Assembly: GCF_900112605.1 (NCBI RefSeq)
Contig: NZ_FOMJ01000013.1
Span: 1-36,444, forward strand
Length of the DNA stretch: 36,444 bases
Direction of reading: 5' to 3'
Source of the DNA: Thiohalospira halophila DSM 15071
GTDB lineage: Bacteria > Pseudomonadota > Gammaproteobacteria > Thiohalospirales > Thiohalospiraceae
Made by a program: the position numbers and the translations under genes. Of this stretch, positions 1 through 36,444 are shown in pieces (the first letter of the stretch is position 1; each line of letters opens with the position of its first letter). The notes under the pieces were generated by a model that had not been told where the DNA came from, made no database searches, and saw nothing but the letters and a program-made list of their open reading frames with translations.

Positions 1-156
1 CATCCGTTCCATGTCGTGAAGAACCTCTTTGGTCATCGCCGGACCCGTTACCGGGGTCTGTTCAAGAACGAGGCGCAGCTATTCACGCTGTTCGGGCTGG
101 GCAATCGGTTCCAGGCCCGTCGAACGTTACTGGCCCAGGGGGCCCGTCCGTCCTGA
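1..156 (+). CDS. IS5-family transposase, C-terminal fragment cut by the window edge
   Basis: The first 51 codons, read from base 1 to the TGA at 154-156, begin HPFHVVKNLFGHRRTRYRGL and continue with FKNEAQLFTLFGLGN. This is the familiar C-terminal signature of IS5-group DDE transposases, which have a K-x(n)-R-Y-R-G-L motif followed by a conserved helix ending in the N-L/R-F-x-A-R-R pattern. The DDE catalytic core lies outside the window, so intactness cannot be judged. The reading frame is open across the visible part. Confidence 0.8.
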   Translation, partial: HPFHVVKNLFGHRRTRYRGLFKNEAQLFTLFGLGNRFQARRTLLAQGARPS

Positions 157-303
157 GACCGGGCCGGGGCCCGGGAAACCGGCTTTGAGCCGGTCTCCCG
201 GCCTCCAACGAGGGCCGAAAACGGCTCTCGACCGACCATTGGCCGGCCATCCGATATGGAATCGGCCTTTTGTGAATTCGGAACTGGTTTGTTCAGCGGT
301 TCC
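1..303 (+). mobile_element. IS5-family insertion sequence, right-hand part (left part outside window)
   Basis: This stretch holds the C-terminal transposase codons and then about 147 bases of non-coding DNA. It ends in a plausible terminal repeat (about 284-303, reading GGGAACCGCTGAACAAACC inward from the right end). The bases at 304-307 are CTAG, the type of target duplication made by many IS5-group elements; the matching left copy is outside the window, so the boundary is inferred. The non-coding tail contains a hairpin (ACCGGCT-TTG-AGCCGGT at 178-194) that could end transposase transcription. The element finishes only about 20 bases before the start codon of the next gene, so it has replaced that gene's native upstream region or could supply its promoter. 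Confidence 0.7.
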
Positions 304-326
304 CTAGGGCGGCGGGAGCCTCTCGC

Positions 327-2012
327 ATGAACCCGTTCAATCATTACGGCATCGGGCCGGTGGGCCTCGCATCGCTCCTGCTGCTGGCCGGCTGCGGGGG
401 AGAAGGCAAGACCACGGACGGGGCCTCCCACGAGGGTCTGGACTGGCCGGCCCTCACCCGCCAGGAGTTCGACGGGCCGCCGCCGGCGTGGGAGGTCCAC
501 AACGCCGAGGCGCCCATTACCTCCCAGTGCTATACGCGTACCGAGGGGGAGTACAACCCCTGCTACACCTGCCACCAGAGCTACCCCCACCGCAGCCGGC
601 CCAACGCCATGAACGACGGCTATCTCCAGGGGGAATACGACTTCTCCGACGTCGGCCTGACCAACCACTGGGACAACCTCTTTGTGGACCGGCGCGACGC
701 GGTGGCCGCCATCCCCGACGAGGCCGTCATCGAGTACATCCACGAGGACAACTACCGGCCCTTCCGCCGGGCCTACGAGGCCGGCGAGACGGACTGGGAC
801 GGCTACTTCCCGGTCATCGAGGATTTGGCCAGCGGGGCCGACGCCTTCGACGACCAGGGCTTCGCGAAGGATGGCAGCGGCTGGGTCGCCTTCAACTACA
901 AGCCGTTGCCCTCCACCTTCTGGCCCACCAACGGCTCCACCGATGACGTCATGATCCGTCTGGCGGAGCCCTTCCGCTCGGCGCGGAACTGCTCCGGGGT
1001 TGGTACGAACGCCTCCCGGGACGTCTACCTGGCCAACCTCTCCATCGCGGAGATGGCCATCAAGGGGCTCGACCGGATCGACACCCCGCCCATTAACGAG
1101 GCCGCAGTCTGCACCGACCTGGACGGGGACGGTGATAACCGCGGCACGGCCACCTCGATCGATTGGCGCGACCACTACGTAGGCAGGGCGCACGACGTAG
1201 ACACGGCGCGGCAGCTCTACCCCGCCGGAACGGAGTTCCTGCACACGGTGCGCTACGTCGGCGTGAATGACGATGGCGAGATCGACAACGCCCCGCGCAT
1301 GAAGGAGGTCCGCTACATGCGCAAGCACCGCTTCTACGACCCGGCGGACCTGCGCGCCATGTACGGCAACGAGCACCAGGAGAAGATCGACGGCAACCTG
1401 CCGCGCTACCATCCCGTGAAGGGCGGCGGCCTCAACAACGGCTTCGGCTGGCAGGTGCTCGGCTTCATCGAGGATGCCGGCGGCGAGCTGCGCCCCCAGA
1501 CCCACGAGGAGCAGAAGTTCTGCATGGGGTGCCATACGACCATCGGGACCACCATCGATCAGACCTTCGCCTTCGGCCGCAAGGTCACCGGCGCCGAGGG
1601 GTGGGGCTACATCGATACCCGCGGCATGGCCGATGCACCCAGCATCTCCGAGAACAAGGGCGAGATCCTGCAGTACCTGGAGCGGGTCGGTGGTGGCAGC
1701 GAGTTCCGCGAGAACGAGGAGATGCAGCAGCGCTGGTTCGATGACGACGGCAACGTGCTCACCGAGAAGGTGAAGGCGGCCGATGTGCACGAACTCATCA
1801 CCCCCTCGCGGGAGCGGGCGCTCAAGCTCAACAAGGCCTACTGGCTGATCACGAAGGCCCAGTCCTTCGTCCACGGCCGGGATGCCACCATCGCCCCGGC
1901 GGAGAACGTCTATCGCGAGATCCCCGAGGATACCCCGCCGCTGGATCCGGAGCATCGCTATCTGGGGCCCGATGCCTGGGATCTGCGCCTGGACTGGTCC
2001 GCGGTCGACTAG
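327..2012 (+). CDS. Lipoprotein with two CxxCH haem-binding motifs, unknown family
   Basis: This is a 561-residue exported protein. The N-terminus carries a lipoprotein signal with lipobox LLAGC (Cys23), so the mature protein should be lipid-anchored on the periplasmic side. Two c-type haem motifs are present, CYTCH at residues 79-83 and CMGCH at 399-403, about 320 residues apart. This suggests a dihaem electron-transfer or redox protein with two separate haem lobes. A DxDGDGDN acidic loop near residue 265 resembles a calcium site. It is not a short class I cytochrome c; apart from the haem motifs I recognise no enzyme family, and no substrate can be assigned. The start at 327 is chosen because the signal peptide begins there. 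The gene stands alone between an IS5 end and a membrane protein gene, so a partner is not obvious. Confidence 0.7.
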   Translation: MNPFNHYGIGPVGLASLLLLAGCGGEGKTTDGASHEGLDWPALTRQEFDGPPPAWEVHNAEAPITSQCYTRTEGEYNPCYTCHQSYPHRSRPNAMNDGYLQGEYDFSDVGLTNHWDNLFVDRRDAVAAIPDEAVIEYIHEDNYRPFRRAYEAGETDWDGYFPVIEDLASGADAFDDQGFAKDGSGWVAFNYKPLPSTFWPTNGSTDDVMIRLAEPFRSARNCSGVGTNASRDVYLANLSIAEMAIKGLDRIDTPPINEAAVCTDLDGDGDNRGTATSIDWRDHYVGRAHDVDTARQLYPAGTEFLHTVRYVGVNDDGEIDNAPRMKEVRYMRKHRFYDPADLRAMYGNEHQEKIDGNLPRYHPVKGGGLNNGFGWQVLGFIEDAGGELRPQTHEEQKFCMGCHTTIGTTIDQTFAFGRKVTGAEGWGYIDTRGMADAPSISENKGEILQYLERVGGGSEFRENEEMQQRWFDDDGNVLTEKVKAADVHELITPSRERALKLNKAYWLITKAQSFVHGRDATIAPAENVYREIPEDTPPLDPEHRYLGPDAWDLRLDWSAVD

Positions 2013-2013
2013 G

Positions 2014-2032
2014 CCGCCCACTGGCGGGGCGG
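2014..2032 (+). terminator. Short GC hairpin after the cytochrome gene
   Basis: CCGCCC at 2014-2019 pairs with GGGCGG at 2027-2032 across a 7-base loop, directly after the TAG stop codon. There is no following T run, so termination is only a possibility. Confidence 0.25.
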
Positions 2033-2096
2033 ACGCGGCCCGACCAATGGGGTAGAATTCACGGAACGCCCAGCAGGGTTGGCAGAGGGAGGTCCC

Positions 2097-2702
2097 ATGC
2101 ATCTCATTGATGCGGTGCGCGGGCCGCTGACGGCGGTCTCATTGCTCGTTCTCAGTCTCTATCTGCCTCTGGCGGCGATGATCTACACGCCGCAGTGGTA
2201 CACCTTCCAGTGCGACTGGATCGAGAAGTGCCGGACCGCCGAGCACTTCGAGCCGCGGGCGGCGGCAGAGGAGCTCACCACCTTTTTCCGCCACGACGGG
2301 AAACTGGAGGAGCAGCCCTGGTCGGACAAGGAGAAGCGCCACCTCACCGAGGTCCGCGGGATCTGGGACGGCCTGGCGGTGACCGCCCTCATCTTCGCCA
2401 TGGTCCTGGTCTTCCTCTTCCGGATCCGGGTGGCCGGCCGGGCGGCGCTCATCAACGCCGTGGTGCTGGTGGTGCTGGCGGCGGGGGTACTGCCCTTCTT
2501 CAAGACCTTCTGGGTGGACTTCCTCCATCCGCTGGTCTTCGACAACGACCTCTGGAGCAACAGCCGGGAGGATCTCTCCTGGTACTTCCTGCCCAAACCC
2601 TTCTTCCGATCCTCCATCGCTGCCATGGTGGGGACGGCCATCGCCATCGACCTGGCGCTGGCCTGGTTTCTGCGCCCGCGGCGGCGGGGGCTGTTCCGCT
2701 AG
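2097..2702 (+). CDS. DUF1461/Lit-type four-helix membrane protein
   Basis: This is a 201-residue protein with four hydrophobic segments at about residues 11-30, 92-111, 117-135 and 174-192. A large extracytoplasmic loop lies between helices 1 and 2. The pattern KxHLxEV (His82) before helix 2, then FFxxFW, FLHPLVFDNDLW (His144) and a P-x-P-F-F element before helix 4, matches the DUF1461 (TIGR01906) family. The founding characterised members are Gram-positive Lit proteins, which move an acyl chain within lipoproteins and need two conserved histidines. Whether this Gram-negative homologue does the same is unknown. The ATG at 2097 is preferred over the in-frame ATG at 2079 because GAGGGAGG sits five bases upstream. 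The preceding gene encodes a lipoprotein, which may or may not be relevant. It converges on tRNA-Arg. Confidence 0.6.
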   Translation: MHLIDAVRGPLTAVSLLVLSLYLPLAAMIYTPQWYTFQCDWIEKCRTAEHFEPRAAAEELTTFFRHDGKLEEQPWSDKEKRHLTEVRGIWDGLAVTALIFAMVLVFLFRIRVAGRAALINAVVLVVLAAGVLPFFKTFWVDFLHPLVFDNDLWSNSREDLSWYFLPKPFFRSSIAAMVGTAIAIDLALAWFLRPRRRGLFR

Positions 2703-2718
2703 ATACGGGAGGTGGGAG

Positions 2719-2795
<77 letters not shown>

Positions 2796-2806
2796 GAAGG
2801 GGCGGG

Positions 2807-2835
2807 ACTATAGCCGCCTGCCCGGAGCGCTTCAA
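2807..2835 (-). promoter_or_regulatory. Sigma-70 promoter for tRNA-Arg
   Basis: On the minus strand TTGAAG (2830-2835) is followed after exactly 17 bases by TATAGT (2807-2812), with the tRNA 5' end 11 bases beyond. The -35 element overlaps the stop codon of the upstream c-di-GMP gene. Confidence 0.6.
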
Positions 2836-5800
2836 GTTGTCCGCGTAGGGTCGAGGCAGGCCATGAGCTCGGTAGCCGGCATGGGCCGGTAATAGAGGAA
2901 GCCCTGCGCCCAGTCCACGTGGTGTTCCCGCAGCCAGTCGGCCTGCTTGGTGGTCTCCACTCCCTCGGCGACCACCTGCTGACCCAGGGCGCCGGCGACG
3001 GCCAGGATGGCCTCGGTGATGGAGTGGTCGTGTTCCGCGCCGGGCAGGCCGTCCACGAAGGCCTTGTCGATCTTCAGGGTGTCCACGGGGAACTCCTTGA
3101 GATAGGCCAGGGAGCTGTAGCCAGTGCCGAAGTCGTCAATGGCCTGGCGAACGCCCATTTCCTTGAGCCGCACCAGGGCCGCCCGGGCCTCATTGGGGCT
3201 CGCCAGCAGGCTGGCCTCCGTGATCTCCAGTTCCAGGGCCGCCGGAGGGATGGACCAGCGCTCGAGGGCAGCCTCTACCCGTTCCGGCCAGTCCGGGCGC
3301 TGGAGCTGGGCAGCCGCTACGTTCACGGCGAGGCGGGGGAGCTGGTAACCGGCATCGCGCCATTCCGACATCTGCCGCAATGCCTCCTCGAGAACCCAGT
3401 CACCGATGGCCACTACCTGGCCGGTCTGCTCGGCGACAGGGATGAATTCCCCGGGAGAGATCATCCCCCATTCGGGGTGGTGCCACCGGACGAGGGCCTC
3501 CATGGCGTCGATGGTGCCGTCGGTGAGCCGGACCTGGGGCTGGAACCAGACCGCCAGTTCGTCGTTCCCGATGGCGACCTTCAGGGCCTCTTCCAGCTGG
3601 ACACGATGGCGGACCGCCTCCTGCATCTCGGGACGGAAGTAGTGGACCTGACCGCCACTCTCGGCCTGGGCGCGATGGAGGGCCGTGGCGGCGTTGGTCA
3701 GCAGTAACTCCATCTCGGTGCCGTCGTCGGGGGCCAGCGTAACGCCCATGTTGGCCTCCAGTCGGACCGTCTGCTCTCCCAGCTCCAGGGGTTGGCCGAT
3801 GAGGGCGAGCAGGTGCGCGACCCACCTATCCAGCTGCTGCCCCCGATCGGCACCGTGGAGCAGGACCCAGAATTCGTCCCCGCCCACGCGGGCGACTGTG
3901 TCCTGATGGCCCACTGCCTCCTGAAGGCGGCCGGCGATCCGGCGCAGAACGGTATCCCCGGCCTCGGCACCCACGGTGTCGTTCAGGGCACGGAATCCCT
4001 TGAGGTCGATAAAGAGGAGGGCGAGTCCCTCGGTCTCCGTTGCCAGGGCGCGTTGCAGGCGTTCGCGGAAGAGGTCCCGGTTGGGGAGATCGGTCAGGGG
4101 GTCGTGGTAGGTGCGATAGGTCAGCTCCTCGCGCGCCCGATGGGCCTGGGTGATGTCGGCGAAGCTCGCGATGTAGTGGGCGAGCTGGCCGGCCTCGTCG
4201 CGGACCTCGCTGATGGAGAGGAACTCCGGATAGGTCTCGCCGTTGCGGCGCCGGTTCCAGATCTTGCCCTGCCAGTGCCCCTGGCTCCGGATGGCGGACC
4301 ACATGGCGCGGTAGAAGGCCTCGTCCTGGAGGCCGGACTGCAGCAGGGCCGGGGTCCGGCCCATGACTTCGGTGGCGGGATAGCCGGTGATCGCGGTGAA
4401 GGCGGGGTTGACCCGCTCGATGCGCTGCTCCGGGTCGGTAATCAGGATCCCCTCCGCGCTGTTCTCGAATACGGCGCCGGCGAGCCGCAGTTCGGCCAGC
4501 TGCTGGTCACGCTGGTCACGCACGCGCAGGGCCTGGATCCCGAAGCCGAGGTCCGCCGCCAGCTCCTCGAGCAAGGCCAGCTCTTCGTCATCGAAGGCCT
4601 CGGAGCGCGCGGTGTGGACGGTGAGAACGCCGAGCGTCGCCTCGGTCGAGTGGATGGGTAGGGCGGCGATCCCGCCCGACCGGGGCCGCTCCCCATCGGG
4701 ATCCCCGTCGTTGCCGGGTGGTTCACCCGCCCCCGAGGCGCGCCGGACCCGGGTCGTTTCCTCGGTCATGGCCCGGGCCGCGATCCGCCGGCCCTCCGGG
4801 GAGGGGGCGCCCTCTTCTTCGCCGACGGAGGCCGCCACCCGGAGCCGGTTCGCGGGTGGGCCATCCGGAGTGGCCTGGGCGTCATCGCCGGGGAGTCCGA
4901 CCCAGACCCGGAGGTAGTCCCGGGTCTGCACCAGGGTGGCACAGACCTCCTCGAGGAGGGTTGGCTCATCCCTGGCGCGGACCAGTGCCGAGTTCGAGCG
5001 AGAGAGGGCGCGCAGGGCCTGATTGGAACGCTGGTAGGCGTCCTCCGCGGCCTTGCGCCGTGAGATGTCCCGGCCCACCCAGTAGGCGAATTCCTCGCCC
5101 CGGTAGACGCCGTGGCTGATGCCCGCTTCCACCGGGTACTCCCGCCCCTCCCGGGTCCGGTGGCCGGTCTCCACGGCGACCTTCCCCCGGGTCTGCACCA
5201 TGGGCCAGAGCGCGTGCTGATAGTCGGCCAGGCTGTAGTCGGGGTTCAGGTCGGCAATGGTCCGGCCGAGGAGGTCTTCGCGGGGGTAGCCGAGGTTGTC
5301 GCAGGCGGTCTGGTTGGCATCCTGGACGGTTCCCTCGGCGTCCAGGCGCAGGATCTCGTCGAAGCTGGTCTCCAGGGCGTGGCGGGTGAGTTCCAGTTCG
5401 CGCTCCCGGAGCCGGATATCGCGGAGATCGGTCAGGAAGGCGTAGGCGCCGGTCAGTGTGCCGGTGTCATCATAAAGGGCGCTGGATTGAACGAGGACCG
5501 GTCGTTCTTCCCCTGACGGTGTCCGGAGGGTGATCTCGTAGCGCCGGGGTGCGGAACCGGTCTGTTCGCCTTCCAGCGCCAGATCGTGGCGGATTTCCCG
5601 CTCGAACCGGGGTTGGTTCTCCGGGGTCGCGAACGCGGCGGGATTGTGGCCGATTAGATCGGCTGGCTGGTAGCCGAGGAGGTCGGCCATGGCCTGATTG
5701 ACGGTTACGGTTTTGCCGTGGGCGTCGATGAGCCAGAAGCCCTCCCTGGACCGATCGATCACATCTCTCCAGTAGCGGTCTGCGGCCCGGGTCCGGGCCG

Positions 5801-6020
5801 TCTCGCGCGCCTGAACCAGTAGCAGGAGGAGGGTGCTCAGTCCGACGAAGGCCAGCCCCTTCCCGGTCTGCCAGACGGTGACGTCGGCCCGATCGGGGAT
5901 CATGAGGTGGACGAACCAGTCCGACAGGAGGATCCAGGCCAGGCCAAAGGCCAGGTAGGTACCGCCGACCATCAGCGGGGGGCGCCAGTTTCGCAGGGGC
6001 TGGTGGGGTAGCAGCGACAT
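2832..6020 (-). CDS. Membrane PAS/GAF sensor with GGDEF and EAL domains (c-di-GMP synthesis/hydrolysis)
   Basis: This 1062-residue protein is predicted to make and/or hydrolyse cyclic di-GMP. Two membrane helices (about residues 13-35 and 52-70) are followed by PAS (about 82-195), PAS (205-325), GAF (340-490), PAS (505-625), GGDEF (630-790) and EAL (800-1055). The GGDEF motif is exact (713-717), but the inhibitory I-site RxxD is replaced by GHQD. The EAL domain keeps EALVRW (Glu841) and DDFGTGYSSL, so phosphodiesterase activity is expected. The ATG at 6020 is chosen because GGAG lies seven bases upstream and the membrane segment follows. An in-frame ATG at 6125 with a GGGAGGA element immediately against it would add 35 residues. 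The gene follows the REC-PAS-GGDEF gene in the same direction. Its third PAS domain resembles the PAS domain of that neighbour, including the WNRRRNGE sequence. Confidence 0.9.
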   Translation of the reverse strand: MSLLPHQPLRNWRPPLMVGGTYLAFGLAWILLSDWFVHLMIPDRADVTVWQTGKGLAFVGLSTLLLLLVQARETARTRAADRYWRDVIDRSREGFWLIDAHGKTVTVNQAMADLLGYQPADLIGHNPAAFATPENQPRFEREIRHDLALEGEQTGSAPRRYEITLRTPSGEERPVLVQSSALYDDTGTLTGAYAFLTDLRDIRLRERELELTRHALETSFDEILRLDAEGTVQDANQTACDNLGYPREDLLGRTIADLNPDYSLADYQHALWPMVQTRGKVAVETGHRTREGREYPVEAGISHGVYRGEEFAYWVGRDISRRKAAEDAYQRSNQALRALSRSNSALVRARDEPTLLEEVCATLVQTRDYLRVWVGLPGDDAQATPDGPPANRLRVAASVGEEEGAPSPEGRRIAARAMTEETTRVRRASGAGEPPGNDGDPDGERPRSGGIAALPIHSTEATLGVLTVHTARSEAFDDEELALLEELAADLGFGIQALRVRDQRDQQLAELRLAGAVFENSAEGILITDPEQRIERVNPAFTAITGYPATEVMGRTPALLQSGLQDEAFYRAMWSAIRSQGHWQGKIWNRRRNGETYPEFLSISEVRDEAGQLAHYIASFADITQAHRAREELTYRTYHDPLTDLPNRDLFRERLQRALATETEGLALLFIDLKGFRALNDTVGAEAGDTVLRRIAGRLQEAVGHQDTVARVGGDEFWVLLHGADRGQQLDRWVAHLLALIGQPLELGEQTVRLEANMGVTLAPDDGTEMELLLTNAATALHRAQAESGGQVHYFRPEMQEAVRHRVQLEEALKVAIGNDELAVWFQPQVRLTDGTIDAMEALVRWHHPEWGMISPGEFIPVAEQTGQVVAIGDWVLEEALRQMSEWRDAGYQLPRLAVNVAAAQLQRPDWPERVEAALERWSIPPAALELEITEASLLASPNEARAALVRLKEMGVRQAIDDFGTGYSSLAYLKEFPVDTLKIDKAFVDGLPGAEHDHSITEAILAVAGALGQQVVAEGVETTKQADWLREHHVDWAQGFLYYRPMPATELMACLDPTRTT

Positions 6021-6046
6021 GGTGAACTCCGCTCTGGCCTGTTCCC

Positions 6047-6071
6047 GGAACCGGCCGCTGCTGCCGGTTCC
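6047..6071. repeat. Perfect 9-bp inverted repeat in the leader of the GGDEF-EAL gene
   Basis: GGAACCGGC (6047-6055) and GCCGGTTCC (6063-6071) flank a 7-base loop, ending 27 bases before the chosen start codon. In an mRNA it would fold beside the ribosome-binding site. A weaker hairpin (CCCCG/CGGGG) lies at 6211-6226 in the same 260-base gap; it may act after the upstream gene. Confidence 0.5.
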
Positions 6072-6280
6072 TTCGGGGGTCCGTGGCGTGGGTAGTGGCC
6101 CCGTCCCGGACGCGCTTGTGTGCATTCCTCCCTCGGGTCGGGAATGGCCGGCACGAGGAACTCCCATGGAGTGTGGTTCAGAACCCTCGTTGTTCGCCAA
6201 CTGCTGCCAACCCCGGCATCGCGGGGCCGGGAGAGTCGGCAGGAAATCGGCCTGCTTCTCGAACGGGGCGGCCCCTTGAC

Positions 6281-7552
6281 CTATTCGGGGACGTCGAGCC
6301 GGGTCCTGTTGCGTCCGGCGCGCTTGGCGGCGTAGAGGGCCCGATCCGCCCGCTCCTCCAGACTTTCCAGGCTCTCCCCGGCGTGGGCCTCGGCAGTGCC
6401 GATACTGACGGTTATCCGCCCCGCGGTAGGGAAGGGCTCATCGGCCACCGCTTGACGCAGGCGTTCGGCGAGTGCCATGGCCTCTTCCCCGGTGGCGTGG
6501 TTGGCGATGACCAGGAATTCCTCGCCACCCCAGCGGCCCAGGATGTCGGCCTCCCGCAGGTTCTCCTGGCTGCGTCGTACCAGTTCCCGGAGGACGGCGT
6601 CACCCACAGGGTGGCCCCACTGGTCGTTGACGGCCTTGAACAGGTCCAGATCGAACATGAGGATCGAAAAGGGCGTCTCGTAGCGATCCCGGGCGGCGGC
6701 CGCCTCGTTCATGTATTCATAGAGCCGGTGCCGGTTGTAGGCGTTGGTGAGGCGGTCGTGGGAGGCCAGGCGTTCCAGCTCCGCCTCCAGCCGCTTCTGC
6801 TCGCTGATGTCGTGGAAGACGGCGACGTAGTGGGTCCAGTTGCCGGTGGCATCGGCCACCGACGTGATCGACTCCCACTGCGGGTACACCTCGCCGTTGC
6901 GGCGCCGGTTCCAGACCTCGCCCTCCCAGTGTCCCTCCTCTTTCAGCCGTTCCCAGAGGGCCTGGTAGAAGGCCTCGTCGTGCAGGCCCGAGGAGAGGAA
7001 GCGGGGGTTGTGCCCGATGCTCTCCTCCGCCGGATAGCCGGTGATATCGGTGAAGGCGCGGTTGACTTCGAGGATCTGCGGCTGGTCATCGGCAATCAGA
7101 ACGGCCTGACCGCTATCGAAGGCGGTTGCCAGGAGTTCCAGGCGGCGCTGGGTGCGATGGCGCTCCACTGCGTAGAGCAGGATCCGTTCGAGCATGGGTG
7201 GTGCCAGATCCTGCTTGCGGAGGAAGTCCTGGCTTCCGAAGCGGAGTGCCTCCCTACCCAGGTGGGCCTCTTCCCGCCCGGTCATCACCACCAGCGGCAG
7301 ATGGCTGCCGGGCCCCCCACGGAAGGCCTGGACCGTGACCAGGCCCTCGGAGTCGGGCAGGCCCATGTCGAGGAGTACGACATCGAAAGCGGCCTCATCC
7401 GCCTTCTGCTGGGCCTCGGCAAGGCGGTGGACCGTGGTGACGGTGAAGGTCGTCTCTTCAATGGCCTCCAGCAGGTCCCGTACAAGCTGGGCGTCCGCCG
7501 GGTTGTCCTCGACGAGCAGGACGGAGAGATGTTGCGGGGAGTCACTGGTCAT
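6281..7552 (-). CDS. Response regulator diguanylate cyclase (REC-PAS-GGDEF)
   Basis: This is a 423-residue soluble protein. An N-terminal receiver domain has the acidic pair ED at residues 15-16 and phospho-acceptor Asp62 in VLLDMGLP. A PAS domain (about 150-255) precedes a GGDEF domain whose signature is GGEEF at residues 342-346, an active variant. The inhibitory I-site READ stands five residues before it, so product feedback is expected. The role is c-di-GMP synthesis controlled by phosphorylation, but no cognate histidine kinase lies in the window. The ATG at 7552 is preferred over the one at 7564 because AGGGA stands four bases before it. It lies 79 bases after pomB in the same direction and is probably cotranscribed with the stator genes, which would link c-di-GMP to motor function. 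Confidence 0.9.
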   Translation of the reverse strand: MTSDSPQHLSVLLVEDNPADAQLVRDLLEAIEETTFTVTTVHRLAEAQQKADEAAFDVVLLDMGLPDSEGLVTVQAFRGGPGSHLPLVVMTGREEAHLGREALRFGSQDFLRKQDLAPPMLERILLYAVERHRTQRRLELLATAFDSGQAVLIADDQPQILEVNRAFTDITGYPAEESIGHNPRFLSSGLHDEAFYQALWERLKEEGHWEGEVWNRRRNGEVYPQWESITSVADATGNWTHYVAVFHDISEQKRLEAELERLASHDRLTNAYNRHRLYEYMNEAAAARDRYETPFSILMFDLDLFKAVNDQWGHPVGDAVLRELVRRSQENLREADILGRWGGEEFLVIANHATGEEAMALAERLRQAVADEPFPTAGRITVSIGTAEAHAGESLESLEERADRALYAAKRAGRNRTRLDVPE

Positions 7553-7631
7553 GGAGTCCCTCATTAGAGCAGGGGGTGGAAGGAGTCCACCTCCCCGGCC
7601 TTGTGGCGGCTCGCCGTCGACGAATGGCGGG

Positions 7632-8366
7632 CTAGTCGTTCTCGAAGATGTAGACGTCCACCCGGCGATTGCGGGCGCGGTTGTCGGCGGAGTCGTTGGG
7701 GCGTACGGGGCGAGTGTGGGCGTGGCCCTCGACCACCAGGCGGTCGGACCGGATCCCGCCGTCCTCGAAGGCGTGGACCACCGAGACGGCGCGCTCGGCG
7801 GAGAGGGCCCAGTTGGAGCGAAAGCGCGAACTCTCGATGGGGACGTCGTCGGTGTGGCCGGCCACCCGGACGTCGCCGGGCGTGCCCTGCAGGATCCGGG
7901 CGAGGGTGGTCAGGGCGCCACGAAAACCCTCGGAGATCCGGACGTCGCCGGTCCGGAACATGGCCTGTTCCTGAAAGCGGATGAGGACGCCGCTCTCCCC
8001 GGCGGCGACCTTGATCAATCCCTTCTGGATGGGATCCTGCAGGGCCCTGCGGATCTCGTTGACCACCTCGCTGCGCTTCTTCTCCCCGCTCTCTTCTCGT
8101 GGAGACGGTCGCGGGCGCTCTATGGACTCGATGGAGGAGGGTTGCTGGGAGTGGCCCTCCAGGTCGATGAGACTGGGGTCGGCCGGCTGACCGGCCGCCT
8201 CGGGATTGAGGGTCCGCTTGAGGGACGTGGCCATCCGTTCGTACTTCTCGGCGTCGATGGTGGAGAAGGCGTAGAGCATGACGAAGAAGACCACCAGTAC
8301 CGCCATGAGGTCGGCGAAGGTGGTCATCCAGGCCGGTGCCCCGCCGGCGGCCTTGCGCCGTTTCAC
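7632..8366 (-). CDS. pomB: Flagellar stator protein PomB/MotB
   Basis: This is a 244-residue stator subunit that anchors the ion channel to peptidoglycan. One transmembrane helix follows a short basic N-terminus. It contains TTFADLMAVLVVFF, with the essential ion-binding Asp at residue 19. The downstream AFSTIDAEKYERM resembles the plug region of PomB proteins. The C-terminal OmpA-like peptidoglycan-binding domain shows GHTDDVPI and NRRVDVYI. The start overlaps the pomA stop by four bases (ATGA), indicating translational coupling. Sodium rather than proton use is inferred from the PomB-like motif, not proven. Confidence 0.92.
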   Translation of the reverse strand: MKRRKAAGGAPAWMTTFADLMAVLVVFFVMLYAFSTIDAEKYERMATSLKRTLNPEAAGQPADPSLIDLEGHSQQPSSIESIERPRPSPREESGEKKRSEVVNEIRRALQDPIQKGLIKVAAGESGVLIRFQEQAMFRTGDVRISEGFRGALTTLARILQGTPGDVRVAGHTDDVPIESSRFRSNWALSAERAVSVVHAFEDGGIRSDRLVVEGHAHTRPVRPNDSADNRARNRRVDVYIFEND

Positions 8367-9145
8367 GAGCCCTCCTCCCGGCCCTCGCCCGGCACCTCCT
8401 GCCGGCGTTCGCGGCCCGGGAGGTAGGCCCCCAGGATCTCGTCCAGCAGGCGGGCATTGGTCCCCTGCTGGATGAGGCCGATGGCCTCCATGATGAGGGA
8501 GTGGTTGGCGTACTCGCTCTCGGCCCGCTGCTCCAGGTTATCGGCGATGGGGATGGCCACCAGCTGGGCGAAGACGGCGCCGTAGAGGGTCGTGAGCAGG
8601 GCCACGGCCATGCCGGGCCCCACGGCCTCGGGGTTTTCCAGGTTGCCCAGCATCTGCACCAGCCCCACCAGGGTGCCGATCATGCCGAAGGCGGGCGCCT
8701 GCTCGCCGATGCTCCGGAAGACGCGCTGGCCGATCTCGTGGCGCTCCCAGGCGTGGTCCAGCTCCTCGTGCAGGGCGCGCTGGACGGTATCGGGATCCAT
8801 CCCGTCCACCAGCATCTGCAGCCCCTTGCGGTAGAAGTCGTTGGGCGAGACCTCGTCTTCCAGGGCCAGCAGGCCGTTCTTGCGCGCCGTGTTGGCGATC
8901 TCCTTGCTGCGCTCGATGAGGTCGCGCGGGTTCTCGCTCGGCAGCCGGAAGGCCATGAAGGCGACCTTCAGGGAGTTGCCGACCTGCCCCAGGGAGAACT
9001 TGATCAGGGTCCCGGCCAGGGTCCCGCCGAGGACGATGAGCAGGGCCGGGGGATACAGGAACTGGGCGCTGTCGCCACCCAGAACGATGGCCCCTACTAC
9101 GGTGGTGATCCCCAGCAGGAAGCCGATGAAGGTTGCCTTGTCCAC
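8363..9145 (-). CDS. pomA: Flagellar stator protein PomA/MotA
   Basis: This is a 260-residue four-helix stator channel subunit, close to the length of PomA (about 255) and shorter than Escherichia coli MotA (295). Helices lie near residues 5-22, 30-48, 150-170 and 180-202. PAFGMIGTLVGLVQML is the conserved third helix, and the cytoplasmic loop contains charged residues of the rotor-contacting type (EELDHAWERHE). It is the first gene of a minus-strand run pomA-pomB-diguanylate cyclase, and a sigma-70 type promoter is visible upstream. Confidence 0.92.
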   Translation of the reverse strand: MDKATFIGFLLGITTVVGAIVLGGDSAQFLYPPALLIVLGGTLAGTLIKFSLGQVGNSLKVAFMAFRLPSENPRDLIERSKEIANTARKNGLLALEDEVSPNDFYRKGLQMLVDGMDPDTVQRALHEELDHAWERHEIGQRVFRSIGEQAPAFGMIGTLVGLVQMLGNLENPEAVGPGMAVALLTTLYGAVFAQLVAIPIADNLEQRAESEYANHSLIMEAIGLIQQGTNARLLDEILGAYLPGRERRQEVPGEGREEGS

Positions 9146-9181
9146 GAATTCCTCGGTCTGTCGGTGGTGGGCAAGCGCGTG

Positions 9182-9210
9182 ATTACCGCATCCCGCCTTA
9201 TTGGTGTCAA
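9182..9210 (-). promoter_or_regulatory. Sigma-70 type promoter for pomAB
   Basis: On the minus strand a perfect TTGACA (9205-9210) is followed after 17 bases by GGTAAT (9182-9187), a poor -10 element. It lies 37 bases before the pomA start. No sigma-28 element was found here, so the stator genes may be expressed outside the late flagellar class. Confidence 0.45.
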
Positions 9211-9313
9211 TTCTCGAACAACTCGAGCGGATTTTCTGCGCTCATCCGAGAGGGTGGCGCGAATACTGAACGACGGCAGCAACGGGAATCCGGAGGCCTC
9301 GTCCGGAGTTGAC

Positions 9314-9331
9314 CCGCTTCGGCGGAAGCGG
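9314..9331. repeat. 7-bp hairpin upstream of the persulfide dioxygenase gene
   Basis: CCGCTTC (9314-9320) and GAAGCGG (9325-9331) flank the loop GGCG. It lies in the divergent gap between pomA and the dioxygenase gene, just after a TTGACC that could be a -35 element. It could be an operator, but nothing else supports this. Confidence 0.35.
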
Positions 9332-9427
9332 TACCCCACCGGCAGGCCGTCCACGCGAGGCATATGGGCTACGCTTGAGGATGGCTACGTGACCACCGTC
9401 GAACTGATGAACCGAGAGGAAGGCACC

Positions 9428-10180
9428 ATGCTTTTCAAGCAGTTGTTCGAACCCGAATCATCCACCTACACCTACCTGCTGCACTGCAGTGATACCGGCA
9501 CGACGGCCCTCATCGACCCGGTCATCGAGACCGTGGACCGCGACCTGGCCGTGCTCCAGGAGCTGGGGCTGACGCTGGACTACGCCGTGGAGACCCACAT
9601 CCACGCCGACCACATCACCGGCGGGCGGCTGCTGCGCGACCGGACCGGTTGCCGGCTGGCCGGCCCCGCCATGGACGATCTTCCCTGCCGCGACCTCGGC
9701 CTGCGCGAGGGCGAGCCGCTACGGGTGGGCCACCTGGAGGTGAATCCCCTCTACACCCCGGGGCACACCGATACCCACCACGCCTACCTGCTGGATAACG
9801 CGGGCCTGAAGATGCTCTTCTCCGGGGATGCCCTGCTCATCGAGGCGTGCGGTCGTACCGATTTCCAGTCGGGGGATGCGTCGACCCTCTACCGGAGCAT
9901 CCACGACAAGTTCTTTAACCTGCCGGACGAGACCCTGGTCTACCCGTGCCACGACTACGAGGAGCGCTGCATCACCACCATCAGTCAGGAGAAGGCGCGC
10001 AATCCGCGTCTGGGCAAGGGCAAAAGCGAGGCGGAGTTCGTGGCCATCATGGACGGCATGGATCTGCCGTACCCCCAGAAGATCGACTGGGCCCTGCCCG
10101 GCAACGAGGCCTGCGGCGATTGCCCGGATAACATGCCGGACCACAAGCAGCGGCTCTGCGAGGCGGATACGCAGGGCTGA
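9428..10180 (+). CDS. Persulfide dioxygenase, ETHE1-like (metallo-beta-lactamase fold)
   Basis: This 250-residue enzyme is predicted to oxidise glutathione persulfide to sulfite with a mononuclear iron. Iron ligands fit the family: HIHADH at residues 57-62, His113 in TPGHTDTH, Asp134 in FSGDALL and His175 in PCHDYEER. The sequence EACGRTDFQSGD is characteristic of ETHE1/persulfide dioxygenases rather than glyoxalase II. The C-terminus carries CGDCP, an unusual cysteine pair. The ATG at 9428 follows GAGAGGAAGG; an in-frame ATG at 9410 is less likely because that ribosome site lies inside it. The gene is a single transcription unit pointing away from pomA and suggests a sulfide or thiol-sulfur oxidation capacity. 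Confidence 0.88.
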   Translation: MLFKQLFEPESSTYTYLLHCSDTGTTALIDPVIETVDRDLAVLQELGLTLDYAVETHIHADHITGGRLLRDRTGCRLAGPAMDDLPCRDLGLREGEPLRVGHLEVNPLYTPGHTDTHHAYLLDNAGLKMLFSGDALLIEACGRTDFQSGDASTLYRSIHDKFFNLPDETLVYPCHDYEERCITTISQEKARNPRLGKGKSEAEFVAIMDGMDLPYPQKIDWALPGNEACGDCPDNMPDHKQRLCEADTQG

Positions 10181-10246
10181 GGGGGCATTCGCCAGCCAGT
10201 GCCCATGAGCGACAGGGTGCTAGCGGTGTTCCGCGAGGCAGGAAGC

Positions 10247-10280
10247 CCGTTCCCGCACCGCCGAGCAGGCGCGGGAACGG
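10247..10280 (+). terminator. 10-bp inverted repeat after the persulfide dioxygenase gene
   Basis: CCGTTCCCGC (10247-10256) and GCGGGAACGG (10271-10280) form a perfect 10-bp stem with a 14-base loop, 66 bases after the stop codon. No T run follows, so it may be a factor-assisted terminator or simply a stabilising hairpin. The rest of 10181-10352 shows no gene. Confidence 0.4.
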
Positions 10281-10352
10281 ATTCCAAGGGAAGCAGACAC
10301 CCGCTGGATACGGTCTCTCTACCGCTTCAAGTGCCTGATCGCAAGAGATGAT

Positions 10353-10428
10353 TGGTGGAGCCGAGGGGGATCGAACCCCTGACCTTCGCGTTGCGAACGC
10401 GACGCTCTCCCAGCTGAGCTACGGCCCC
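10353..10428 (-). tRNA. tRNA-Ala (anticodon CGC)
   Basis: The minus strand folds into a 76-base cloverleaf. The acceptor GGGGCCG pairs with CGGCTCC, the anticodon stem TCGCG/CGCGA holds loop TTCGCAA (anticodon CGC), the T arm is AGGGG-TTCGATC-CCCCT, and CCA is encoded. It reads GCG, a common alanine codon in this GC-rich genome. Confidence 0.95.
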
Positions 10429-10451
10429 GGGTCCCTGAACGGGAAGCCGGC

Positions 10452-10480
10452 ATGATAGGGCGGTGACCGGCCGTTGTAAA
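10452..10480 (-). promoter_or_regulatory. Sigma-70 promoter for tRNA-Ala
   Basis: On the minus strand TTTACA (10475-10480) is followed after 17 bases by TATCAT (10452-10457), each five of six matches to consensus. The tRNA starts 23 bases beyond the -10 element after a GC-rich stretch typical of stringently controlled stable-RNA promoters. Confidence 0.7.
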
Positions 10481-10500
10481 GGAGGCTCCGGATTCAGGAG

Positions 10501-11235
10501 TCACGTGCCCCGCCGGCGCTGCTCCCGATCCATGGCGAAAACCAGCTTTTCCACCTGTCGCTCGCTGCGGGGGTCGAGGTCGATGAAACGCAGGCCGATC
10601 TGCCGCCGCCTGTTATCGGTATCCTCGCGCACGGCGCGCACTTCCAGCTTGCATTCCAGGGGACGGGATTGACCGGGGACGTCTACGGCCGCGTACGGGA
10701 TCAGGGTTCCGTGCCCGAAGTCTTCCGGAATCTGGACACGGCTGTCCATGCGGACTCCGAGACCGCCGATGGAGATGTCGGCGAGTTCGCCCTGGATCAT
10801 GGGGCCCTCGCGCCCCTCCAGACCCAGTCGGACCGGGATGGGATCGGCGGAGCTGGCTGCGGCCCGGAAGTGCTCCCGGCGCTGCTGGTAGAGCAGATGT
10901 TCCGGCAAGGCCAGCAGCAGCCAGGGGGTCCCGTCCTCGCGCCCCACCCGCGACACCGTCGTGGAGAAGCTCACGTCCACCCCGCCAAGTTGCGCGAAGA
11001 TCCCGACCCGGCGCTCGGTGAGGCCGTCATAAGTCGAGGGTGGGGGATTGAGTTCGTCCAGCAGGAGGTAACCGCGCTCGGCATTGACGTCGAGGATGGC
11101 GCTGGTATGGATCTGGTTTCCGCCAAAGGGGGTGCTGACGTTCACGATATGGCGCCCGTCCGCCAGCCGGCGGAGGATGCCGACGATCTGGTGGGGCCGA
11201 GTGATGTGGTTATCGTTGTCTGCCAGGGAGCCCAA
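10501..11235 (-). CDS. ycgR: YcgR-type flagellar brake, PilZ domain c-di-GMP receptor
   Basis: This is a 244-residue cytoplasmic protein with an N-terminal YcgR domain (about residues 10-110) and a C-terminal PilZ domain. The c-di-GMP contacts are visible: the RxxxR switch in QRREHFR at the domain junction and the D-x-S-x-x-G element in DISIGGLGV. In enteric bacteria YcgR slows or biases the motor by binding the rotor/stator when c-di-GMP is high. Its presence near pomAB and two GGDEF proteins fits that job. No ATG is suitably placed; the start is TTG at 11233-11235 with a weak TGGA upstream. The gene stands upstream of no other minus-strand gene except tRNA-Ala. Bases 11236-11368 hold no recognised gene. 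Confidence 0.85.
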   Translation of the reverse strand: MGSLADNDNHITRPHQIVGILRRLADGRHIVNVSTPFGGNQIHTSAILDVNAERGYLLLDELNPPPSTYDGLTERRVGIFAQLGGVDVSFSTTVSRVGREDGTPWLLLALPEHLLYQQRREHFRAAASSADPIPVRLGLEGREGPMIQGELADISIGGLGVRMDSRVQIPEDFGHGTLIPYAAVDVPGQSRPLECKLEVRAVREDTDNRRRQIGLRFIDLDPRSERQVEKLVFAMDREQRRRGT

Positions 11236-11368
11236 GGTGATTCCAGAACGTTTTGAGTGCGCGGCGGCGGCAGTTTAGCGGGGATGGCCACGTTTTGCAC
11301 ACCGCGAAGCCGTCACCAGGAAGCTGGAGGAGGCATCGAGGTGGATGGAAGAGGGGAGGGTGGTGCCC

Positions 11369-11866
11369 CTAGGCCTGGGTGAGGCTTCCGCCGGAGGGGC
11401 CCCGACGAACGCCGCTGCGTCCGCCGGCGGTGTAGAGTTCGACGCCCGCATCGGCCTTGGGCGCCGGCGAGCGGAAGATGGTCAGCAGCTCCTCGACCCC
11501 CTGGCGGGTGGCCTCCAGGATCTGGCCATTGATCTCGTTCTGCTGCTGGGCGGCCTCCAGCCGCTGGGCCAGTGCTTCCCAGCGGTCCGGGAGGTCGGGG
11601 TCGGTCTCCCCGGCGGCGGCGCGGATGCCCTCCAGGCCGGCTTCCAGCCCCTGGCTCTGCATCCAGCGCAGGCGCTGGTTGACGGCCTCGCCGAGGCCCT
11701 CCAGCGCGGCCTGCTTGCGGGCGACTGCCTCGTCCAGTGGCGTGGCATCACGCCGGGCGAGGGCGCTGCTCTCCGCCTCCAGGGCCGACTCCAGTTCGGC
11801 CATCAGCCCTTCCTCGCGCTCGAGCTGCTCCTTCAGCGTCCGGAGGAGGCGGTCGGGGGCGCTCAT
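11369..11866 (-). CDS. flgN: Flagellar chaperone FlgN
   Basis: This is a 165-residue, highly helical, glutamine- and glutamate-rich protein with the typical FlgN layout. Long heptad-like helices run through RTLKEQLEREEGLMAELESAL, and the AVARKQAALEGL region is the FlgN signature. A glycine- and serine-rich tail forms the last 25 residues. FlgN binds the hook-filament proteins FlgK and FlgL, both encoded in this window, and pilots them to the export gate. It overlaps flgM by four bases (ATGA), so the two are translationally coupled in the usual flgMN order. Confidence 0.85.
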   Translation of the reverse strand: MSAPDRLLRTLKEQLEREEGLMAELESALEAESSALARRDATPLDEAVARKQAALEGLGEAVNQRLRWMQSQGLEAGLEGIRAAAGETDPDLPDRWEALAQRLEAAQQQNEINGQILEATRQGVEELLTIFRSPAPKADAGVELYTAGGRSGVRRGPSGGSLTQA

Positions 11867-12183
11867 TCGCCGTTGTTCCCCAGGTCCTGATCCATCTCCA
11901 TCAGGCGACTAGCGATGGACTCGGCATTGACCTCGAAGGTGCCGTCCTCAATGGACTGACGGACCGACTCCACGCGATGGGGATCCACGGCCGGCTCCTG
12001 CGCCATGGCGGCCTCCAGGCTCTGGAGCCGGGAGGCGACATCGGTGAAGCTGACCTTGTCACCGGCGCTCCCGGAGCTCTTCGTGGCGGCATTCTCGCCA
12101 CTGCCGCTCTCCGGACGGGTGGAGTCCCGTTCGTTGATACGGGTCTGTCCGGGGAGGACCCGATTGTTGAATTCGATAGCCAT
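11863..12183 (-). CDS. flgM: Anti-sigma-28 factor FlgM
   Basis: This is a 106-residue protein of typical FlgM size. The N-terminal half is disordered and polar. The C-terminal half contains VSFTDVASRLQSLEAAM and VDPHRVESVRQSIEDGTFEVN, the conserved sigma-28-binding helices, and then the ESIASRLMEMDQ helix. It holds sigma-28 inactive until the hook is complete and is then exported. The gene has its own sigma-28 type promoter and also lies downstream of flgA, so it is likely under dual control. Confidence 0.9.
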   Translation of the reverse strand: MAIEFNNRVLPGQTRINERDSTRPESGSGENAATKSSGSAGDKVSFTDVASRLQSLEAAMAQEPAVDPHRVESVRQSIEDGTFEVNAESIASRLMEMDQDLGNNGE

Positions 12184-12216
12184 ATTCGTTAACCGCTTGC
12201 GGGGTTGTTGCCCTCG

Positions 12217-12243
12217 GTAGCGGCCGGAGCCGGGAAACCTTTA
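12217..12243 (-). promoter_or_regulatory. Sigma-28 type promoter for flgMN
   Basis: On the minus strand TAAAGGTT (12236-12243) is followed after 11 bases by GCCGCTAC (12217-12224), close to the consensus TAAAGTTT-N11-GCCGATAA. It lies 33 bases before the flgM start. The same two half-sites recur nearly unchanged before flgK. Confidence 0.65.
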
Positions 12244-12274
12244 GGGCCGGATCCGAAAAAAGTCGAGAACCGGA

Positions 12275-13039
12275 TCAGCGTACCTGTACGCGCCCCGGGC
12301 CGACTACCTCGGCGTCCACCTCGCGCTCCGAGGAGAGGTTGCGTACCGGGATGGTCTCCCCCTTGCGGCCGTCGGCCAGCGCCTCGCCCTTCACGGAGAC
12401 GGCAAAGCCGCCGCTGCCGGCGGTGATGGTTACCCGGGCGCCACGCTCGACGAGGATCGGTGGTGCCACGTCCCGTCCGCTGATCACCCGGCCCGGCCGC
12501 AGCCGGCGCTCGGCCTGCTGGCCGGCGACCTCTCCCGGATCCGTGAAGTGGCCACCCCGAAGTCCCGAGGTATCCCGGGACTCCTGACCGAGATCACCCC
12601 GCTCCACCGTCTCCCCCCGATAGATCGGATTGCGCGCTACCACCACCGGGATCATGTGGCGCACCTCCACCGGGATGTAGACCCGCCAGCGTTCCGGCGT
12701 CTGGCACTGCACGCCTACCGTGGCGCGTCCGGATAGCTGCGTGTTCGGTGGCAGGAAGACCTCCGGCTCGTGGCCGCACTGCGTCAGCCGAAGCCGCGGG
12801 TCGATATAGCCTACTTCGATCTCCAGCCGGCCATCCCGGTCCGGGACCTGATGGACCACGAAGGCCTCGATGGCGCGCTCGATGGAGGCCGGGCTCTGGA
12901 TGGCCTCGTCCTCCTGCGCCTGGGCGGCGGAAGCGAACAGCAGGGCGACGAGCAGGATCCGGAGTAGGGAGAGCGGGGCGAGGGTCTGCATAGGAACTTG
13001 AGTTTGCGCCAGCCGGGGTGGCGGTGCAACAACCGTCAC
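12275..13039 (-). CDS. flgA: P-ring assembly chaperone FlgA
   Basis: This is a 254-residue periplasmic protein with a Sec signal peptide (hydrophobic core LLRILLVALLFASA, cleavage after AQA near residue 41). It has the SAF-type C-terminal domain of FlgA: NPIYRGETVERGDL, GRVISGRDVAPP, and a final RVTITAGSGGFAVSVKGEALADG segment. FlgA helps FlgI polymerise into the P ring around the rod. GTG at 13037-13039 is taken as the start because GGAG stands seven bases upstream. An ATG at 12991 gives a tidier signal peptide but has no ribosome site. It is divergent from cheR. Confidence 0.88.
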   Translation of the reverse strand: MTVVAPPPRLAQTQVPMQTLAPLSLLRILLVALLFASAAQAQEDEAIQSPASIERAIEAFVVHQVPDRDGRLEIEVGYIDPRLRLTQCGHEPEVFLPPNTQLSGRATVGVQCQTPERWRVYIPVEVRHMIPVVVARNPIYRGETVERGDLGQESRDTSGLRGGHFTDPGEVAGQQAERRLRPGRVISGRDVAPPILVERGARVTITAGSGGFAVSVKGEALADGRKGETIPVRNLSSEREVDAEVVGPGRVQVR

Positions 13040-13054
13040 GGATCCGCTCCGGAT

Positions 13055-13083
13055 TTCGGCAATTTGCTCGTTCGTTCTACAAT
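13055..13083 (+). promoter_or_regulatory. Possible sigma-70 promoter for cheR
   Basis: TACAAT (13078-13083) is a five-of-six -10 element; TTCGGC, 17 bases upstream, is a weak -35. It overlaps an in-frame ATG at 13082, which argues for the later cheR start. Confidence 0.35.
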
Positions 13084-13123
13084 GAACCCCACACTAGCCC
13101 CGCAGGCCCGGGAACGCCCAGAG

Positions 13124-13957
13124 ATGACCCAGCAGTTCAGTGACGACGAATACGAGAGCTTCCGCCTCTTCCTGGAGGACTCGGCGGGGATCACCCTGGG
13201 GGCCAACAAGCAGTACCTGGTCAACAGTCGGCTGAGCCGGCTGATGCGGGAGAACGGCATCGAGAGCCTCAGCGAGCTGGTCCGCGCCATCAAGGCCGGC
13301 CGGCCCGCCGGGCTCAAGGAGAAGATCATCGATGCCATGACCACCAACGAGACCTCCTGGTTCCGGGACAAGGTCCCCTTCCGGCAGCTCTCCGATCACA
13401 TCCTTCCGGAGCTTACGGCCCAGCGTTTGAACCGGCCGCTCCGGATCTGGTCGGCCGCCTGCTCCTCGGGGCAGGAGGTCTTCTCCATCTCCATCGTAAT
13501 CGACGAGTATCAGCGGGCTCATCCCGGAGCCATGCCCCGGGACGCCGAGATCCTGGGTACGGACATCTCCCCGAGCATGGTCCGTGACGCCAAGGAGGCC
13601 TGTTACGACAAGCTCGCCGTGGCGCGCGGGCTGGACAAGGAGCGGCAGGACAAGTACTTCACCGAGAAGGGCGACTGCTGGCAGGCCAACGAGTCCATCC
13701 GCAAGCGCACGAGCTTCCGCGAGGGGAACCTCATGGCGAGCTTCTCCAGCTACGGCAAGTTCGACATCATCTTCTGCCGCAACGTCCTCATCTACTTCTC
13801 CGCCGACCTCAAGCGGGACATCCTGGGGCGGCTGGCCAAGCAGCTGAACCCCGGTGGCTACCTCATCCTCGGCTCCTCGGAGTCGGTGACCGGCTACTCC
13901 GACGCCTACGAACTGGTCCGGGCCGGTGGCGGCGTCCTCTACCGCCTGCGCGGTTGA
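13124..13957 (+). CDS. cheR: Chemotaxis protein methyltransferase CheR
   Basis: This 277-residue protein methylates glutamates on chemoreceptors using S-adenosylmethionine. The N-terminal CheR helical domain (SDDEYESFRLFLEDSAGITL onward) is followed by the methyltransferase domain. Its features are MTTNETSWFRD, the SAM loop WSAACSSGQEVFSI, GTDIS, and the CheR hallmark FDIIFCRNVLIYFS. The ATG at 13124 gives the usual CheR length. Upstream in-frame starts (13082, 12998) lack ribosome sites and the first would fall on a -10 element. The gene lies just ahead of flgB, as in Pseudomonas and Vibrio, but the cheV gene usually found between flgA and cheR there is absent. Confidence 0.92.
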   Translation: MTQQFSDDEYESFRLFLEDSAGITLGANKQYLVNSRLSRLMRENGIESLSELVRAIKAGRPAGLKEKIIDAMTTNETSWFRDKVPFRQLSDHILPELTAQRLNRPLRIWSAACSSGQEVFSISIVIDEYQRAHPGAMPRDAEILGTDISPSMVRDAKEACYDKLAVARGLDKERQDKYFTEKGDCWQANESIRKRTSFREGNLMASFSSYGKFDIIFCRNVLIYFSADLKRDILGRLAKQLNPGGYLILGSSESVTGYSDAYELVRAGGGVLYRLRG

Positions 13958-13965
13958 GCCCTTCC

Positions 13966-14003
13966 GGCGGCAACCCCTTGCCGCCCGGCAAACCCTGTTG
14001 CCG
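13966..14003. promoter_or_regulatory. Tandem GGCAA/TTGCC palindromes upstream of flgB (putative activator sites)
   Basis: Two adjacent palindromes are seen: GGCGGCAA-CCCC-TTGCCGCC at 13966-13985 and CGGCAA-ACCCTG-TTGCCG at 13986-14003, with centres 19 bp apart (nearly two helical turns). They end about 45 bp before the sigma-54 element of flgB. The same half-sites occur before flgF and flgI. A binding site for a NtrC-type flagellar activator (FlrC/FleR class) is inferred. Confidence 0.55.
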
Positions 14004-14048
14004 CAGCAAGATCCCCGTAACTCCTTGATATAAAAAGAACCAGAAAGA

Positions 14049-14065
14049 TGGCACACCCGTTGCAT
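14049..14065 (+). promoter_or_regulatory. Sigma-54 promoter of the flgBCDE operon
   Basis: TGGCACACCCGTTGCA matches the consensus TGGCAC-N5-TTGCW. The invariant GG (14050-14051) and GC (14062-14063) have the exact 12-base offset. The flgB start is 35 bases downstream. Confidence 0.8.
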
Positions 14066-14099
14066 TTCTCCGGGCAAAGGCAACGCCGGAGGAATGCAC

Positions 14100-14498
14100 A
14101 TGGCCATCAGTGTCGACGACGCCCTGGGGATCCACCCCCAGGCCATGAAGCTGGCCCACCAGCGCTCCCAGGTGCTCGGGGCCAATCTCGCCAATGCGGA
14201 TACGCCCAACTACAAGGCCCGGGATATCGACTTCGAGGGGGCCATGCGGGCGGAGCTGGGGCGTCGTGAGGGCCTGACCATGGCGACGACCAGCGAGGGC
14301 CACCTCGGTGGTCCCGGCGGCCAGGCCGGCGAGCTCCAGTATCGCGTCCCCTTCCAGCCCTCCATCGACGGCAACACCGTGGATGCGGCCAAGGAGCAGA
14401 CCCGCTTCTCCGAGAACAGCATGCGCTACATGGCGTCTCTGCAGTTCGTGGAGGGGACCTTTTCCACCCTCAACAAGGCGGCGGGAGGCCAGGGCTGA
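14100..14498 (+). CDS. flgB: Flagellar proximal rod protein FlgB
   Basis: This 132-residue protein forms part of the proximal rod. The N-terminal motif LGANLANADTPNYKARDIDF is the rod-family signature and FSENSMRYMASLQF is the conserved C-terminal helix. ATG at 14100 follows GGAGG at the proper distance; the ATG six bases earlier is pressed against that ribosome site. It is the first gene of the sigma-54-driven operon and its stop overlaps the flgC start (TGATG). Confidence 0.95.
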   Translation: MAISVDDALGIHPQAMKLAHQRSQVLGANLANADTPNYKARDIDFEGAMRAELGRREGLTMATTSEGHLGGPGGQAGELQYRVPFQPSIDGNTVDAAKEQTRFSENSMRYMASLQFVEGTFSTLNKAAGGQG

Positions 14499-14941
14499 TG
14501 TCCTTCTTCAGCATGTTTGATACCGCCGGTTCGGCAATGACGGCCCAGCGGCTGCGGATGAACGTGACCTCCAGCAACCTGGCCAATGCCGACACCGTGA
14601 GCAGCAGTACCGGCGAAACCTACCGGGCCCGGCAGCCGGTCTTCGAGGCGGTCTATCGCCAGGAGCAGGCGGCGGCCGGCGGTAATGGCGGCACCGGCAT
14701 CGGCGAGGCAAGCGCCGGGGTGCGGGTGCGCGAGATCGTGGAGAGCGAGGCGCCCCTGCAGCAGCAGTACGACCCCAGTCATCCCATGGCGAACGAGGAG
14801 GGCTACATCTTCAAGCCCAACGTCAATCCCATGGAGGAGATGGCCAACCTGATCTCCGCCCAGCGCTCCTACGAGAGCAATCTGGAGGTCTTCAACTCGG
14901 CCAAGCAGATGTACATGCGGACCCTGCAGATGGGCCGCTAG
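14498..14941 (+). CDS. flgC: Flagellar proximal rod protein FlgC
   Basis: This is a 147-residue rod protein. MTAQRLRMNVTSSNLANADT is the N-terminal rod motif, followed by YRARQPVFE, and it closes with SAQRSYESNLEVFNSAKQM, the conserved C-terminal helix. Length is normal. It shares one base with the flgB stop, so translation is coupled, and an 18-base gap separates it from flgD. Confidence 0.95.
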   Translation: MSFFSMFDTAGSAMTAQRLRMNVTSSNLANADTVSSSTGETYRARQPVFEAVYRQEQAAAGGNGGTGIGEASAGVRVREIVESEAPLQQQYDPSHPMANEEGYIFKPNVNPMEEMANLISAQRSYESNLEVFNSAKQMYMRTLQMGR

Positions 14942-14958
14942 CCAGGAGGAAATGGACC

Positions 14959-15651
14959 ATGGCCATCGATCCCACCTCGGGGAAGAACCCCTACGAGCAG
15001 TTGGGGCTGACCAGTAACCGGGAGGAGAACAAGAAGGAGGACAGCGATCCCGCCTCGGTGGGCCAGGACCAGTTCCTGGAGCTCATGATGGCGCAGCTGG
15101 AGAACCAGGATCCCACGAGCCCCCAGGACAACGGGGAGTTCATGAGCCAGATGGCGACCTTCAGCCAGGCCCAGGGCATGAAGGAACTCACCGAGACCTT
15201 CACCGACCTGGCGGAGGATCTGAGCTCCAATCAGGCGCTGCAGGCCTCCTCCATGATCGGCCGGTCGGTCCTGGCACCGGGGGAATCGGTCCGCTATGAC
15301 GGCGAGAATGCGGCTGGCGGCGCCATCCAGCTGGATTCCAGCGCCCAGGACGTCTCGGTGTCGGTCTACAACGGCGCCGGCCAGGAGGTTCGCAATATCC
15401 AGATGGGGCAGCTCCCCGAGGGGCGCCACTTCTTCAGCTGGGACGGGACCGATAATGACGGCAATTCCCTGCCGCCCGGCAATTACGAGATAAGTGCCGA
15501 GGGGCTGCAGGAGGGACAGAACAAGAGCCTGGAGACCTCCGTGCTGGCACGGGTGGATAGCGTCTCCATGGGATCCGGCGGTCAGGGGATGAAGCTGAAC
15601 CTGGCCGGCGGCGAGACAATGGGCCTGGACAAGATCCAGGAGATCATGTAA
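14959..15651 (+). CDS. flgD: Hook cap / hook assembly scaffold FlgD
   Basis: This 230-residue scaffold caps the growing hook and is later discarded. The conserved N-terminal export and assembly segment appears as GQDQFLELMMAQLENQDPTS and SQMATFSQ. The central FlgD Tudor/Ig-like part contains QLPEGRHFFSWDGTDNDGN, the usual W-D-G-x-x-x-x-G loop. The C-terminus ends in a short VDSVSMGSGGQGMKLNLAGGE strand pair. An AGGAGG-type ribosome site precedes the ATG. Confidence 0.95.
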   Translation: MAIDPTSGKNPYEQLGLTSNREENKKEDSDPASVGQDQFLELMMAQLENQDPTSPQDNGEFMSQMATFSQAQGMKELTETFTDLAEDLSSNQALQASSMIGRSVLAPGESVRYDGENAAGGAIQLDSSAQDVSVSVYNGAGQEVRNIQMGQLPEGRHFFSWDGTDNDGNSLPPGNYEISAEGLQEGQNKSLETSVLARVDSVSMGSGGQGMKLNLAGGETMGLDKIQEIM

Positions 15652-15681
15652 CGACTTCGCAAGGGAAAGGAGTGAACTGCC

Positions 15682-16965
15682 ATGTCCTTCCGTATCGGAT
15701 TGAGCGGCCTCAATGCCGCCTCGCAGGACCTCAGTGTCACGGGTAACAACATCGCCAACGCCAGCACGACGGGTTTTAAACGGTCGAGGGCGGAGTTCGT
15801 CGACGTCTACGCCGCCTCCTACCAGGGGATCAGCCGGCTGGCCTCCGGCAACGGTGTGCGCACCTCGCAGATCCAGCAGCAGATGAACGAGGGCAACATC
15901 GAGTACACCGACAACAACCTCGACCTGGCCATCTCCGGCAAGGGCTTCTTTACGGTCAGCGATCAGGGTGCGGAGAAGTACACCCGGGCCGGCCAGTTCT
16001 CGCCGGACGACGAGGGTTACGTGGTCAACGGTCGCGACCAGCGGCTACAGGTCTTCCCCCCCAACGGGGACGGTACCTTCAACACCGGACAGCTTCAGGA
16101 CCTTCGCCTCTCTACCGAGGAGGGGGAGCCCGCACCTACCACGACCTCCGAGGTAGGCCTGAACCTCAATGCGGATAATGATGTACCTCCCGTGGCGACT
16201 TTCGACCCAGATGAGACAGAGAGCTACAATTATTCGACCTCTCAGACGGTTTATGACTCTCTGGGGTCGCAGCATGAAATGAGAATGTACTTCCGCAAGG
16301 TGTCGGACAACACGTGGGATGTCTATACGCAGATGGCCGACGGTGAGGTAACGAATCCGGGTGCCGACCAGTACGATCCGAATGGGGACCTGACTGAATT
16401 TCCGGGAGTGCAGCAGGCGCGCCGTCTAGAATTTACTGACAATGGCGACCTGGATGAGACAACCTCGGACGGCGGAGGTGTAATGGATTACGATTTTTCG
16501 TTTAACAATGGCTCCGCAGATCTCAATCCCATTCAAGTGGATTTTTCCGGTGCCACCCAGTACGCCAAGGACTCCGCCACCAACCGGTTGAATCAGGACG
16601 GCTATGCCTCCGGTCTTCTCACCGGGATTAGCATCAATGACCAGGGCGTTGCCCTAGCGAACTATACTAACGGGGATTCTCAGGAACTGGGCCAGATCGC
16701 GCTCTCCAATTTCTCCAATCCGCAGGGCCTGCAGCCGGATGGTGATACCGCCTGGACGGAGAGTTCAGACTCCGGGGAGCCGCTACTGGGTCAGCCCGGA
16801 ACCAGCAACCTGGGCCTGATCCAGTCCGGCGCCGTGGAGGCCTCCAACGTCGACCTGGCCGAGGAGCTGACGAGCCTGATCACCGCCCAGCGGAACTACC
16901 AGGCCAACTCCAAGACCATCCAGACCCAGGACACCATCACCCAGACCCTCATCAACCTGCGCTAG
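15682..16965 (+). CDS. flgE: Flagellar hook protein FlgE
   Basis: This 427-residue protein builds the hook. The N-terminus MSFRIGLSGLNAASQDLSVT with GNNIANASTTGFKRSRAEF, and the C-terminus ending AQRNYQANSKTIQTQDTITQ, are conserved D0 parts. The middle (about residues 165-350) is acidic, rich in Asp, Asn and Thr, and its DNA from about 16180 to 16700 is visibly less GC-rich than the flanks. This is the surface-exposed variable region. A strong AAAGGAG ribosome site precedes the ATG. The operon appears to end here at a strong hairpin. Confidence 0.95.
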   Translation: MSFRIGLSGLNAASQDLSVTGNNIANASTTGFKRSRAEFVDVYAASYQGISRLASGNGVRTSQIQQQMNEGNIEYTDNNLDLAISGKGFFTVSDQGAEKYTRAGQFSPDDEGYVVNGRDQRLQVFPPNGDGTFNTGQLQDLRLSTEEGEPAPTTTSEVGLNLNADNDVPPVATFDPDETESYNYSTSQTVYDSLGSQHEMRMYFRKVSDNTWDVYTQMADGEVTNPGADQYDPNGDLTEFPGVQQARRLEFTDNGDLDETTSDGGGVMDYDFSFNNGSADLNPIQVDFSGATQYAKDSATNRLNQDGYASGLLTGISINDQGVALANYTNGDSQELGQIALSNFSNPQGLQPDGDTAWTESSDSGEPLLGQPGTSNLGLIQSGAVEASNVDLAEELTSLITAQRNYQANSKTIQTQDTITQTLINLR

Positions 16966-16981
16966 CCCAGGCCCACCCCCG

Positions 16982-17016
16982 ACGAGCCCCGGCGGCGGCA
17001 ACGCCCCGGGGCTCGT
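16982..17016 (+). terminator. Strong 11-bp hairpin between flgE and flgF
   Basis: ACGAGCCCCGG (16982-16992) and CCGGGGCTCGT (17006-17016) form a perfect 11-bp stem with a 13-base loop, 17 bases after the flgE stop. No T run follows. The loop and right flank can also form an alternative CGGCAACG/CGTTGCCG pairing (16996-17003 with 17014-17021). Confidence 0.6.
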
Positions 17017-17035
17017 TGCCGTTCCCCTTCCTCTT

Positions 17036-17051
17036 CGGCAACCCCTTGCCG
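17036..17051. promoter_or_regulatory. CGGCAA-N4-TTGCCG palindrome upstream of flgF
   Basis: CGGCAA-CCCC-TTGCCG, the same half-sites and the same CCCC spacer as the first site before flgB, lies 88 bp before the sigma-54 element of flgF. It is a putative flagellar activator binding site. Confidence 0.55.
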
Positions 17052-17138
17052 GCAGCAGCCCCCGCCACCAGCTCCATCACATTGTTCCAGGCCTCGCAAT
17101 TCACTGAAAATTCTCGTTAATTCCTGCCGCCCATTTGT

Positions 17139-17154
17139 TGGCACGCAGCCTGCA
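17139..17154 (+). promoter_or_regulatory. Sigma-54 promoter of the flgFGH operon
   Basis: TGGCACGCAGCCTGCA matches TGGCACG-N4-TTGCA except for one base. GG (17140-17141) and GC (17152-17153) have the exact offset. The flgF start lies 38 bases downstream. Confidence 0.8.
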
Positions 17155-17192
17155 TCCGAGAGGGCAAAGTCAGCCATTGGAGCAAAGCCAAG

Positions 17193-17933
17193 ATGGATCG
17201 GATGCTCTACATCGGGATGACCGGCGCCAAGCACGCCATGCGCTCCCTGGAGTCCACGAACAACAACCTCGCCAACGCCAGCACGCCCGGCTTTCGCGAG
17301 GATTTCGCCCAGTTCCGCAGCATGCCGGTGCAGGGCCCGGGCTATAACAGCCGCGCCTACGCCCAGGTGGAGCGGCCGGGAATCAACTTCGAGGCCGGCC
17401 CGCTGCAGAGCACCGGCCGGGATCTCGACGTTGCCATCCAGGGGGAGGGCTTCTTTGCCGTCCAGGATGAACAGGGCGAGCCCGCCTATACGCGGCGCGG
17501 TGACTTCCGCGTGAGTGCCGGCGGCATCCTGGAGAACGGGGCCGGCCAGCCGGTGCTCGGGGAGAACGGACCGGTGGCCGTGCCGCCGAATTCCAGCATC
17601 GAGATCGGGGCCGACGGCAGCATCACCGTCCAGCCCGAGGGGGCGCCGCCCAATGCGGTGGCCGTTGTGGACCGCCTGCAATTGGTGAATCCCGACCTGG
17701 AAGACCTCCGGAAGGGCAACGACGGCCTCCTGCGCCGCGCCGATGGGGAGCCTGCTCCGGCGGATGGTGAGGTCCGCGTGGTGGCCGGTGCCCTGGAAGG
17801 CAGCAATGTCAGCCCCGTGGAATCGCTGGTGCAGATGATCGAGCTCCAGCGCAAGCACGAGATGCAGGTCAAGGTCATGAAGGCGGCGGATGACAATGCC
17901 CAGTCCACCGCCCAGGTCATGCGGCTTCAGTAA
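17193..17933 (+). CDS. flgF: Flagellar rod protein FlgF
   Basis: This is a 246-residue proximal rod protein. It begins MDRMLYIGMTGAKHAMRSLE, followed by NNNLANASTPGFREDF, the rod/hook family motif. GRDLDVAIQGEGFFAVQDEQGEPAYTR-type central sequence and EGSNVSPVESLVQMIELQRK complete the FlgF/G architecture. It is the first gene after a sigma-54 type promoter and lies 15 bases before flgG. Confidence 0.95.
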   Translation: MDRMLYIGMTGAKHAMRSLESTNNNLANASTPGFREDFAQFRSMPVQGPGYNSRAYAQVERPGINFEAGPLQSTGRDLDVAIQGEGFFAVQDEQGEPAYTRRGDFRVSAGGILENGAGQPVLGENGPVAVPPNSSIEIGADGSITVQPEGAPPNAVAVVDRLQLVNPDLEDLRKGNDGLLRRADGEPAPADGEVRVVAGALEGSNVSPVESLVQMIELQRKHEMQVKVMKAADDNAQSTAQVMRLQ

Positions 17934-17948
17934 CCGGGGGTAGTACCA

Positions 17949-18734
17949 ATGAATCGTTCGCTTGCAATCGCCAGTACCGGTGTCGAAGCCCAGCAGAAGA
18001 AGCTGGACACCATCTCCAATAACCTGGCCAACGTCTCCACGGTGGGGTTCAAGAAGGACCGCGCCGTCTTCGAGGACCTCATCTACCAGAATGTGCGTCA
18101 GCCCGGAGCCCAGACCACCCAGGACACCCAGCTCCCCTCGGGGCTGATGCTCGGCAGCGGTGTCCGCACCGTCGCCACCCAGAAGCTCCACACTCAGGGC
18201 GATGTCCAGTCCACCGGTAACAACCTCGATGTCGCCATCCAGGGGCAGGGCTTCTTCCAGGTCCTGCGGCCCAATGGCGAGGTTGCCTACACCCGGGACG
18301 GCCAGTTCCAGCTGAACAGCGATGGCCAGCTGGTGACCTCCAACGGCTACCAGGTCCAGCCGGGCATCAACATCCCCGAGAACGCCCAGAGTGTGGATAT
18401 CGGCAGCGACGGGACGGTGAGTGTCACCACACCGGGCGAGGCCGGTACCCAGATCGTCGGCAATCTGGAGACGGTGAACTTCGTCAATCCCACCGGGCTT
18501 CAGCCCATCGGGGAGAACCAGTACGTGGAGACCGCCGCTTCCGGGGCGCCCCAGGCCGGCATCCCGGGGCAGGACGGCCTGGGCCAGATCCTCCAGGGCT
18601 ACGTGGAGGGCTCCAACGTGAGTTCGGTCCAGGAGCTGGTGGGGATGATCGAGACCCAGCGCGCCTACGAGATGAACTCCAAGGCCATCTCGGCGGCCGA
18701 CGAGATGCTCCAGTACGCCAACCAGCAGCTCTAA
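17949..18734 (+). CDS. flgG: Flagellar distal rod protein FlgG
   Basis: This is a 261-residue distal rod protein of normal length. Key stretches are NNLANVSTVGFKKDRAVFED near the N-terminus, GNNLDVAIQGQGFFQV in the centre and VQELVGMIETQRAYEMNSKA at the C-terminus. It follows flgF closely and is followed after 10 bases by flgH, so the three form one transcription unit. Confidence 0.95.
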   Translation: MNRSLAIASTGVEAQQKKLDTISNNLANVSTVGFKKDRAVFEDLIYQNVRQPGAQTTQDTQLPSGLMLGSGVRTVATQKLHTQGDVQSTGNNLDVAIQGQGFFQVLRPNGEVAYTRDGQFQLNSDGQLVTSNGYQVQPGINIPENAQSVDIGSDGTVSVTTPGEAGTQIVGNLETVNFVNPTGLQPIGENQYVETAASGAPQAGIPGQDGLGQILQGYVEGSNVSSVQELVGMIETQRAYEMNSKAISAADEMLQYANQQL

Positions 18735-18744
18735 GGGGGCCGCC

Positions 18745-19452
18745 ATGACTCGCCGTATTCTCATTGTCCTCGGCCTGGTGGCCGCCACCGGTTGCACCAC
18801 CAGCCCCGACATGGCCAAGCGCGATCCGGCCTACTCGCCGGTGCGCCCGGTGGCCGCCGAGCCGCAGCAGGACGCCAATCCCGGCGGCCTCTACGCCCAG
18901 GGCAACAACATGGGGCTCTACGGCGACCAGCGTGCCGCCGGGGTGGGGGACATCCTGACGGTCCAGCTGGACGAGACCACCAGCGCCAGCAAGAGCAACA
19001 ACGCCGCCACCAATCGGACCAACTCCATGGAGATGGAGAATCCCAACATCCTGGGTGCGGCGCCCCAGTTCAACGCGCCCGGCGTCCTGCCCCTGGACAG
19101 CAACGAGGACAACAACCTGAGCCTCGGTATCGGGTCCAACAGCGAGTTCGAGGGCGGCGGCGATTCCAGCCAGAGCAACAGCCTCCAGGGCGACATCACC
19201 GTCACCGTGGTGGAGGTCCTGGCCAACGGCAATCTGGTAGTGCGCGGGGAGAAGGTCCTCTCGCTCACCGGCGGCGACGAGCACATCCGCTTCTCCGGCA
19301 TCGTGCGGCCGCGGGATATCACCGCCGAGAACACCGTGCCCTCCTCCCGGGTGGCCGACCCCCAGATCACCTACGAGGGAACCGGCATGCTGGCGGATGC
19401 CTCCGAGAAGGGCTGGCTCACCCGCTTCCTCGGCAGCGTCTGGCCCTTCTGA
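18745..19452 (+). CDS. flgH: Flagellar L-ring lipoprotein FlgH
   Basis: This 235-residue outer-membrane lipoprotein forms the L ring. A short signal ends at the lipobox AATGC (Cys17). The conserved AAGVGDILTVQLDETTSASK segment follows, then GDITVTVVEVLANGNLVVRG and the C-terminal IRFSGIVRPRDITAENTVPS of the FlgH family. An unusually long Asn- and Ser-rich linker lies at about residues 85-150. It is the last gene of the flgFGH unit. Confidence 0.95.
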   Translation: MTRRILIVLGLVAATGCTTSPDMAKRDPAYSPVRPVAAEPQQDANPGGLYAQGNNMGLYGDQRAAGVGDILTVQLDETTSASKSNNAATNRTNSMEMENPNILGAAPQFNAPGVLPLDSNEDNNLSLGIGSNSEFEGGGDSSQSNSLQGDITVTVVEVLANGNLVVRGEKVLSLTGGDEHIRFSGIVRPRDITAENTVPSSRVADPQITYEGTGMLADASEKGWLTRFLGSVWPF

Positions 19453-19453
19453 C

Positions 19454-19469
19454 CGGCAAGCCCTTGCCG
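19454..19469. promoter_or_regulatory. CGGCAA-N4-TTGCCG palindrome upstream of flgI
   Basis: CGGCAA-GCCC-TTGCCG begins two bases after the flgH stop and ends 63 bp before the sigma-54-like element of flgI. It is the third occurrence of this palindrome, again before a rod/ring transcription unit. Confidence 0.5.
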
Positions 19470-19491
19470 CCGGCCAGCCATCGGCCGGCGG
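19467..19491 (+). terminator. 9-bp hairpin after flgH
   Basis: CCGCCGGCC (19467-19475) and GGCCGGCGG (19483-19491) flank a 7-base loop. The stem overlaps the end of the upstream palindrome. No T run follows. Confidence 0.45.
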
Positions 19492-19531
19492 GAGTGGGCG
19501 CAAGTCCTTGATGAGCAATGCCCTGAAAGAA

Positions 19532-19547
19532 TGGCATGGCGATTGAA
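19532..19547 (+). promoter_or_regulatory. Weak sigma-54-like promoter of flgIJ
   Basis: TGGCATGGCGATTGAA has the -24 GG (19533-19534) and the right spacing, but GA instead of GC at -12. The flgI start lies 38 bases downstream, the same distance as for flgF. Confidence 0.5.
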
Positions 19548-19585
19548 TGGATTGGGCCAGCCACCTTCGTGAACGGGACAACACC

Positions 19586-20713
19586 ATGAAACCAAGCACG
19601 ATGCCACGCTCGCTCGCGACCGGGATGGTCGCCTTCCTCCTGACCTTCCTGCTGGTGGGTTCGGCGGAGGCCATGCGGATCAAGGATGTCGCCGACATCC
19701 AGGGCGTGCGGAGCAACCAGCTGGTGGGCTACGGCCTGGTGGTCGGCCTCAACGGCACCGGTGACCAGACCAGCCAGACGCCCTTCACCATCCAGAGCAT
19801 GCGCTCCATGCTCGAGCGCTTCGGCGTGCGCATGCCGGCGGGCCAGAACATGCAGCTGCGCAACATCGCCGCGGTGACGGTGAGCGCCGAGCTGCCCCCC
19901 TTCGCCAAGCCCGGCCAGGAGATCGACGTCACCGTCTCCTCCCTGGGCAACGCCGAGAGCCTGCGCGGCGGCACCCTGCTCATGACGCCCATGCGGGCGG
20001 TGGACGGCCAGGTCTACGCCATGGCCCAGGGCAACCTCGTAGTGGGCGGCCTGGCCGCCGAGGGGGCGGATGGCTCCAGCGTCACCGTGAACATCCCCTC
20101 CGCCGGCCGCGTCCCCGGCGGTGCCACCGTCGAGAAGGCGGTCCCCACCAGCTTCGGCGGCAAGGACCGCTTCATCTTCAATCTCCACGAGCCCGACTTC
20201 ACCACCGCACACCGCGTGGTGGAGGTGATCAACGAGCGTATCGGGCCCAATACTGCCCGCGCCCGGGATGCCGGCTCGGTGGCGGTCCGGGCGCCCAACG
20301 ACTCCTCCCGCCGGGTCTCCTACGTCTCGCTCATCGAGAACCTGGAGGTCACCCCCGACGAGGGCAAGGCCAAGGTCGTGGTCAACTCGCGGACCGGGAC
20401 CGTGGTGGTGGGGCGCAACGTCCGGGTCATGCCGGCGGCGGTCTCCCACGGCAGCCTCACCGTGACCATCGACGAGGACTTCCAGACCGACCAGCCGGCC
20501 CCCTTCGGCGAGGGCGAGACGGTGGTGACGCCGGAGAGCGAGGTGGACGTGGAGCAGGAGGATGCGCCCATGTTCCTCTTCGAGCCCGGCGTGGAGCTGG
20601 ACTCCCTGGTGCGCGCGGTGAACGAGGTGGGCGCCTCGCCGTCGGACCTGGTGGCCATCCTCGAGGCGCTGAAACAGGCCGGCGCCCTGCGGGCCCAGTT
20701 CGAGGTCATCTAG
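19586..20713 (+). CDS. flgI: Flagellar P-ring protein FlgI
   Basis: This 375-residue periplasmic protein forms the P ring, with FlgA as assembly partner. It has a Sec signal (hydrophobic [11 protein letters not shown], cleavage after AEA). [20 protein letters not shown] and [13 protein letters not shown] form the very conserved N-terminus, and the C-terminus is [21 protein letters not shown]-like. The ATG at 19586 has GGGA upstream; an in-frame ATG at 19547 lies on the promoter and is rejected. Confidence 0.95.
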
Positions 20714-20722
20714 GGAGCCACC

Positions 20723-21640
20723 ATGAGCGCAGCCGCTTCCGCCAGCGTCTACACCGACTTCCAGGGCCTGGGCAACCTCCGGGGCAAGGCCCGCGAGGAC
20801 GCCCGGGCCGCCCTGGACGAAGTGGCCCAGCAGTTCGAGGCCGTCTTTACCCAGATGATGCTCAAGAACATGCGCGACGCCTCCCCCGACAACGCCCTTT
20901 TCGACAGTAATGCCATGGATACCTTCGAAGAGCTCCACGACAAGCAGCTGGCCAACGGCCTGGCCGACAGCCAGAGCCTCGGCATCGCCGACATGATCAA
21001 GGATCAGATCCGGCCCCACCTCGGCGGTGGTGCCAGCAGCGATGACGAGGGCGAGGCGGGGCGGACCATCCAGGACGAGTTTGAGCGCGCCATCCCGGTG
21101 CCGCCCACCGCCGAGGCGGCGGGCGAGGGTGAGCCCGGGGGCGACGAGGAATTCGCCTCGGCCCGGGACTTCGTCCGTCGGCTCTGGCCGGAGGCCGAGG
21201 CCGCGGCGGATGAGCTCGATGTGGGCCCCGAGGTCCTGGTGGCCCAGGCGGCGCTGGAGACCGGCTGGGGCCAGCAGGTGGCCCGGGGCGAGGACGGCCG
21301 CAACAGCCGCAATCTCTTCAACATCAAGGCCGACCGTAGCTGGGAGGGAGACAGCGTCTCCATCCAGACCCGGGAGTTCATGGGCGGCCGGATGGTGGGC
21401 ATGCGGGACGACTTCCGCGCCTACGACAGTTACGCCGAGAGCTTTCGCGACTATGTGGACTTCCTGAAGTCCAATCCGCGCTACGGCGAGGCCCTGCAGC
21501 AGGGCGACCAGTCCGGCTTCATCCGCGGCCTGCAGGAGGCCGGCTACGCCACCGACCCCGACTACGCCGACAAGGTGGAGCGGGTGATGCAGAGCGAACC
21601 CCTGGCGGCCGTGGCCGCCGACGAGGTCAAGGTTTCCTGA
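20723..21640 (+). CDS. flgJ: FlgJ: rod-cap protein fused to peptidoglycan hydrolase
   Basis: This is a 305-residue two-domain protein. The N-terminal rod-binding domain (about 1-95) contains QFEAVFTQMMLKNMRDAS and the ELHDKQLANGLA helix. An acidic linker follows (about 96-145). The C-terminal glucosaminidase domain has VAQAALETGWGQQ, with likely catalytic Glu179, and NLFNIKAD. It caps the growing rod and opens the peptidoglycan for it. It is the bifunctional gammaproteobacterial form. It lies nine bases after flgI, so both are one unit, and its 3' end overlaps a sigma-28 promoter for flgK. Confidence 0.95.
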   Translation: MSAAASASVYTDFQGLGNLRGKAREDARAALDEVAQQFEAVFTQMMLKNMRDASPDNALFDSNAMDTFEELHDKQLANGLADSQSLGIADMIKDQIRPHLGGGASSDDEGEAGRTIQDEFERAIPVPPTAEAAGEGEPGGDEEFASARDFVRRLWPEAEAAADELDVGPEVLVAQAALETGWGQQVARGEDGRNSRNLFNIKADRSWEGDSVSIQTREFMGGRMVGMRDDFRAYDSYAESFRDYVDFLKSNPRYGEALQQGDQSGFIRGLQEAGYATDPDYADKVERVMQSEPLAAVAADEVKVS

Positions 21641-21653
21641 ACTCGGCCGCTAT
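21627..21653 (+). promoter_or_regulatory. Sigma-28 type promoter for flgKL
   Basis: TCAAGGTT (21627-21634) is followed after 11 bases by GCCGCTAT (21646-21653). The half-sites nearly equal those of the flgM promoter. It overlaps the flgJ stop codon and precedes the flgK start by 44 bases. A GGCCCC/GGGGCC hairpin (21667-21681) would sit in the leader. Confidence 0.55.
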
Positions 21654-21697
21654 TACGGGATGAACAGGCCCCGCGGGGGCCGGTGAGGTGACAAGAG

Positions 21698-23716
21698 ATG
21701 GCTTCTGGTAATCCCCTGAATATCGGTACCTCCGGCCTGCTGGCCTCCCAGCGGGCGCTGGCGACGATCAGCCACAACGTGAGCAACGTGAACACGGAGG
21801 GCTACAGCCGCCAGGAGTCCATCATCACCAGCCGGAATCCGACCTATACCGGTGCTGGCTTCCAGGGCAACGGTGCTGACGTTACCAACGTCCGTCGAAT
21901 GGCCGACGAGTTCCTCACCAAGCAGCTGGAGATGCGTACCAGCGAGGCGAACTACCAGGAGAGCTATCACAAGTATGCGTCCCGGGTGGATAACCTCCTG
22001 GCCGACCCGGAGGCGGGGCTCGATCCGGCTATCTCCAGCTTCTTCGACGCCAATCAGGGCGTGGCCGATGACCCCTCGGCCGTCTCTGCGCGGGAGGTTC
22101 TGCTCTCCAACGGCGAGACGCTCACCGAGCGCTTTCAGACCATGTACCGCCAGCTTGAGACCCTGGAGGAACAGGTCAACACCGAACTCAGCGATGGGGT
22201 CCAGCGAGCGAATGCGCTGGGTGAGGAGATCGCCGCCCTCAATGAGCAGATCGCCACCGTGCAGGGTTCGGCCAGTGGCAATAAGCCCAATGACCTGCTG
22301 GATCAGCGGGAGAAGCTCATCAAGGATCTCTCCGAGCTTGTCGAAGTGCAGACGGTGGAGCAGGACAACCAGGCGGTGAACGTCTACATCGGCAAGGGGC
22401 AGTCCCTGGTCTCCAACTTCCAGGCCAAGCCCATGGAAATCATCCCCAACCAGTATGACAGCAGCCGCAACGAGATCGGCTACCGCCAGGCCGATTCCGT
22501 GGTCAACGTCACCGACCTCATTGACGGCGGCAAACTGGGATCGGTGAAGGACTTTCGCCAGGAGATCCTGGATCCGGCCATCAATTCCCTGGGTCGGGTT
22601 GCCTACGGCATGGCGGAGAACTACAACGCGCAGCATCGCCAGGGCATGAACCTCAACGGCGAACTCGGCGGGGATTTCTTCGATATCGAGAAGGAGCCGG
22701 TCAAGCCGAACCCTGACAATTCTGCCGGCGCACCTACAGTACAGTTCGAGATCACCGATGCAAGCCAACTGACGGATCGGGACTATCGGCTGGTGGGCAC
22801 CGGGGGGTCGGGCTTCCGTCTGCTGGACGACAAGACCAACGAGGAGTTGGCCAGCGGTATAGCGGCCGGTAGCGACGTTACCGTGGATGGGGTGACATTC
22901 AGCGTTGGCGCTGGTTCGGATAACGCTGGCGACTCCTACCTCATCCAGCCCACGCGGGCCGGTGGGCGGACCATCGAGATGGCCGCCAACATGGACGAGG
23001 CCGCCAAGGTCGCGGCGGCTTCACCGGTTCGAGTGGAATCGAGTACCGACAACCGGGGGGATGCCCAGCTGAGTGAGGCGGAGGTCTATAACACCAACGG
23101 TGGCGCGGTGGGTTCCGGTGATGGTGAGGCTTTCTCTACATCGAAGCAGCTTAACCCACCGCTCGAGATCAGGATTACCGGCGAGATTAGCGACACTGAG
23201 TATGATATCGAGATCGAGAATCTGGATACTAATAACACAGTTACGGGCACCTACGATTCCACTACAGGAATGGATGTCATTGATCACTTTGAAACGAATA
23301 ATGGCGACGGCTACAACGACCTGGGTTACGACGTTCGTCTGAGTGGTGATCCCGGCTTAGGTGATACCTATTCCATCGAGTACAACCAAGGCGGTGTGAG
23401 CGACAACTCCAACATGCTGCAGCTGGCCAATCTGCAGACCGACAAGACCATGCTCGACGGTGAGGCCGACTTTCAGGAGACCTACTCCAGCCTGGTCACC
23501 GACGTCGGCACCCGTACTGCCCAGGCCGAGACCGGCATGGACGCCAAGGACAAACTACTGACCCAGGCTCGGGAGGCACGGGAGTCCGTCTCCGGCGTTA
23601 ACCTCGACGAGGAGGCAGCGGAGATGATGAAGTTCCAGCAGTCCTACCAGGCGGCCTCGAGGGTGATCTCCGCCTCTCAGTCCATGTTTGATTCCCTCAT
23701 CAGCATCATTCGGTGA
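21698..23716 (+). CDS. flgK: Hook-filament junction protein FlgK
   Basis: This is a 672-residue hook-associated protein, longer than the roughly 550 residues of enteric FlgK. The N-terminus has LNIGTSGLLASQRALATISH and NVSNVNTEGYSRQES, and the C-terminus ends NLDEEAAEMMKFQQSYQAAS and RVISASQSMFDSLI. The central part carries extra domains; the DNA from about 23060 to 23400 is visibly less GC-rich and codes for an Asn-, Asp- and Thr-rich surface. FlgN is its chaperone. It is followed after six bases by flgL. Confidence 0.95.
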   Translation: MASGNPLNIGTSGLLASQRALATISHNVSNVNTEGYSRQESIITSRNPTYTGAGFQGNGADVTNVRRMADEFLTKQLEMRTSEANYQESYHKYASRVDNLLADPEAGLDPAISSFFDANQGVADDPSAVSAREVLLSNGETLTERFQTMYRQLETLEEQVNTELSDGVQRANALGEEIAALNEQIATVQGSASGNKPNDLLDQREKLIKDLSELVEVQTVEQDNQAVNVYIGKGQSLVSNFQAKPMEIIPNQYDSSRNEIGYRQADSVVNVTDLIDGGKLGSVKDFRQEILDPAINSLGRVAYGMAENYNAQHRQGMNLNGELGGDFFDIEKEPVKPNPDNSAGAPTVQFEITDASQLTDRDYRLVGTGGSGFRLLDDKTNEELASGIAAGSDVTVDGVTFSVGAGSDNAGDSYLIQPTRAGGRTIEMAANMDEAAKVAAASPVRVESSTDNRGDAQLSEAEVYNTNGGAVGSGDGEAFSTSKQLNPPLEIRITGEISDTEYDIEIENLDTNNTVTGTYDSTTGMDVIDHFETNNGDGYNDLGYDVRLSGDPGLGDTYSIEYNQGGVSDNSNMLQLANLQTDKTMLDGEADFQETYSSLVTDVGTRTAQAETGMDAKDKLLTQAREARESVSGVNLDEEAAEMMKFQQSYQAASRVISASQSMFDSLISIIR

Positions 23717-23722
23717 CCCGCT

Positions 23723-24940
23723 ATGGCCCGCATTGCAACTAGCACCATCAATCAGCGCGGTGTCGACGGCATCCTGAATAACCAGGTTGAGCTTTCGAAG
23801 ATCCAGAAGCAGATGGCGACCGGCAAGCGAGTGGTTACACCGGCGGACGATCCCGTGGCTGCCACCCAGATGCTGAATCTGGACAAGAATGTCCGTGTTA
23901 CGGAGCAGTATCAGTCAAATATCGACTATGCCCGCAATCATCTCTCCCAGACCGATGAGACCCTGGGTTCCGTCGGCAACCTCCTGCAGCGCGTGCGTGA
24001 ACTGGCCGTGAGAGCGAATACCGACAGTCTCAGTGATGCCAACCGGGAGAGCATCGCGGCCGAAGTGGAGTCACGCCTGGACGAACTCATGGGACTGGCC
24101 AACACCAAGGACGGGTCCGGAGAGTATCTCTTTGCCGGCTCCAAGGGCAGTACCAAGCCCTTCTCCTACTCTGCCGCTAATGGCTATGAGTATCACGGGG
24201 ATCAGCGAGAGCGGAACTTGAAAATCGGCCCGGAGTTCGATGTCCAGCAGACGGATGCCGGAGACGAGGTTTTCATGGGAGTGGAGCGGGGTAACGGACG
24301 TTTCGTTGCCGACTACGATGATGGCAACACGGGGAGCGGCCGTATCACGGCCACCGGCATCGCCGACGCCGGGGCCCTCCTGGATCATGAGTACACCCTG
24401 ACCGTGCAGCCCGACGGGGCCGGTGGTCAGGAGATCCAGGTGACGGACGATGACGAGGGCACAGCCGTGACCACGGTGCCCTATCAACCGGGTGAAGCCT
24501 TCGAGTTCGAAGGGGTGACCATGACCATCGACGGCTCACCGGATAATACGGATCAGTTCCGCGTATCATCCTCCCGGAGTCAGAGCGTCTTCCAGACCGT
24601 ACGTGACATGCTCGAGACCCTGCGCTCCGACTGGTCGGGAGGCGAGGCGCGGGCCAAGGCGGCCATGGATATGGATACGGCCATCCGGGAGCTGGATAAC
24701 GCCCAGAACAATATCCTGAATGTGCGCTCTTCCATCGGGGCCCGCCTCAACAGCGTGGAGAGCCAGGAGACGGTGAACGAGGCCTACACGGTCCAGATGA
24801 AGGAGACCCTGTCGCAGGTCCAGGACCTCGACTACGCCAAGGCCTCCAGCGACCTCAACCTCCGGATGGTGGGGCTGCAGGCGGCGCAGCAGGTCTATAC
24901 CCGCGTCCAGGGGCTCTCCCTGTTCAACCAGATCGGCTGA
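23723..24940 (+). CDS. flgL: Hook-filament junction protein FlgL
   Basis: This 405-residue protein connects FlgK to the flagellin filament. It is flagellin-like at both ends: NNQVELSKIQKQMATGKRVV and PADDPVAATQMLNLD near the N-terminus, SSDLNLRMVGLQAAQQVYTR near the C-terminus. The middle adds a DxGAGGQEIQ-type beta domain. It has no clear ribosome site and probably depends on translation of flgK just upstream. Confidence 0.95.
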   Translation: MARIATSTINQRGVDGILNNQVELSKIQKQMATGKRVVTPADDPVAATQMLNLDKNVRVTEQYQSNIDYARNHLSQTDETLGSVGNLLQRVRELAVRANTDSLSDANRESIAAEVESRLDELMGLANTKDGSGEYLFAGSKGSTKPFSYSAANGYEYHGDQRERNLKIGPEFDVQQTDAGDEVFMGVERGNGRFVADYDDGNTGSGRITATGIADAGALLDHEYTLTVQPDGAGGQEIQVTDDDEGTAVTTVPYQPGEAFEFEGVTMTIDGSPDNTDQFRVSSSRSQSVFQTVRDMLETLRSDWSGGEARAKAAMDMDTAIRELDNAQNNILNVRSSIGARLNSVESQETVNEAYTVQMKETLSQVQDLDYAKASSDLNLRMVGLQAAQQVYTRVQGLSLFNQIG

Positions 24941-24957
24941 CGTAAGTTTTCCCTCCC

Positions 24958-24975
24958 GGGCCCTTTCGACGGCCC
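24958..24975 (+). terminator. Small hairpin after flgL
   Basis: GGGCC (24958-24962) and GGCCC (24971-24975) flank an 8-base loop, followed by TAAAGTTTT. The following T-rich bases also form the -35 element of fliC, so the site may both end flgKL transcription and start fliC. Confidence 0.35.
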
Positions 24976-25002
24976 TAAAGTTTTCCCCCGAGCCGACGAT
25001 AA
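24976..25002 (+). promoter_or_regulatory. Sigma-28 promoter of flagellin fliC
   Basis: TAAAGTTT (24976-24983), a perfect -35, is followed after 11 bases by GACGATAA (24995-25002), seven of eight matches to GCCGATAA. The fliC start lies 90 bases downstream, leaving a leader of roughly 80 bases. It is the best sigma-28 match in the window. Confidence 0.85.
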
Positions 25003-25092
25003 TAGAGGTGAAGGCGGTGAAGGTCCCTACCGGATCTGTCCGCCAAGCCCAGCAGAGCGGGGCCAGAGCCCCGCAGCAGAGGAGACAAGACC

Positions 25093-25938
25093 ATGGCTCA
25101 GGTTATCAACACCAATGTGATGTCGCTGAACGCCCAGCGGAATCTCAACTCGACCAACAATCAGATGTCCCAGGCGGTGGAGCGGCTCTCCTCCGGCCTG
25201 CGGATCAACAGCGCCGCGGACGACGCCGCTGGTCTCGCCATCTCTGAGCGCTTCAGCGGCCAGATCAACGGCATGAACCAGGCGGTCCGCAACGCCAACG
25301 ACGCGGTTTCGCTGGTTCAGACGGCCGAAGGCGCACTGGACGAGATCAGTAACATGTCCCAGCGGATTCGTGAGCTGGCGGTGCAGTCGGCCAACGACAC
25401 CAACGCTGCGGATGACCGCGATGCGCTCGACGATGAGGCGCAGCAGTTGGTCGCGGAGATCGATCGGATTGCGAGCGAGACGGAGTTCAACGGGGAGAAC
25501 ATTCTCGATGGTTCCAACGGCACCATGACCTTCCAGATCGGGGCCAATGAGGGCCAGACCCTGGGAGTCACCACCCCCAATGCGACGAAGGGTGCGCTTG
25601 CGACCGGAGCCGATATTAGCTTCGCGGATATCGATATCTCGTCCACTCCGAGCCAAGCTTCTATCGGGTCTGTCATTTCCACAATGGATCAGGTCATTGA
25701 TGATGTCAGTGGCATCCGCGCGGAGCTGGGTGCGACCCAGAATCGACTGGAGTCAACCATCTCCAACCTCGAAGTGGGCGTGGAAAACATGAGTTCAGCG
25801 CGGTCGCAGATCAGGGACGCTGACTTCGCCAAGGAGTCCTCGGAGCTGACGCGGACCCAGGTCCTGCAGCAGGCGGGAACCTCGATGCTGGCCCAGGCCA
25901 ACCAGCTCCCGCAGAACGCCCTGTCACTGCTCCAGTAA
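25093..25938 (+). CDS. fliC: Flagellin FliC, short form
   Basis: This is a 281-residue flagellin. The conserved D0/D1 N-terminus ([20 protein letters not shown], then [19 protein letters not shown] and the TLR5-type [12 protein letters not shown]) occupies about residues 1-140. The C-terminal D1/D0 (about 185-281) ends [19 protein letters not shown]. Only about 40 residues lie between them, so the outer D2/D3 domains are missing. The filament is made of D0/D1 cores, with few outer surfaces apart from possible Ser/Thr glycosylation sites. A GAGGAGAC ribosome site precedes the ATG. Confidence 0.97.
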
Positions 25939-25962
25939 TCAGGGTTTCGTAACCGGGGCTAT

Positions 25963-25985
25963 GAGGGGGTCGACCCGGCCCCCTC
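25963..25985 (+). terminator. GC hairpin after fliC
   Basis: GAGGGGG (25963-25969) and CCCCCTC (25979-25985) flank a 9-base loop, 24 bases after the fliC stop. A T run is lacking; partial termination between fliC and flaG is likely, as flagellin needs far more message. Confidence 0.45.
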
Positions 25986-26008
25986 TCCCTTGGGGAGGAT
26001 AAAGGACC

Positions 26009-26389
26009 ATGGAAACGCGCTGGAATAGTGATGTAATGCGGGATTTTGCCAATACCCTGCCCGGCCCTGACCGGAACCGGGGCTCGCAGTCCCTTTCGGA
26101 AAAGGCGGACTCTCCTAGCGGAGGAGACGCAATGGCGGACCGGGAATCCGCCTCCCCCCTCATGGATGAAAAGGACATGGAGCGGATGGTCGACGACGTT
26201 CGCGAGATGACCCGGGCGTTCCAGCGGGAGCTGGATTTCCGCGTCGAAGAGGACATCGACCGGACGGTGGTCCAGGTGCGGGACCGGGAGAACGATGAGG
26301 TGATCCGCCAGATCCCCTCGGACGAGATGCTGGAGCTGGCCCGGAACATGGAACGGATCCGTGGGTTGTTGTTCAACGAATCGACATGA
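26009..26389 (+). CDS. flaG: FlaG family protein
   Basis: This is a 126-residue FlaG-like protein. The first 55 residues are polar and unconserved. The C-terminal half shows the FlaG pattern: LDFRVEEDIDRTVVQVRDRE, then EVIRQIPSDEMLELARNM. In Pseudomonas and Campylobacter relatives FlaG influences filament length. It lies between fliC and fliD, its usual place, with GGAGG before the ATG. Confidence 0.9.
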   Translation: METRWNSDVMRDFANTLPGPDRNRGSQSLSEKADSPSGGDAMADRESASPLMDEKDMERMVDDVREMTRAFQRELDFRVEEDIDRTVVQVRDRENDEVIRQIPSDEMLELARNMERIRGLLFNEST

Positions 26390-26399
26390 GCGAGTCGGT

Positions 26400-26434
26400 C
26401 CGGTTGAGGGGGTGGAAGGCGTCTCCTCAACCGG
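26400..26434. repeat. 10-bp inverted repeat between flaG and fliD
   Basis: CCGGTTGAGG (26400-26409) and CCTCAACCGG (26425-26434) are perfect arms around 15 bases. It fits a transcription attenuator or mRNA-processing hairpin. No sigma-28 or sigma-54 element was found here, so fliD is probably read from upstream. Confidence 0.5.
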
Positions 26435-26461
26435 GCACGGTTCCCGAGCGAGGATAGAGAT

Positions 26462-28486
26462 ATGGCTTCCATAACGACCGCCACCGGCGTGGGATCGGGG
26501 CTACCCATCGAACAGCTGGTCAGCCAGATCGTTTCGGCGGAGCGCGCGCCCAGCGCGACTCGTCTGGATAACCAGCAGGAGCGCCTGGAGGAGGACATCT
26601 CGGGGCTCGGCAAGTTCAAGAGCGCCATGAGCGGCCTGCAGGACTCCCTGGAAGGCCTGGCCGATTTCAACAGCTTCAATGCGGTCTCGGCGACCTCCTC
26701 CGATGATACGGTGGCGACGGCCTCTGCCAGCGAGGAGACGGCAGCCGGGAGCTATGACATCCAGGTCGACCAGCTTGCCACCGCGCACCGGCTGGCCTCG
26801 TCGGCGGGGGAGTACGGCAGCAGCAATGACGTGGTGGGGACCGGCGAGTTGACCTTCCAGTTCGGGACCTACAACGCGGACAAGTCCAGCTTCACGGTGA
26901 ACCCGGATCGGGCCTCGCAGACCCTCACCATCGACAGCTCCAACAACACCCTCGGCGAGATCCGGGACACCATCAACAATGCCAACATGGGCGTCCAGGC
27001 GAGCCTGGTGGACGACGGCAACGGGCCGCGGCTGACGCTCAGCTCCGAAAGCACCGGCAGTGACCAGGCCATCCGCCTCGCGGTCAATGATACCGGTGAT
27101 GGCACCCTGGGTGATGGTAGTGGGTTGTCGCGGCTCGCCTACACCCCGGATACCGGCAACAGCAACCTCCAGGAGACCCGGACTGCCCAGAATGCCGAAG
27201 CGGTGGTCGAGGGGATCGACGTTACCAGCAGCAGAAACACGCTGGAGGGTGTCATTGATGGCATGTCTGTCGATCTGCAGAGCACCGGCAGCACCACCAT
27301 CGACGTCAGCCGGGATACCGAGGGGGTAGAGGAGACCATTCAGGGCTTCGTGGACTCGTACAACGAGTTCATGAATACCACCAATACGCTCACCCAGTGG
27401 AGTGTCGACGAGGAGAACCGCGGCCCACTGAGTGGGGACAGCACGGTGCGCATGGCCGTGAACGACCTCCAGCAGATGCTGGTGGACCGGGTGGAGGGGG
27501 TCAAAGGGCCCTACTCGACCCTCACCGAGCTCGGGCTGAGTACCAACCGGGACGGGACATTGACCGTGGACCAGGCGCGTCTGGACGAGGCGCTCACCAA
27601 TAATCCGCAGAACGTGGCCCACCTGTTCGCCGAGAGCGGCCAGACCACCGACAATCAGGTCTCTTTCTCCGGTGCCCTGGACGGCTCGCAGCCGGGGGAG
27701 TACGGCATCTCGGTCACCCAAGAGGCGACCCGGGGTTCCTATGGTGGCGGGACCGTCAATGATTTCACCGTCGACACCGATAATGACGAACTGATCCTCA
27801 GCGTGGACGGGGTGACTTCCGGCAACATCAGCCTCACCCAGAAGACCTACGGGTCGGTGAATGAACTGGCCGGCGAACTGCAGAGCCGCATCAACGGCGA
27901 TGCCAATCTAAGCGACGCCGGTGTCGAGGTCTCGGTCAGCGCTAGCGGCGGCGGTCTGCAGATCCGCTCGAATAGTTACGGGAGTAACAGCACCGTGGCC
28001 ATTGACGCGGTGGATACCGACACCGCGGCGACCCTGGGCCTGAGTACGGGGACAGGGACTGCGGGCGTAGACGTGGCCGGCACCATCGGGGGAGAGCCGG
28101 CTACCGGGGATGGCCAGTACCTGCGCGCCCAGAATGGCGCCCCCGAAGGGATTCAGGTCCGGGTGGACGGTGGCGGCACCGGCAACCGGGGCACCATCAG
28201 CTACTCCCTCGGCGTTGCCAGTTCCATGGACCAGCTAATCAACCGTTTTGCCGGTGATGATGGAACCATCGACACCCGCGAGGATTCCCTGAATCGTCGT
28301 CTGGACAACGTCGAGCAGAGCCGCGCGGACCTCAATGAGCGAATGGACCGCCTGGCGCAGCGGTACCGCTCCCAGTTCGCCAGTCTGGACGCCTCCATCG
28401 CGGAAATGCAGCAGACCAGCAGCTTCGTGTCCAACAACCTCGGCGGAGGTGGCGGAATCGCCAGCCTCGCCGGGATGAATATCTAA
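26462..28486 (+). CDS. fliD: Filament cap protein FliD
   Basis: This 674-residue protein caps the filament and inserts flagellin subunits. N-terminal TGVGSGLPIEQLVSQIVSAE and the FliD_N segment, a central FliD_C part (GVKGPYSTLTELGLSTNRDG, LTVDQARLDEALTNNPQNVA) and the final helix ending in FASLDASIAEMQQTSSFVSN are conserved. It is longer than the usual 450-480 residues. The extra part (about residues 400-570) is Gly-, Ser- and Thr-rich and interrupts the FliD_C region, so the cap may carry extra outer domains while the flagellin is minimal. Confidence 0.95.
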   Translation: MASITTATGVGSGLPIEQLVSQIVSAERAPSATRLDNQQERLEEDISGLGKFKSAMSGLQDSLEGLADFNSFNAVSATSSDDTVATASASEETAAGSYDIQVDQLATAHRLASSAGEYGSSNDVVGTGELTFQFGTYNADKSSFTVNPDRASQTLTIDSSNNTLGEIRDTINNANMGVQASLVDDGNGPRLTLSSESTGSDQAIRLAVNDTGDGTLGDGSGLSRLAYTPDTGNSNLQETRTAQNAEAVVEGIDVTSSRNTLEGVIDGMSVDLQSTGSTTIDVSRDTEGVEETIQGFVDSYNEFMNTTNTLTQWSVDEENRGPLSGDSTVRMAVNDLQQMLVDRVEGVKGPYSTLTELGLSTNRDGTLTVDQARLDEALTNNPQNVAHLFAESGQTTDNQVSFSGALDGSQPGEYGISVTQEATRGSYGGGTVNDFTVDTDNDELILSVDGVTSGNISLTQKTYGSVNELAGELQSRINGDANLSDAGVEVSVSASGGGLQIRSNSYGSNSTVAIDAVDTDTAATLGLSTGTGTAGVDVAGTIGGEPATGDGQYLRAQNGAPEGIQVRVDGGGTGNRGTISYSLGVASSMDQLINRFAGDDGTIDTREDSLNRRLDNVEQSRADLNERMDRLAQRYRSQFASLDASIAEMQQTSSFVSNNLGGGGGIASLAGMNI

Positions 28487-28535
28487 CCAGCCCGAAACCC
28501 AGGGTTTGCGGACCGGAACCACGAGGAGCGAGACC

Positions 28536-28976
28536 ATGACCTACAGCAATCCGCGGGCCGCCCTGTCCCAGTACAAGCAGTCGAGCCTCCAGACCGAGGT
28601 CTCCGCTGCCAGCCCGCACCGCCTAATCCAGATGCTCATGGGTGGGGTTCTGGAGAAGATCGCCACGGCTCGCGGCCACATGGAGCGCGGCGACACCCAG
28701 GAGAAGGGCCGCAACATTGGCTGGGCCATCTCCATCATCTCCAGCCTCCACCAGAGCCTGGACTTCGAGCAGGGCGGGGAAATTGCCGGTAATCTTGAGG
28801 CCCTCTATGACTACATGATCCGGCAACTTACCCAGGCCAATCTCTCGAACAGTATCGAGAAGCTGGATGAAGTCGCGGATCTGATGCGCGACATCAAGGC
28901 CGGTTGGGACGAGATCCCCGCAAGCTATCACCACCGGACCGCGAACTCGGCCGGTGCATCCTACGTCACTGCCTGA
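28536..28976 (+). CDS. fliS: Flagellin export chaperone FliS
   Basis: This is a 146-residue helical chaperone that binds the C-terminus of flagellin before export. The conserved start YKQSSLQTEVSAASPHRLIQ and the MLMGGVLEKIATARGHMERG helix are typical. Later it has ISSLHQSLDFEQGGEIAGNL and LEALYDYMIRQL. The ATG at 28536 follows GAGGAGCG. Just upstream is an AAACCC-A-GGGTTT palindrome (28495-28507). It lies six bases before fliT. Confidence 0.93.
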   Translation: MTYSNPRAALSQYKQSSLQTEVSAASPHRLIQMLMGGVLEKIATARGHMERGDTQEKGRNIGWAISIISSLHQSLDFEQGGEIAGNLEALYDYMIRQLTQANLSNSIEKLDEVADLMRDIKAGWDEIPASYHHRTANSAGASYVTA

Positions 28977-28982
28977 CCATCG

Positions 28983-29330
28983 ATGGCCGATGCACCGCCC
29001 CCGTTGCCACGCCTACCGGCATCGCTGGAAGAGCTGGCGCAGCGCGTGGAAGCCCTTACCCGGGAAATGATCGCCGGCAAGGAGGCCGACGACTGGGGAA
29101 GGGTCACGAATGCCGAAACGGAGCGGCGTCCGCTCGTTCGTGAACTCATTGAGGCCGGATTCCAACAGGAGGGGGGAGAGACGGCCGATGAGTGGTTGCG
29201 CTGGCTGCTCGCTACGGAAAACGAGATCATCGAACGGGGGCGGAGTATCCGCTCCGAACTCCTGCAGGAGGCGCAGACGGCCTCGGAGGGCCAGAAAGCG
29301 GCGCGGGCGTACGAGCGGCACCGAGAGTAG
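28983..29330 (+). CDS. fliT: FliT-like flagellar chaperone
   Basis: This is a 115-residue, mostly helical, charged protein. Sequence conservation of FliT is low; the call rests on size, helical heptads ([18 protein letters not shown]), the [13 protein letters not shown] region and position directly after fliS. FliT proteins act as FliD export chaperones and, in enterics, regulators. It is the last gene of the flagellar block; base composition changes just after it. Confidence 0.7.
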
Positions 29331-29434
29331 CAGGACTGTTCCGGTACGGGCCCGCCGATCGAGATTCATCTACCCAGCATCCTATTTGCTCCGCAATACG
29401 AAGTTGCACTGGGAGCGTGAATGTAGGAGCGAGC

Positions 29435-30307
29435 ATGAAGGGGATTGTCCTCGCCGGCGGTACCGGAACTCGACTTCACCCTCTAACCTATGGGGTGAGC
29501 AAGCAGCTCATGCCCGTTTATGATAAACCGATGGTTTATTATCCCCTCTCGGTTCTTATGCTCGCTGGTATTCGGGAAATACTGCTTATCACTACGCCCC
29601 GAGACCAAGAAGCTTTCCGCACCCTGTTGGGAGACGGTTCCCAATGGGGAATTGCCATCGAATACGCCGTTCAGGATGAACCCAGAGGGTTGGCTGATGC
29701 CTTCCGGGTCGGGAAAAGTTTTATCAATGGGCGGCCAGTGAGCCTGATATTGGGTGACAACATATTTTACGGGCAAGGCCTGAGTAGCCTCCTCAAGAAG
29801 GCCGCCTCACGAAAAAAAGGGGCAACCGTATTCGGGTACTATGTGAGTGACCCGGAGAACTATGGAGTTGTTGCGTACGATCAGGACTGGAATATCGTAG
29901 ACATTCAGGAAAAGCCGCCGCACCCACCCTCTCATTACGCGATAACTGGACTGTACTTTTATGACGGCCAAGTCGCGGAGGTTGCAGCCGAGCTCGAGCC
30001 TTCACACCGCGGAGAGCTTGAGATTACGGATGTTAACCGCGCGTACTTGGAAGAAGGTATGCTCAATGTAGAGCCTCTGGGCCGTGGCACGGCTTGGCTG
30101 GATACCGGGACCCACGGTGCGCTTCTGGATGCCGCTAATTTTATTAAAGTAGTGGAGGACCGGCAGGGTTTGAAAATTGCCTGCCTCGAGGAAATTGCCT
30201 ACCGAATGGGTTTCATCTCGACAGAGGCTTTAGAGTGGCAGGCGGCATCTTTGGCAAAGAGTGGGTACGGGCAATACCTTTTGAAGGTTTTGCAGGAGGC
30301 TCGATGA
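29435..30307 (+). CDS. rmlA: Glucose-1-phosphate thymidylyltransferase RmlA
   Basis: This 290-residue enzyme makes dTDP-glucose from glucose-1-phosphate and dTTP, the first step towards dTDP-rhamnose and dTDP-amino sugars. Signature elements are [18 protein letters not shown] at the start, [36 protein letters not shown] and the C-terminal [15 protein letters not shown] at 29435 follows AGGAG; upstream in-frame codons overlap fliT and are rejected. The following rmlB, rmlC and rmlD genes are missing in the window. The codons are less GC-rich than in fliT, which suggests acquisition. Confidence 0.93.
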
Positions 30308-30642
30308 GGGCGTTGGCCATGAGTAATTAAAGGATTATCAGTGCCAGCTTAACCGGATTAACCCTCGCCCCGCAAGCTCAATTTCCAAGTGCAGCATCTC
30401 CCCCGCCGAATGGGCCCACTTTTGCAGCTAAAAATTGATTCTGAGGTGTTCTAGAATGCCCCATATACGTACCTTAGCCTGTACTTTTTTATTGTTTCTT
30501 TCTCGGTGAATATTTAGTGGAATGGTTTGAACAATATAGTAGCGGTCATGGTAAATCGTCGAGTACTAGCGAATATGCTTTTTCTTTTCGGCTGCTGCAT
30601 TGGCATTGACCTTTGATGATGCAACGCGAGGACTGTCAAAGT
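30308..30642. other. 335-base AT-rich gap between rmlA and the epimerase gene
   Basis: No gene was found on either strand. Only a very short open stretch (about eight codons, MRALAMSN) follows rmlA directly. The DNA from about 30460 is rich in T runs. TATAGT near 30534 could be a -10 element, but no good -35 lies 16-18 bases before it. It may be the scar of a lost gene or the promoter region for the next genes. Confidence 0.4.
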
Positions 30643-31668
30643 ATGGAAAAAGTTCTGGTGACAGGCGGAGGCGGTTATATCGGGTGTGTCTTGGTTCCTC
30701 AGCTGTTGGAATGTGGATACGCTGTAAGGATCTTGGATCGGTTCTTTTTTGGCCGGGACCTAATCGCGAATCATGAACATATAGAGATTATTCGAGAAGA
30801 TAGCCGCCGAATTCGCGCGGACCATTTGGCGGGTATCGACCATGTTATCGATCTGGTGGCCCTTTCCAACGACCCAAGTGGCGAACTCTTCGAACAATCG
30901 ACTTGGGAAATCAACCATGGTTCTCGCGTGCATACGGCCAATCTTGCCAAGCAATTGGGAATAAAACGCTATATTTTCCCCAGCTCGTGCAGCATCTATG
31001 GTTTTCAAGAGGCAGGTGTGGTGGCTGATGAGAATAGCCCTATCAACCCACTCACTACATACGCAAAGGCAAATCGCAAAGCGGAAGAAGGCATTCTTCC
31101 ATTGGCTGATTCCGAGTTCTGCGCCGTCGCTATGCGGCAAGCGACTGTTTACGGGTACTCTCCGCGCATGCGATTTGACCTAGCCGTCAATGGCATGACC
31201 TATGGGGCGTTAATAACCGGCAAGCTGCCTCTCCTGCGCGATGGAACGCAATGGCGGCCTATGGTGCATGTCCAAGATACTGCCCGGGCTCTGGCATTCA
31301 TGCTTAGCGCTGACGTTGAAAGAATTAATGGCGAAATCTTTAATGTTGGTTCCCCTGAAAATAGTTATCAGCTCGAGTCGTTGGCAAAGAAGGTCGCCAA
31401 GACCGTTCCCAGGGATGTGGAAATCGAATGGTATGGCGATCCCGACCATCGTTCCTATCGTGTGGCTTTCGATAAAATTGAATCTCTCGGTTTCAAAGCC
31501 CGGTATGTAGCCGAAGACGGGGTACGAGAGGTAACGCGTGCCTTGGAAGAGGGACGTACGGACAAGACTAGTAAAACCCTTACGTTGAAGTGGTACCAGG
31601 AGTTGGTGAAGTGGCACGCGCTCATTCAACAGACTGCCATGCATGGCGGTATAGTGGACCTCCCTTGA
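30643..31668 (+). CDS. NAD-dependent sugar epimerase/dehydratase (extended SDR)
   Basis: This is a 341-residue extended short-chain dehydrogenase acting on a nucleotide sugar. The N-terminal Rossmann motif is TGGGGYIG (residues 7-14), followed by the acidic LDRFFFG that selects NAD and PSSCSIYG (residues 113-120). The active-site Tyr140 lies in TTYAKANRK; the usual lysine four residues later is Asn144, with Lys142 and Arg145 close by, so the catalytic lysine is shifted or replaced. QATVYGYSPRMRFD and RPMVHVQDTARA form the sugar-binding part. ATG at 30643 is chosen because the Rossmann motif begins there and GAGGA lies upstream. The substrate is unknown. It lies 47 bases before a DegT aminotransferase gene. 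Confidence 0.8.
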   Translation: MEKVLVTGGGGYIGCVLVPQLLECGYAVRILDRFFFGRDLIANHEHIEIIREDSRRIRADHLAGIDHVIDLVALSNDPSGELFEQSTWEINHGSRVHTANLAKQLGIKRYIFPSSCSIYGFQEAGVVADENSPINPLTTYAKANRKAEEGILPLADSEFCAVAMRQATVYGYSPRMRFDLAVNGMTYGALITGKLPLLRDGTQWRPMVHVQDTARALAFMLSADVERINGEIFNVGSPENSYQLESLAKKVAKTVPRDVEIEWYGDPDHRSYRVAFDKIESLGFKARYVAEDGVREVTRALEEGRTDKTSKTLTLKWYQELVKWHALIQQTAMHGGIVDLP

Positions 31669-31715
31669 CGGGTCGTTTTCACAAGCCTTTCTGATTTCCG
31701 TTTGAGGAAAATGCA

Positions 31716-32807
31716 ATGACCACTGTTGGCCGGCCCTACCTCCCCAACCGGAAAAAGCTTGAAGGTTATCTCGACCAGGTATACGAATCCCAGTGGTTGA
31801 CCAATAATGGCCCGCTTGTTCGCGAATTGGAGGAGCGCCTGGGAGATTACTTGGGGGTGGATAACCTCCTCTTGGTAGCGAATGGAACCCTTGCTCTGGA
31901 GGTGGCTCTTCGAACGTTTGGTATCTCAGGCGAAGCGGTTTCGACGCCGTTTACCTTTGTCGCTACCAGTGCAGCTATCCGCAACGAAGGCCTAGGCGTT
32001 CGTTACGCGGATATTGACCCGGAAACCCTAAATCTTGACCCGGCTAAGGTGGAGTCCGCCTGCGGCCCAGATACGCAAGCGCTTGTTCCCGTCCATGTCT
32101 ATGGCAATCCCTGCGATGTCGAGGGCTTTGATGAGTTGGCACGGCGGAAGGGACTAAAGACGGTTTATGACGCTGCTCATGCTTTGGGTGTGAATTACGA
32201 CGGCCACAGCGTGCTGCGTTGGGGAGATGCCGCGACGCTGAGCCTCCATGCGACAAAGCTCTTCCATACTGGCGAGGGCGGGGCCGTGGTCTTCCGCCGA
32301 GCGGAAGACCACGAACGGGCTCGCCGGTTGATCAACTTCGGCTTGGAGGCAGTGGATGGCTCCATCCCCGATGTAGGTATGAATGCCAAGATGAGTGAAT
32401 TCCACGCCGCAGTGGGTCTTGCAATGCTGGACGATCTCCCGGCGATCTTGGAACACCGGAAGGCAGTGGGAGAGGCATACGAACGAGAGCTTGACGACTG
32501 GGTCAGCTTTCCTGCTTGGTCAAAAAGGGGCACACGGAATGGGGCGTACGCCCCAATCCTTTTGGAGACTCCCTCGGTGAGGGACAAGGTTAAAGCAGTG
32601 CTACAAAGCGAAGACGTAATAGCACGTTCCTATTTTTCACCGAGCCTGGATGAGACTGCAGCTTATCGAGCGGGTAACTTTTTCCCGGAATCCCAAGCCA
32701 AAGCGCTGCGTACGTTGTGCCTCCCTATTAACACCGGAATGGATTTTAATGACGTGAAGAAGATATCGCTTTGTATAAAGCGAGCGATAAACCAAGAACG
32801 AGAATGA
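31716..32807 (+). CDS. DegT/DnrJ/EryC1/StrS aminotransferase
   Basis: This is a 363-residue PLP-dependent aminotransferase predicted to convert a keto-nucleotide sugar to an amino sugar. Features are SQWLTNNGPLVRELEERL near the start, ANGTLALEVAL, STPFTFVATSAA, YDAAHALG (Asp152 for the cofactor ring nitrogen) and the PLP lysine Lys181 in SLHATKLFHTGEGG. It is of normal family length. It probably acts on the product of the neighbouring SDR enzyme, though the sugar cannot be named. The C-terminal NTGMDFNDVKKISLCIKRAI is normal for the family. Confidence 0.9.
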   Translation: MTTVGRPYLPNRKKLEGYLDQVYESQWLTNNGPLVRELEERLGDYLGVDNLLLVANGTLALEVALRTFGISGEAVSTPFTFVATSAAIRNEGLGVRYADIDPETLNLDPAKVESACGPDTQALVPVHVYGNPCDVEGFDELARRKGLKTVYDAAHALGVNYDGHSVLRWGDAATLSLHATKLFHTGEGGAVVFRRAEDHERARRLINFGLEAVDGSIPDVGMNAKMSEFHAAVGLAMLDDLPAILEHRKAVGEAYERELDDWVSFPAWSKRGTRNGAYAPILLETPSVRDKVKAVLQSEDVIARSYFSPSLDETAAYRAGNFFPESQAKALRTLCLPINTGMDFNDVKKISLCIKRAINQERE

Positions 32808-32909
32808 TTGGGCCCAAACTCCCGATCTGCCCGTAATAACACAGAAAATGAAGTCTTTGAGTTGCTTTTGTTTTTGGTCGATGGTGTTCCTTTCTAGTAT
32901 GAGGACCAC

Positions 32910-33599
32910 ATGAAGCTAGCAATAATGCAGCCGTACTTTTTTCCTTATTTGGGTTATTTTCAGTTGGCGCACTCTGTTGATTCTTTTGTGGTCTATGACG
33001 ATGTTCATTTCAGCAAAGGAGGTTGGGTTAATAGGAATTATATATTATCGCAGGCTGGCAGAAGTCTTCTAACGCTTAACCTGAGCGGTGCCAGCTCGAA
33101 TCGCTTGATAAACGAAATTGCCGTTGGGGATAACAAAGAAAAGATATTGAAAACGGTTCGGCAGCAATATTCAAAGGCTCCCTATTTTGAATTGGCGTAT
33201 CCCGTAATTGAAGATATTTTTTCTATTTATGAGCCCAATCTTGCAAGTTTCTTAGGGTACGGAGTGCAACGAATTTGCCATTACTTGGGCATACGTGATA
33301 CCTGGTATTGGTCTTCCGAGATTGCTAAGGATGGTTCTTTGAAGGGCCAAGATAAAGTAATCGATATTTGCAAAAAGCTGGGCGCAGAACACTACGTCAA
33401 TCTCCCGGGGGGGAGGAATCTTTATGGGCGGGAACGGTTCGAGGATGAAGGTATGGAGTTATCATTTATAGAGCCAGGAAATTATGTCTATAAACAATAT
33501 TCACGGAGCTTTGTTCCCAATCTGTCAATTATTGATGTAATAATGTTCAATGATCCCAAGGATTTTCCTTTAATGCTTTCGAGTTATTCCATTGTTTGA
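32910..33599 (+). CDS. WbqC-like family protein
   Basis: This is a 229-residue protein of the WbqC-like family (PF08889), recognised from MKLAIMQPYFFPYLGYFQLA, then VDSFVVYDDVHFSKGGWVNR and LPGGRNLYGRERF. Family members are found in O-antigen, capsule and amino-sugar gene clusters next to DegT aminotransferases, but the reaction is not firmly established. A role in modifying the amino sugar is plausible. It is the most AT-rich gene of the window, with many T runs, and has GAGGA before the ATG. Its stop overlaps the next start by eight bases. Confidence 0.85.
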   Translation: MKLAIMQPYFFPYLGYFQLAHSVDSFVVYDDVHFSKGGWVNRNYILSQAGRSLLTLNLSGASSNRLINEIAVGDNKEKILKTVRQQYSKAPYFELAYPVIEDIFSIYEPNLASFLGYGVQRICHYLGIRDTWYWSSEIAKDGSLKGQDKVIDICKKLGAEHYVNLPGGRNLYGRERFEDEGMELSFIEPGNYVYKQYSRSFVPNLSIIDVIMFNDPKDFPLMLSSYSIV

Positions 33600-34575
33600 T
33601 CAAACTGAAAAAGAAGCTATCGGGGGCTACCTAGAATTGGACCTGCCCTCAGGAGTTGGTACCTTAAATGAAAGAGCGCTTCTCTACCAGAGTGGCAGAG
33701 CTGCTTTTCGCGCGCTCTTGCAAACCGTTAGGCCTTCCCGGGTCTTCGTGCCTCGTTTGATCTGCAATTCAATGATTTCCCCTTTACAAGAGGAGCGTAT
33801 TGAGTATTTGTGGTATGATCTGGATGATCAATTGATGCCGCGAGAAAAGGTAGTTCTCGAGGAAGGTGAAATCATGCTTTATGTCAATTACTTTGGAGTT
33901 TGTCAAAACCAGGTTAAGGAGATTTTGGAAAACTTTCGGCCGGAGCAGGTGGTTTTTGATTTCTCTCAATCCCTCTTTGAACGGCCCGTGACTGAGGCCT
34001 TGGCGACTATCTACTCCCCGCGGAAATTCCTTGGGGTTCCTGATGGTGGGATGTTGGTGACATCCTCGGAGGTGGATCCTCCAATAGAGGTGGATGATGG
34101 TTCCCTAGGCCGGATGACGCATCTTCTTAAACGTCTGTATTCGACTCCCGAGGAGGGCTATTACGATTACGTCCAAGCCGAAAAGGGTTTGGAGGATAGC
34201 ACCCCCCGGAGAATGTCTGGCCTGACGCGTCGGCTCCTTGACTCAATAGATATTAACAGTATACGAGAAAAGAGGTTGGTGAACTTTTCTCATCTCGAAG
34301 AAAGGCTAGGTCCACGGAATCGGTTTCGAGCGGATGACAGTCAGAGTGAGTCCCCACTGTGCTATCCTTTAGCCGTCGATGTTCCGGGTTTACGAGAGCA
34401 TCTTCTGGCGCATCGTATTTTTGTTCCCACCTATTGGCGAGACTCCGAGGAGCGGGTTGAGTCAGCCTTTGGGAAAAAAATGATTGACGGCTTGCTTCCG
34501 CTACCTGTGGATCAGCGCTACGGGGAGAAAGACATGGATGCTTTAGTTTCCTTAATTGACGAGTTCCTCGAATGA
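33592..34575 (+). CDS. Diverged DegT-fold aminotransferase-like protein
   Basis: This is a 327-residue protein of aminotransferase fold type I. LLYQSGRAAFRALLQTVRPS aligns with the N-terminal part of DegT proteins and IYSPRKFLGVPDGGML holds the presumed PLP lysine, Lys145. The Asp-x-Ala-His motif of true DegT enzymes reads DFSQSL here (Asp123). It is shorter than the usual 360-400 residues. It may be an aminotransferase with another acceptor or a non-catalytic relative. The start is TTG at 33592, eight bases inside the WbqC gene; no in-frame ATG lies near. The strong overlap suggests translational coupling. It overlaps the sulfotransferase gene by four bases. Confidence 0.65.
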   Translation: MFDQTEKEAIGGYLELDLPSGVGTLNERALLYQSGRAAFRALLQTVRPSRVFVPRLICNSMISPLQEERIEYLWYDLDDQLMPREKVVLEEGEIMLYVNYFGVCQNQVKEILENFRPEQVVFDFSQSLFERPVTEALATIYSPRKFLGVPDGGMLVTSSEVDPPIEVDDGSLGRMTHLLKRLYSTPEEGYYDYVQAEKGLEDSTPRRMSGLTRRLLDSIDINSIREKRLVNFSHLEERLGPRNRFRADDSQSESPLCYPLAVDVPGLREHLLAHRIFVPTYWRDSEERVESAFGKKMIDGLLPLPVDQRYGEKDMDALVSLIDEFLE

Positions 34576-35564
34576 GCAAAGGTGATATGAGTCTGGGAAA
34601 GAGGAGCGAGGAGTTCGCTCGCAACCACCAACTAGAAAACCTTCTGGTGGATTTAAACAGCAACCTCTGGCCTGTTGAAGAGAACCTGCTCGGGAAAAGT
34701 GGGGGCAGCCAACCTTACCCAAACATTCTTATTATGGGGCCGCATCGTAGTGGGTCGACCCTATTCATGCAGTGGCTTGCAAATACTGGGCTCGTGGCGT
34801 ATCCGACCAACTTGTTGTCACGTTTCTACCGAGCGCCAATTCTTGGGGCCAAGATACAAATGCTTTTGACCGAGCCCCGGTTTGATTACCGAAACGAGCT
34901 TGGTGAGTTCGCACAACAGGCCAAGTACGAGTCTGTTAACGGCAAGACTCAAGGCGTTTTAGCTCCCAACGAGTTCTGGTATTTTTGGCGGCGATTTTTG
35001 CCCGAGCCGGATAGGGATGTCTGGACTGAACCGGAACTGTGGGAAGGGTTCGATATCGATACGCTGCAACGTGAACTAGGCGGATTAATGACGGTTTTCG
35101 ATAAACCCTTTGCCTCCAAGGCTATGCTGTTCAACTATAATATACCCTTCATGAATGAGATTCTGGACAAAGTTATTTTTGTCCAAATTAAGCGGGATGA
35201 AGTAGCCAATGCACAGTCAGCCTTAGAGGCCCGGCGACGGCAGTGCGGCTCTGAGGAAGCGTGGTACTCGTTTCGTGTTCCCGAATATGAAGCGTTAAAA
35301 GACTTGGGCCCCGCAGAGCAAGTAATTGGCCATTTGCGGTCGATTAATTTGGCAGTAGATACTGGGCTTGAAGAAGTGCCAGAAGAAAGGAAGATCGTGG
35401 TTCAATACGAAGATTTTTGCGAAGATCCCGAAAAATATTTTAGGCAACTCACGAAGAAGATGAAGCAGCAAGGCATGGATGGCGTTTTTGAATATAAGGG
35501 ACCAAGAGCTTTTCGGCCATCGAATGAGCGCGAGATTGATCCTAGGATTTTAAACGCGATTTAA
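34572..35564 (+). CDS. Sulfotransferase family protein
   Basis: This 330-residue protein is predicted to move a sulfo group from PAPS to a glycan or other acceptor. The 5'-phosphosulfate-binding loop is MGPHRSGSTLF (residues 55-65). The strand and helix KVIFVQIKRDEVANAQSAL form the 3'-phosphate site with Arg and Ser at the usual positions, and VVQYEDFCEDPEKYFRQL is a typical C-terminal element. The ATG at 34572 overlaps the previous stop (ATGA); ATG at 34587 is possible. The last gene of the sugar group, it stops four bases from IS481 remnant DNA, so its natural C-terminus may be cut. PAPS synthesis genes are not in the window. Confidence 0.85.
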   Translation: MSKGDMSLGKRSEEFARNHQLENLLVDLNSNLWPVEENLLGKSGGSQPYPNILIMGPHRSGSTLFMQWLANTGLVAYPTNLLSRFYRAPILGAKIQMLLTEPRFDYRNELGEFAQQAKYESVNGKTQGVLAPNEFWYFWRRFLPEPDRDVWTEPELWEGFDIDTLQRELGGLMTVFDKPFASKAMLFNYNIPFMNEILDKVIFVQIKRDEVANAQSALEARRRQCGSEEAWYSFRVPEYEALKDLGPAEQVIGHLRSINLAVDTGLEEVPEERKIVVQYEDFCEDPEKYFRQLTKKMKQQGMDGVFEYKGPRAFRPSNEREIDPRILNAI

Positions 35565-35677
35565 ATGTCAAGACCCGACTGATCGTAGTCCTGCTTCCGG
35601 AACAGTTCCGGGTGCGCGGCCTGCCAGTCCTTGAGCTTCCGGACCGGCGTCCGATGGCCGAGGGCGGGCCTACCTCC
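35561..35677 (-). pseudogene. IS481-type transposase, C-terminal remnant
   Basis: On the minus strand the codons before a TAA at 35561-35563 read RPALGHRTPVRKLKDWQAAH, continuing PELFRKQDYDQSGLDI. This is the usual C-terminus of IS481-family transposases (G-x-R/K-T-P, W, H-P-x-L-F, Y-D-x-x-G-x-D). The bases TGTCAAGACC at 35566-35575 look like the terminal repeat of such an element. No catalytic domain precedes it; the frame breaks near 35677. The stop codon overlaps the stop of the sulfotransferase on the other strand. Confidence 0.75.
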
Positions 35678-35769
35678 ATCACTTCGGCAGCTTCTAATGC
35701 TGCCCGGTCGGCTCCTTGCCGACCGCAACCGCATTGCTGCGGCACACCCATCTAGCCTGACAGTGAGGG

Positions 35770-36000
35770 CGGGAGCTGGCCCGAGAGTTCGGCGTCTCCG
35801 AGGACACCATTCGCCGCTGGCGTAAGCGCGCTACCACCGAAGACGGCTCGCACACCGCCCACCGGCTGCGCACGACCCTGACACCGGAGCAGGAGGCGGT
35901 GGTGGTGGCCCTGCGCCGGACCCTGTGGCTCTCCCTGGAGGACATGCTCGCCGTCACCCGGGAGTTCCTCAACGAGAACGCCTCCCGCTCCCTGGCCCTC
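35770..36000 (+). pseudogene. IS481-type transposase, N-terminal remnant
   Basis: The plus-strand frame from 35770 reads RELAREFGVSEDTIRRWRKR, then DGSHTAHRLRTTLTPEQEAV and ALRRTLWLSLEDMLAVTREF. This is the helix-turn-helix and linker region of IS481-type transposases. The natural start codon is missing (the upstream bases carry stops in frame) and the similarity stops at NENASRSL near 36000, where sequence of another IS begins. It is a doubly truncated fragment, opposite in direction to the C-terminal remnant. Confidence 0.75.
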
Positions 36001-36063
36001 AGACTAGTTGTCGCCTCGTGAGGTAGGATGTTCTTAGAAAAGCCGGGGCGATAGGAGTGACGA

Positions 36064-36120
36064 GTGGCACGATATTCCCGGGAGCGGCGTGAGGCTGTAG
36101 TGGCCAAGATGTTGCCGCCC
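36064..36120 (+). pseudogene. Truncated IS3-type orfA, first 19 codons
   Basis: From a GTG at 36064 the frame reads VARYSRERREAVVAKMLPP, then breaks at a run of seven C bases where the 18-bp inverted repeat begins. It aligns with the start of the second orfA at 36199 (VKYSDEHKEAVVKKLQPP). The upstream bases 36001-36063 also match the upstream region of that second copy (CAGACTAGTTG versus CAGGCTAGTTG), so this is the broken left end of a related element. Confidence 0.7.
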
Positions 36121-36128
36121 CCCCTCAC

Positions 36129-36444
36129 TGTCAGGCTAGTTGGAACCTCATCCGATGCTAGGGTGTTATAACCAACCGGGGGCGAAGAGAGGGTTCCTGT
36201 GAAGTACTCCGACGAACACAAGGAGGCGGTGGTGAAGAAGCTCCAGCCGCCGTACAACCGGACCGTGGCCCAGCTAGCCGAAGAAGAGGGGATCTCGACC
36301 GGCACGCTGTATAACTGGCGCCGGAAGGCCCGGGCCCAGGGCCGGCTGTTGCCGGACAACAGTCCGGAGCCCGAGGGCTGGAGCTCCCGGGACAAGTTCA
36401 ATGCGGTGCTGGAGACCTCGGCCCTGTCCGAGACGGAGGTGGCC
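36129..36444 (+). mobile_element. IS3-type insertion sequence, left part (continues past window)
   Basis: The left end probably starts at TGTCAGGCTAG (36129-36139), part of a perfect inverted repeat with 35752-35769, and the transposase orfA starts 70 bases inside, as usual for such elements. The rest is outside the window, so completeness is unknown. Confidence 0.6.
36199..36444 (+). CDS. IS3-type transposase orfA, N-terminal part cut by window edge
   Basis: Eighty-two codons are visible from a GTG start, with AGAGGG six bases upstream. The protein begins VKYSDEHKEAVVKKLQPPYN. A helix-turn-helix of the HTH_Tnp_1 type follows: VAQLAEEEGISTGTLYNWRR and KARAQGRLL. It then reads SSRDKFNAVLETSALSETEVA to the edge. 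The DNA-binding subunit of an IS3-family transposase is expected. The frame is intact as far as seen. Confidence 0.75.
   Translation, partial: MKYSDEHKEAVVKKLQPPYNRTVAQLAEEEGISTGTLYNWRRKARAQGRLLPDNSPEPEGWSSRDKFNAVLETSALSETEVA

What the first reader, a model, noticed from the sequence alone, without database searches (positions are those of the whole stretch)
33592..34575. Short DegT-fold protein with altered cofactor motif in a coupled trio
The protein keeps the lysine context (SPRKFLGVPDGG) but lacks the Asp-x-Ala-His motif, is about 40 residues short and starts at a TTG inside the WbqC gene. The WbqC/DegT-like/sulfotransferase trio is translationally overlapped at both joints, which suggests that the products act together. 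It could be a new aminotransferase subclass or a scaffold for the WbqC-like protein.
Basis: partly seen in the sequence, partly recalled or inferred. Interest (0 to 1): 0.55.

Follow-up and report, generated by a model that had tools for sequence, protein, structure and literature searches.

The report
Aminotransferase-like enzyme in sugar-decorating operon
The gene encodes a member of a widespread, unnamed family of vitamin-B6-type enzymes that sits between an enzyme putting an amine on a sugar, a probable amino-acid-attaching enzyme and a capping enzyme, so it probably helps bacteria decorate surface sugars with modified amino acids.

Summary
The ORF, its TTG start and both gene overlaps are real. 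The 'altered cofactor motif' is mostly a misreading. The PLP aspartate is present (D123, in DFSQ) and so is the PLP lysine (K145). His is replaced by Gln, the rule in this family (82 of 86). The protein has no Pfam or NCBIfam family, and none of 65 aligned members matches the DegT models. A confident AlphaFold model (pLDDT 95) still has the DegT sugar-aminotransferase fold (Z 23.7). Profile comparison aligns D123 and K145 with the DegT cofactor residues.

Homologues form a conserved cassette: DegT aminotransferase – [WbqC or ATP-grasp ligase] – this protein – [acetyltransferase, ATP-grasp or sulfotransferase]. WbqC and ATP-grasp never share the slot (0 of 86) and swap at least 8 times on the tree. 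The WbqC model resembles BshC and class I aminoacyl-tRNA synthetases. E. coli O121, with N-acetylglycyl-Qui4N, has aminotransferase–WbqC–acetyltransferase without this gene.

Best reading: an active PLP enzyme that changes the amino-acid arm which WbqC puts on the amino sugar. The reaction is inferred, not shown.

The parts
29435..30307 (+). RmlA/RfbA, glucose-1-phosphate thymidylyltransferase (dTDP-sugar supply)
   Evidence: NCBIfam TIGR01207 470.7 bits, cut-off 360.65
30613..31668 (+). SDR-family nucleotide-sugar epimerase/dehydratase, exact reaction unknown
   Evidence: Pfam Epimerase 116 bits; below every equivalog cut-off shown
31716..32807 (+). Genuine DegT/DnrJ/EryC1/StrS aminotransferase (AT), DesI/VioA-like
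   Evidence: PF01041 271 bits; best NCBIfam TIGR04427 DesI 281.9 bits, below its cut-off of 650
32910..33599 (+). WbqC family protein; predicted HUP/class I synthetase-like fold, proposed amino-acid:amino-sugar ligase
   Evidence: PF08889 224.4 bits; model pLDDT 95.4; BshC 4wbd Z 14.6, 222 aligned, rmsd 3.4
33592..34575 (+). DL: the finding itself, a divergent DegT-fold PLP protein (D123, K145), TTG start inside wbqC
34572..35564 (+). Sulfotransferase (capping slot)
   Evidence: PF13469 38.8 bits, cut-off 27; 4-nt overlap with DL

Best explanation
DL is an active PLP-dependent enzyme of a family related to DegT sugar aminotransferases. It works in a cassette that hangs a modified amino acid on a nucleotide-linked amino sugar. 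Proposed order: (1) the DegT aminotransferase puts an amine on the sugar, probably C4 of a dTDP-6-deoxyhexose (by homology); (2) WbqC, a ligase of the BshC/class I synthetase fold, or in other species an ATP-grasp ligase, attaches an amino acid to that amine (fold plus elimination in E. coli O121); (3) DL forms a Schiff base with the free alpha-amine of the attached amino acid and changes it, for example by epimerisation, side-chain exchange or transamination (inferred); (4) an acetyltransferase, second ATP-grasp ligase or, here, a sulfotransferase caps the product (by homology). In this genome the product probably decorates flagellin, since the operon lies beside flagellar genes (recognised by eye). 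Shown by computation: fold, conserved Asp/Lys, cassette and slot swapping. Inferred: every substrate and the reaction.
For: Asp 86/86, and Asp+Lys 12/12 in members not chosen by the Lys pattern. DegT fold Z 23.7, 272 aligned, rmsd 2.9. Cassette counts. WbqC and ATP-grasp exclude each other (0 of 56 WbqC loci against 17 of 30, Fisher p 3e-10 without correction for relatedness) and swap at least 8 times around DL. The ATP-grasp proteins carry the L-amino-acid-ligase domain LAL_C2 (above cut-off in L018, and L026). WbqC fold: BshC Z 14.6, class I LysRS Z 12.3; BshC presumably adds Cys to an amino sugar (PMC4360819 passages). O121: AT-WbqC-GNAT, no DL in 19.2 kb, and Qui4N carrying N-acetylglycyl (PMC3210612 passages). 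DL-type domains also sit beside or fused to FemAB-type proteins (L136, L004, L008, L070). L032 and L026 show no ring oxidase or keto-isomerase in the ORFs scanned, so a second ring amination has no visible keto source. A Lys-less DL domain fused to a glycosyltransferase (L041, L052) suggests that the fold binds the sugar product.
Against: No activity, substrate or structure is known. DL stands alone in three Sporolactobacillus genomes without any WbqC and away from WbqC in three Pseudomonas. 15 of 86 loci have no AT within 6 kb (some are contig ends). Foldseek itself rates WbqC-BshC weakly (E 0.077, TM 0.39). No dTDP-glucose 4,6-dehydratase reaches the cut-off in the window's genome, so the sugar is uncertain. 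DegT ancestry fits a sugar-ring aminotransferase equally well.
Confidence: 0.42

Rival explanations
1. DL is a second sugar-ring aminotransferase: AT and DL make a diamino sugar, WbqC or ATP-grasp acylates one amine and the acetyltransferase or sulfotransferase the other.
For: Ancestry and fold of sugar aminotransferases; two acylation-type genes in many cassettes.
Against: A ring ketone would be needed. In L032 and L026 no oxidoreductase of the Gfo/Idh type or keto-isomerase hits Pfam among the scanned ORFs (one L032 and one L026 ORF have no Pfam hit). FemAB- and ligase-type neighbours point to amino-acid chemistry.
Confidence: 0.25
2. DL acts on a free amino acid, making or racemising the one that WbqC or ATP-grasp then attaches.
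For: Fits a PLP enzyme next to an amino-acid ligase. An E. coli plasmid cluster pairs AT, GNAT and ATP-grasp with a gene annotated as ACC deaminase/D-cysteine desulfhydrase, another PLP enzyme by annotation.
Against: DegT ancestry and the glycosyltransferase-fused DL domains suggest that the fold binds sugar nucleotides.
Confidence: 0.17
3. DL is a catalytically dead scaffold for WbqC.
For: Close coupling with WbqC; Lys-less DL domains do exist.
Against: Asp and Lys conserved; WbqC replaced by an unrelated ATP-grasp; WbqC occurs without DL in E. coli O121, Bernardetia and Rhizobium.
Confidence: 0.06

Closest known systems
DegT/DnrJ/EryC1/StrS sugar aminotransferases (ArnB, PglE, DesV, WecE)
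   Same: Fold (ArnB 8sng Z 23.7, 272 aligned, rmsd 2.9; the listed rows are mostly of this group), PLP Asp and Lys, collinear profile alignment.
   Different: No Pfam hit (0 of 65). Shorter, with a conserved GG[YF]xELE start. Phosphate-loop NGT replaced by S[AG]R, Lys context SPRKFFGVPDGG, conserved R36, R144, R228, W282, D307 and R309. 13-19% identity to the solved structures listed.
E. coli O121 (S. dysenteriae 7-like) AT-WbqC-GNAT gene set
   Same: Same AT, WbqC and GNAT order; Qui4N with an N-acetylglycyl group.
   Different: No DL gene in the 19.2 kb read.
Mycothiol/bacillithiol ligation (MshC/BshC, with MshD acetyltransferase)
   Same: Logic of amino sugar + amino acid ligase + acetyltransferase (gene roles listed in PMC4360819); the WbqC model is most like BshC.
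   Different: Low-molecular thiol, not a surface sugar; no DL-like PLP step.
ATP-grasp L-amino-acid ligases (LAL_C2)
   Same: Occupy the WbqC slot next to DL.
   Different: Unrelated fold to WbqC by family; absent from this window.

Membership tests
DegT/DnrJ/EryC1/StrS family (Pfam PF01041) | Match to the Pfam/NCBIfam models | tested here: not met
   0 families for P0001; 0 of 65 members hit any DegT model at E 0.01. Distant DL-like proteins L004 and L136 do pass the PF01041 cut-off
DegT/DnrJ/EryC1/StrS family (Pfam PF01041) | PLP Asp and Schiff-base Lys in register | tested here: met
   D123 and K145 aligned with the DegT Asp and Lys; 12 of 12 unbiased members
DegT/DnrJ/EryC1/StrS family (Pfam PF01041) | Fold-type I aminotransferase fold | tested here: met
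   Model pLDDT 95; Z 23.7, 272 aligned, rmsd 2.9 to ArnB
DegT/DnrJ/EryC1/StrS family (Pfam PF01041) | Transamination of a keto sugar nucleotide | not testable with these tools
   needs enzymology
WbqC family (PF08889), upstream gene | Pfam match over cut-off | tested here: met
   224.4 bits, cut-off 21.3
BshC / class I synthetase-like ligase, for WbqC | Shared fold | tested here: met
   BshC Z 14.6, 222 of 229 aligned, rmsd 3.4; class I LysRS Z 12.3, 175 aligned, rmsd 2.8; Foldseek E only 0.077
BshC / class I synthetase-like ligase, for WbqC | HIGH-type nucleotide-binding motif | tested here: inconclusive
   Y13-L-G-Y16 of the nearly invariant MQPYxFPYxGY sits where HIGH would be; the HIGH consensus is recalled and no superposition was read
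BshC / class I synthetase-like ligase, for WbqC | ATP-dependent amino acid ligation | not testable with these tools
   inferred by elimination in O121 only
Catalytically dead DegT-fold scaffold | Loss of the Schiff-base Lys | tested here: not met
   K145 present; lost only in the GT-fused L041 and L052 domains

The most novel reading that the evidence does not exclude
DL founds a new PLP enzyme family that works on an amino acid already bound to a nucleotide sugar, and WbqC is the class I synthetase-like ligase that puts it there: a mycothiol-like chemistry used across several bacterial phyla to diversify flagellin, O-antigen and capsule sugars, with WbqC and ATP-grasp ligases as interchangeable loaders.
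Probability: 0.33. Interest if true: 0.8.

Novelty: new variant of a known kind. Interest (0 to 1): 0.6.

Why it matters
DL is a common protein family without a name or model: at least 577 relatives in one genome collection, none of 65 tested known to Pfam or NCBIfam as DegT. Linking it to an amino-acid loading step gives a testable role to it and to WbqC, which a 2017 paper calls functionally uncharacterized (PMC5532660 passage). If right, gene content could predict which bacterial surface sugars carry amino acids, such as the N-acetylglycyl-Qui4N of E. coli O121, and would offer PLP chemistry on an amide-bound amino acid, of which I know no example in sugar pathways (recalled, not searched).

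Tried and rejected
Lost cofactor motif: rejected, Asp and Lys are conserved. WbqC-only scaffold: rejected as above. Direct homology by single sequence: no Pfam, NCBIfam or PDB hit, and profile hmmsearch against PDB gives only E 1, so family profiles and a model were needed. hhalign with a single DegT template gave 3% probability; with 75-row profiles 97.5%. An earlier profile run (98.4%) included the intermediates L004 and L012 on the DegT side and is not relied on. Viral contigs: 52 stretches matched, none a relative. E. coli with DL genes as DNA queries: no match. Proteus O-antigen paper PMC5560731 (passages) and Plesiomonas paper PMC6467956 (no hit) gave no matching structure. Shewanella sfm cluster (PMC3765264 passages) has an ATP-grasp gene but no DL in the passages read. 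PDB sequence search with WbqC: nothing for the single sequence, and no convincing hit with the profile. In the E. coli O121 record only 19.2 kb were read, and its last gene is cut. VIA lists for DL are filled by one superfamily; other fold-type I families are not excluded.

Literature on DL or WbqC function: 'WbqC' alone gave 12 papers, 5 of which I opened or saw as about bacteria (passages read: PMC5532660, PMC9650423, PMC7848895). A search for DegT, ATP-grasp, GNAT, glycan and aminoacyl gave 2 unrelated papers. Subscription journals and preprints are not held, so 'not in print' is not claimed.

Full report
WHAT IS THERE. The finding is an ORF of 327 codons at 33592-34575 on the + strand, called DL below. 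Its TTG start lies 8 nt inside wbqC, and no other start codon precedes the conserved IGGY segment (sequence). Relatives L013 and L014 start at a TTG with the same 8-nt overlap. DL ends in a 4-nt ATGA overlap with a sulfotransferase. Upstream are rmlA, an SDR gene, a genuine DegT aminotransferase (AT, PF01041 271 bits) and wbqC (PF08889 224 bits). The ORFs before rmlA look like flagellar genes, including a flagellin-like ORF at 25093 (recognised by eye, not tested). G+C falls from 0.63 for the window to 0.41 in wbqC and 0.49 in DL.

IDENTITY. DL matches nothing in Pfam, only a below-cut-off chance hit in NCBIfam, and nothing in PDB. In the window's class, 25 of 369 genomes match the family profile at E 1e-5, but only 6 of 369, the window's own included, score over 200 bits; the other 19 are distant relatives. 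None of 65 aligned members hits a DegT model in Pfam or NCBIfam.

COFACTOR RESIDUES. In 86 family members D123 is invariant; the residue that is His in D-x-A-H is Gln in 82 and His in 4. The scan pattern required the lysine, so its invariance there is partly by construction. In 12 members found by other routes D123, R144 and K145 are all present (12 of 12). Profile-profile comparison of 75 DL with 75 DegT sequences from the same loci gave 97.5% and E 5.8e-12 over 301 columns, with D123 and K145 on the DegT Asp and Lys; the reversed control gave 0.3%. The AlphaFold model (pLDDT 95, pTM 0.92) matches DegT sugar aminotransferases in Foldseek's top 50 and by VIA-align: ArnB 8sng Z 23.7, 272 aligned, rmsd 2.9. 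Foldseek's own superpositions have rmsd of 8-11 angstrom, so the two domains may be set differently (inference).

NATURAL KNOCK-OUT COPIES. L041 and L052 each carry, besides an intact DL, a second DL domain fused behind a family 2 glycosyltransferase. In both fused copies R36, C58, N99, Y100, R144, K145, R228 and W282 are replaced, while D123, G152, M208, S209, P305, D307 and R309 remain. These joint losses mark a likely active-site set and suggest that the fold binds the sugar product even when dead (inference).

THE CASSETTE. Of 86 loci, WbqC lies within 6 kb in 56, directly upstream on the same strand in 41 (18 of these with a 4-nt overlap), an ATP-grasp gene directly upstream in 17, both in 0, neither in 13; an AT lies within 6 kb in 71. 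Fisher's p for exclusion is 3e-10, not corrected for relatedness. Downstream, 28 have a GNAT acetyltransferase, 8 an ATP-grasp, 7 a sulfotransferase and 7 another ATP-grasp type; 36 have something else. On a quick tree of 87 DL sequences the WbqC/ATP-grasp state changes at least 8 times and the downstream state at least 9 times; 24 of 84 inner branches are weak. The window's DL groups with L013, L014 and L015 (support 99), all with WbqC upstream and a sulfotransferase downstream. Two further genomes, G487 and G751, show the same order.

LIGASE SLOT. The ATP-grasp proteins hit LAL_C2, the C-terminal domain of L-amino-acid ligases; L018 and L026 pass its cut-off, L058 and L073 do not. The WbqC model (pLDDT 95.4) is most like BshC (Z 14.6, 222 of 229 residues, rmsd 3.4), then class I lysyl-tRNA synthetase (Z 12.3, 175 aligned, rmsd 2.8), tyrosyl-tRNA synthetases (about 8-9) and pantothenate synthetases (about 7). 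Foldseek alone rates the BshC match weakly (E 0.077). BshC is the putative cysteine ligase of bacillithiol, and the mycothiol pathway lists a Cys ligase and an acetyltransferase (PMC4360819 passages). Four ATP-grasp genomes (L018, L026, L032, L064) have no WbqC anywhere; five Bacteroidales ATP-grasp genomes (L058, L067, L071, L073, L085) do have one elsewhere.

A CLUSTER WITH A KNOWN SUGAR. E. coli O121 carries rfbB-rfbA-AT-WbqC-GNAT, then the flippase, and no DL in the 19.2 kb read. A review states that Qui4N has been found with an N-acetylglycyl group, citing the O121 structure (PMC3210612 passages). AT would make the amine and GNAT the acetyl group, which leaves WbqC for the glycyl step. 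This is elimination, not proof; genes elsewhere could act. In DL cassettes DL stands exactly between these last two genes, so an added change to the amino acid arm is the simplest reading.

DL AND AMINO-ACID CHEMISTRY ELSEWHERE. A distant DL-type domain is fused to a FemAB/Acetyltransf_6 domain in L136, and FemAB- or Acetyltransf_6-type genes lie by DL or DL-like genes in L004, L008 and L070 (L006 only below cut-off). FemAB proteins transfer amino acids from tRNA in cell-wall synthesis (recalled). In L032 and L026 the cluster has RmlB- and RmlA-type genes, AT, ATP-grasp, DL, GNAT, flippase and glycosyltransferases, without an oxidoreductase or keto-isomerase of the kinds needed for a second ring amination among the ORFs scanned; one ORF in each gives no Pfam hit.

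AGAINST. DL is solitary in three Pseudomonas loci, whose genomes have WbqC elsewhere, and in three Sporolactobacillus genomes without WbqC. WbqC occurs without DL in O121, Bernardetia and Rhizobium. The window's genome shows no RmlB over the cut-off. No step of the reaction is shown; the aminoacyl-arm reading is a preference over a ring-amination or free-amino-acid role, not a demonstration.

VERDICT. A real, widespread, unnamed PLP-type family in a conserved amino-acid-sugar cassette; new variant of a known kind.

Noticed in passing
window 32910-33599 and PF08889 in general: The WbqC model resembles BshC and class I aminoacyl-tRNA synthetases over nearly its whole length, which would give this uncharacterised family a ligase role.
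   Followed up: partly
L041:12010-14094 and L052:11066-13441: Family 2 glycosyltransferases with a C-terminal DL domain that has lost the PLP lysine and other conserved residues.
   Followed up: partly
L136:1345-3399: DL/DegT-type domain with a lysine, fused to a FemAB/Acetyltransf_6 domain.
   Followed up: partly
G000 (whole genome of the window): rmlA is present, but no dTDP-glucose 4,6-dehydratase reaches the NCBIfam cut-off, so the sugar made here is unclear.
   Followed up: partly
L099 and L120 (G710): The DL frame is split into two ORFs and WbqC is reduced to an 80-residue ORF, while the acetyltransferase is intact; relatives in the same genus have whole copies.
   Followed up: no
window 32910-36444: G+C drops to 0.41-0.49 across wbqC, DL and the sulfotransferase, and the last 880 bases read by eye like broken transposase genes: a likely acquired island.
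   Followed up: no
L134 (E. coli plasmid pLAU-OXA3): A sugar cluster pairs a DegT aminotransferase, GNAT and ATP-grasp with a gene annotated as ACC deaminase/D-cysteine desulfhydrase, perhaps a parallel solution.
   Followed up: no
L070:8198-9001: A PhyH-type dioxygenase directly upstream of DL in Pedobacter; similar ORFs by eye in L005 and L044. Possibly hydroxylates the same arm.
   Followed up: no
L059, L083, L088: Solitary DL genes in Pseudomonas, with WbqC elsewhere in each genome.
   Followed up: partly
Dickeya zeae WH1 (PMC9650423 passage): A WbqC and DegT gene pair inserted between fliA and fliC, consistent with flagellin glycosylation.
   Followed up: no
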